Shown one piece after another: positions 1-37,550 of a DNA stretch of 37,550 nucleotides. The notes under the pieces were generated by a model, which did not search any database, had not been told where the DNA came from, and worked only from the letters and a program-made list of their open reading frames with translations. Every line of letters starts with the position of its first letter. Position 1 is the stretch's first letter. The position numbers were made by a program, and so were the translations under genes. This DNA comes from a virus, in the IMG/VR virus record IMGVR_UViG_3300035212_000171, positions 1 through 37,550 of that record. The stretch is one strand, 5' to 3'.

Positions 1-51
1 GATGAACTGTCTGGCGAACTTCTCGCCAAAGCCCATCGGATCATTCATCAT
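1..51. repeat. Left copy of terminal overlap (circular closure)
   Basis: Bases 1-51 are identical to 37500-37550, and the match stops where the window ends. The tape-measure reading frame continues correctly from position 1 into 37499, so this is the overlap of a circularly assembled genome and not a biological repeat within it. The unit length is 37,499 bp. The sequence cannot distinguish headful (permuted) packaging from cos ends joined during assembly. Confidence 0.93.
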
Positions 52-1716
52 TGTAAACTGGAACGTGGTCGTTGGCGATGCCGCTGCCGGGGCTGCGGAT
101 GCACCGCCGCCACCGCCTCGACGGCCATCACCACCGCCGCCACCACCACCGCCGCCACCGCCTTCGGAGACGCCCTTGATAGCCGCCACGGCACTCATGC
201 CCTTGGCAAAGACGGCGGCATAGGCTGCGAACTTAGATGCAGGATCAACTAGCAACGGGTTCTTCATAGCATCAACAGCCGCTTGGATAGTGGCAACGAT
301 GGCTTGTGCTGCGGCGAATGCCTTTGATACCTTGAGCATTTTCTTGCCGCCGTTCTGGAATGCAGCGGCCATGCTGCCCAAGCCGGAACCAAGATCGGAC
401 AATTGCTGGCTGATAGATGCTTGCTGAATGGCAGCAAGATCGCTTGCATGTTGTTCCGCACGCTGCCGCATTAGTTCTTTGAACTCTGCGTCTAGTTCAT
501 CCTTGCCTGTCAAATGCCCGCGAAGCAGTTCCATATCTGCTGCATATTCAGCTTCAAGGATTTCTCGTTCAGACTTAAATCCTTCGCGGATCGACTCAAG
601 CCTAGCCATATAGAATGCGTCCACCTCTTGCGATGGTGCAACGCCGGGGACTACAGATGTTTTATCAGCGACTTCTTTCATCTGCTCTCCCGCACGAGAA
701 AGCGATGGAGCTTTTTGTTTTGGAAGGCTTACTTTTTCTTCGCGGTTAACCGTTTGTGGATTGAAGGCGTCAATGCTGGCGAGTGATCCGGTCGGGTCTG
801 GATCAAAGTTTTCTGGAAATGATCCAAAAAATCCATTTTGTGCTGCACTAGAAAATGGACCGTATACTTTTACAAAGTCATCAATTGCCTTGTACCAATC
901 ACGCAATGTTTCAATGCCACTAGATGAGGCAGTAACAACGCGCGCAAGGTCTTGAAATTCTGTTTTTATCCCAGCTACAGCACCAGCGATGCTGTCTCCG
1001 TTAGAAACATATTCAAGGAAAATCTCAAGAATATCATTTAGCGGCGGGACAAGATCATTTACTAGGCTTTGAGCCAAGCCTTCTGAGATCGTTTTTAATC
1101 TTGTCAGATTGTCGTTGAAGTCTTCTGCGCTTTTGGCTGCAGTATTTGTAACAACCACTCCAAATCGCTGGGCTTCATTGCCCATTTGGGTCAAGCCATC
1201 ACGCCCAGCGTTGAGCATCGGAATCAATTGAGCGCCGGAACGGCCAAAAATATTCATGGCAATGGCAGTCTTGCCAGCACCATCCTCCATTCCAGCGAAT
1301 GCCTCTGCTATTTCTGCAAAGACTTCATTTGTAGAACGAAGATTTCCACTTGCATCGGTTGCACTAATGCCGAGCGCAAATAATCCTTCAGAGCCAGCTT
1401 CCATATTTTTTGAAAGCTGCTGAACTCCTACTTGCAATTCACCAAGTGATACATCGGAAAGTTTTGCGGCATAGGTCAACTTGGACAACTCTTCAGTTGT
1501 CATGCCGACTTTCTGAGCCATCTTTCCAATGTTGTCAGAAAAATCGATAGCCGCCTTGCCAGCCGCTATAAAAACACCAGCGGAAAGCGCCCCAGCAATA
1601 GAGGCCGCAGCCCCTCTAGCAAATCCAGAAATAGCACCTTCTGCCTTGCCTAGTGCTCGATCAAGGCCGGTTGTATTGCCGGTGATGTTGACTTCGATTC
1701 CGCTAACTTGAGCCAT
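1..1716 (-). CDS. Tail tape-measure protein, N-terminal 572 codons
   Basis: This is the major part of a minor-tail/tape-measure protein that scaffolds the tail tube and sets tail length. The ATG is at 1716 and the frame stays open to the window edge. It continues across the circular junction to a stop at 37443-37445, giving about 590 residues, short for this family and fitting a short siphovirus tail. The N-terminus has an Ala/Gly-rich hydrophobic stretch (about residues 27-60). The middle is helical and charged, and about residues 455-500 form another Ala/Gly-rich hydrophobic stretch. Residues 519-529 are eleven glycines, followed by a second five-glycine run, a probable flexible linker before the last 50 residues. 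It directly follows the chaperone frameshift gene, whose end it overlaps by 14 nt, the classical siphovirus order. Confidence 0.88.
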   Translation of the reverse strand, partial: MAQVSGIEVNITGNTTGLDRALGKAEGAISGFARGAAASIAGALSAGVFIAAGKAAIDFSDNIGKMAQKVGMTTEELSKLTYAAKLSDVSLGELQVGVQQLSKNMEAGSEGLFALGISATDASGNLRSTNEVFAEIAEAFAGMEDGAGKTAIAMNIFGRSGAQLIPMLNAGRDGLTQMGNEAQRFGVVVTNTAAKSAEDFNDNLTRLKTISEGLAQSLVNDLVPPLNDILEIFLEYVSNGDSIAGAVAGIKTEFQDLARVVTASSSGIETLRDWYKAIDDFVKVYGPFSSAAQNGFFGSFPENFDPDPTGSLASIDAFNPQTVNREEKVSLPKQKAPSLSRAGEQMKEVADKTSVVPGVAPSQEVDAFYMARLESIREGFKSEREILEAEYAADMELLRGHLTGKDELDAEFKELMRQRAEQHASDLAAIQQASISQQLSDLGSGLGSMAAAFQNGGKKMLKVSKAFAAAQAIVATIQAAVDAMKNPLLVDPASKFAAYAAVFAKGMSAVAAIKGVSEGGGGGGGGGGGDGRRGGGGGASAAPAAASPTTTFQFTMMNDPMGFGEKFARQFI

Positions 1717-1960
1717 GCAACAGTTCCTTTAGTTCCTCTACATCGGCCCTAGTCAGTTTCCCGGCGTATGTTTCGCCTGGCTCTTTCGGCTTCTTCAACT
1801 CGTATTCCAACCACCACTCGGGAATGGTCATTTCCCAGAACTCGCTAGGCTGAATTCCCCATTCCCTCGCCCATAGATACATTCCGTTCCAGTCTAGTTC
1901 TCCATAGTCTCCATGATCTTCGCCCTCGCCTTCGACTGGCTTTCGGTCTGGGCGTCTGGA
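1703..1960 (-). CDS. Tail assembly chaperone T extension, read by -1 frameshift
   Basis: This is the second part of a G/GT-type tail chaperone. In the -1 frame relative to the upstream chaperone, no stop occurs from the slippery site at 1960-1966 to the TAG at 1703-1705. The extension adds 85 residues to residue 104, for a fusion of about 189 residues. It contains the pattern DWNGMYLWAREWGIQPSEFW, typical of downstream tail chaperones. An independent start is unlikely because no well-placed ATG with a ribosome site precedes it. The GT fusion is expected to bind the tape measure and recruit tail-tube subunits. Confidence 0.82.
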   Translation of the reverse strand, partial: SRRPDRKPVEGEGEDHGDYGELDWNGMYLWAREWGIQPSEFWEMTIPEWWLEYELKKPKEPGETYAGKLTRADVEELKELLHGSS

Positions 1961-2271
1961 TTTTTTGACTTGTCTTCAGTCGGAGAGAACGATGTGAGCA
2001 CAAGGCTGATCAAGGAAGTGATGCTCTCCTGATCGCCCGTTACAAGTTCCTCATAGACCTGTTCGTCCGTGACCTTGACACCTGCCGACTGCAACATCTT
2101 GGAAAGAACGAAAGCGATGTGGCTGACAGGCGGGCGACCTTGGCTTGTGCGAACGGCAATGTCCGTGAAGGATATGTCGCCCATCTCAATGGATCGCATC
2201 AGCTTCATGGAAGGGACGAAGCGATACTCTTCACCCTTCCACTTGATTGTTAGCTCCCGAAAGATTGCCAT
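1894..2271 (-). CDS. Tail assembly chaperone G
   Basis: A 125-residue protein directly after the tail-tube genes and before the tape measure, the position of lambda gpG. It begins two bases after the stop of the second tail-tube gene. The N-terminal half is a compact alpha/beta domain (MAIFRELTIKWKGEEYRF). The last 25 residues are polar and charged, ending in a Lys/Glu-rich tail, and this is where the frameshift diverts the ribosome. Identification rests on position, size and the in-frame slippery sequence more than on residue similarity. Confidence 0.8.
   Translation of the reverse strand: MAIFRELTIKWKGEEYRFVPSMKLMRSIEMGDISFTDIAVRTSQGRPPVSHIAFVLSKMLQSAGVKVTDEQVYEELVTGDQESITSLISLVLTSFSPTEDKSKNPDAQTESQSKARAKIMETMEN
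1960..1966 (-). other. Programmed -1 frameshift slippery heptamer A AAA AAT
   Basis: On the minus strand the chaperone gene reads TCA AAA AAT, which gives the canonical X XXY YYZ heptamer A AAA AAT with AAA and AAT in the zero frame. Slipping back one base enters the open -1 frame that ends at 1703. The zero frame stops at 1894-1896. Siphoviruses commonly use such a site to make a fixed ratio of short and long tail chaperones. Confidence 0.82.
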
Positions 2272-2273
2272 GA

Positions 2274-2663
2274 TTACGATGCCGTGAACGTAATCGTGCC
2301 AGAAGACTGGATCGAGGCCGTGAAGGTCGTGGCATCCGCCTGTTCGCCGGTGACAGCAAAGCTGGCAAGGAAGAAGTTTCCGGTGAACGATCCAAGGCCA
2401 AGCAGTTCGATGGTGTAGGCTTCGAGCAGCGCCGAGGCGGTGCCGACTGCCAGCGCCAAGAAGGTGGTGTCCTCAAGGATGCCTTCGACTTCGGCATCGA
2501 TGGAGCGAACACCGACATCAGCCAGCATCTTGCGCCAACCGTTGTCATCCTTTTCAGTGATGTCAATCGGCTCATTGTTGATGGTGAAGCTATCGGCACG
2601 AGCGCCAGCCACGGCAGTCGAACCGCGCTTGATACGGACTTTGCGTCCAGCGATTGCGGGCAT
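2274..2663 (-). CDS. Major tail tube protein, short paralogue
   Basis: A 129-residue protein clearly homologous to the first ~125 residues of the neighbouring 2679-3359 gene. Both share GARADS.TINNEP.DIT.KDD.GWR.ML.DVG. The family builds the hexameric rings of the tail tube. It starts at ATG 2663 behind AAGGA and is followed by the tail chaperones. It lacks the C-terminal Ig-like domain of its paralogue. Which copy forms the bulk of the tube, or whether both mix in it, cannot be read from sequence. Confidence 0.82.
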   Translation of the reverse strand: MPAIAGRKVRIKRGSTAVAGARADSFTINNEPIDITEKDDNGWRKMLADVGVRSIDAEVEGILEDTTFLALAVGTASALLEAYTIELLGLGSFTGNFFLASFAVTGEQADATTFTASIQSSGTITFTAS

Positions 2664-2678
2664 ATTTCAGTTCCTTTC

Positions 2679-3359
2679 TTAGGTCACGGGTCCACGGATG
2701 TTGGAGAAGGCCACCGTAGACCCTACGCTATTGGTGGCGGTTACACGGCACCGAATATATTTTCCGGTGTCGGAGCCTGTGAGTGTGTAAGTCGTTCCGG
2801 TCGCAGATGCGATGTTGGCCCATGACGGGTCATTGGGATCGGCAGCATTGGCGCGCTGCCACTGGCGGGCGAAAGTGATCGTGGCATCGCCAGCCCATGT
2901 GCCGTTTGTCGTGGTCTGGACGTTGACTCCGGAGAGCGTGCCGGTGATCGCCGGAAGGACGGTATTATATGGGCCAATGGTGGCCGTCATGTTCTCGCCG
3001 CTCTCAAGGGTGGCGGTGAATGTCACGACATCAGCCTGTTCCGCGCCGATCTGGAGGCCCTGAAGCATGAAGTCGCCGGTCAAGGTGCCAATGCCGCTGA
3101 TCGTAACCACACATTCCTTGAGGAGCGCCGTGGTGGCCGTGCCGACGGAATCCGTTAAGAGGACGGTATCCTTGAGCACGCCTTCGATCTCGCAAGAGAC
3201 AGAGCGCAAGCCGACATCGGTCAGCATGGTGCGCCAACCAGCATCATCCTTGTCCGTGATGTCGAGCGGCTCATTATTGATCGTCACGCTGTCAGCACGA
3301 GCGCCCACGATGTTGGAGCCGTTGCGGCTTATGCGAACTGATCGGCCAGAAATAGCCAT
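2679..3359 (-). CDS. Major tail tube protein with C-terminal Ig-like domain
   Basis: A 226-residue tail tube protein. Residues 1 to about 128 are the tube domain shared with the 2274-2663 gene. Residues about 130-226 form an Ig-like module with the usual signature W.GDATITF.RQWQRA and TGKYIRCRVTATNS.GS. Such modules decorate the outside of some siphovirus tails and are thought to bind cell-surface glycans. It follows the tail-completion genes and precedes its shorter paralogue, so tandem duplication followed by gain or loss of the Ig module is the simplest history. Confidence 0.85.
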   Translation of the reverse strand: MAISGRSVRISRNGSNIVGARADSVTINNEPLDITDKDDAGWRTMLTDVGLRSVSCEIEGVLKDTVLLTDSVGTATTALLKECVVTISGIGTLTGDFMLQGLQIGAEQADVVTFTATLESGENMTATIGPYNTVLPAITGTLSGVNVQTTTNGTWAGDATITFARQWQRANAADPNDPSWANIASATGTTYTLTGSDTGKYIRCRVTATNSVGSTVAFSNIRGPVT

Positions 3360-3398
3360 GCAAGGACCTCTTGTTTGGCCGTGATTATATCACGGAAA

Positions 3399-3827
3399 CT
3401 ATGCAATCCACAATACACGGTACAAGATGAGGCCGCGCTTGGTCTTGCCGTCAGGATCGCGCGAGAAATTGCAAGAGTCGAGTTCGGTGGTGATATGCGT
3501 GACGCCCGCGATGGAAAGTGGCTGACGGCGCATCCGGCCATCGACGGCATCGACTACGGTCTTGAGATCGAGCATGGATGCGGCACGGTCCCACACATCA
3601 ATCTGAACGACTGCCGATCCGCCGAGATCATCCTTGCTGTCGAACGGATTGATCGTGTCAGCCCCGATGGTGATGAACGGGAAGGCCGATTCCAATTCAC
3701 TGTCAGCCGCCTGGGGGACATCGGTAAAGATCGCCACGAGCGGACTGTAGTAGGTGCTGAGAAGACTGGTGACGGCGCTATCGTTAAGCCGGTTGTAGAC
3801 TGCCGTCTGGAGGTCATCAGATTTCAT
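3399..3827 (-). CDS. Tail completion protein, DUF3168-like
   Basis: A 142-residue neck protein of the tail-terminator type that caps the tail tube at its head-proximal end. The start chosen is ATG 3827, which overlaps the upstream stop as ATGA. A longer reading from 3923 would lie inside the previous gene and shows no family similarity. The pattern LQTAVYNRLNDS, then FPFITIG, then VVQIDVWDRA is typical of DUF3168 proteins (an early helix, then a beta sheet). Its place between the gp10-like protein and the tail tube fits. Confidence 0.8.
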   Translation of the reverse strand: MKSDDLQTAVYNRLNDSAVTSLLSTYYSPLVAIFTDVPQAADSELESAFPFITIGADTINPFDSKDDLGGSAVVQIDVWDRAASMLDLKTVVDAVDGRMRRQPLSIAGVTHITTELDSCNFSRDPDGKTKRGLILYRVLWIA

Positions 3828-4288
3828 TTCGTTGTCTTCTCCGCGCGTGCCTTGGCCTTGGCGATTGCAATCTCGACCCGTTTCAGCATCTTTGGAATCG
3901 CCCGCTCGACGGCGGGAATCCAAGACGGACGTTTCGCCATCTTGAAGGTGCCGAACTCAAGGTAGTAGGCATAGTCAAGACGGCTTCCGATGGCCTTGGC
4001 ATATTTGCCACGGCTTTCGTTGTAGATCGAACTGACTAGCGCGCCTCCATCAGTGGCCGGTGCTTCGCCTGGAGCAGATGCCCGGTGAACCTTATCGTTG
4101 TTAATGCCTCTGGCATATTCCCTGCCAGTCTTGGGAGGCCCCTGTATGGCCTTACGGACGTCCGTGACGGCTTCCAAGGCGGTGGCATCGACAATGAGAG
4201 CCAGAGAGTTACCAAGGTCTTTCCCATAGGCTTGCAAGGCCGCGTTGACCTCTTTCAAACCCTTGATCTCGACCTTGACATCCTTCAC
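3824..4288 (-). CDS. HK97 gp10-like neck/tail protein
   Basis: A protein of about 154 residues of the HK97 gp10 family, which works at the head-tail interface. The GTG at 4288 overlaps the upstream stop (GTGA). I prefer it to the upstream GTG at 4324, which would add twelve arginine-rich residues inside the previous gene. The family signature is visible: an early VEIKGLKEVNAAL helix, the central DKVHRASAPGEAPATDGG loop, then DYAYYLEFGT and the RPSWIPAVE motif near the end. Confidence 0.82.
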   Translation of the reverse strand: MKDVKVEIKGLKEVNAALQAYGKDLGNSLALIVDATALEAVTDVRKAIQGPPKTGREYARGINNDKVHRASAPGEAPATDGGALVSSIYNESRGKYAKAIGSRLDYAYYLEFGTFKMAKRPSWIPAVERAIPKMLKRVEIAIAKAKARAEKTTK

Positions 4289-4632
4289 GCCGCGACCCCG
4301 CCATCGACGTCGATCTGAAGCCACTTGTTGGCGAATTCCATGTTATCGAGGAACCGGATGTTGTGGATCTTGTTTCTGATCTGCACGCGGTCAGAATCCA
4401 GCAACGCGGAGGTGTAGCGAACCACAAGACGCAACCGAACGGTTGCCTCGGTGCGGTCATGGGCAAATCGCTCCGAGCCGCCAACCGGCACCACATAGGC
4501 GCGGGTCGGTGCGCCGGAAACGGTGGCCCAGGATTCCGTCTGGCCTCCTGCACCATCGCTGGTCAAGGTGCGGCGCTGGAACGTCACCGGCTCTTTCAGC
4601 TTGCCGGAATTCATGTCGCAACATTTCATCAT
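4285..4632 (-). CDS. Head-tail joining (head closure) protein
   Basis: A 115-residue protein of the phage head-tail adaptor family (SPP1 gp16/HK97 gp9 type), which closes the portal channel and provides the tail docking surface. Visible features are LKEPVTFQRRTLTSDGAGGQ, the TRAYVVPVGGSER strand and the C-terminal IRFLDNMEFANKWLQI segment. ATG 4632 overlaps the upstream stop. An internal ATG seven codons in is a possible alternative start. Confidence 0.83.
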   Translation of the reverse strand: MMKCCDMNSGKLKEPVTFQRRTLTSDGAGGQTESWATVSGAPTRAYVVPVGGSERFAHDRTEATVRLRLVVRYTSALLDSDRVQIRNKIHNIRFLDNMEFANKWLQIDVDGGVAA

Positions 4633-5399
4633 CGGGTGGTGAACTCTATAATGTCCATGTTAACGGAGACATCGACGGTGCTGGCCGATACGTTGGCAAG
4701 TAAGCCGAAGTCGCACAGCGGCGGGAAGTAGAGGGGCGGATCGAAAACAACGTCAAACAATCCTGCGCTTTGCGGATACTCAGTCACGAGCAGCATCGAA
4801 GTATATGGTGCCGCCGTCTCAAGGATGTTCTCGCGTTTGTACAGGACGATGTTCGCCTTCTTGTCGGCATCGCTTGAGATGGTGATATTGCGGACTGCCG
4901 CACTCCGGTCACGCGGAGTAGTGTAGACAGCCATTTCTGTCTTGCCACGTGCCAGTGTGCCGTCTGCAATAACTGCCCAGTCTTCGCCTCCTGCGGCATT
5001 CTCAATGGTTATCGTCCCGGCGTGCGATCTAGCGGTCTGCGTTGAATACGTTCCAGACTTGGACACATAGACATCAAACAGGCGGATGAATGACTTCGAT
5101 GTTTGCGCGCTTGCGGATGCACCTGCTGTTGCTAGAGCCTGATTGGTGTAGTCACCAAATTCATCTATGCCGATTAAAATAATTTCTCTCGCACCGGAGC
5201 CGTTGGCCGTATCGTTAGCATTGCCGCCAGCCTTGATGCGGAGATGAACATGGGCATTTGCTTGCGGCGTTCGATAGAAGCCAGAACGTGTTACAGGCGT
5301 GAAGCTGGAACCGATAGATGTGTTCCGGCCAAACTTGTTGAACGACCGACAACCAGAAGCCAGCCCGCGCGCAATGTCGAGACTGCTGGGATAGGTCAT
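4629..5399 (-). CDS. Virion structural protein, beta-rich, conserved among phages
   Basis: A 256-residue protein between the connector and head-closure genes. The opening LDIARGLASGCRSFNKFGRN resembles the N-terminus of a widespread virion protein in podo- and siphoviruses whose molecular role is not settled. The rest is Thr/Ser/Ala-rich and predicted mainly beta. It starts at ATG 5399, overlapping the connector stop. A neck-associated or head-decoration role is an inference from position. Confidence 0.62.
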   Translation of the reverse strand: MTYPSSLDIARGLASGCRSFNKFGRNTSIGSSFTPVTRSGFYRTPQANAHVHLRIKAGGNANDTANGSGAREIILIGIDEFGDYTNQALATAGASASAQTSKSFIRLFDVYVSKSGTYSTQTARSHAGTITIENAAGGEDWAVIADGTLARGKTEMAVYTTPRDRSAAVRNITISSDADKKANIVLYKRENILETAAPYTSMLLVTEYPQSAGLFDVVFDPPLYFPPLCDFGLLANVSASTVDVSVNMDIIEFTTR

Positions 5400-6076
5400 A
5401 TCTTCATGGCCTTATATTGCGCCATGATTACTGAAGCGCCGGATGCGTCATAGGCATCACTTGCATCGCAGTCATCGCCACGGTTGCTATAGAGGAAAGC
5501 CGCAAGCTGCTTGACAGCACGCTTCATTGGAGACGGCACTGCTGCTGCATTGGCGAATCCAGACACATAGATGATCTGGATGGCGTTATTTGCACGCAGA
5601 GCAACCGGCCAAGTCTGGCCTCGCTTGAGTGTCAACCTTCCAGGCGTCTGGTAGATGTCAATGTCGAAGACGTTGGCAACCGTGATGGCCGTTGCATTGC
5701 TGCCTTCATCATAGACAGTGACCGATGTGATCGACTGAAGAGGCCAACGCGGGATCACAAGGCTTTGAATGGTGCTGGTGCGCGCCAGTTCTGTGATCGA
5801 CATCTCACGCACGCCATCCCACCATGCTTCACCACCAGCGGGCCAGCGATCAAGCGAGAGCCGCCACGACTGCGTGATGAATGCAAGGCCGGTCATGTTC
5901 TCGATCTCGGTTCGAGCATCCGTGATGAGCGTATTCGCCTCCGCGTCCGGAAGTTCCGTCGAATCAGTCCGGAGATGCGTTCGGAGTTCCGCAGCCGTTA
6001 CCGGCTCGGATGCAGGGGCGGACGTAAGAACCGAACCCCGAAACTGATAAAGCGGAACGGCGGCGCGAAGGCTCAT
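5396..6076 (-). CDS. Head-tail connector protein, HK97 gp6-like
   Basis: A 226-residue adaptor of the gp6/gp15 connector family, which forms a ring below the portal. Typical features are PVTAAELRTHLR near residue 25, a helix ending in EIENMTGLAFITQSW, and the WPLQSITSVTVYD strand. The C-terminal helical hairpin contains MKRAVKQLAAFLYSNR. ATG 6076 lies one base after the upstream stop. Family members usually have 90-230 residues, so this one is at the long end. Confidence 0.82.
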   Translation of the reverse strand: MSLRAAVPLYQFRGSVLTSAPASEPVTAAELRTHLRTDSTELPDAEANTLITDARTEIENMTGLAFITQSWRLSLDRWPAGGEAWWDGVREMSITELARTSTIQSLVIPRWPLQSITSVTVYDEGSNATAITVANVFDIDIYQTPGRLTLKRGQTWPVALRANNAIQIIYVSGFANAAAVPSPMKRAVKQLAAFLYSNRGDDCDASDAYDASGASVIMAQYKAMKI

Positions 6077-6077
6077 G

Positions 6078-6419
6078 TTATTTTTCCCACGGAGGAGTCA
6101 TGCTTCCGCCTTGCGGCGTCTTCTGTGCTTCGATGTTATTGGCAAGCGACTTCTGCATTTCTGCCACCTGATCGGGGCCAAGGGCAGTCTCTACCCAGCC
6201 CTGCACAATGTCAGCTGTCAGGTCTTCATACGCCGTAAACGGCTGGCCGGGACCAGGAAGCCCGACCGTGCTGTACATCGTCGCCGTATAATCACCATCT
6301 CGCGCCGTGTAGACCCAGTGAACGGTTGTGACAACGTTCTGGACCTCAATTCCAGTCTGCTCGTCGATATGATTGTGGATCACGTCGAGAGATGGGAAAG
6401 ACCAATTGAAGCTAATCAC
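6078..6419 (-). CDS. Small conserved phage protein, tail or fibre associated
   Basis: A 113-residue protein with a GTG start at 6419 overlapping the stop of the preceding gene (GTGA), and AAGGA 12 bases upstream. It is beta-rich at the front (ISFNWSFPSLDV, VVTTVHWVYTARDGDYTATMYSTVGL) and helical at the back (YEDLTADIVQGWVETALG). This layout recurs in a conserved family of unknown function common near phage structural genes (I believe DUF7936). No enzymatic motif is visible. Confidence 0.6.
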   Translation of the reverse strand: MISFNWSFPSLDVIHNHIDEQTGIEVQNVVTTVHWVYTARDGDYTATMYSTVGLPGPGQPFTAYEDLTADIVQGWVETALGPDQVAEMQKSLANNIEAQKTPQGGSMTPPWEK

Positions 6420-6574
6420 TGTTCAGCATCCTTCGGCTGACTTGCAGCCTGTTCTAGTTTCTGGAAGATCGGCATTGCTGCCGCCGCCGTTCTCACGCCA
6501 CCTGCCTTGATCGCAAGGTCGATCACGTTTGCCAGTGCGTTGGCCTCTTCCGGTGTTAGTTCGAGCTTAATCAT
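6416..6574 (-). CDS. Small unknown protein, 52 residues
   Basis: A short gene in the gap after the large fibre. ATG 6574 is preceded by a strong GGAGG and the stop overlaps the next start. The product begins MIKLELTPEEANALANVIDL and continues with an amphipathic helix rich in Ala and Lys. Similar short proteins occur in many phages without a known role. The strong ribosome site and coupled stop are the evidence that it is translated. Confidence 0.68.
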   Translation of the reverse strand: MIKLELTPEEANALANVIDLAIKAGGVRTAAAAMPIFQKLEQAASQPKDAEQ

Positions 6575-6582
6575 AGCGCCTC

Positions 6583-8097
6583 CTAAGCTGCTGTGTTTGC
6601 AAGAAGGTAGTATACAGTGCCGTTTACGCGAATTGCAATGCGGTGCGTAGCTGCGGCGGTTGTGTTGGTGTTAACTATAGTTCCTTCCGTGAAGAGCGAC
6701 AGCATCGTGTTGCCCGCCGAGAGGTCTGTGGAGTAAATCTGGATGGTGTCGGCTGGGCCAGTGGTCGGTGCGGTGCCTGTTGCGATTGCAAGAACCGTTG
6801 CAGCGGATGTGCCAAATGTCGAGGTGCCGAGGCCAAGATTTCCCGCGCTTGTTATACGAAGGCGCTCAGAGCCAGCAGTAGACCAAGCTACCGTATCTGC
6901 TGCGGGAAACCACATGCCTGTGTTAAGGTCCCCAAGATTGGTGATTGACGGTGCTGCTGCCGTGCCGTCGCCGAACGAAGCAACGCCGTTGACTGACAGA
7001 AGAGCATCCGGGGCCGTGGTGCCGATGCCGACATTGCCAGCACTTGTAATACGGAAACGCTCAACATTTAGCGTGGCAAAAATTAACGGGGCCCCGCCAT
7101 TCGTTCCAATGAGGGCATTGGTAGAATTGATGAACTGAAGCGAACTCAAGTTTGCATTTGATAAGCCATAAGAAGTTCCAGTCGCGCTTGCACCAAAGTG
7201 TTGTAATACTGCGCTGGCAAATGACGGGCCAGAATAATAGTCATTGCGGGCTGCGATTATTATTGACGCGCCCGTGGCAGCGGAAGAACGAGAAACGATA
7301 AAAGAGTTGTTTTGAACGACTTCAAAGATTGTATTTGGAGAGGATGTGCCGATGCCGACATTGCCAGCCGCGGTTACGCGCATGCGCTCTGCGCCATTAA
7401 CAAAGGTAGCGAGCGGATGATTTGAAGTCACATTTATGCGAGCTTCACTTGCGGCATTCGCTGCCAAAACAACACGAACACCAGACGCATCGGATGAAGC
7501 AACCGAAAATCCGGTATATCCAGAACCCAGAACTTCCAGCTTACCAAACGATCCGGGGGTGGATGTGCCGATGCCCACTTCGCCAGTACTGAGAATACGC
7601 ATCCGCTCAGAGCCGTTAGTAGTAATAATAGATGACGTATTTGAGGGGTTATGATAATAAACAGCGCCTGACGCCCCGGCTTCACCAATAAACCAAGCAC
7701 TGGCTGTGCCAGTTGTTTTCACCCTAAAAAATGAATCTGAAGATGACTGAACATCTAGCCTGTACGCTGGGGCATTGGTTCCGATACCGACATTGGCGCT
7801 GCTATCAATTCGCATTGCCTCAACACCACCCTCGCTAAAGGCAATGGTATCAGCGGCAGGGAACCACATGCCTGTGTTTGTGTCGCCCAAGGTAGAGAGA
7901 GATGGCAACAGCGCCGTGCCAGCCGAAATTTCTACCTGCCCGTTTTTGTCAACATCGAAGCGAGTAGTTCCGCCAACCTGCAAGTCTATCAATTTTGATC
8001 CAGCCGCCGATGCCGTATCGGTGACGTTCATCTTGATTGCTGTGAATGTCGTTGCGCCAGCGTTCCATGTATCGCTGAGATCGTAAATAAACGCCAT
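6583..8097 (-). CDS. Tail fibre-like protein with GIGT repeats
   Basis: A 504-residue protein made largely of a repeating motif, (N/E)(V/L)G(I/L)GT, at about residues 102, 173, 246, 355 and 420. Four of the five copies are preceded by an ER(M/F/L)R(I/V) segment or a variant and three or four are followed by a short L.V strand. This architecture is typical of trimeric beta-structured phage fibres. The segment NTGMWFPAADT occurs twice (about residues 74 and 392), an internal duplication. I do not see the C-terminal S74 chaperone-peptidase domain that often ends such proteins. Its location between capsid and connector genes, away from the tail tip, suggests a head fibre as an alternative to a receptor-binding tail fibre. 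Confidence 0.72.
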   Translation of the reverse strand: MAFIYDLSDTWNAGATTFTAIKMNVTDTASAAGSKLIDLQVGGTTRFDVDKNGQVEISAGTALLPSLSTLGDTNTGMWFPAADTIAFSEGGVEAMRIDSSANVGIGTNAPAYRLDVQSSSDSFFRVKTTGTASAWFIGEAGASGAVYYHNPSNTSSIITTNGSERMRILSTGEVGIGTSTPGSFGKLEVLGSGYTGFSVASSDASGVRVVLAANAASEARINVTSNHPLATFVNGAERMRVTAAGNVGIGTSSPNTIFEVVQNNSFIVSRSSAATGASIIIAARNDYYSGPSFASAVLQHFGASATGTSYGLSNANLSSLQFINSTNALIGTNGGAPLIFATLNVERFRITSAGNVGIGTTAPDALLSVNGVASFGDGTAAAPSITNLGDLNTGMWFPAADTVAWSTAGSERLRITSAGNLGLGTSTFGTSAATVLAIATGTAPTTGPADTIQIYSTDLSAGNTMLSLFTEGTIVNTNTTAAATHRIAIRVNGTVYYLLANTAA

Positions 8098-8435
8098 TAC
8101 GCAGCCCTCATATTGATGTAATCATTCGCCCTGGTCATGATCAGAACGTTTGAGCGATTGCGAATTGAAAGAAAGCCGCTTGCTGTCGCATCTGTTGTCA
8201 GCAAATCAAGTATATCGGCACAGGTCGAAACAGACAGGAGTTGACCTGAGTAAATGTCATCTAGGTCAATTGGTCCGTTGTTGCCGAAATCCATAAGGTC
8301 TACTTGAGCGCCATCGAACTCATCGAAAACATCAAATGGCGCGCCGTTGAACACATCGAAAAGATCAATGTCTCCATCATCGAAAACGGAGACCGTGATC
8401 GATCGTCCACAAGATGTTATTTCAAGAATGCTCAA
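8097..8435 (-). CDS. Unknown acidic protein with TTG start
   Basis: A 112-residue protein whose only sensible start is TTG 8435, overlapping the upstream stop as TTGA with GAGGA about ten bases before it. Residues about 17-62 are strongly acidic and semi-repetitive, alternating Asp with Phe, Leu and Val (DLFDVFNGAPFDVFDEFDG). The C-terminal part is basic. The stop overlaps the fibre start (TAATG), so the two are probably co-translated. I do not recognise the family. A fibre-associated or head-surface role is only positional. Confidence 0.6.
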   Translation of the reverse strand: MSILEITSCGRSITVSVFDDGDIDLFDVFNGAPFDVFDEFDGAQVDLMDFGNNGPIDLDDIYSGQLLSVSTCADILDLLTTDATASGFLSIRNRSNVLIMTRANDYINMRAA

Positions 8436-8758
8436 GTCGTGATGTCCTCAACGACATAGATCGAAAAGGTTTCGCTGCTCTTGATGACGCCGGAAAGGAC
8501 AAATTGCACATCGCAAAGAACGGTTGAGTCTTCAGAACTGATGGGCCAGCTTGCCGTGCTTGCTGCCGCCTTTGTCAGAGTGAACTGACCAGCTGCCGCA
8601 TTGGTGACTGTGACTGTCAATGTATCGGAGAACGATCCGCCCATCTTGACGGAAGATGTGATCGTGTAACCTGTCAGATTGATCGCGGTTCCGCCACTAT
8701 CCTTGCGGGTGCAGTCGAGGCTGAACGTATCGCCACGCTTGAAATTGATGCTCTGCAT
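8432..8758 (-). CDS. Beta-sandwich structural protein, BppU/fibre N-domain-like
   Basis: A 108-residue protein opening with INFKRGDTFSLDCTRKDSGG and LTGYTITSSVKMGG. This pattern is found in small phage fibre-anchor or baseplate-upper-protein N-terminal domains. The rest looks like an Ig-like beta sandwich (TLTVTVTNAAAGQFTLTKAA). It probably attaches fibres or forms a head or neck appendage, given its coupling to the acidic protein and the GIGT fibre downstream. Family assignment is by pattern and is tentative. Confidence 0.62.
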   Translation of the reverse strand: MQSINFKRGDTFSLDCTRKDSGGTAINLTGYTITSSVKMGGSFSDTLTVTVTNAAAGQFTLTKAAASTASWPISSEDSTVLCDVQFVLSGVIKSSETFSIYVVEDITT

Positions 8759-8761
8759 CTT

Positions 8762-8986
8762 TTACCTCTGACCAGCAACGGACTGCTTGCCTCTGCGCGC
8801 CTTTGTTTCAGATGGCGGCGCGATCTTGGTCTCGACTGGGCCGACTTCAATTGCCTCGGCAGCACCATCTTCAACGGCCATTTCGGCAACCTTGCCAGAG
8901 ACGATCTGTCCATTGGCGAAGTTGAGAACAGTGTGACCATCCGGGGCGCATTTGTAGCCGTAAGTGGCGGTGATCTTCGCTTGCAT
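8762..8986 (-). CDS. Small unknown structural-operon protein
   Basis: A 74-residue protein with ATG 8986 preceded by GAGG. A TTG two codons upstream is a less likely start. The first 40 residues look like a small beta domain (ITATYGYKCAPDGHTVLNF, GQIVSGKVAEMA), and the tail is basic and low in complexity (KARRGKQSVAGQR). It lies between the putative decoration protein and the fibre-anchor gene. Its function is unknown. Confidence 0.62.
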   Translation of the reverse strand: MQAKITATYGYKCAPDGHTVLNFANGQIVSGKVAEMAVEDGAAEAIEVGPVETKIAPPSETKARRGKQSVAGQR

Positions 8987-9011
8987 GGTCAACCTCTTGA
9001 GAGAATGGAGA

Positions 9012-9029
9012 GGCGGGATTCCTCCCGCC
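9012..9029 (-). other. Intercistronic hairpin
   Basis: A perfect 7-bp stem (GGCGGGA/TCCCGCC) with a 4-base loop lies in the short gap after the 9042-9485 gene. It lacks a run of T on the minus strand, so it is a weak candidate for a terminator. A role in protecting the capsid mRNA 3' end or in lowering downstream expression is more plausible. Confidence 0.5.
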
Positions 9030-9041
9030 CCTTAGTCAAGT

Positions 9042-9485
9042 TTAGGTAGCAGCCACGTTGCTGCCGACGAACGTGGTGGCAGCGCGATGCGGCTTGTTGA
9101 GGATGCCGTAGACCTTGACGGTCGCATCGGTGCCGGTGGTGCCAACGCCGTTCATGCGAACATAACGCTTGGAACCCTTGTAGCCAATGCCGCCGATGAT
9201 CTTGTTGTCATCGCCATCGGCAGTGACAGACAGGGCAATCGTGCCGTTGACAGAATCAGCTGCAACGATGGCCGCAGCGTCACCAGCAACGGTCGTGTCA
9301 GAGTGCTGGGCCGTGAAGGTAAAGCCAGAAGATGTTCCAGCATCGGTCACGGTATCCGTGGCAAGCATCAGGGTGATGGCATCAAAGCCACGGGTATCAA
9401 CCCAAGAAGTAGCACCGGCAGTGGTGCCAGAGAGAGTCACGGTGCCAAGCAGGACAACCTGCTTGTTGGAAAGCATATCACGCAT
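9042..9485 (-). CDS. Putative head decoration or virion protein
   Basis: A 147-residue, Thr/Ala/Val-rich and probably all-beta protein immediately downstream of the capsid gene, the usual site for decoration proteins. ATG 9485 follows AAGGA. The composition (FDAITLMLATDTVTDAGTSS, KRYVRMNG) and size agree with small virion proteins found beside HK97-type capsids in other phages. No signature specific to a named decoration family is seen. Confidence 0.6.
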   Translation of the reverse strand: MRDMLSNKQVVLLGTVTLSGTTAGATSWVDTRGFDAITLMLATDTVTDAGTSSGFTFTAQHSDTTVAGDAAAIVAADSVNGTIALSVTADGDDNKIIGGIGYKGSKRYVRMNGVGTTGTDATVKVYGILNKPHRAATTFVGSNVAAT

Positions 9486-9513
9486 CTCAAGAATCCTTCT
9501 TATCGGCGTGGTT

Positions 9514-9539
9514 GCGGAGCGGCGTTATTGCCGCCCCGC
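9514..9539 (-). other. Strong hairpin directly after the capsid gene
   Basis: A 10-bp stem (GCGGGGCGGC pairing with GCCGCTCCGC, one G-U pair) with a 6-base loop lies between the capsid stop and the next start. It is not followed by a T-tract. It could stabilise the abundant capsid transcript or act as a partial attenuator. Confidence 0.55.
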
Positions 9540-9547
9540 GTTAGTTG

Positions 9548-10843
9548 TTACGAGCCAAGCTTGACCAGCTTGATCGCCTCGAAGTTGACCACATCACCGC
9601 CGACGCGCTTCGTGGTGTAGAACTCCACATAGGGCTTGGCAGAGTAGGGATCGCGCAGAGTGCGGATGCCGAGGCGATCCACAATCTGATAGGCTTCGCG
9701 CATATCGCCAACGGCGATGGAGAGCGAGTTGGACGCCGGATCGGGCATGTCCTCGAATGCTGCCACCGGATAGCCGAGCAGCGTAGCGGGCTGGCCAGCC
9801 TGAATGCCGGGGCTCCAGATGTAAGCGCCGTCAGAGTCCTTGGCCTTGCGCACCAGGCGCGTGGTAGCGCGGTTCATGAACCAAGTGGCGTTGGCACGAT
9901 ACTGCTGCTTAAGCCCATAGAGGGCGTTGATCAGCGCATCGCCACCATCAGGAGCCGCAGCTAGAGCGCCAGAAGCGCCCGTGGGGAACTGCTCGATGGT
10001 GCCGGGAAGCGTGGTGCCAGACGAATAGGTCAGGAAGCCACGGGGCTTGTTGACGCCGTTGCCGACAACGAAAGCGTTGGCTTCGTCACGGGCGAACTTC
10101 TCGGAAACCTTGGAGGCAAGCCATGCTTCCATGTTGATCGAGGCGTCATCGAGCAGCTTTTGCGTAGCCTTGGGCTTCGCATAGAGTTCGTGGGCAGGAA
10201 TGCGCCACTTGCCAAGCTGCGGCGTGTTGGTCTCAGCGCGGCTGTCCGTTTCGCCAACCCAGCCCGAAGAGGCTTCGTTGAGATCGAACAGACCTTCGAG
10301 GGCGTCCGAGGAGATGACCTGCGTCGATGCGTATGCACGCATCGGGCTGGTCTCGAACACCTTGAGCACGATACGGCCAGAGAGGTCGGGATTGACCACA
10401 TAGCCGCCATCGGGGTCGGTGCCGACCGACAGAGCCTTGCGCTCGTCCGGTCCCATGACTTCTTCGCCCTTGCGGATGAAGGTGTCGAACGCGGCCTTGT
10501 AGCCGTCCATATCGGCAGCGCCGAATGAACCAGCAACAGCGCCACGGCGGCGGGCATTCATGGAGGCCCACTCCTGGGCCTTGCGGTCGTGATCGACCAC
10601 TTCGCCACGCTCGTCGGTGACGATGCGCGACTGACGCTTGGAAGCCAGAACGGCCTCGTCAGCAATCTTCTGGGCCTTCTCAAGGTCGGCTTCGATCTTC
10701 TGAAGCTTGGCCTCGGTCACGACATCGGCGCTGCCCTTCTTCTCGATCTGGGCAAGGCGTTCGTCGTTGGCCTTCTTGAACTCTTCGAATCCGGCGTGCA
10801 GCGCTTCAACCGCGCCGACGGCCTTCTTGATTTCCTCTGACAT
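9548..10843 (-). CDS. Major capsid protein, HK97 fold
   Basis: A 431-residue capsid subunit. Residues 1 to about 115 are a charged coiled coil (EEFKKANDERLAQIEKKGSA) corresponding to the delta scaffolding domain that the protease removes. The mature part contains the usual LSVGTDPDGGYVVNPDLS, then SGWVGETDSR..T.....GK, ELYAKPKATQKLLDDA, VGNGVNKPRGFL, and a P-domain ending in a strand rich in Val and Lys. ATG 10843 lies inside the end of the protease gene, a 38-nt overlap. Confidence 0.95.
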   Translation of the reverse strand: MSEEIKKAVGAVEALHAGFEEFKKANDERLAQIEKKGSADVVTEAKLQKIEADLEKAQKIADEAVLASKRQSRIVTDERGEVVDHDRKAQEWASMNARRRGAVAGSFGAADMDGYKAAFDTFIRKGEEVMGPDERKALSVGTDPDGGYVVNPDLSGRIVLKVFETSPMRAYASTQVISSDALEGLFDLNEASSGWVGETDSRAETNTPQLGKWRIPAHELYAKPKATQKLLDDASINMEAWLASKVSEKFARDEANAFVVGNGVNKPRGFLTYSSGTTLPGTIEQFPTGASGALAAAPDGGDALINALYGLKQQYRANATWFMNRATTRLVRKAKDSDGAYIWSPGIQAGQPATLLGYPVAAFEDMPDPASNSLSIAVGDMREAYQIVDRLGIRTLRDPYSAKPYVEFYTTKRVGGDVVNFEAIKLVKLGS

Positions 10844-11948
10844 GCAGGGATTCCTTTAGCTTTGACAGTGACTGTAAAAGGGCATCAACGCCCTCGGTTA
10901 CGGCCTCTTCATCGCCAGCGTCCCGCTGTCTCTGTAGGGCTTTGAATCCGTGGAGAGTGAGAGCCACGGCCTCTTTGCGTGAGTATCCTGCATCACGCAG
11001 GAAACGCTCGAAATCTCTTTCGGTGGTGATCGACTTGACGTTTGTCACCTTTGCATCCGGCAGCATCGGGAACGTCACAAGGCTGATCTCGAACAGGTCC
11101 ACTTCCATCAGCTTGCGAACACGGCCATCGCCTTCGGGGATGGCTTCCATTGTGCGATAGCCGATAGACATTGAATCGATGGCCCCGGCGCGAAGGAGCG
11201 CCATTGCCTCGCGGCCCTTTTCTACTTCTTTGAGCAGACGGCCACGGACAAACAGGCCACGCTCGTCCTCGTAGATGTCATCCCAGACGCCGATTGGCTG
11301 GCTCATATCGTGCTGCCATAGCATCTTGACTTTACGAGAGCCGAGCGATTTGCGGAATGCGCCGCGTTCGACCACATCCATTCCCTGATCGACAACGCCG
11401 AAGACGGAGGCATAGCCCTCGAAGACGCCATCATTGTCAGGCTCGCGCTTGAGCGTGAGGGCAACGGATTTGTGCTGGATCGGTTCGGACATGAACTTGT
11501 CGCCCTCTTCTCTGCGAACTATTGCGTTGGCCCATGACTTGCCGGGATCACCACCCCAAAGCGCCCAGGCTATGCGGCCAGCGGATGGATAGCCATCCTC
11601 GCCGGGGGAGAATCCTTGGCCTTGCTTGTCCACCTCATGGCGGGCGAAGTAAGACACCATCCGCTTGACGGTATCGAGCGAAAGGTTGCGGCGGTTCTTG
11701 ATGTCGCGTGCGCGGGCAACGCCGATCTCGGTGCCGCCACGGTTGAACTCATCGCGCCAATCGAGGCCGCGCGTGGCTTCTCGTGCCATTGCCTCGTTGG
11801 GAGAGAACCCATCGGCCTTGCCTTCCCAGTTGGAAATGCAGACGGCATAACGCTGATCTTCATCGGGAAAATCAGACATCGCCTCCTCGTCGCTCATGCA
11901 ACGGGAGATGAACTCGTCTTCGTTTTCGGTCGGGCCGGGGCTAGGCAT
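10806..11948 (-). CDS. Prohead protease with long N-terminal extension
   Basis: A 380-residue protein. Residues about 153-320 are an HK97-type (U35) prohead protease that cleaves the capsid delta domain, with His213 in WQHD and Ser259/Ser261 in SMSIGY, followed by EISLVTFP. The first 152 residues hold two extra modules: an acidic DEFISRCMSDEE..FPDEDQRYAVC segment, and WRDEFNRGGTEIGVARARDI...FARHEVDKQG...PSAGRIAWALWGG. No clear ribosome site precedes ATG 11948. An internal ATG at 11492 (residue 153) has GAGGG upstream and would give a canonical 228-residue protease. Confidence 0.85.
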   Translation of the reverse strand: MPSPGPTENEDEFISRCMSDEEAMSDFPDEDQRYAVCISNWEGKADGFSPNEAMAREATRGLDWRDEFNRGGTEIGVARARDIKNRRNLSLDTVKRMVSYFARHEVDKQGQGFSPGEDGYPSAGRIAWALWGGDPGKSWANAIVRREEGDKFMSEPIQHKSVALTLKREPDNDGVFEGYASVFGVVDQGMDVVERGAFRKSLGSRKVKMLWQHDMSQPIGVWDDIYEDERGLFVRGRLLKEVEKGREAMALLRAGAIDSMSIGYRTMEAIPEGDGRVRKLMEVDLFEISLVTFPMLPDAKVTNVKSITTERDFERFLRDAGYSRKEAVALTLHGFKALQRQRDAGDEEAVTEGVDALLQSLSKLKESLHVRGNQEGRRRG

Positions 11949-11977
11949 GAGGGGAATATATCATTGCTTGATTGAAA

Positions 11978-12763
11978 TCACAACATGGCCTCAAGGGCGG
12001 CTTCGTCTACGATGTAACCAACGGCACAGCGGCAGTTGATGACCTCATCGGCGGGGCCGGATGGATCGCCGGGAAAGGCTAGGTCAGAATCGCCCACGCG
12101 GAAGGTATCGTCCATTCCGACAACCTGACCGTTCGCCTCGCGGTGCGTCTCTCTGGTGCGGTCATCGGCAGCGGCCAGCCATTCGCGGGCCAAGGGCAAG
12201 CCAGTCTGTTTTGCGGCCTCTTGGGAGCCGTAATTAGCAGCGCCGTGCGTCTCGGTGCGGGCAATCATCTCGGCCCTGTAGGACGAAATCTGTGGCACTA
12301 GATCGAGGATGTAGGAAGCTGTGCCGCGTTGGCCCAAGCCGTCCTCGTAGCCCTTCCGAACTGCCCGGATGATTTGGTCGCGGGTTGTTTCCGTCACATC
12401 TGTGATGCGGCGGCGGATCGCCTCTTGCTCAATAAAGCGCAACGCCCTGCGCGTCATGATCTGGGCAAAGCTTTCCTTGGTCTCCAACTTCAAGCCTCGC
12501 GCCTTGGCTTGCTCCATGATGCGGGAGCCGAACGTGGTGATCGATGCAATTGCCATCTGGCGATAAGTCGCCTCGATGCGGTCACGGAAATCGCGCGGCA
12601 AGGTGACATTGCCGGTCTGCTCCCAATGCTCGACCATCTCACGCATGGCGGTTGCGATCTCACGCTGAAGACGGCCACGGAATTGAACCGTCAGCCTGTC
12701 GAGCAATGCGCCTTGACGGCGCACCTCGCGGCGGGTGTTCGAATCAACCAGCCTTCGAGCCAT
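11978..12763 (-). CDS. Head morphogenesis protein, Mu F-like (SPP1 gp7 family)
   Basis: A 261-residue minor head protein, usually carried in the procapsid next to the portal. The N-terminal two thirds is a long helix. The C-terminal domain has the family signature ARTETHGAANYG, then EWLAAADDRTRETHREANGQ, FPGDPSGPADEVINCRCAV. The start at ATG 12763 lies inside the portal gene end (20-nt overlap). Confidence 0.9.
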   Translation of the reverse strand: MARRLVDSNTRREVRRQGALLDRLTVQFRGRLQREIATAMREMVEHWEQTGNVTLPRDFRDRIEATYRQMAIASITTFGSRIMEQAKARGLKLETKESFAQIMTRRALRFIEQEAIRRRITDVTETTRDQIIRAVRKGYEDGLGQRGTASYILDLVPQISSYRAEMIARTETHGAANYGSQEAAKQTGLPLAREWLAAADDRTRETHREANGQVVGMDDTFRVGDSDLAFPGDPSGPADEVINCRCAVGYIVDEAALEAML

Positions 12764-14006
12764 AGGCCAGTGCTTTCACAAGATCGGGGCTGAGTGGTTC
12801 CGGTAACGGTTCGGTTGCCATGCTCAAGGGGATTTCGGCGGAAGAAACGAAGAGGACATCACCGCCCTGAATTGGACCATAGCCCTTCAAGGCGCGGCGT
12901 TCGTTTATGGTGAGGTCTTGGCTTTGGTCAGCCATCTGCCACATTGAAAGCCGCTTCTCGGCAATGGCCGGAATGCTGTCGATGTCTGGCTTGATCTCGA
13001 CACCGTAGATGGAGCCGAGCCAATTGTTCCAGTCGTTGACGATCATCTGGAGCAATGGAAGCGCCGTGTCTTCCCAGAAGGCCAGACGGGCCTCGGCATA
13101 GTTGGAATAGGTGTTATCGCCAGGAATGCCGAGAAGCTGCGGTGGAACACCGAATGCTAGGGCAACGTCACGGGCCGAAGAGAACTTCACCTCGATGATG
13201 CCCATGTCAGTCGGGCTTAGGCCCATCTGCTGCCAGTCAAGGCCACCTTCGAGGAGCATCGGGCGACCGGCGTTCGAGGAGCCGGAATATTGCTCTTCGA
13301 TCTGGGCTTTGAGGCGGTTGAAATTCTCGTCAGATAGCGTGCCGGAATCCTTGACGGTCAATGCACCAGACGGACGCGCCGAGTTCTGAAGCAAGGCTTG
13401 CATCCAGTTCATGGCTTCGTTGTTCTGGTCGATGGCGTAGGAACCTGCCTCGATTGGACTCATTCCGTACCAATCGTTCAACGGGTTGAACAGCTTCAAG
13501 TGCCGCACATCGGATTCGAGCGTGCGAGGGTCCATCTCCCACCGCACTTTGTTCTGCCCGAGCGTGTATTCATATGCAGACGGGATGCCGTTGGATGACG
13601 GAACGATCTTCATGCGGTCTGGTCGAAGCTGGTAGAGTTCCTTGACCTCGCGGCCCACCATGAACCGCTCTTCGTAGCCGTTGCCTGCAATCATCAGGAA
13701 CGACACCTTGGCGCGAACGTAATCGGAATAGGACTGAAGCGGATTCGGTCGCTCGAGTAGCGTGATCAACGGGTGGTCGACCAGTTCCGTCTCGCCACGA
13801 TAGACGCCAAGATTGACGGATGCGATGGCGTCAGCGATCCGGTTGATGGCCTGATATGCCACCACGTTCTTGCCATAGGCTTCCTTGGCGAAGGATTCGT
13901 AGTTGCGTGGAGACCACACGGCTTGGCCGGGATTGATCACCATCAGCTTGGCGGCAGCGGATTCCTTGCGCTCTTGCGGGCGGCGGAAACGGTCAAAAAG
14001 TCCCAT
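12744..14006 (-). CDS. Portal protein, HK97 family
   Basis: A portal of about 420 residues, forming the dodecameric DNA gate at one capsid vertex. ATG 14006 is preceded by GAGG seven bases away. A GTG four codons upstream is less likely. Visible family features are VVAYQAINRIADAIASVNLGVY near the start, DHPLITLLERPNPLQSYSDY, FLMIAGNGYEERF, the LFNPLNDWYGMSPIEAGSYAI core, and ALAFGVPPQLLGIPGDNTYSNYAEA. It follows TerL, as in HK97-type genomes. Confidence 0.94.
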   Translation of the reverse strand: MGLFDRFRRPQERKESAAAKLMVINPGQAVWSPRNYESFAKEAYGKNVVAYQAINRIADAIASVNLGVYRGETELVDHPLITLLERPNPLQSYSDYVRAKVSFLMIAGNGYEERFMVGREVKELYQLRPDRMKIVPSSNGIPSAYEYTLGQNKVRWEMDPRTLESDVRHLKLFNPLNDWYGMSPIEAGSYAIDQNNEAMNWMQALLQNSARPSGALTVKDSGTLSDENFNRLKAQIEEQYSGSSNAGRPMLLEGGLDWQQMGLSPTDMGIIEVKFSSARDVALAFGVPPQLLGIPGDNTYSNYAEARLAFWEDTALPLLQMIVNDWNNWLGSIYGVEIKPDIDSIPAIAEKRLSMWQMADQSQDLTINERRALKGYGPIQGGDVLFVSSAEIPLSMATEPLPEPLSPDLVKALAYGSKAG

Positions 14007-14014
14007 CGATAACC

Positions 14015-15400
14015 TCACAAGGCGCGAACCGCAGGAGCAGACTGCGGCGCGGTCATATCGGAAATTGCACTCATTGCGGCGTCTATCATATCATCATGTG
14101 TGCCGTTGGGAAAGACCGAGGCCTCGGACATGAAATCGGCCAGGTGATCAATGTTGGACATGATGTAGACATTGCCGGATTGAACATAGGGCGCGGCATC
14201 GAATGCGCGGGTCACTTTGTCGGTATTGCGCTGGATCGGGATGATCGGAATGCCCTCACGTTTCAGCTTCTGGATTAGTCCGGTGCCGCTCACCTTGTCT
14301 TCGACCTTGAAGGCTCGAAGCGGCCCATGATACGGCTGGGAATGATGCTTCTGCCAAAACGCGCGGGCCATCGTCTCAAGTTCTGGAGCTTCCCACTTGC
14401 CGCGTGCCATATCGAGCAGCACGATTTGTCCGGTTTGCGTTTGGCCCCAGCATTGGAAGACGGAATAGTCATTCTGTTCCTTTGTCTTTTGCGCGGTGTC
14501 GGCATAGATCGCCCGCCACTTGAGCGGCGGCATGGCCTCATAGAAACGCCACCATTCATCTTTGAAGATGCCGCCGCCAAGCGGTGCGGGTCGTTGCATG
14601 TATTGGCCAGCGAACACATAGGGACTGGATTGCTCCAGGCGGTCGAGCATCTCGGGCGGGAATTGCTCAGGCCAGAACGATGATCCATCGGGATCACGGG
14701 CGGGGATGACGAGGCTGTCCCAATGTTCACCGGAGCCGCCGCCTAGAAGCCAGCCAGAAAGATCATCCTCGTGGAGCCGCTGCATGATGACGATGATTGG
14801 CGTGTCTGTCTTGTTGAGGCGCGACTGAATCGTGGTCTGATACCAGTCAATGACGTTCTGGCGCATGATGGGCGAGGTTGCTTCACCTGCCTTGTGCGGG
14901 TCATCGATGATGATGGCACCGCCGAAGCCGTCTCGCATCTTGCCAGCTCCGTATCCGGTGATGGTCCCTTCTGCGCCGGTTGCGTAGACAATGCCGCCGT
15001 GTGATGTGCGAAACTCATCCTTTGCCTTGCTATCGTCTTGAAGCGAGACCCACGGGAATATTGATCGATAGGTCTCGTGCTGCATCATGGCGCGGATGTC
15101 GTATGCGTTGGATGTGGCGAGGCGCTTGGAATAGCTGGCATGGATGAATTCGGCATCAGGCACGAGGCCGATGGTCCAGGCGATGAATGCCTTGACAGCG
15201 ATCTCGGTCTTGCCGGATCGAGGCGGCACATTGATGATGAGCCGCTTGATGCGGTGGGCGAAGACCTGCTCAAGGCTGCGGCAGATTTCCCGCTGATGCC
15301 TGTTCGGTAGCATGTCCTGATTGGTGCGGGCGCGATAGATCGTGCGGGCGAATTTATAGAGCCGTTGATGGTTGGCGGCTCGATGCTCACTCGGCGTCAT
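14015..15400 (-). CDS. terL: Terminase large subunit
   Basis: A 461-residue ATPase-nuclease that packages DNA through the portal. Walker A is PPRSGKTE (about residues 59-66) and Walker B is AIIIDDPH (about 162-169). The C-terminal RNase H-like nuclease shows IYADTAQKTKEQNDYS and the late acidic motif GTHDDMIDAAMSAI. ATG 15400 overlaps the TerS coding end by 14 nt. A TTG at 15424 is an unlikely alternative. The family match does not by itself tell cos from pac packaging. Confidence 0.95.
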   Translation of the reverse strand: MTPSEHRAANHQRLYKFARTIYRARTNQDMLPNRHQREICRSLEQVFAHRIKRLIINVPPRSGKTEIAVKAFIAWTIGLVPDAEFIHASYSKRLATSNAYDIRAMMQHETYRSIFPWVSLQDDSKAKDEFRTSHGGIVYATGAEGTITGYGAGKMRDGFGGAIIIDDPHKAGEATSPIMRQNVIDWYQTTIQSRLNKTDTPIIVIMQRLHEDDLSGWLLGGGSGEHWDSLVIPARDPDGSSFWPEQFPPEMLDRLEQSSPYVFAGQYMQRPAPLGGGIFKDEWWRFYEAMPPLKWRAIYADTAQKTKEQNDYSVFQCWGQTQTGQIVLLDMARGKWEAPELETMARAFWQKHHSQPYHGPLRAFKVEDKVSGTGLIQKLKREGIPIIPIQRNTDKVTRAFDAAPYVQSGNVYIMSNIDHLADFMSEASVFPNGTHDDMIDAAMSAISDMTAPQSAPAVRAL

Positions 15401-15770
15401 CGTAAATCTTGTTGAGCGCAGCAAGAACGGCGGCAGCGACTGGCTCCGGTCTCAGTGATCCATCTTCGTTGGAGATGTCCACGGTTTCGCGCCAGCGTGC
15501 GCGCGTCTTGAGCCAGAAGATCATGGCGGTGGTGTCGCCAGCCTTGGCCTTGTTGAATAGCGCACCGCCGATGGTTGCATTTGCCTTGTCGCGTGCTTGC
15601 TTCAGTTCGGCGGAATAGTATTTGTAGAGCGTCTCTTTGTGGATGCTGAGGATTTCGGCAATGCTCTCGTGCGTGGTGCCGACCGTTGCGTGAAGCGAGA
15701 CCAGCTGGCGCTGCGCGTCTGTCGGTGCATGAGGCTTGCGGCCTAGCTTGCCTTTGGTTTCTTCGATCAT
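15387..15770 (-). CDS. Terminase small subunit
   Basis: A 127-residue DNA-recognition subunit. It begins with a basic segment, followed by a helix-turn-helix-like region (about residues 20-55, ESIAEILSIHKETLYKYYS), then a central helical part (AGDTTAMIFWLKTRARWRE) characteristic of small terminase proteins. ATG 15770 overlaps the stop of the Mom gene (ATGA), so packaging genes are translationally coupled to the modification gene. Confidence 0.88.
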   Translation of the reverse strand: MIEETKGKLGRKPHAPTDAQRQLVSLHATVGTTHESIAEILSIHKETLYKYYSAELKQARDKANATIGGALFNKAKAGDTTAMIFWLKTRARWRETVDISNEDGSLRPEPVAAAVLAALNKIYDDAE

Positions 15771-16468
15771 GTCGAGGCCTCAAGAGTTGGAGCGTGTGGG
15801 TCAGTGCTGCCCTGCCGCTGTGCTTCCGGGGAGGAAGCCATCGCCTTCTTCACACGCTTTGGATATGGTTTGGCAAGCGGCATTATACGCTGCCGCATGT
15901 CTTCGTCTAGTGGCATCAGGTATTTGTGTTTTCCTTTTGTAAATACCTCTTTTGCGTTTTGATCTAAGTGTTTTTTAACTTCTACAAGTGATTGTTTAAC
16001 ACCAAGTGAATGGACGGATTTATTATGTCTTAGTCTTCCGTTTATAATAAAGCCTTGTCTTGCGCCTTGATTAAAGACACCTTCATATATCCAATTGGTG
16101 GCCTGATATATTCCACCATGATGACCGTGATCTAAATCAGCGTATGACACTACTAGACGAATTCCTTCATTTGTTTTTTTCAGAAACTTGATAGCCAATG
16201 ACATTATTTTAGACACATGTGTAAAATGATTTGTTAGTGCAACCCTAACAAGTTCTACACATTGATCTTGTCCTAATCCATAAGGTTTTGACATATTATG
16301 GTTTGCACCACGGCCAAACAAGACAACCCCGATAAACTTTCCGTCTTCCCAAGCACCTACTTTGACCAACTTTCCAGCTGGCAAGCATTTGCTATAATGC
16401 CACGTTTCGACAGCATACTTCGCAGCTTCATGTGTTGCCCAGTCGATGCGGAGGTTAGCCTTGCTCAT
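15767..16468 (-). CDS. mom: Mom-like DNA adenine modification enzyme
   Basis: A 233-residue relative of phage Mu Mom, a GNAT-fold protein needed to convert adenine to N6-carbamoylmethyladenine, which protects phage DNA from many restriction enzymes. Family features are WHYSKCLPAGKLVKVGAWED, GVVLFGRGANHN, ELVRVAL, VSYADLDHGHHGGIYQATNW and the following WIYEG. The start ATG 16468 is preceded by GAGGAA and lies within the end of the upstream ParB-like gene. The region is A+T-rich compared with its neighbours (15961-16080 is 34% G+C by direct count), as expected for recent acquisition. The last ~20 residues are low in complexity. Modification of this phage's DNA is an inference. Confidence 0.88.
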   Translation of the reverse strand: MSKANLRIDWATHEAAKYAVETWHYSKCLPAGKLVKVGAWEDGKFIGVVLFGRGANHNMSKPYGLGQDQCVELVRVALTNHFTHVSKIMSLAIKFLKKTNEGIRLVVSYADLDHGHHGGIYQATNWIYEGVFNQGARQGFIINGRLRHNKSVHSLGVKQSLVEVKKHLDQNAKEVFTKGKHKYLMPLDEDMRQRIMPLAKPYPKRVKKAMASSPEAQRQGSTDPHAPTLEAST

Positions 16469-16973
16469 GTTTCCTCATGTCGAACTCATCTCCGCAATGC
16501 GGGCATTGGATGATCTTTGGTGCAAGTTCGTCGAGCTTGCCTTGATCGGCTTCGGTGCCAGCTTCAAAGTTTGGCTCCGCGAACATTGATGCCATCTCGC
16601 CTAGATCGAATCCTGTCATTGTCAGATCGAATTTCATGTCTTCGAGGTCTTTCAATTCAACCTTGAGCATCTCGAAGTCCCATCCGGCATCAAGCGCCAT
16701 CCGGTTATCGGCAATGACATAGGCGCGCTTCTGGGCCTCCGTGAGGTGGCTCGCCTCAACGCACGGCACTTCCTTCAGTCCCAGCTTGTTCGCCGCCAGG
16801 ACGCGTCCGTGGCCCGCTACGATGCCATTCTTGCCGTCTGTCACCACCGGGTTGATAAACCCGAATTCTTTGATTGAGGACGCGATCTTGGTGACCTGGG
16901 CCTCGGAGTGCGTCCGGCTGTTGCGGGCGTACGGGATGAGGTCGGAGGTTGGAATCAGCTTATAGGTCAGCAT
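16455..16973 (-). CDS. ParB N-domain-like protein with C-terminal zinc knuckle
   Basis: A 172-residue protein. Residues 1 to about 105 match the ParB/Srx N-terminal domain: IPTSDLIPYARNSRTHSEAQ, IKEFGFINPVVTD, IVAGHGRVLAANKLGL, and AYVIADNRMALDAGWD. This domain is often joined to, or next to, phage DNA-modification enzymes. The C-terminus ends in CPHCGDEFDMRKH, a possible metal-binding knuckle. ATG 16973 follows AAAGGAC. The end overlaps the mom start by 14 nt. In Mu the zinc protein Com likewise overlaps and controls mom, but Com similarity here is only structural analogy. Confidence 0.82.
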   Translation of the reverse strand: MLTYKLIPTSDLIPYARNSRTHSEAQVTKIASSIKEFGFINPVVTDGKNGIVAGHGRVLAANKLGLKEVPCVEASHLTEAQKRAYVIADNRMALDAGWDFEMLKVELKDLEDMKFDLTMTGFDLGEMASMFAEPNFEAGTEADQGKLDELAPKIIQCPHCGDEFDMRKHEQG

Positions 16974-17157
16974 TGCTGTCCTTTTTATTGTCGGTTTTCT
17001 GGACTGCCTTAACGGCAAGTTCGATGTATCGCGGGATCGGCTGCTTGCCGGTTTCGTAGGCTCGGAACGTATTGCGTGCGAGGCCGAGGGCTTCTGCTGC
17101 CTTGCGCTTCGATAGGGCGACCGAGGTGCGCCATTGGATGAGTTCGTCTGGTGTCAT
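16960..17157 (-). CDS. Small XRE-type HTH regulator
   Basis: A 65-residue DNA-binding protein with the pattern ELIQWRTSVALSKRKAAEALGLARNTFRAYETGKQPIP, a five-helix XRE/Cro fold. I start it at ATG 17157. A longer reading from 17271 would cross the terminator hairpin. No ribosome site is visible and the ATG lies about 8 bases after a TATATT box, so it could be translated from a leaderless message. It is the first gene of the late operon and may control it. Confidence 0.78.
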   Translation of the reverse strand: MTPDELIQWRTSVALSKRKAAEALGLARNTFRAYETGKQPIPRYIELAVKAVQKTDNKKDSNADL

Positions 17158-17164
17158 GCGGCGC

Positions 17165-17193
17165 AATATAGAGCAAAAAAAGCCCCACCACAA
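17165..17193 (-). promoter_or_regulatory. Candidate promoter within the terminator, leading to the late operon
   Basis: On the minus strand TTGTGG (17193-17188) is separated by exactly 17 bases from TATATT (17170-17165). The -10 box matches consensus at five of six positions, but the -35 matches at only three. Transcription would begin close to ATG 17157. The -35 box lies in the hairpin and the spacer holds the T-tract, so read-through and re-initiation would occur at the same place. This is a candidate only. Confidence 0.4.
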
Positions 17194-17202
17194 GGGCGGG
17201 GC
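17174..17202 (-). terminator. Rho-independent terminator before the late operon
   Basis: The minus strand reads GCCCCGCC, loop CTTGT, GGTGGGGC, then seven T. This is an 8-bp G+C-rich stem with one G-U pair. It lies 38 bases after the stop of the XRE-sigma4 gene and ends the 19.2-17.2 kb transcript. Late genes beyond it therefore need read-through, antitermination or a separate promoter. Confidence 0.85.
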
Positions 17203-17239
17203 AAGTTTGCTGCGGCGGGAGGAGTAAACCGCAGGGGGA

Positions 17240-17806
17240 TCAATACCGATATGGATGCTTTGGCACTTCAATGCCCATGCGTCTAGCCTTTTCCCTCATC
17301 TCGCGGAAGGATCGAAGTTCGCATTGCCGGATGCGTTCGCGGGTGACGCGGAAGTCCTTGGCTATATCTTCGAGCGTCTGTTCCGGTTCTCCGGTGAGGC
17401 CGAAGCGGGCTTCGATCATGGCGCGGCGTTTTGGGTGGGTGATGGCGGCGACAAGCTTGGCGAGGAGGGGCTTGTCCACTTCCAGGCTCGACGGTGCGGC
17501 GATCTGGGCGAGTTGCTCGGCGTCGATCTCTGCCTCGATGGAGTTGCGGGCGGTGAGCAGGTCTCGCATGTGGTGTGGCCAGAGTTCTTCCGGCTCGGTG
17601 CGGAGTGCGGAGGAGATGTCCATCGCGAGGGATGACCAGTCGCCGTTGGCTATGGGCTTTAACTTGAAGTTGAGCAGTTCGCCAATGCGTTGTGGTGTGG
17701 TGCCGATGAACTTGGCAAACTCGGCTTGTGTGGAGAACCCTGCGGCCTTGATGGCGCGGAGGAGCCTGGCGTTGCGAACGGTGACTTTGACGGCGAAGTC
17801 GGTCAT
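17240..17806 (-). CDS. Regulator joining an XRE-type HTH to sigma-70 region 4
   Basis: A 188-residue protein. Residues about 11-50 look like an XRE-type helix-turn-helix (LLRAIKAAGFSTQAEFAKFI, TTPQRIGELL). Residues about 113-176 match sigma-70 region 4, with TLEDIAKDFRVTRERIRQ followed by a helix where housekeeping sigma factors recognise the -35 element. No region 2 is present, so it cannot melt a promoter like a full sigma factor. ATG 17806 overlaps the upstream stop (ATGA). A start ten codons earlier is possible. It sits just before the terminator and the late operon, which suggests a role in late gene activation or in redirecting host polymerase. That role is an inference. Confidence 0.82.
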   Translation of the reverse strand: MTDFAVKVTVRNARLLRAIKAAGFSTQAEFAKFIGTTPQRIGELLNFKLKPIANGDWSSLAMDISSALRTEPEELWPHHMRDLLTARNSIEAEIDAEQLAQIAAPSSLEVDKPLLAKLVAAITHPKRRAMIEARFGLTGEPEQTLEDIAKDFRVTRERIRQCELRSFREMREKARRMGIEVPKHPYRY

Positions 17807-18048
17807 GACTTGTATGGCTCCGGCAGTGGCATCCATGCGGTGACGTTATCAAGTTTTTCTGCCCGAGGACTGTTATCCTCCCAAGTCTTGCGGGCTGTGC
17901 TCCATCGGGCGATTCTGACGATAGAGAAGGTTTCTACGGGACCTCCCCACATGGCGAGATGAAACTTGCTCGTGGTGTATAAGCAAGTGACGAGGACGTA
18001 TCCCGGTGGCTTGCGGTCGCCTTTGGTGATGGGAATCCAGTCGGTCAT
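17803..18048 (-). CDS. DUF551-like small protein
   Basis: An 81-residue protein with the layout of DUF551 proteins: an N-terminal DWIPITKGDRKPPGYVLV segment and the terminal VTAWMPLPEPYKS motif. The family is very common in phages and has no established function. ATG 18048 overlaps the preceding stop, and its own stop overlaps the start of the XRE-sigma4 gene. Confidence 0.78.
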   Translation of the reverse strand: MTDWIPITKGDRKPPGYVLVTCLYTTSKFHLAMWGGPVETFSIVRIARWSTARKTWEDNSPRAEKLDNVTAWMPLPEPYKS

Positions 18049-18239
18049 TCGGTCCTCGTGACTTTGGTGCCGATGATGCCTCTGAGGCTGATCTTGCGGC
18101 AGGTGTAGCGGCGTGGGTGATGGTATTTGGCGGCATCGTGCTGGAGCGATTTGGAACTCCGACCGGGAGCGAAGAACGATTCACCGATCTCGATGGTGCG
18201 CCACGGATATTTAGGCGGGCGTCCGTTGGGTTTAGGCAT
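18045..18239 (-). CDS. Small basic unknown protein
   Basis: A 64-residue, Lys/Arg-rich protein beginning MPKPNGRPPKYPWRTIEIGE, then FFAPGRSSKSLQHDAAKY and a basic tail. The opening resembles small phage proteins that carry an AT-hook-like GRPPKYP segment, so DNA binding is possible. It overlaps both neighbours by a few bases, which supports its being real. Its role is unknown. Confidence 0.66.
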   Translation of the reverse strand: MPKPNGRPPKYPWRTIEIGESFFAPGRSSKSLQHDAAKYHHPRRYTCRKISLRGIIGTKVTRTE

Positions 18240-18540
18240 TGTAGAAGCTCAGATCGAAGCCGTAGTAGGGTTCGGCGATGACGCGGTTCAGTGGAGAGTG
18301 GATCGAGGCGTCAATTGCCCACTCGTAAGGGCCAGCTTCGAAGCAAACGCCCCAGCAATCTGTTTGCGAATGGTGCCTCTCTTGACCGGGACTATGGATG
18401 GCGACCTCGATGTCTGGCTTCATGCCTTCGGCTTTGGCCTTTGCCACGCACAGGGCGTGAACGGCAAGGGCTGCTGCGTGTGCGTTCTGTGCGGTCCAGA
18501 TGGCTGTGCTGACCAGATTGGTGAATTCGGTGTCGGTCAC
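18232..18540 (-). CDS. Unknown protein, 102 residues
   Basis: GTG 18540 overlaps the upstream stop (GTGA). The N-terminal 40 residues are an Ala-rich helix (TAIWTAQNAHAAALAVHALC). The C-terminal half is aromatic and acidic (WGVCFEAGPYEWAIDASI, EPYYGFDLSFYNA). I recognise no domain. It belongs to the coupled run of small leftward genes at 18.0-18.8 kb. Confidence 0.62.
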   Translation of the reverse strand: MTDTEFTNLVSTAIWTAQNAHAAALAVHALCVAKAKAEGMKPDIEVAIHSPGQERHHSQTDCWGVCFEAGPYEWAIDASIHSPLNRVIAEPYYGFDLSFYNA

Positions 18541-18779
18541 TTGGAGGCCTCCTCTGCCCGATAGACAATCCAGATCGAACGTGCGCGGGGCGTCAGGTTG
18601 CCCATGCTGATTGCCATGTCGGCCATGCGGATGCGTGCGGCTTTGGACTTGGTGTGGCGGCGCATCTCCTCGATGACGAGGATGGCTTCCTCGCCGGTCT
18701 GGGGCGGCTTGCGTGGGCGGGTGGCGAGTTCGGCCATTGCTGCGTGGCCTTTGGCGATGATGTCGTTGGCGGTGGTCAT
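18537..18779 (-). CDS. Unknown basic helical protein, 80 residues
   Basis: ATG 18779 follows GGGAGA. The product is mainly helical and basic (IIAKGHAAMAELATRPRKPP, MRRHTKSKAARIRMADMAIS). The segment TPRARSIWIVYRAEEASK closes it. No family is recognised. It is plausibly an early host-interaction or regulatory protein given its neighbours, but nothing in the sequence proves that. Confidence 0.62.
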   Translation of the reverse strand: MTTANDIIAKGHAAMAELATRPRKPPQTGEEAILVIEEMRRHTKSKAARIRMADMAISMGNLTPRARSIWIVYRAEEASK

Positions 18780-18792
18780 TGGTAGTTCTCCC

Positions 18793-19014
18793 TTAGAGTG
18801 CGTCGATACCGTTGTGGCAATCCTGCCACATTTCCTCGTTGTTCCAGATATTGAGGAACTCGGCGGCAGTGGAGGCCTTGGCTGCGATGGCTGCGGCTTC
18901 GGTGCGGCTGATGCAGAGGCCGGTGGCGCGCTCGGAGACGTAGGCGCAGAAGCCGGTGCTTCCGATGTTGAATGCGGCGTAGGCGGTTTCGAGTACGGCT
19001 TGGTCGTTGGTCAT
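18793..19014 (-). CDS. Unknown protein, 73 residues
   Basis: ATG 19014 follows GGAGA. Ala-rich with aromatic patches (LETAYAAFNIGSTGFCAYVS, SRTEAAAIAAKASTAAEFLN) and an acidic C-terminus. No domain is recognised. A G+C-rich hairpin lies between it and the preceding small gene. Confidence 0.62.
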   Translation of the reverse strand: MTNDQAVLETAYAAFNIGSTGFCAYVSERATGLCISRTEAAAIAAKASTAAEFLNIWNNEEMWQDCHNGIDAL

Positions 19015-19043
19015 TGGTGAATTCTCCTATTGGGTGGGTGGGT

Positions 19044-19062
19044 GAGGGGCGCGTGGCCCCTC
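19044..19062 (-). other. Hairpin between two small genes
   Basis: A perfect 7-bp stem (GAGGGGC/GCCCCTC) with a 5-base loop immediately follows the 19065-19244 gene. The minus strand after it lacks a T-tract, so it is not a convincing terminator. It may be a weak attenuator. Confidence 0.42.
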
Positions 19063-19064
19063 AA

Positions 19065-19244
19065 TCAGTTGATGACAAAATCTTTGCCGTACGTCTCGGC
19101 GTGCGCCTTAACGTAGGCGTCGAAAAACTCCTGCTCGCTCTTCCAGTCGCGGGCCGAGTGCAGCTTCTCCCGGATTTCATCGTCCATCAGATTGATGGCT
19201 GCATCTGCATCGTACTGGTGGCCCTTGTAGGTGATCTTGGTCAT
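19065..19244 (-). CDS. Small unknown protein, 59 residues
   Basis: A short gene with ATG 19244 behind a good GGGAGAG. The product starts MTKITYKGHQYDADAAINLM, continues with acidic and basic helices (DDEIREKLHSARDWKSEQEF), and ends FDAYVKAHAETYGKDFVIN. It resembles short conserved proteins on mobile elements, without known function. It is the first gene after the 475-bp non-coding region and its two palindromic sites, so it probably opens the small-gene transcript. Confidence 0.7.
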   Translation of the reverse strand: MTKITYKGHQYDADAAINLMDDEIREKLHSARDWKSEQEFFDAYVKAHAETYGKDFVIN

Positions 19245-19283
19245 CTGCGTCTCTCCCTTGTTGATGTCCCTTCATCCCACATC

Positions 19284-19323
19284 TTGCAGAAACTTGCAAG
19301 CGTTATGTTGCAGAAAAGTGCAA
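19284..19323. promoter_or_regulatory. Two tandem TTGCA-N6-TGCAA palindromes
   Basis: Perfect dyads occupy 19284-19299 and 19308-19323, starting 24 bases apart. The spacer hexamers GAAACT and GAAAAG share GAAA, so the two sites are also direct repeats. They lie 40-80 bases upstream of the 19244 start, where a repressor of the small-gene transcript could bind. The half-site TTGCA/TGCAA also recurs in the 22.8-kb divergent region, pointing to one regulator for both. The binding protein is unknown; the 22602-22775 or 16960-17157 HTH proteins are candidates. Confidence 0.6.
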
Positions 19324-19545
19324 GAAAGCGCCATCCCGATAAATGCCAATCCTAAGCCTTTGAAATTGCTAGACTTTTAATTAACGCCGAATATACGGAG
19401 CAGCCTAGAAACCGCCAAAGAATTGCAGATTGGCTTGTGCTTTCAATGGCTTAGACAAATCACGGCATTAAGGGCAATTAAATGATTTATGGGTGAAGGC
19501 GGAAGGGGAGACCCGGACGGATGGCGTCTGTCCTGTGTGTGGTGT

Positions 19546-19597
19546 GTGTACTGTAAATGATAATAATATTATAAATCTACTCTCTCTCACAGTACAC
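19546..19597. repeat. Inverted repeat flanking an AT-rich core
   Basis: GTGTACTGT at 19546-19554 pairs exactly with ACAGTACAC at 19589-19597. The left part of the 34-base interval (19555-19577) is almost wholly A+T and includes the run GATAATAATATTATAAAT. The geometry suits a DNA-unwinding element or a long stem-loop. A TATAAT box also occurs in it on the minus strand without a well-spaced -35. Confidence 0.6.
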
Positions 19598-19669
19598 TAG
19601 CAACATCAAGCACTTGCACTGTCCATTTAAGGGTGACGACCCACCCTCGAATAAGGCCCCTTAAATAAG

Positions 19670-19695
19670 AAAAGGCCCCGGATCGCTCCGAGGCC
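19670..19695 (-). terminator. Rho-independent terminator of the primase operon
   Basis: The minus strand reads GGCCTCGGA, loop GCGA, TCCGGGGCC, then TTTTCTTATTT. The 9-bp stem has one G-U pair. It lies 25 bases after the primase stop and would end the HTH-methyltransferase-primase transcript. Confidence 0.82.
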
Positions 19696-19719
19696 CAGCC
19701 CCTAGCAAATGTCCCTAGG

Positions 19720-22050
19720 TCAATCTTCCGTGGCGTCAGGTGCCGGGATAAACCACGCCATTCTCGGTCGGCCCCGCTGTCCCTTGTTGGTGTGGCGGCA
19801 TTGGATGCCGTAGTCGGCAACTAACTTGTCCATCACCTGGCCACGGTCCCGGAGCGTCAACGCATCGAATGCCGAGATGCGGTTGCCCAGTTCTGCCTCT
19901 GTCAGCCCCTTGAGACCGGACGCCTTCAGCTTGGCAATGACTGCCTTGCAGATCGCCTGATGGCTGCTCTCGGCCATGTTGTCCCTAAACATGGCGATGG
20001 CACGCCGGTTGTAGAACCTGACATAATCAATCGCCCACTGCATAGGCTCGGGTCCGATCTCGGTCTCGAGTAATGATCTAGCGACAATCAGGCTGATCCG
20101 CATGGCAATCTCGCGGCTGCGGTTGTACATCGCTTCAAGGCCGGTTTCGTTCTCGCTCTTGATCGCTCCGACCAGTTCGGCCTCGTAGTCCCGCAGGATG
20201 TCCATTGCTGGCCTTGTAAACGGCACATCGACGGGATCGGGCGGCATGTCATAGGTATTGGTGCCGGTCAGGTTTCCCGCCCCAGAGTGCGCCTGTGCCT
20301 GTTCTTGGAGCCATCCAATGATGCGGTCGCCAATCGGCACGATCCGCCGCTCCTGGCTCATCTGAACGCCGATCTCGGACTTGACTATGAGGAAGCGGTT
20401 CAAGAGGCCAGACGCGATGTCGCCGCCTGAGATGGCCCCGTAAAACTCTGATGGCGTAGACATGCCTAAGAGCGTCAAGGACGGCCTTCTGATCACCTTC
20501 TCGAAGGACTCCGCCTGTTCCTTTGTTAGGCCGATGGTGGCGTATCCTTGTGGCCGCAAGACGCCATCCTGCCGACCGAAGCACTCCATTATGGCGGTCA
20601 AGGAATCAGCCTTGTGCTGCATCGAGCGATTCGCGGCAGACTTGAGGGTTCGGCCCAACTCATCGATCACGGAAACGTGAATAGGCCGGGAGATAAGCGC
20701 CGAGAAGACGCCACTGGCGCTGGTGTAACCGGCTGGCCCTAGCAGATGCCCTAGCTGGGCTGCATCAAGCATGGCCTCGATCACAGTCTTGGCGTGTTCC
20801 TTGCCGCAACCAGTCTCGCCAATATTGAGCAGGTACAGATTGCTGAAGTTGCGCTGGCTGGTTGTCCATCGCCTCCCCATTGCAACGGCACCAAGAGCAA
20901 TGGCGGCTTGCACGGCAAACTGCGGCTGCGTCTTGATAGCGGTTGTCTCGTAATACCGCACAACGTCTTGCAGCACGCCAGGGATCGAAAGCAGGTGCGC
21001 CGGGATAGATGCCAGCGGATTGTCGGGCGTGACAGTGGTGGTGCGTTTGGAAGGCAGAACGCCGGGAGTTGCCGCCTTGCCGTGGTCAGTCTCGGCTTGC
21101 TTCTCGGGCGTCCACTCATGGCTCGGATCGGTCGTGATGTTCAGGAAGGCGGCTGCGTTCTTGATCGCCGCACTCATGTTCCCGGCGTGCTCGAACTGTA
21201 GGTAAAGCTCGAAGCAATCGAAGGCGTGTTCGTTGCCGAACGGATCGGAACCGTGATGGCTGAACGCCGTGTTATTGTCGAAGACGTTGCAACCGGCCAG
21301 CTTGGTCCCGCTGTTCGGAGACAGATACCGATTCGGTGCGGTGCGGCGATAGCCATACTTGACCAGCAGTTCACCGATATTGTGCGCTGCATTATAGGCA
21401 TCGATCACCGATGTGCCGGGATTAGGTGCTCGAACCCGAACCGGGGCCTGATACTCTGGCCTAACCTTCCACGGGCATAGGTCCATCATTTGCGGGCGGA
21501 ACTTGTCCCATTCATCCCACATGACCTGCAACTGCTTCGGCAAGATCGGAATCTGATCGAACGGCAAGCCCTCCCAGACATAGGGCTGCATCGTGTCAGG
21601 ATGGATCGACGGCGGCAGAACATCTTGCACCGGCCCACCGCGCAACTCGAAGACAGTCGTGTTGCCCCTGCCATCCTTGTTCGGCCATGCGATGGAATGA
21701 CGGGAGAGGTCATCCCGATGGGCGCGGAAGATCAGTTTGCCTCGGCCTTCCCGCCCACGGATTCTGGCGGTTGATGCCATCAAGGCGTCTAGATCAAGAC
21801 CCAGCCCCTCGAAGATTATCCGCGTCCATTCCATGTGATCGATGTCAATGGCGCAGGTGCCGGTCCATTGATGAATGAGGCCGACGTTCCAAGTCGGATT
21901 CTTGGAGTAGAAGTCGATGGCACCCTGGCCGGTGAGTGCCTTGTCCTTCTGATTCCAGCCGTAGCTGGTCGGCCCCTTCTGCCCTGCCGGGATCGGGACG
22001 AGATACCAGCCGAGTTCGGTGTAAGATTTGATGCTCTCAATGATAGTCAT
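19720..22050 (-). CDS. Primase-polymerase with DUF3987 helicase-like C-terminal region
   Basis: A 776-residue replication protein. The N-terminal ~200 residues match the bifunctional DNA primase/polymerase (AEP) domain, opening with YTELGWYLVPIPAGQKGP and carrying the metal-binding CAIDIDHMEW near residues 66-75. The C-terminal half resembles DUF3987, with a Walker A-like GETGCGKEHAKT near residue 410 and VIDELGRTL as the Walker B-like strand. The motif is GCGKE and not GKT/S, an unusual P-loop end. No separate DNA polymerase is seen in the genome, so host polymerase or this protein must extend primers. It follows the methyltransferase by a few bases. Confidence 0.88.
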   Translation of the reverse strand: MTIIESIKSYTELGWYLVPIPAGQKGPTSYGWNQKDKALTGQGAIDFYSKNPTWNVGLIHQWTGTCAIDIDHMEWTRIIFEGLGLDLDALMASTARIRGREGRGKLIFRAHRDDLSRHSIAWPNKDGRGNTTVFELRGGPVQDVLPPSIHPDTMQPYVWEGLPFDQIPILPKQLQVMWDEWDKFRPQMMDLCPWKVRPEYQAPVRVRAPNPGTSVIDAYNAAHNIGELLVKYGYRRTAPNRYLSPNSGTKLAGCNVFDNNTAFSHHGSDPFGNEHAFDCFELYLQFEHAGNMSAAIKNAAAFLNITTDPSHEWTPEKQAETDHGKAATPGVLPSKRTTTVTPDNPLASIPAHLLSIPGVLQDVVRYYETTAIKTQPQFAVQAAIALGAVAMGRRWTTSQRNFSNLYLLNIGETGCGKEHAKTVIEAMLDAAQLGHLLGPAGYTSASGVFSALISRPIHVSVIDELGRTLKSAANRSMQHKADSLTAIMECFGRQDGVLRPQGYATIGLTKEQAESFEKVIRRPSLTLLGMSTPSEFYGAISGGDIASGLLNRFLIVKSEIGVQMSQERRIVPIGDRIIGWLQEQAQAHSGAGNLTGTNTYDMPPDPVDVPFTRPAMDILRDYEAELVGAIKSENETGLEAMYNRSREIAMRISLIVARSLLETEIGPEPMQWAIDYVRFYNRRAIAMFRDNMAESSHQAICKAVIAKLKASGLKGLTEAELGNRISAFDALTLRDRGQVMDKLVADYGIQCRHTNKGQRGRPRMAWFIPAPDATED

Positions 22051-22605
22051 TTATGTGCGGCCTCCCCATTGTTCAGCCATCGCTTGAGCGATGCCTTCAA
22101 ACGTCCTGCTTCGTTCTTTCCAGCGATCTGGCCCCGGCGGCATCTTGTGAATGCGCGCCTCTCGGCCTTCCACGATGTTCGTCGGCAGCAGCTTCGGCAG
22201 GTTCTTGAGCCAAAGGCAAGTTGCCTTCGTTTCCCCATGCCCGAATTGCCACGGCTGGATGATCTGGTCTGGCTTGCGAATGCGGCTCGATATGATGCTG
22301 ATCGGATTTTCAAGGGCAATGCGTGGGATAGGTGCGTCCATGAGGCGATACACAAAATCGAGCGCCTCGGCCTGTTCGATCTGCTTGTCCTTGAACCATC
22401 GAGCACCGGAAACGGCAAGATGAGTGCAAGGCGGGTGAGCGATCATCAAATCCCAGTTGCGGTGCAAATGCTGAAGCACATCTCCGTGGATATGATTGCC
22501 AAGGCGTTCGGTCGGCAGCAGGTCACAAGACCAAGCATCGTGGCCTCTGGCAGCGAAAGCATCCCGCACCGTGCCAGAGTATTCACAAGCGACCAGTACC
22601 CTCAC
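22051..22605 (-). CDS. Short cytosine-C5 DNA methyltransferase-like protein
   Basis: A 184-residue protein with an AdoMet-type opening (MRVLVACEYSGTVRDAFAAR), the catalytic-loop pattern AHPPCTHLAVSGARWF with Cys60 in the position of the C5 nucleophile, and an ALENP motif near 97-101. C5 methyltransferases normally exceed 300 residues because they carry a target-recognition domain and motifs VIII-X. These are not evident here. Such short forms are frequent in phages and may be solitary methylases or act with another factor. GTG 22605 overlaps the HTH gene stop. No restriction partner is present. Confidence 0.78.
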   Translation of the reverse strand: MRVLVACEYSGTVRDAFAARGHDAWSCDLLPTERLGNHIHGDVLQHLHRNWDLMIAHPPCTHLAVSGARWFKDKQIEQAEALDFVYRLMDAPIPRIALENPISIISSRIRKPDQIIQPWQFGHGETKATCLWLKNLPKLLPTNIVEGREARIHKMPPGPDRWKERSRTFEGIAQAMAEQWGGRT

Positions 22606-22775
22606 GCTGCACGGCCTTCAAAAAACTCCGTGAGCAGCTTGATCGTCTCGTATCGAGCGCCGGGAGCGCCGTCTCGAATGGCCTTCACGGTGTTGTAGGA
22701 AAGGCCGGTGGCCTTGACGATCTCGGGAATATCAGCCCCGGTAAGGCGGACGCGAATCTCTTCGATGGATAACAT
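22602..22775 (-). CDS. Cro-sized HTH regulator
   Basis: A 57-residue protein built almost entirely of a helix-turn-helix: SIEEIRVRLTGADIPEIVKA, TGLSYNTVKAIRDG and KLLTEFFEG. ATG 22775 follows GGAG. Nine additional codons upstream are possible but lack a ribosome site. As the first leftward gene of the divergent region it is the natural candidate for a repressor of its own and the rightward early promoter. Confidence 0.8.
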   Translation of the reverse strand: MLSIEEIRVRLTGADIPEIVKATGLSYNTVKAIRDGAPGARYETIKLLTEFFEGRAA

Positions 22776-22796
22776 GGTCAGTCTCCTGCTTGATGA

Positions 22797-22838
22797 TTGC
22801 AATTTTTTCTATTGCACGCATTTCAGAAATATGCAATA
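22797..22838. promoter_or_regulatory. Divergent early control region with TTGCA half-sites
   Basis: The 95 bases between the HTH gene and the rightward early operon contain the palindrome TTGCAA (22797-22802) and a TATTGCA-N15-TGCAATA dyad (22810-22838). TTGCAC and TTGCAT within the dyad could serve as -35 boxes for rightward and leftward promoters, but neither has a strong -10 match. The half-sites match those at 19284-19323. I infer operators overlapping divergent promoters. Confidence 0.5.
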
Positions 22839-22870
22839 AGCCATTCCGTTGAGAGAAAAGGAGGCTGACA

Positions 22871-23254
22871 ATGAGCAGCAACATCACGGGCCTTTGCGGG
22901 GCCTGGCTTGAAGCCAAACGCCGCGAAGACGAAGCCATCGAGGCGCGTCGAAAAATCGAGCAAGACATCACCCTAGCACTGGACGCCAAGACCGAAGGCG
23001 CGATCACGCACAAGGTCGAGCCGTATCGGGTGACGCTCACCCAGCCGATCTATCGCAAGATCGATCTGGCAATTTGGGAGACCGTCAAGCACAACATGCC
23101 CGCCGAGGCTTGGCCGATCAAGGTCAAGATCGAGGTAGACGATGCCGGATGCAAGTGGCTGGCAAAAGAACGGCCAGACCTCTGGTCCATCGCTGCCAAG
23201 GCAATCACGGCAACCCCGGGAAAGATCGGCGTCAAGGTGGTGGCCGATGAGTAA
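22871..23254 (+). CDS. Unknown early protein, 127 residues
   Basis: This is the first rightward gene, with a strong GGAGG before ATG 22871. The N-terminal half is a charged helix (LEAKRREDEAIEARRKIEQD). The second half has alternating strands (VEPYRVTLTQPIYRKIDLAI, KIGVKVVADE). Similar proteins occur before Sak4/RecA-like genes in other phages. The position suggests an accessory recombination factor, but no function is established. Confidence 0.72.
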   Translation: MSSNITGLCGAWLEAKRREDEAIEARRKIEQDITLALDAKTEGAITHKVEPYRVTLTQPIYRKIDLAIWETVKHNMPAEAWPIKVKIEVDDAGCKWLAKERPDLWSIAAKAITATPGKIGVKVVADE

Positions 23255-23420
23255 GGACATCTACGGAGCAGCAGACGCATTGCAGTATGCCCGCGACCAC
23301 TTGGTCATTGCAAAGACTGACAAAGAGAACCGCGCCCATCATGTTCGGTGCGCTATTGAAAACCTGCGAGAGGCTATGAGGATACTCGGAGTTAAGGAGG
23401 CCGAGAACGATGGCAATTGA
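23247..23420 (+). CDS. Small helical protein, 57 residues
   Basis: ATG 23247 lies 8 nt inside the preceding gene, and the end overlaps the recombinase start by 11 nt. The product is a pair of charged helices (ADALQYARDHLVIAKTDKEN, RCAIENLREAMRILGVKEAE). No family is recognised. The tight overlaps on both sides make translation likely. Confidence 0.66.
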   Translation: MSKDIYGAADALQYARDHLVIAKTDKENRAHHVRCAIENLREAMRILGVKEAENDGN

Positions 23421-24165
23421 TCTGAAGAAACTGGAGCGCCCGAAAGGGCAAAGGCCCATCATCGCAACGGTGTTCGGTGAAGGCGGCATGGGCAAGAGCA
23501 CGCTGGCTGCGATGTTCCCAAAGCCGGTGTTCATCCGCACCGAGGACGGCACCGCTTCGCTTGCTGGCAAAGACGATGTGATGCTTTTCCCGCTGGTCTC
23601 ATCAAGCCAGGAAGTGCTCGACCAGATCGAGGCATTGGCAACGCAGGAGCATGATTTCAAGACGCTGGTGCTGGATAGCATCACGCAGCTTGCCACCATG
23701 ATCGAGCATGAGATTGTCGCCGCTGATCCCAAGGCGAAGTCAATCAACCAAGCCGGTGGCGGTTACGGAGCGGGCTATAATACCGCCGCCGAGAAGCACC
23801 GGCAGGTGCGGGAATGGGCTGGGGCTTTGGCCTACGAACGCGGCATGAACGTGGTTTTTATAGGCCATGCTGACACTGAGACGCTCGATCTGCCAGACTT
23901 CGATCCGTTCGCCAGATACACGGTGCGGATGCACAAGAAGTCATTGCCGCATTACACCGACAACGTTGACCTCGTGGGCCTGATCCGGCTCAAGACCTAC
24001 GTCCGAGGTGATGGCGACAAGAAGCGGGCAATCAGCACAGGCGACCGGGAGATCATCTGCTTCCCGCAAGCCTCGAGCGTGACGAAGAACCGTTTCAACA
24101 TCGCCCAGCCACTGCCGTTCACCTTTGAGAGCGGCAACCCTTTTGAAGCCTTTGTAGCAAAGTAG
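23410..24165 (+). CDS. Sak4-like RecA-fold ATPase
   Basis: A 251-residue phage recombinase of the Sak4/AAA_24 group. The P-loop is GEGGMGKST (about residues 23-31). The Walker B-type strand KTLVLDSIT follows near residue 97, and the later NVVFIGHADTE strand suits motif 3. These short RecA relatives pair with an SSB-like protein to promote single-strand annealing and strand exchange. The gene downstream encodes a DUF669 protein, its usual partner. Confidence 0.83.
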   Translation: MAIDLKKLERPKGQRPIIATVFGEGGMGKSTLAAMFPKPVFIRTEDGTASLAGKDDVMLFPLVSSSQEVLDQIEALATQEHDFKTLVLDSITQLATMIEHEIVAADPKAKSINQAGGGYGAGYNTAAEKHRQVREWAGALAYERGMNVVFIGHADTETLDLPDFDPFARYTVRMHKKSLPHYTDNVDLVGLIRLKTYVRGDGDKKRAISTGDREIICFPQASSVTKNRFNIAQPLPFTFESGNPFEAFVAK

Positions 24166-24174
24166 GAGAAGAGA

Positions 24175-24624
24175 ATGAGACTGAATGGATTCGATGCGAA
24201 TGTCGTGGAGCCGAGTGCGCCACGCGAAACGATCCCGGCTGGCAAGTACAAGGCTGTGATCACCAAGAGCGAGGAGCGCCCCACCAAGGCACAGACCGGC
24301 TCGATGCTGGTGCTGACCTGCCAGATCATCGAAGGGCCGCACCAAGGCGTGAACCTGATGGACCGGCTGAACCTCAACAATCCCAACAAAACGGCGGAAG
24401 AGATTGCCCAGCGCACGCTCTCGGCCATCTGCCGGTCGGTTGGTGTGATGATGCCGAATGAGAGTTCGGACCTCCACGACAAGCCGATGATGATCACGGT
24501 GAAGGTCAAGCCCGCAGAGGGCAACTATCAGGCATCGAACGAGATCGCCGGATATGAGCCGTGCGAAGGAGGCGCACCGGCTGCGGCACCTGCGGCTGCA
24601 ACGCCACCCTGGAAGAAGAAGTGA
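24175..24624 (+). CDS. DUF669 protein, probable ssDNA-binding partner
   Basis: A 149-residue DUF669-type protein. The N-terminal region has IPAGKYKAVITKSEERPTKA then SMLVLTCQIIEGPHQGVNLM, as in this family. A helix AQRTLSAICRSVGV follows. The tail is Ala/Pro-rich and ends TPPWKKK, which looks like the disordered C-terminus of an SSB-like protein but is basic. It starts nine bases after the recombinase. A role as ssDNA-binding partner of Sak4 is an inference from conserved gene order. Confidence 0.78.
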   Translation: MRLNGFDANVVEPSAPRETIPAGKYKAVITKSEERPTKAQTGSMLVLTCQIIEGPHQGVNLMDRLNLNNPNKTAEEIAQRTLSAICRSVGVMMPNESSDLHDKPMMITVKVKPAEGNYQASNEIAGYEPCEGGAPAAAPAAATPPWKKK

Positions 24625-24827
24625 TGGACAGGCTTATGCGGAAAAAAGAAGTCCTTGCTGCTATCGGCATGAAAGCAACATGGCTTCATTGTGAAGTGAA
24701 CTCAGGCCGATTTCCAAAGCCTGTGAAAGTTGGAGCGCGCGCGGTTGCTTGGCGGCGATCAGACATAGAGAAATGGCTCAACGCAAGAACTTATGTTCTT
24801 GTTAGCAATTGGAAAGATGATCGCTAA
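24624..24827 (+). CDS. AlpA-like HTH regulator
   Basis: A 67-residue protein of the AlpA/HTH_17 type: LMRKKEVLAAIGMKATWLHC, then SGRFPKPVKVGARAVAWRRS and DIEKWLNAR. Members act as small transcription regulators or excision factors. ATG 24624 overlaps the upstream stop (TGATG). No integrase is present, so a regulatory role is more likely than excision. Confidence 0.82.
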   Translation: MDRLMRKKEVLAAIGMKATWLHCEVNSGRFPKPVKVGARAVAWRRSDIEKWLNARTYVLVSNWKDDR

Positions 24828-24892
24828 AGCAATGGCAAAGCGGGGCGGCTTCATTAAAAGATGGGGTCGCCCCTATTACAAGGGAGGATCAC

Positions 24893-25363
24893 ATGACCAC
24901 CGACACTTATGCAATCGAACGCCTGATGAAGAAGCAGCTGGACGGCAACTTCTGGAGCTTCGATGTCGAAGGCCGCATCGTCTGGAACGATGTTGATGTT
25001 GACTATATGCCGCAATTCAAACGCTACACATGGACCGATGGAGAGGAAGATCGGCCAAAGACGCAAATGGTTCGCCGCGATTGGTCGATGGATGACTTCC
25101 GGCGGATCGAGAAGCTGCGGATCAAGAGGCGATTCTGGAATCAAATTGCCAGGAACTTCGGTGCAAGCGACACCGCCACGAGCGACTTTTACAAGCGCAT
25201 CATTGCCCAGCAAAACGAGAACATGACGAAAGAAGTCACGATCAGGCGGCTGAAGATCATCAAGTGGATGCACGACGAAGGCATCAATGCAAAAGCAATC
25301 AGCATGTTTATGCACTATGATCAAAGTATGATCGAGAGCATTACCGGGAGTGAAAACGAATGA
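24893..25363 (+). CDS. Unknown protein with helix-turn-helix-like segments
   Basis: A 156-residue protein behind GGAGG at ATG 24893. The middle and C-terminal parts read like two HTH motifs (DFRRIEKLRIKRRFWNQIAR, and IKWMHDEGINAKAISMFMHY), suggesting DNA binding. The N-terminal part is acidic and aromatic (NFWSFDVEGRIVWNDVDV). The stop overlaps the nuclease start (ATGA). No family is named. Confidence 0.68.
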   Translation: MTTDTYAIERLMKKQLDGNFWSFDVEGRIVWNDVDVDYMPQFKRYTWTDGEEDRPKTQMVRRDWSMDDFRRIEKLRIKRRFWNQIARNFGASDTATSDFYKRIIAQQNENMTKEVTIRRLKIIKWMHDEGINAKAISMFMHYDQSMIESITGSENE

Positions 25364-26289
25364 AACTAGACATGACATCTCCAATCGTAAGGGCGATCTA
25401 TCAGCGATACGAAGACAACCGCCGCAACGCACACAGGCCGCACCTTGGTGGGTCGCAGATCGGCAACACTTGCGCCCGTGCGCTTTGGTATCAGTTCCGG
25501 TGGACCTATACCGAGAAGCATGAAGGCCGCATCTTGCGCCTTTTTGAGACTGGCGAACGCGAGGAAGGGCGGGTGATCCAGAACCTTCGAGCCGCCGGTT
25601 GCACCGTCTGGGATCGTGATCCGGCAACAGGCCAGCAGTTCCGATATACGGCGGTTGGAGGGCATTTCGCCTTGAGCCTGGACGGAGTTGTCGAGGGCTT
25701 GCCGGAAAGTTCCAAGGTCCACACGCTCGAAGTGAAGACCATGAGCGAGAAGTATTTCAAGGTGCTGTGCAATCTCGGCGTCGAGAAGGCCAAGCCGGTC
25801 TACTATGCACAGTGCCAGATCGGAATGCACCTGAGCGGGCTGGATCGGTGCCTGTTCATTTCGGTCAACAAGAACACCGACGAGATTTATGCGGAGCGGC
25901 TCAAGGTCGATCATGCCTTTGCAGAGGGGCTTATTGAGAAGGCAAGAAAGATCATATCGACCGAACGGCCACCGCTTGGCATCAGCAACGACCCGGCATG
26001 GTTCGAGTGCAAGTTCTGTCCGTATCATTCGATCTGCCACGGAGATGGCGCTGCGGAAATGAACTGTCGCACATGCGCCTTTTCGACAGCAGAGGCCGAA
26101 GGCTGGTCATGCGCCAGGCACAAGAAGGCACTCGATGAGATCGACCAGCGCAGCGGCTGCGGTGATCACATATACAATCCGGCACTGGTCAAGCTGCCAG
26201 TACATGACACTGGAGAAGACTGGATCGATTACATCAACGAAGACGGCGAGATCGTGCGGAACAAGGGCAGGGAGTTCAGCACATGCTAG
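25360..26289 (+). CDS. PD-(D/E)XK nuclease with Cas4/AddB-type Fe-S cysteines
   Basis: A 309-residue exonuclease-like protein. The catalytic core is visible as LSLDGVV (Asp108) and LEVKTM (Glu124, Lys126), with the downstream YYAQCQIGMHL helix of this superfamily. Cys38 in IGNTCARALWYQ and the later CKFCPYHSIC would supply four ligands for a Cas4/AddB-like iron-sulphur cluster. A further Cys-rich region (MNCRTCAFSTAEAEGWSCAR) follows. It probably resects DNA ends for the Sak4 system. Confidence 0.83.
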   Translation: MKLDMTSPIVRAIYQRYEDNRRNAHRPHLGGSQIGNTCARALWYQFRWTYTEKHEGRILRLFETGEREEGRVIQNLRAAGCTVWDRDPATGQQFRYTAVGGHFALSLDGVVEGLPESSKVHTLEVKTMSEKYFKVLCNLGVEKAKPVYYAQCQIGMHLSGLDRCLFISVNKNTDEIYAERLKVDHAFAEGLIEKARKIISTERPPLGISNDPAWFECKFCPYHSICHGDGAAEMNCRTCAFSTAEAEGWSCARHKKALDEIDQRSGCGDHIYNPALVKLPVHDTGEDWIDYINEDGEIVRNKGREFSTC

Positions 26290-27908
26290 AACTCCGCCCC
26301 TACCAACGCTCTGCCATTGATGGCCTATATAATTATTGGTCAGATAAGAAAGGCGACAACCCGATCATCGTCGCACCGACTGGCTCGGGCAAGAGCCTCA
26401 TCATCGCGCATCTTATCAAGGATGCGATGAGTTATCCCGGCACGCGCGTTTTGATCTTGACGCATGTCAAGGAGTTGTTGGAGCAGAACGCCAGCGAGTT
26501 GGTGGCGCTTTATCCCGAGGCAGATGTTGGCTTCTACAGCGCCAGCCTCAAGAAGAAAGTGCTGCGGAAGCCGATCACATTCGCGGGCATCCAGTCGATC
26601 CACAAGAAGGCTTATCAGATGGTGCCAGCGCCTGATCTGGTGATTGTGGATGAGGCGCACCTGATCCCGAAGACAGACGGCACACGCTACAACAAGTTCC
26701 TCTCCGACCTTCGCATATGCAATCGCGGTGTGAAGGTGGTCGGTCTTACAGCCACGCCCTACCGGCTCGATAGTGGCTGGCTGCACGAAGGCGACAACGC
26801 GATCTTCGACGGCATTGCATACGATATTCCGGTTGCCGATCTCATGGATCAAGGCTTCCTGGCCCCGGTGATTAGCAAGAGCGGCGTCAAGACAATCGAT
26901 CTCTCGAACGTCGGCAAACGCGGCGGGGAGTATATCGAGAGCGAACTAGCCAGGGCTGCATCTGATCCGGAATTGGTAACAGAAACGGTTGCAGAAATCG
27001 TGCGCTATGGTGCGGAGCGAAAGGCGTGGCTGGTCTTCGCTTGCGGTGTCAATCACGCCGAGTTGCTTCGTGCCGAGTTCGAGACGCATGGCATTGAGGC
27101 AGATGTGGTCACGGGTGCCGATGGCATGGGCGCACGCGCTGAGAAGATCGAGCGGTTCCGGCGTGGCGGAAGCAAGTGCCTGATCAATGTCAACGTCTTG
27201 ACTACCGGCTTCAATGTCCCGCATGTCGATCTTGTGGCAATCGTGAGGGCGACCGAAAGCACCGGCCTCTACATCCAGATTGTCGGGCGCGGCACACGCA
27301 TTGCGCCGGGGAAAGAGAACTGCCTGGTGCTGGACTATGGCGACAACGTGATGCGCCACGGCTTCATCGACAAGATCAAGCCGAAGATCAAGGGCCGCAC
27401 CGAAGACGGCGAAGCGCCCGTCAAGAAATGCCCGGAATGTTTGACTGTCAATCATGCCGCCGTTAGAGTGTGCATCGAGTGCGGCCATCAATTCCCGCCT
27501 CCGCAATTTAATCACGGAACGAAGGCATATTCTGGCGCGATGATCTCCACACAGGTACAGGCCGAATGGGTTGACGTTGACGATGTGGGCTATTCCCGCT
27601 GGCGCAAGGAAGGCAAGCCAGATAGCATTCGCGTCACCTATTATTGCGGCCTGATCAAAGTCTCCGAGTGGCTATGCCCTGATCACGGAGGCTATGCTGC
27701 GGAGCGATACCAGAAGCGGATGCCATCGCTAGGAGCGTCTGCCATGACCACCGAAGACGCCATGCAAGAGTGCGACCACTGGATCAAGCCGCGCAGAATA
27801 AAGGTGAAGCCGAATGACAAGTTCCACGACATTGTACAACTCGACTATAGCCAGCCCAAGCGCCTCACCGCCGAAGAATTGGCAGAACTCCAAGAGCCGC
27901 TGTTCTGA
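26283..27908 (+). CDS. SF2 DEAD/DEAH-box helicase with zinc ribbon
   Basis: A 541-residue helicase. Motif I is APTGSGKS (31-38), motif II DEAH (123-126), and motif III GLTATPYRLD. The C-terminal RecA domain includes NVLTTGFNVPHVDLVAIVRA and QIVGRGTRIAPGKE (motif VI). A CPEC...CIEC zinc ribbon follows near residue 380, and the last ~130 residues are an additional domain. Likely roles are replication-fork remodelling, recombination or double-strand opening. It overlaps the nuclease gene by seven bases. Confidence 0.92.
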   Translation: MLELRPYQRSAIDGLYNYWSDKKGDNPIIVAPTGSGKSLIIAHLIKDAMSYPGTRVLILTHVKELLEQNASELVALYPEADVGFYSASLKKKVLRKPITFAGIQSIHKKAYQMVPAPDLVIVDEAHLIPKTDGTRYNKFLSDLRICNRGVKVVGLTATPYRLDSGWLHEGDNAIFDGIAYDIPVADLMDQGFLAPVISKSGVKTIDLSNVGKRGGEYIESELARAASDPELVTETVAEIVRYGAERKAWLVFACGVNHAELLRAEFETHGIEADVVTGADGMGARAEKIERFRRGGSKCLINVNVLTTGFNVPHVDLVAIVRATESTGLYIQIVGRGTRIAPGKENCLVLDYGDNVMRHGFIDKIKPKIKGRTEDGEAPVKKCPECLTVNHAAVRVCIECGHQFPPPQFNHGTKAYSGAMISTQVQAEWVDVDDVGYSRWRKEGKPDSIRVTYYCGLIKVSEWLCPDHGGYAAERYQKRMPSLGASAMTTEDAMQECDHWIKPRRIKVKPNDKFHDIVQLDYSQPKRLTAEELAELQEPLF

Positions 27909-27912
27909 TTGC

Positions 27913-28017
27913 ATGAGCCTGTACGATGCTCGATATTGCACTCATTGGCGTGACGTTGTACCTGATGATGTACAGAAAGAAGGCTGCGATGCGTTCAACG
28001 GTTTCCCTCCCTTCTGA
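27913..28017 (+). CDS. Cys-containing microprotein, 34 residues
   Basis: A short frame beginning at ATG 27913, four bases after the helicase stop, and ending inside the VRR-NUC gene. The residues MSLYDARYCTHWRDVV and QKEGCDAFNGFPPF resemble small phage zinc-binding proteins (C.H....C layout with a terminal PPF). The ribosome site is weak, so translation probably depends on coupling to the helicase. The similarity is a pattern match, and the gene could be a chance frame. Confidence 0.48.
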   Translation: MSLYDARYCTHWRDVVPDDVQKEGCDAFNGFPPF

Positions 28018-28360
28018 GCATGACGAGCAAGCCGGATTCGTGCAATGGTTTCGCGCCAAGTGGCCTCGTGTATTGATATTTGCAATACCTAATGGCGGCA
28101 AGCGCAACATCTCGACGGCAAAGAAGCTGAAGGCCGAAGGTGTCGTCCCTGGCGTGCCAGACCTGTTCATTCCGGCATGGGGAATCTGGATCGAGATGAA
28201 ACGCCAGAAAGGCGGGCGCACTTCATCGGATCAGGATGATATGATTTCATACTTGGAAAGCATCGGCCATCACGTTATTGTTGGCTATGGCGCAACCGAT
28301 GCCAGCGACAAGCTGCTGTCTTTGTTGAATATGAGCGGGGCGGCGACTAAAGGAGGATAG
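27989..28360 (+). CDS. VRR-NUC domain nuclease
   Basis: A 123-residue single-domain VRR-NUC nuclease. Key features are FVQWFRAKWP near the front, IPNGGKR, GVVPGVPDLFI and WIEMKRQKGG, followed by DQDDMISYLESIGHHVIVGY. VRR-NUC proteins act on branched or damaged DNA and often accompany phage SF2 helicases. I start it at ATG 27989, which has AGAAGG upstream. A start at 27926 would add 21 hydrophobic residues without a good ribosome site. Confidence 0.84.
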   Translation: MRSTVSLPSEHDEQAGFVQWFRAKWPRVLIFAIPNGGKRNISTAKKLKAEGVVPGVPDLFIPAWGIWIEMKRQKGGRTSSDQDDMISYLESIGHHVIVGYGATDASDKLLSLLNMSGAATKGG

Positions 28361-28371
28361 CCACCGCCCCA

Positions 28372-28396
28372 GCATCCGGGGGAGCAAACCGGATGC
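28372..28396 (+). other. Hairpin in the 98-base intergenic gap
   Basis: GCATCCGG at 28372-28379 pairs with CCGGATGC at 28389-28396 across a 9-base loop. The bases after it (TTACATT) are too mixed for a strong terminator. A promoter-like TTGAGA with an 18-base spacer to CATAGT follows at about 28414-28443. Together they may separate the recombination genes from the accessory genes. Confidence 0.42.
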
Positions 28397-28458
28397 TTAC
28401 ATTAACGATTGATTGAGAATTCTAGTCTAGGCTTGCCATAGTTTCAAGGAGGAACACG

Positions 28459-28671
28459 ATGGCTAAATACGAATACGATGCCACACAAGACCAGTGGCTT
28501 CATGGTGATCCGGGCGTGCTGTCCGGTTCAGTGGCCGCTGCTGATCAGCGGTATGCCAAGTCTGCCCAGGTCAGGGAGAGCTGTGCCCCTCGGCTCTCCC
28601 TGATCGACTGGCTGATCTGCGGTCCAATCATGGTCGGTCTTGGCTTCCTCATGGGAGTGTACTGGCCGTGA
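28459..28671 (+). CDS. Small membrane-anchored protein
   Basis: A 70-residue protein with GGAGG before ATG 28459. The first ~45 residues are soluble and polar. Residues about 47-68 (LIDWLICGPIMVGLGFLMGV) form one transmembrane helix ending at the C-terminus, so it is probably tail-anchored. It overlaps the start of the exported transglycosylase. Function is unknown. Confidence 0.7.
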   Translation: MAKYEYDATQDQWLHGDPGVLSGSVAAADQRYAKSAQVRESCAPRLSLIDWLICGPIMVGLGFLMGVYWP

Positions 28672-29063
28672 TGAGGTGTCTTGTTCTGATCGCCGCGATG
28701 ACGGCTGGAAGTGTCTTGGCACATGCTTCGGATGCGACTCGATTGGTTACATCGGAGGCAAGACGGCAAGGCGTGCCGGTCGGATTCGCCTTGAAGATGG
28801 CAAAGATCGAGAGCGGTGTTCGATGCCACAACCACAACAAGCGAAGCAGTGCATCCGGTCCCTTGCAGGTGCTTCGCGGCACAGCGCGGGCTATGGGCTA
28901 TCGTGGTGACATCCGGCGTGCATCGTGCGCTACGCAGACACATTACGGCATGAAGCATCTGGCTATGTGCTGGCGCGGAGCGCGAGGCAATGCGGCATTG
29001 GCGAAACGATGCCACCAGGTTGGCGTGTCTGTGTTGTACAACAAAAATAAGAGGAGGCGTTGA
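28671..29063 (+). CDS. Exported SLT-type lytic transglycosylase
   Basis: A 130-residue murein-cleaving enzyme. A short signal peptide (MRCLVLIAAMTAGSVLAHA) precedes an SLT domain with the catalytic Glu47 in KMAKIESG and the following SASGPLQV and GTARAMGY. The core ends with a basic, Cys-containing C-terminus. ATG 28671 overlaps the previous stop (TGATG). The domain is at the short end of the family. Its place in the rightward operon, far from the endolysin, is unusual and suggests a periplasmic role before lysis. Confidence 0.76.
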   Translation: MRCLVLIAAMTAGSVLAHASDATRLVTSEARRQGVPVGFALKMAKIESGVRCHNHNKRSSASGPLQVLRGTARAMGYRGDIRRASCATQTHYGMKHLAMCWRGARGNAALAKRCHQVGVSVLYNKNKRRR

Positions 29064-29227
29064 TGAGCAGAGAACCTGATCTTGAAACCGTCAACCGCGC
29101 ATTAGGCGAAACGGTGAGGAAATTGCAGAAAGAGTTGGCTGATGCTGACAGAAGAATCCGGCGGCTTCGAGAGGAGTTGGCAGAGGCACATCGAGCAGCG
29201 GCACTAGCATCTGGGAGGGATTGGTGA
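29063..29227 (+). CDS. Short coiled-coil protein, 54 residues
   Basis: ATG 29063 overlaps the transglycosylase stop and has GAGGAGG upstream. The whole protein is one heptad-patterned charged helix (ETVRKLQKELADADRRIRRL, REELAEAHRAAALA), a probable coiled-coil dimer. No further function is visible. Confidence 0.72.
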   Translation: MSREPDLETVNRALGETVRKLQKELADADRRIRRLREELAEAHRAAALASGRDW

Positions 29228-29472
29228 GTGAAGGAATGGATGACGACCGATTCGCCCATATGCTCAAGCTCTCAACGGTTTACATCTCAGTGCTCAAGAG
29301 CCGATGTCTATTTGATGATCTGCGGGAGATGGACAGTTCAGAAGAACACAACGCCTTGAACTGTCTGGAGATCGTGGCTGACACCTTCTTGGAGATGCAG
29401 CGCAGGATAGGTGTGAAGCCGAAGTTTAGGGTCAAAGCCAGTGCTGCACGCTCAGGAGACAAGCATGAGTGA
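29224..29472 (+). CDS. Unknown helical protein, 82 residues
   Basis: GTG 29224 overlaps the previous stop (GTGA) and lies behind GGGAGGGA, so I prefer it to the ATG four codons later. The product is mostly helical and acidic, then basic at the end (MLKLSTVYISVLKSRCLFDD, ADTFLEMQRRIGVKPKFRVK). No domain is recognised. Confidence 0.62.
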   Translation: MSEGMDDDRFAHMLKLSTVYISVLKSRCLFDDLREMDSSEEHNALNCLEIVADTFLEMQRRIGVKPKFRVKASAARSGDKHE

Positions 29473-29935
29473 TATTGTAGAGAGGCTGCGCGACACGGCA
29501 TCATGCGCTGGCTGTATTGTTGACCGCGAGAGAGCGTCCGAAGCAGCCGACACCATCACCCGCCTCACCGCAGAGGTGGCCGAATACGAGGCGACGTTTG
29601 ACGCCGCATGGGAAGCCGACATGCGTGGCGTGCGGATGTGGCGTGAGACTCACCCCGGCAATGACATGGTGCTGCCTGATAGGGCGAGTTTCACCGCGTG
29701 GATATTGGCTGAGATCATGCGGCTCCGTTCCATGGCCGTCGTGCAGGAGTCGTTGATCCGAAGGTCAGAAGCCGACAACGAACGGCTGAAGGCGGGTCTG
29801 CGTGAGTGTGAGCTGGAACTGAATGCCTACTACCGGATGGAATATCCGAGCGACCACCCATACAGCCAGAAGAAACTGGCGCAAGCTATGGCGTCAAACC
29901 CAGCCACCGTTGCACTTTCAGGAGAACAGCAGTGA
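29465..29935 (+). CDS. Coiled-coil protein with ead/Ea22-like opening
   Basis: A 156-residue protein. The opening SDIVERLRDTASC..C...RERASEAADTITRLTAEV is very common in small phage early proteins of the ead/Ea22-like kind. Two long helices follow, separated by a Trp-rich segment. ATG 29465 lies 8 nt inside the previous gene. The family has no defined biochemical role. Confidence 0.7.
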   Translation: MSDIVERLRDTASCAGCIVDRERASEAADTITRLTAEVAEYEATFDAAWEADMRGVRMWRETHPGNDMVLPDRASFTAWILAEIMRLRSMAVVQESLIRRSEADNERLKAGLRECELELNAYYRMEYPSDHPYSQKKLAQAMASNPATVALSGEQQ

Positions 29936-30126
29936 TCAAGGCTGAACAGATACCGGATGAGGTGGTGGAGGCTTTTGTAGATGCCTACTACACCAAAGAT
30001 ATGACCCGCAAAGCCGCCATCTCCGCCGCTATCAATGCGTGGCCGGGGGTCTATGAGTACAAGGGCGGGGAAGGGCAATCTCTATCCCTCCCCCTGACAC
30101 AGGAGAACAACAATGGTAGCGATTGA
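29932..30126 (+). CDS. Small conserved phage protein, 64 residues
   Basis: GTG 29932 overlaps the previous stop (GTGA). The pattern IPDEVVEAFVDAYY, then RKAAISAAINAWPG, matches a motif seen repeatedly in short phage proteins, including fusions with other small domains. Function is unknown. Confidence 0.68.
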   Translation: MIKAEQIPDEVVEAFVDAYYTKDMTRKAAISAAINAWPGVYEYKGGEGQSLSLPLTQENNNGSD

Positions 30127-30316
30127 CCCCATCTCGTGCGGCCCATGCGCCAACGTGATTTGTAGCCAGTACGGTTGTCAGAAGCAGCGGCAAGTCATTG
30201 CTCCCTATCTGCACCCGCATTGCTCGGCGGTAATCGTGCCGCAGGGCTGCATCTGCCCGCCCACCAGCGAACAGACCTGTATGAGTGCAACATGCCCGAG
30301 GAAGCCACTGACATGA
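30113..30316 (+). CDS. Cys-rich microprotein, nine cysteines
   Basis: A 67-residue protein with nine Cys (9, 12, 17, 22, 37, 46, 48, 56, 61), including SCGPCANVICSQYGC and PQGCICPPTSEQTC. The spacing suggests metal coordination. ATG 30113 is preceded by AGGAGA and overlaps the previous gene by 14 nt. The CICPPTSEQTC end is common to small phage proteins, but no function is known. Confidence 0.66.
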   Translation: MVAIDPISCGPCANVICSQYGCQKQRQVIAPYLHPHCSAVIVPQGCICPPTSEQTCMSATCPRKPLT

Positions 30317-30495
30317 GCGGGCGCTGCCAAGATTGCCATTGGTGGACGCGCAGGAAGGTAATTGGACAAGAAGCTACGGGACGCTGCCACCGCTTCCCGC
30401 CAACGCCGATTGAAGACAGTTTGATGGCAAGGCACCCTATCACGCACGAAAGTGATCATTGCGGAGAGTTCAAAGAACGTGAGGTGAAGCCATGA
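30313..30495 (+). CDS. Small four-Cys protein, probable zinc binder
   Basis: A 60-residue protein with Cys5, Cys8, Cys25 and Cys50 (CQDCHWW, GRCHRFPP, HESDHCGEF). This C..C...C.R.PP...CGEF layout occurs in many phages and probably holds one zinc ion. ATG 30313 overlaps the previous stop. Role unknown. Confidence 0.72.
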   Translation: MSGRCQDCHWWTRRKVIGQEATGRCHRFPPTPIEDSLMARHPITHESDHCGEFKEREVKP

Positions 30496-30722
30496 CCGCC
30501 ACACCAGAGCAGATAGCCGCAGAATACCTTGAGATCGCCACTCAGATCGGCGGATGCGGAGACGGCAACTGTGTCATTCTTCAGCCGACGGGGATGCACA
30601 CCAACGGCGGATGCCGCTGCCCGCGAGACATGGATGCTAAACAGATGATGCTACTGAGGGCGTTGCTCAGGAAGGGGCGGCATCTCGCTGCCGCCATCAG
30701 AGCGTTGAAGGAGAAGCCATGA
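30492..30722 (+). CDS. Small protein with paired cysteines, 76 residues
   Basis: ATG 30492 overlaps the previous stop (ATGA). Cys22, Cys27, Cys41 and Cys43 (GGCGDGNC and GGCRCP) sit in the middle between two helices. The C-terminal helix is basic (LLRALLRKGRHLAAAIRALK). It may bind metal or nucleic acid, but no family is recognised. Confidence 0.64.
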   Translation: MTATPEQIAAEYLEIATQIGGCGDGNCVILQPTGMHTNGGCRCPRDMDAKQMMLLRALLRKGRHLAAAIRALKEKP

Positions 30723-31000
30723 CTGACATCATAGACGAACGCGAGAAGACACACGGCGATTATTATCAAGTGTCTATGATGGCTCAGTCGTTAAAAGACG
30801 CTATGCGTCATGGAAAAAATTGGGAGGAACTTGATGATCCTCAACGCGAATCGCTAGAGATGATCGCCAGCAAGATTGGCCGCATCCTGTCAGGCAACCC
30901 GCACGAGATTGATCACTGGCGTGACATCGCGGGCTACGCCACGCTGATCGAGCGGTGGCTTACACCACCGGCTGACCTCGAAACCAAGTCTGACCGTTGA
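30719..31000 (+). CDS. DUF6378-like phage protein
   Basis: A 93-residue protein with the conserved pattern EREKTHGDYY, QSLKDAMR, QRESLEMIASKIGRILSGNP and DHWRDIAGYATLIERW. This family is widespread in phages and unassigned; the acidic and His residues suggest metal binding, possibly of the nucleotide-pyrophosphohydrolase (MazG-like) type, but that is speculative. Its end overlaps the convergent metallophosphoesterase by 41 bp. Confidence 0.76.
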   Translation: MTDIIDEREKTHGDYYQVSMMAQSLKDAMRHGKNWEELDDPQRESLEMIASKIGRILSGNPHEIDHWRDIAGYATLIERWLTPPADLETKSDR

Positions 31001-31916
31001 TCACGCGGCAGAACTCCGGCTCGAGCAACATGCCGCTAGGTGCAAAGTGCAATACCACAAAACCCTGTGACCAGTTCACAGGGTTGTCCTCCGCATAAGC
31101 GAACTTGTCGTTCTCGGGTCCGTAATCCGAAAGCGTGCCGCACTCTACGCCCCATCGAAGGCCATTGTAGTCCGCAAACATGGTAGCCTGGAGCCGATGC
31201 GTGTGGCCGGTCACAATCGACTTGCCGCTCTTCAACGTGTTATTGTAGGCCCCGTGCACCCCTTGATGAATGCGGTGCTTTACCACCGTGTGCTCATTCA
31301 GCCACAGGCTTGTACAGAACTGCCACGCAGGGAAGTGGTGGGCGATGTCGAATCCTTGAACCTGTACATATTCCGGCGCTGCTTGCGCCAGCCTCGCCAT
31401 GAAACGATTGTCGTGATTGCCGTCTGTCCACATAAGATAGCAGCCGGGAGGCGCATAAGCCTCGATCTCTGCGTGACGTTCCTTGACGGCTTCTAGTTCC
31501 TCGGCCACGCTAGGTGTCTGTACACGAGCGCCTGGAGGATGACGGCTGATCTTTGCACCGTCGAAGCTGTCGCCGTTCATGATGACCATCGAAGGCTGCA
31601 AGTCCTTGATGATCTCGATCATGGCCGCAAACGCCTTGCTGCGTTCTCCCGGCCAGAAATGCCCATCGCTGCCGATGATGACGGAGCCGACAACATTCTC
31701 CTTTAAGGCGCGGAAACCTTTTGTCGGTACCTCAATCTTGACGCGCTTGGCTGGCTGCGAGATCGTGTTCAGAATGATTCCATGCTTGCGCTCAAGGCTA
31801 TCCCGTCGAGCGTTGACGCCTCGCAGGTTGAGGCCCAATTCTTTGGCTATGGCAGACGGTGAACCTAGACGCTTCCATGCGTCAATGAATTCTTGATCGG
31901 AGTATTTCTGAACCAT
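30960..31916 (-). CDS. Calcineurin-like metallophosphoesterase with N-terminal HTH
   Basis: A 318-residue phosphoesterase. The first ~45 residues look like a helix-turn-helix (DAWKRLGSPSAIAKELGLNL). The catalytic part has GSDGHFWPG (Asp84, His86), NGDSFDG (about 114-120), GNHD (166-169) and TGHTHR, the two-metal set of the family. Possible substrates are nucleic acids or nucleotides. It is the last gene of the leftward late transcript, and its 3' end overlaps the convergent DUF6378 gene. Confidence 0.85.
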   Translation of the reverse strand: MVQKYSDQEFIDAWKRLGSPSAIAKELGLNLRGVNARRDSLERKHGIILNTISQPAKRVKIEVPTKGFRALKENVVGSVIIGSDGHFWPGERSKAFAAMIEIIKDLQPSMVIMNGDSFDGAKISRHPPGARVQTPSVAEELEAVKERHAEIEAYAPPGCYLMWTDGNHDNRFMARLAQAAPEYVQVQGFDIAHHFPAWQFCTSLWLNEHTVVKHRIHQGVHGAYNNTLKSGKSIVTGHTHRLQATMFADYNGLRWGVECGTLSDYGPENDKFAYAEDNPVNWSQGFVVLHFAPSGMLLEPEFCRVINGQTWFRGQPVV

Positions 31917-31919
31917 TTG

Positions 31920-32168
31920 CTACTCCTGCACGCGGCGAAAGTTGAGCCGCCAGATCACATCTGCAACTTGCTTGCCGAGATTGTCGATCTGCTTTTCTTC
32001 TGCTTCTGGGAAGACAAGATGTGCCACTTCGTGAGCGGCAATCTCCAAGAGCAGCTTCGGCTTCTGGAGAAGGCGCGGGTCTAGCTGGATGTGGTCTTCA
32101 CCAATATAGGCCCAGCCCCAGGCACGCTCGCAGGTCTTCCACTCGATGGTGATCTTGCGTCGTGCCAT
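31920..32168 (-). CDS. HExxH mini-metalloprotease-like protein
   Basis: An 82-residue protein carrying HEVAH (residues 46-50) in the setting LLLEIAAHEVAHLVFPEAEE, a zincin-type active site. ATG 32168 follows AAGAGGT. SprT- or ImmA-like peptidases are larger, so this is a minimal domain. It may be a protease or a degenerate zinc protein. Its place after the lysis genes gives no clear role. Confidence 0.66.
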   Translation of the reverse strand: MARRKITIEWKTCERAWGWAYIGEDHIQLDPRLLQKPKLLLEIAAHEVAHLVFPEAEEKQIDNLGKQVADVIWRLNFRRVQE

Positions 32169-32172
32169 AGTG

Positions 32173-32403
32173 TTACCTCTTGCATCGCTTCCGATGATGA
32201 TCCCACTCTCCGCCACGGCGGATACAATCACGCCACTCCTGTTCCTTCTCAGGCATCATCCGCTTCATTAAAAACGGCAACGATGCCTTGAACATAACAA
32301 CGCCAAGGCCGAACCAGAAAGATGGCCTTTGAGCGACGAGAAAGCCGCCAGCGCCAATGCCGATCAACAGCACGACGATGGCGGCAATCTCGATCCAGTT
32401 CAC
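32173..32403 (-). CDS. Lysis-cassette membrane protein
   Basis: A 76-residue protein with a strong N-terminal transmembrane segment (IEIAAIVVLLIGIGAGGFLV) and a second hydrophobic stretch (SFWFGLGVVMFKASLPFLM). It ends in a basic, soluble tail (RRGGEWDHHRKRCKR). GTG 32403 overlaps the holin stop (GTGA). It resembles accessory proteins beside phage holins and may be a second holin, an antiholin or a spanin-like factor. None of these can be chosen from sequence. Confidence 0.62.
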   Translation of the reverse strand: MNWIEIAAIVVLLIGIGAGGFLVAQRPSFWFGLGVVMFKASLPFLMKRMMPEKEQEWRDCIRRGGEWDHHRKRCKR

Positions 32404-32561
32404 TTCTTGGCCCAGATAGACCAGCCAGCGGCGAAGATGACGCCGAGCGCGCCAATGATCTCATTCATGGCAGTTGCATCAATGACTCCGGTACCGACAA
32501 CATAGCCGCCACCAGCTGCGAGAACTGCGCGAACAACGCCCCAAACCATTTCTTTTGTCAT
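32400..32561 (-). CDS. Putative holin, Pam3 gp28-like
   Basis: A 53-residue protein with two hydrophobic segments (VVRAVLAAGGGYVVGTGVI and EIIGALGVIFAAGWSIW) joined by a short polar turn and ending KK. This size and layout match small phage holins of the Pam3 gp28 kind. ATG 32561 overlaps the stop of the endolysin relic (TGATG) and has AAAGGA before it. The coupling was presumably to the endolysin itself before the HNH gene arrived. Confidence 0.72.
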   Translation of the reverse strand: MTKEMVWGVVRAVLAAGGGYVVGTGVIDATAMNEIIGALGVIFAAGWSIWAKK

Positions 32562-32611
32562 CACTTGCTTCCTTTGGTTGTGCCGGGATATTGCTTCCAC
32601 GGCAGTTGGTT
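32561..32611 (-). pseudogene. Relic of an endolysin C-terminus
   Basis: The frame NQLPWKQYPGTTKGSK-stop overlaps the end of the HNH gene and runs to TGA at 32561-32563. It copies the end of the intact endolysin (QLPWAQYPGTKK). The 36 bases 32573-32608 match 32993-33028 at 28 positions by direct count. It has no start of its own. It is best read as the original or a heterologous endolysin tail separated from the gene by HNH insertion. Confidence 0.75.
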
Positions 32612-32993
32612 ATCGACGTTTAATACCAGTTTGGCGCTCTAGTTCGCGGCGGCTATAGTATAGCACGCCGTCAAAAACAATCGGGTGGCAAAGTCGACGG
32701 GAACCCGTTCTAAAACTGTGCGACGTGTTTTCGCTTGCGGTCACGTACTCAAGATTTTCTACGCGATTATCACGTTTATCGCCGTTCTTGTGGTTTACAG
32801 TCATGCCATTCGCTAGGCCAAAAAACGTTTCCGCAACAACACGGTGAACGGTAATTTTTATGTGACGCTCATCTTTCTTGCAGCTAAGACGCAAGTATCC
32901 ATACCTATCAAGATGCGGGGAGCGCAGCCCGCGCGGGCCGTATATTTCGCCGTTCTCAGTGGCCCATAGAGGAAGGGTAGGATGCTTTTTCAT
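32610..32993 (-). CDS. HNH homing endonuclease
   Basis: A 127-residue HNH endonuclease. The core reads ITVHRVVAETFFGLANGMTV then NHKNGDKRDNRVENLEYVTA, giving the H...N.H.NG..D.R..NLE pattern of HNH_3 enzymes. A C-terminal segment (SRRELERQTGIKRR) resembles the start of a NUMOD-type DNA-binding module and may be shortened. ATG 32993 overlaps the endolysin stop (ATGA). It is a likely mobile gene within the lysis cassette. Confidence 0.86.
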   Translation of the reverse strand: MKKHPTLPLWATENGEIYGPRGLRSPHLDRYGYLRLSCKKDERHIKITVHRVVAETFFGLANGMTVNHKNGDKRDNRVENLEYVTASENTSHSFRTGSRRLCHPIVFDGVLYYSRRELERQTGIKRR

Positions 32994-33403
32994 TTTTTTG
33001 TGCCCGGATATTGCGCCCAAGGAAGCTGGAAGTGGGGGCCGTCCCGAAATTTAGGCCAATCCGCCCCGGCCTCTAGCAACACGCTCTCAGCCTTTGCCGC
33101 TGCCTTCATTCGCTTGGCCAGGCTATCGTATAAAGGCCAGTCCCAGCGCACCTGGCCTTTGATCGTGCAAGCCAAATCAACAGCGTGTGAAAAACCATTT
33201 GCCGCAGGAATATGGCGAGACCGTAACGTCTTTGATGCGCCCTTCGCTTTGAGTATTTTCTGCTCCTCAAGAGTGCGAACGCCGCAGGTGACTATGAAGC
33301 CTGTGTCGGCATCCTTCCAATCGCCAGCGCATCGATTGACCACACGCACCAGATCGGGATGAACGCCTTTCAGCTTGGCGAAGGATGCGCTGTTAAGCTT
33401 CAT
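32990..33403 (-). CDS. Endolysin, M15-family L-alanyl-D-glutamate peptidase
   Basis: A 137-residue T5-Lys-like endolysin that cleaves peptidoglycan stem peptides. Zinc ligands are His64 in SRHIPAANGF, Asp76 in SHAVDLA, and His124 in RDGPHFQLPW. The N-terminus lacks a signal peptide, so release requires the holin. ATG 33403 overlaps the upstream membrane gene. Its last 12 codons are duplicated downstream of the HNH gene, so the present C-terminus may be a substituted one. Confidence 0.9.
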   Translation of the reverse strand: MKLNSASFAKLKGVHPDLVRVVNRCAGDWKDADTGFIVTCGVRTLEEQKILKAKGASKTLRSRHIPAANGFSHAVDLACTIKGQVRWDWPLYDSLAKRMKAAAKAESVLLEAGADWPKFRDGPHFQLPWAQYPGTKK

Positions 33404-33642
33404 TTGCGTAGTGCCTCCTCGATGCTGTCAAGTTTCAACATGATGGCCCGCGTTGTCTCGCGGATCTCCTTGATCTCGCGGTCGTGGGCCGTGCGCGCAG
33501 TCTCGGTCTGCGCTTGCAAGACGGCGATGGCCGTCTCGTGCTGCTGCTGGTTCCGGTAGATTACCCACACGAACGCAGCCACAGGCATGATAATCCACTG
33601 CATGATCGCGTTTAGAACCTTGAGTGTTTGATCGTCAATCAT
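33400..33642 (-). CDS. Single-pass membrane coiled-coil protein in the lysis cassette
   Basis: An 80-residue protein with one N-terminal transmembrane helix (IMQWIIMPVAAFVWVIYR) and a long charged coiled coil (AVLQAQTETARTAHDREIKE, LDSIEEAL). It lies immediately before the endolysin, so it could be an i-spanin-like or holin-accessory factor. No lipoprotein partner with a lipobox was found. Confidence 0.64.
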   Translation of the reverse strand: MIDDQTLKVLNAIMQWIIMPVAAFVWVIYRNQQQHETAIAVLQAQTETARTAHDREIKEIRETTRAIMLKLDSIEEALRK

Positions 33643-33651
33643 GTCAATGTC

Positions 33652-34260
33652 TCACGGAGAAGAGGCATATTCGCGGCGGCGGAACATCCAGATTTTACCT
33701 GAGTCAATACTGCCCGCAGCAAATCTAACACGAACATTCAAGACTTTTTGAATAGTACTTAACGCTGCGGCACCAGCAATCGCAGAAACCGAAAGAGCAC
33801 TTCCCCATGAAGCTGGCGCAAAATGAATAGACCCACTTATGCGAGGGAAAATTATGTCAACATTAAAATACACTTCTGAACTAGCTGAACTAGATGGAAA
33901 TGATCCAATACTCACCCATGTTGCAGATGTTTCTTTGTAAAGCTCAACAATTAGAGTTGTTGAACTTGCATTATTATGAGAGATTTCTACTCCAAAAATT
34001 CTATATTCATAGCCATCTGTGAAATTTGGACTGGTAATATTTGCTTGGACTCCATTTACAGCGAAATCATAAATCAATCCAGTCTTGCCATCACCAATGG
34101 ACACCTTATCATGCGGATGCCACCCAGATACCATGACAGGAGCGCCAGAAGATGCTTCTGCAATAGCCGAAGGATTGTCGCGCAATGCCGTTACGGTCGT
34201 GCTGGACGGAATGCCGCCGACGGCAACCGCTGCGTTTGATATGCTCGTCCATGTTGTCAT
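33652..34260 (-). CDS. Virion or tail-tip protein, beta-rich
   Basis: A 202-residue protein after the tail hub. ATG 34260 overlaps the hub stop (TGATG); a GTG three codons upstream is possible. It is Ser/Ala/Thr-rich with repeated strands (VMVSGWHPHDKVSIGDGKTG, GYEYRIFGVEISHNNASSTT) like a carbohydrate-binding or fibre domain. Local A+T content is higher than in the hub gene, so it may be a recently exchanged host-specificity module. Function is inferred from position. Confidence 0.58.
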   Translation of the reverse strand: MTTWTSISNAAVAVGGIPSSTTVTALRDNPSAIAEASSGAPVMVSGWHPHDKVSIGDGKTGLIYDFAVNGVQANITSPNFTDGYEYRIFGVEISHNNASSTTLIVELYKETSATWVSIGSFPSSSASSEVYFNVDIIFPRISGSIHFAPASWGSALSVSAIAGAAALSTIQKVLNVRVRFAAGSIDSGKIWMFRRREYASSP

Positions 34261-36059
34261 CAAAGCCACCTATACGGTTGAGGAGTACCGCTCAAGTCAT
34301 TACCACTATCATCGAGCCAGCGCCACGGCTGGGCAACGCCATTGCCATCAAGACCAGCATCCGTGAGCCAAGACCAAATCACGCCACCCTTCTCGTTGTC
34401 TTCCGCCGTGAACCGATATGTCAGACCGTTCCGGGCTACTTCTGCCGAGGTGATGAGCCATTCGCCATCGCGCGGCGCACCTGTAAAATCGACATCAAGA
34501 TAATGCCTTATCTGGACAACCGATCCGGTCCAGATATTCGCTGCATCCTTGGCCGATAGGTCGAAGGTGATTTCCTTGCGAACATCCGAGAAGCGGTCAA
34601 GATAGTTCTGGGCCAAGGAGTTGGCGATTGCCTGTGTGCTAATGAACCGGCAGAACAATTCCCTGATCTGCGGCTCACCACCATATTGCACTTGCTTCAG
34701 AACATCGATGTAGACCGAGACGCGGGAATAATTGCTCTTCTCGGTTACGCTCGGGATCGGCGTGCGTTGCAAATAGTAGACATGTGTCTGAGATGCACGC
34801 TCTTCCGGCTTCTCCTCGATTGAGAAGCTGCCAGCAACAATCGCATCGTCATCAGTCAAAAGCGTAGGTGACGGCTGCGGCCTGACCGGCTCCATGAGAA
34901 TCTTCTGGACTCGCTCGTCCCACCACAGGTTGGAGACTGCCTGGAGGCATACCTCGGCTAGGAGTTCTTCGATCTTGTCGGGATCGGTGATCCAAGCGGT
35001 GAAATTGTAGTCTGGCCGATATGTTGTCTTTGCTGTCGCCCAATCCGCGAAGTTGATGTACTTCGCAGGGATGCCGCCCCAGTTGACAAGAAGGTCATAG
35101 AGGATTTCATGGAATGGCGTGGCGTTGTAGTAGATCACACGTTGCACGCGGTCGTTCTGACTTTGAGCCGCTGCCGTTGTTCCGGCCAGACCGCGTGTCA
35201 GTCCGTCGAAATAAATGTTTCCGCCAGTCGTTTCATAACGCTGGGCATATTGGATTACCTCGCTGTTGATCCTGACATAGCCAGCCGTAGGATAGTCGCT
35301 CAAGGTTGCGCCAGCCACGGTCATGGCTGTTGCTACGTTCGTGATGTTCGAGGCCAGTTCTCCACGGCTCAGATACGGTGCCGTCAGGTTAGTGTCGGTG
35401 ATCTTTCGCAGGATGTCCTTGGCCGTGATCGAAACGCCATTGCGACCAGCGTCGATCTTCTCAATCACATATTCCCGCTGCGTCATGACCGAAAGCGGTT
35501 CGCCTATCAGCCCTTCGTAGATGTTCAGCGTGTATCCGATGTGATACGGATTGCGGGCAAGCCACTTGCTCCAGAAGCTGCCGATCTGATCCGGATCATA
35601 AGCCCTCGTGGAAACGTAGGGATCGGTGCCAACGTCATTCCAAGGGAAGTCCTTGATGCGGACATTGCTCACTGCGCGATAGCCTAGCGGGCTTTTATTG
35701 CGCGATCCAGAGGCCACGTTGAGGACGGTCGGAGCCGTCTGATAGTTCTGCATCGCCGGGATCGCGAGTGCGGGCTGGTAAATGTAATCAATCAGGAACG
35801 GATCGCCCGCTTCCGTGGTGAGCGTGTTGCTATTCTCGGTCAGCAGATTGGTGTTGTTATCTTGCCACTCGTAAACATCATCATTGACGAATCGCAGCGT
35901 CAGTGACTTGCTTAGATCAAGAGCCGACAGGAACTTGCAGGTGCGATCCGTGTTCCAACAGGCATCGCCCGTTGCATTGCACGGCGAGACGCCGAAGGTG
36001 CGTGAGCAGAGCGGCTGGATGATCTCGACAATCTCGACGGGGCGCGCTGCAAAGGTCAT
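34260..36059 (-). CDS. Tail hub/tip protein with N-terminal four-Cys motif
   Basis: A 599-residue protein following a tail-tip component. The opening has C18, C27, C34 and C41 in LCSRTFGVSPCNATGDACWN and TDRTCKF, a motif shared by tail-tip proteins of several siphoviruses and reminiscent of the Fe-S or zinc site of lambda-like L proteins. The rest is large and beta-rich, and ends with a repeat-like tryptophan segment (AQPWRWLDDSGNDLSGTPQP). It is the best candidate for the central baseplate hub that opens the tail at infection. Confidence 0.72.
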   Translation of the reverse strand: MTFAARPVEIVEIIQPLCSRTFGVSPCNATGDACWNTDRTCKFLSALDLSKSLTLRFVNDDVYEWQDNNTNLLTENSNTLTTEAGDPFLIDYIYQPALAIPAMQNYQTAPTVLNVASGSRNKSPLGYRAVSNVRIKDFPWNDVGTDPYVSTRAYDPDQIGSFWSKWLARNPYHIGYTLNIYEGLIGEPLSVMTQREYVIEKIDAGRNGVSITAKDILRKITDTNLTAPYLSRGELASNITNVATAMTVAGATLSDYPTAGYVRINSEVIQYAQRYETTGGNIYFDGLTRGLAGTTAAAQSQNDRVQRVIYYNATPFHEILYDLLVNWGGIPAKYINFADWATAKTTYRPDYNFTAWITDPDKIEELLAEVCLQAVSNLWWDERVQKILMEPVRPQPSPTLLTDDDAIVAGSFSIEEKPEERASQTHVYYLQRTPIPSVTEKSNYSRVSVYIDVLKQVQYGGEPQIRELFCRFISTQAIANSLAQNYLDRFSDVRKEITFDLSAKDAANIWTGSVVQIRHYLDVDFTGAPRDGEWLITSAEVARNGLTYRFTAEDNEKGGVIWSWLTDAGLDGNGVAQPWRWLDDSGNDLSGTPQPYRWL

Positions 36060-36841
36060 CAGTAATATCCCGTGACGCCAAGGCTGACAGAGCGATAAGC
36101 CTTGATGCCCATATTCACCGGTTCAACGTCTCGGTCGGTCCAGACGAAGCCGACATCGGTTGTGATCTTGGATGGATTGCCAGCGATGAAGAATGGCTGC
36201 AATGGCAGCGTCTTGGCGAACGGCTCGAAGTAGGTATCGTACCAAGCCGTTGTCAGATATTCCCAATCGTAAGATGTGGTGACGGCACGCCTCTTGATGA
36301 TTCGCCCAAGCCATTGGCCGGTCTCGGAGAACTGTTGCTGTGCTTCGGTGACGCGGTTTAGGTTGAGCGGCCTATGCCCTCCGTAGATTGGGATTGGCAT
36401 TTGCAATGCAGCGCCCGCGCGGATGATGCCGATTGCGATGTCCGTGCCATCGTTCACGTTCACTCGCACTTCGCGTACGGTGTATAGTGCTCCAGCGTTG
36501 TTAAAGAATGCTGCGATGGTCGAGTTGTCGGTTGGCGAGATCGTCGCACGAGTTGTGTGACCACCGCCGACTGTTGCCGCCGTGGAGATTGTCACCACCT
36601 TGCCAGATAGGTTGTGCGCTGCAATAAAGACGCAATCGATAGATACGTCTGCCGCTGCCACAAGCGTCCAGTTATTCGAGCCTGGTGCAAGCTCCCATCG
36701 CTGAGATGTGTAGTCATTGGCAGCATAAGCCGGATTGGTTCCATCTCCAGAGACAGTGTCGGTTATCATGTCCCACAAGATGCGGGCATGGTTTAGCGGC
36801 TCATTCGTGGAGACGGTATATCCGGCTGTGCTTATGGTCAC
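36059..36841 (-). CDS. Distal tail/tail-tip component
   Basis: A 260-residue protein between the small fibre-like gene and the hub. GTG 36841 overlaps the upstream stop (GTGA) and its own stop overlaps the hub start. The first half is a beta sandwich (SQRWELAPGSNNWTLVAAAD, VTISTAATVGGGHTTRATIS). The second is more helical and ends VGFVWTDRDVEPVNMGIKAY. Position and size fit a distal tail protein that links tube to hub. No family signature was recognised with confidence. Confidence 0.62.
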   Translation of the reverse strand: MTISTAGYTVSTNEPLNHARILWDMITDTVSGDGTNPAYAANDYTSQRWELAPGSNNWTLVAAADVSIDCVFIAAHNLSGKVVTISTAATVGGGHTTRATISPTDNSTIAAFFNNAGALYTVREVRVNVNDGTDIAIGIIRAGAALQMPIPIYGGHRPLNLNRVTEAQQQFSETGQWLGRIIKRRAVTTSYDWEYLTTAWYDTYFEPFAKTLPLQPFFIAGNPSKITTDVGFVWTDRDVEPVNMGIKAYRSVSLGVTGYY

Positions 36842-37443
36842 GGCGTTCCTGCCATTTCGATCCAGTTAGTTCCGTCACAAACAAGCAATGCCCATGCGCC
36901 GTCTGTCGCTGGTAAAATAGGAGTGCTGGCTGATCCACCTTCACGCGGCACAACATTAGACGATGCAGACACAACGGTAAACGCTTGAATAGTAGAGATC
37001 ACGAGAATGCGACCAGCACTAGAAGCGGCGGCAGGAAGCGTGATTGTATTAGGTGATGATCCACGATTAGAGATGATGAATGTCACACCAGCTGCGACCG
37101 TGTAGTCTGTTGTTACAGTCACCGGAGGGGAAAGGGCAAACGATCCGTTCACCTGTAGTTTCGCCGTTGGCGTTGCCGTGCCGATGCCAACGCGGTCCGT
37201 GGATGCGTCCACGAAGACAAGGTTGGCGTCTGTGTCGCCCTCGATGCGTTGGTCTACGTCAGCGCCAGCATCGTTGAAGACGTTGGCCCCTGCGAATGAT
37301 GCAGCCGGGACATTCTGAAACAACTCCGCGCGCGTCTGCTTCTTGGTCTCTGGGACACTTGTGTCCACCACCACATAGAGATCATCGGTGGCCGTGTTGG
37401 CCCCGGTCAGTGCTGATAGTGCGCTGATCTTGATGTCTGCCAT
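36838..37443 (-). CDS. Small fibre-like tail protein with one GIGT repeat
   Basis: A 201-residue protein directly after the tape measure, whose TGA overlaps its ATG (TGATG). It opens MADIKISALSALTGANTATD, a common N-terminus in phage fibres, contains the unit STDRVGIGTATPTAKLQVNG as in the large 6583-8097 fibre, and ends in a beta-rich part (NWIEMAG). It may be a tail-tip fibre or fibre-attachment protein. Confidence 0.68.
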   Translation of the reverse strand: MADIKISALSALTGANTATDDLYVVVDTSVPETKKQTRAELFQNVPAASFAGANVFNDAGADVDQRIEGDTDANLVFVDASTDRVGIGTATPTAKLQVNGSFALSPPVTVTTDYTVAAGVTFIISNRGSSPNTITLPAAASSAGRILVISTIQAFTVVSASSNVVPREGGSASTPILPATDGAWALLVCDGTNWIEMAGTP

Positions 37444-37550
37444 CAGGCTATCACTCCGCGAATTGTGCCGCCGTTGCGCTGCGTGCTGTTAAGCTGGTCG
37501 ATGAACTGTCTGGCGAACTTCTCGCCAAAGCCCATCGGATCATTCATCAT
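37443..37550 (-). CDS. Tail tape-measure protein, C-terminal part
   Basis: This is the continuation of the gene that starts at 1716. From position 1 the frame passes to 37499 and reads DQLNSTQRNGGTIRGVIA before TGA at 37443-37445. Positions 37500-37550 repeat window bases 1-51 and are counted once. The stop overlaps the next gene start (TGATG). Confidence 0.86.
   Translation of the reverse strand: MMNDPMGFGEKFARQFIDQLNSTQRNGGTIRGVIA
37500..37550. repeat. Right copy of terminal overlap
   Basis: Identical to bases 1-51. See the left copy for the reasoning on circularity; the non-redundant genome ends at 37499. Confidence 0.93.

What the first reader, a model, noticed from the sequence alone, without database searches (positions are those of the whole stretch)
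15767..16973. Mom-type DNA hypermodification gene coupled to a ParB-domain/zinc-knuckle protein
The mom-like gene overlaps by 14 nt an upstream gene that joins a ParB-like domain to a terminal CPHC...H knuckle. In Mu the zinc protein Com overlaps mom and activates its translation. Here a different, larger protein sits in that place. It could control mom translation, guide Mom to DNA, or supply a second reaction. The mom gene is locally A+T-rich (34% G+C at 15961-16080 by direct count), so it appears horizontally acquired, yet it is tied into the packaging operon. A ParB-Mom pair could be a distinct modification module. I do not know whether it has been described.
Basis: partly seen in the sequence, partly recalled or inferred. 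Interest (0 to 1): 0.75.

Follow-up and report, generated by a model that had tools for sequence, protein, structure and literature searches.

The report
ParB-Mom DNA-modification cassette before terminase
A phage gene for an unusual DNA-base modification (Mom) is paired, here and in every close relative examined, with a small ParB-like protein carrying a tail found almost only next to Mom, and the pair sits in a slot where sister phages carry other DNA-modifying enzymes instead.

Summary
In detail: a 172-aa ParB-N protein with a C-terminal CPHC knuckle overlaps a 233-aa Mom gene by 14 nt, just upstream of terminase. The linkage is not peculiar to this phage. Of 220 Mom loci, 208 have ParB directly upstream; the 12 without it are one in-frame ParB-Mom fusion, one truncated contig and 10 distant Moms. 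A scan for the ParB tail alone found 117 cases: 115 precede Mom, 2 end at a contig edge (one is the fusion). The ParB-linked Moms form one clade. Sister phages, 87-93% identical on both flanks, switch at the end of the ParB-N domain (codon ~128) to other enzymes and rejoin at the terminase small-subunit start: 14 N6/N4-methyltransferases, 8 Moms, 4 TAGT glycosyltransferases, 2 C5-methyltransferases. So ParB-N is a shared front end; tail plus effector is swapped. I infer that ParB brings Mom to DNA through its tail. Com-like translational control found no support, but those tests were weak. The general locus ('ParB-Tls', Iyer 2013, cited in PMC6536676) is known, and ParB-Mom adjacency is in print (PMC3146451). 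Apparently new: the near-obligate pairing, its diagnostic half-zinc tail, and the mapped swap boundaries.

The parts
16590..16973 (-). ParB-N domain (residues 1-128), shared front end of the locus
   Evidence: Pfam ParB_N, PHROG 620; best solved-structure matches are CTP/CDP-binding ParB and Noc (6sdk, 7bm8). 89-98% protein identity to ParB-N of sister phages with other effectors.
16803..16814 (-). Nucleotide-binding-type motif G54-H-G-R57 of the ParB fold
   Evidence: G 100%, R 96% in 98 non-redundant Mom-linked ParBs; equivalence to ParB GERR / sulfiredoxin GxHR is inferred from the fold match.
16704..16712 (-). A88-D-N90 motif
   Evidence: N 99%, D 91%; equivalence to the ParB ENxxR motif is inferred.
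16455..16589 (-). Mom-specific ParB tail (residues 129-172)
   Evidence: Tail pattern scan: 115/117 directly before mom, 2 cut by contig end. Tail divergence tracks Mom divergence better than ParB-N does (partial r 0.295 vs 0.087).
16530..16547 (-). DQGKLD motif of the tail (residues 143-148)
   Evidence: Q 99%, G 98%, L 100%, D 95%.
16494..16505 (-). CPHC half zinc site (C157, C160)
   Evidence: Both Cys and the Pro 100% in 98 non-redundant Mom-linked ParBs; CxxC in 137/137 full-length ones.
16455..16468 (-). 14-nt overlap of parB end and mom start
   Evidence: Same 14 nt in Enterococcus phage phiEf11; most homologues overlap 4-23 nt, modes 14 (49) and 17 (40) of 129.
16472..16475 (-). AGGA, Shine-Dalgarno-like, before the mom ATG, inside parB
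   Evidence: Read directly. SD-like motifs precede 109 of 129 mom starts, against 24-46 at control offsets.
15767..16468 (-). mom: GNAT-fold adenine-modifying enzyme, 233 aa
   Evidence: Pfam Mom 1.9e-46. H24, Y25, S26, E72, R75, S86, S108, D111, H116, Y121 are largely shared with solitary Moms; S86 aligns with the Ser changed in the inactive Mu Mom S124A crystal.
15771..16597 (-). Swappable segment (ParB tail + effector). Left breakpoint 16577-16597; right breakpoint 15771-15784
   Evidence: blastn of flanks against sister phages at about 87-95% identity; 28 distinct cassettes classified.
15387..15770 (-). Terminase small subunit, fixed right flank
   Evidence: PHROG 309 2.3e-17; mostly 92-96% nt identity in sister phages.
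14015..15424 (-). Terminase large subunit
   Evidence: Pfam Terminase_6C, PHROG 38 3.6e-118.
16960..17271 (-). Small HTH gene upstream of parB, part of the fixed left flank
   Evidence: HTH matches, below curated cut-off; conserved with ParB-N in sister phages.

Best explanation
The pair is a DNA-modification cassette. Mom is the enzyme that modifies adenine N6 in phage DNA, as in phage Mu, protecting it from restriction. The ParB protein is its dedicated DNA-targeting or loading subunit. Its ParB-N domain, a nucleotide-binding DNA-clamp-type fold lacking the canonical ParB HTH and C-terminal dimer domains, is a general front end used for chemically unrelated modifying enzymes at this terminase-proximal locus. 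Its C-terminal tail (DQGxLDxLxPK...CPxC) is the Mom-specific coupling element. The two genes are translated from one message with a short overlap, and tail plus effector is exchanged as a unit between phages. Shown here: linkage, tail specificity, one clade, the swap boundaries, retained Mom active-site residues. Inferred: physical ParB-Mom contact, the DNA-targeting role, the modification itself, the shared message.
For: 208 of 220 Mom loci have ParB directly upstream; the other 12 are one in-frame fusion (L211), one truncated contig and 10 distant Moms. 14/14 in genome contigs from Desulfuromonadales, Yersinia, Paenibacillus, Ignavibacteria and others. Family-seeded control: every high-scoring Mom of this clade has ParB, none of the others. 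Tail seeded without reference to Mom: 115/117 next to mom, 2 at contig ends. ParB-linked Moms form one clade (1 change, support 90/86, shuffled mean 13.2). ParB-N 89-98% identical in front of N6/N4-MTase, C5-MTase or TAGT, with breakpoints at the domain end and the TerS start. Tail tracks Mom after correcting for ParB-N (partial r 0.295, 0/500 permutations). Mom catalytic-core residues retained. Structure model of the ParB: pLDDT 85.6, nearest CTP/CDP-bound ParB.
Against: No direct evidence of contact, DNA binding or modification. The fusion L211 could be a 1-nt sequencing or assembly error, and its predicted structure was poor in the ParB half (pLDDT mostly 24-56), so it gives no interface. 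A second ParB-Mom pairing (Psychrobacter phage Y8A, Mu-type Mom) has ParB without the CPxC tail, so the tail is not needed for every ParB-Mom pair. Moms outside this clade mostly have no ParB, so Mom chemistry does not require it.
Confidence: 0.6

Rival explanations
1. Com-like control: the ParB tail binds the mom mRNA and activates translation of mom, as Mu Com does.
For: Same position upstream of and overlapping mom; Cys knuckle; overlap with an SD inside parB. Mu Com is a CCCC zinc finger that binds a hairpin near the mom start (PMC6483171).
Against: No excess folding at 129 mom starts (mean z -0.23, like controls). Only two Cys, against four in Com. It does not explain the ParB-N domain or its use with other enzymes. 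Mu itself also gave no signal in the folding test, so that test is weak.
Confidence: 0.12
2. ParB is a nuclease or nickase that opens or attacks DNA, with Mom as the protecting half, or that nicks to give Mom access.
For: Some ParB/Srx proteins nick DNA (discussed in PMC12839542); annotators call these 'ParB-like nuclease'.
Against: The motifs kept (GHGR, ADN) are the nucleotide-binding ones of ParB/Srx. The domain also fronts plain methyltransferases, where a paired nuclease makes less sense.
Confidence: 0.1
3. ParB is a negative regulator or NTP-dependent limiter of modification, as proposed for DndB.
For: DndB, a ParB-superfamily protein next to a DNA-modification operon, is proposed to limit modification (PMC12839542 and PMC10853773).
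Against: Covalent fusion to methyltransferases and the Mom-specific tail suggest a working subunit rather than a general limiter. No direct test.
Confidence: 0.08
4. ParB serves packaging (with terminase), and mom merely inserts behind it because the site tolerates insertions.
For: Fixed place before TerS/TerL in this phage group.
Against: In Enterococcus, Arthrobacter and Microbacterium phages no terminase is annotated next to the pair in the stretches read, yet linkage persists; the tail is Mom-specific; all 28 inserts here are DNA-modifying enzymes.
Confidence: 0.1

Closest known systems
ParB-Tls locus of phages (Iyer et al. 2013, as described in PMC6536676)
   Same: DNA-modifying genes between a ParB-like gene and terminase; ParB fused to N6/N4 methyltransferases; the proposal that ParB directs modification enzymes.
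   Different: The Paracoccus paper reports methyltransferases. Here the effector is Mom with a dedicated CPxC tail, the exchange boundary is mapped to within about 20 nt, and TAGT and C5-MTase occupy the same slot. Iyer 2013 itself is not in the held library, so whether it already lists Mom could not be checked.
Mu com-mom operon
   Same: Mom family enzyme (PF25680), overlapping upstream gene with a Cys knuckle.
   Different: Com is a 62-aa CCCC finger; here a 172-aa ParB-N protein with a single CxxC. Distant clade of Mom (22.7% identity). The Mu overlap is 50 nt to the GTG start or 80 nt as annotated.
CmoX-ParBc neighbourhoods (PMC12783734)
   Same: ParBc protein near a phage base-hypermodification enzyme; function stated there as unknown.
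   Different: Cytosine carboxymethyltransferase rather than Mom.
Dehalococcoides ssrA genomic-island integration modules (PMC3146451)
   Same: A 210-aa ParBc protein next to a 270-aa Mom homologue.
   Different: Mobile island, not a phage packaging locus; the passages read do not link the two functionally; a tRNA-Gly-like locus is embedded in mom there.
ParB/Noc CTPase clamps (6sdk, 7bm8, 7ng0)
   Same: ParB-N fold and nucleotide-binding-type motifs.
   Different: No HTH domain after the N domain, no C-terminal dimer domain, and no ParA hit among the window ORFs scanned.

Membership tests
Mom family (PF25680) | Match over the curated cut-off along the whole profile | tested here: met
   158.7 bits against cut-off 27.1, profile 1-202/202.
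Mom family (PF25680) | Catalytic-core residues, including the Ser altered in inactive Mu Mom S124A | tested here: met
   H24, Y25, S86, D111, Y121 match Mu Mom. Ser124 in the 241-aa numbering (Ser114 from the GTG start) aligns with window S86; in the 231-aa numbering residue 124 is Ile, so the 241-aa numbering must be meant.
Mom family (PF25680) | N6-carbamoylmethyl-adenine in phage DNA | not testable with these tools
   Needs nucleoside mass spectrometry.
com-mom operon (Mu type) | Upstream Com: small CCCC zinc finger | tested here: not met
   Upstream protein is ParB-N with one CxxC.
com-mom operon (Mu type) | Translation-inhibiting RNA structure at the mom start | tested here: inconclusive
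   No excess folding at 129 starts, but Mu gives no signal in the same test.
ParB partition proteins | ParB-N fold with nucleotide-binding motifs | tested here: met
   (motif equivalence inferred).
ParB partition proteins | HTH parS-binding domain and C-terminal dimer domain, with ParA | tested here: not met
   Protein ends at 172 aa with the tail after the N domain; no ParA among the 20 window ORFs scanned. Not every window ORF was scanned.
ParB-Tls modification locus | DNA-modifying gene between a ParB-like gene and terminase | tested here: met
   ParB 16455-16973, mom 15767-16468, TerS 15387-15770, TerL 14015-15424; sister phages carry other modifying enzymes in the same slot.

The most novel reading that the evidence does not exclude
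ParB-N is a nucleotide-gated DNA loading clamp that phages use as a common front end for chemically unrelated base-modifying enzymes. In the Mom branch it docks its enzyme through a zinc site built in trans: CPxC from the ParB tail plus His residues invariant only in ParB-linked Moms (H81, H117; solitary Moms mostly have other residues there). The trans zinc site is a guess from conservation; no structure shows it.
Probability: 0.15. Interest if true: 0.75.

Novelty: new variant of a known kind. Interest (0 to 1): 0.55.

Why it matters
Why ParB domains sit in front of phage DNA-modifying enzymes is stated as unknown in the 2025 CmoX paper (PMC12783734). This locus gives a natural experiment: one nearly constant ParB domain, several exchanged enzymes, and a short tail specific to one of them. 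It yields a directly testable adaptor hypothesis, a sequence signature that predicts Mom partners, and sister phages whose locus differs mainly in this cassette. Alternative cassettes occur in contigs of the same metagenome (3300034093: Mom in L230 and N6-MTase in L245; 3300044610: TAGT in L239 and a fused C-terminal domain of methyltransferase length in L261), as expected if phages trade protection chemistries under restriction pressure (inference).

Tried and rejected
RNA structure at mom starts as a Com-like signal: mean z -0.23, no different from controls; Mu also negative, so uninformative. Recent horizontal transfer argued from G+C alone: rejected as weak, because mom is lower in G+C than its surroundings across the family; the breakpoint map replaced it. 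Gly-tRNA as Mom's glycine donor: tRNA-Gly genes are annotated next to mom in Appa and Salinibacter B2_17 and a tRNA-Gly-like locus lies in mom in Dehalococcoides, but only 1 of 211 Mom-bearing loci has a default ARAGORN tRNA-Gly, and relaxed scans show no clear enrichment (38/556 near against 169/3954 elsewhere). Predicting the ParB-Mom interface from the fusion: mixed ParB and Mom alignments misaligned; with Mom rows only, the ParB half was unreliable. Iyer 2013 (gkt573, PMC3763556) and Karambelkar 2020 (gkaa319) are not held.

Full report
What is there. On the - strand the order is HTH (16960-17271), ParB-N protein (16455-16973), Mom (15767-16468), terminase small subunit (15387-15770), terminase large subunit (14015-15424), portal. 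ParB and Mom overlap by 14 nt; Mom and TerS by 4 nt. A TTG at 17018 would extend the ParB ORF to 187 aa, but the ATG at 16973 fits the family. The window is a whole virus record (G000) with no tRNA genes.

The linkage is conserved. An IMG/VR scan with a Mom alignment gave 80 loci, and nearly all have a ParB directly upstream. Counting all loci then held, 208 of 220 Mom loci have ParB; the 12 others are one in-frame fusion (L211), one contig that starts inside mom (L019), and 10 distant Moms, including Mu. Four weaker-scoring distant Moms also lack ParB. Some contigs were fetched twice; there are 161 distinct Mom sequences. In bacterial genomes all 14 loci have the pair, across Pseudomonadota, Bacillota, Desulfuromonadales, Ignavibacteria and others. 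A survey seeded by the Pfam family rather than by this clade gave the same split.

The tail is specific. Scanning IMG/VR for the tail pattern DQG.LD-x8-CP.CG, without reference to Mom, gave 117 loci: 115 with Mom next, 2 cut at the contig end, one being the fusion. In 98 non-redundant Mom-linked ParBs, F136, Q144, G145, L147, C157, P158 and C160 are 98-100% conserved (one search counts positions one higher). There are only two Cys, so zinc, if bound, needs ligands from a second chain.

The enzyme. The ParB-linked Moms form one clade and keep the residues shared by most Moms, including the serine whose change gives inactive Mu Mom in PDB 8bv8. Clade-specific conserved positions include W40, E41, G54, H81 and H117. 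A Mu-type Mom next to a ParB without the knuckle in Psychrobacter phage Y8A (annotated hypothetical; Pfam Mom 1.8e-55) is a separate pairing.

The swap. Searching with the ParB-N domain alone returned ParBs 89-98% identical to this one in front of other enzymes: fused N6/N4 methyltransferase, C5 methyltransferase with a different knuckle tail, and TAGT glycosyltransferases. More distant ParBs (65% identity or less) also precede a TAGT, GNAT/ABC-ATPase genes or a Dam-like protein (the Dam-like call is from sequence inspection only). blastn shows homology at about 87-93% ending at window 16577-16597 and resuming at 15771-15784, the TerS start. Among 28 distinct cassettes in this slot: 14 N6/N4-MTase, 8 Mom, 4 TAGT, 2 C5-MTase. 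L051 carries two tandem mom genes, each preceded by the same tail-coding DNA, consistent with tail plus mom as the unit moved (inference).

Coupling. Tail distance correlates with Mom distance after removing ParB-N (partial r 0.295), far more than ParB-N after removing the tail (0.087). Relatedness inflates such numbers; the comparison between the two is the point.

Mechanism. The model of the ParB is good (pLDDT 85.6) and resembles nucleotide-bound ParB, but without an HTH. I therefore propose a DNA-loading or guiding subunit. This is inference from modular exchange; no binding was tested. The Com-like model is not excluded.

Known work. PMC6536676 describes the ParB-Tls locus and credits Iyer 2013 with the idea that ParB directs modification during packaging. 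PMC12783734 reports ParBc near CmoX with unknown function. PMC3146451 lists ParBc and Mom side by side in Dehalococcoides islands. PMC7468147 reports methyltransferase and acetyltransferase variants exchanging in one region of a Mu-like cryoconite phage. Phage records such as phiEf11 already annotate both genes adjacently. The kind is known; this variant and its tail appear undescribed in the held library, which lacks Iyer 2013.

Noticed in passing
L004:4663-4737 and L005:4618-4690: Annotated tRNA-Gly genes immediately downstream of mom in Microbacterium phage Appa and Salinibacter phage B2_17; a tRNA-Gly-like locus lies inside mom in Dehalococcoides islands (PMC3146451). Mom adds a glycinamide-like group, so a Gly-tRNA donor is a thought; no clear enrichment across the other loci.
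   Followed up: partly
L051:710-1396 and 1457-2107: Two tandem mom genes, each preceded by the same ParB-tail-coding DNA.
   Followed up: partly
L039:1813-2418: A second, distant-type Mom upstream of the ParB-Mom pair in the same contig.
   Followed up: no
L003:3786-4007; L035, L037, L038, L042, L085: About 190-220 nt separate ParB and Mom in about a dozen loci; in Arthrobacter phage Martha this holds a 73-aa ORF of unknown role.
   Followed up: no
L277:3525-4604 and L303:532-1795: ParB followed by GNAT and ABC-ATPase genes (fused in L277), resembling the GNAT-ABC modification system mentioned in PMC7824862.
   Followed up: partly
L217:2471-3337: Arthrobacter phage SWEP2 gene annotated as endolysin matches the Mom profile; probably misnamed or a mixed-domain protein.
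   Followed up: no
L005:4010-4600; L100; L101: mom split between two frames in Salinibacter phage B2_17 and in both Paenibacillus sp. OVF10 copies; broken genes or sequence errors.
   Followed up: no
window 33811-34110: A second A+T-rich patch in the window (31.7-39.2% G+C in 120-nt windows).
   Followed up: no
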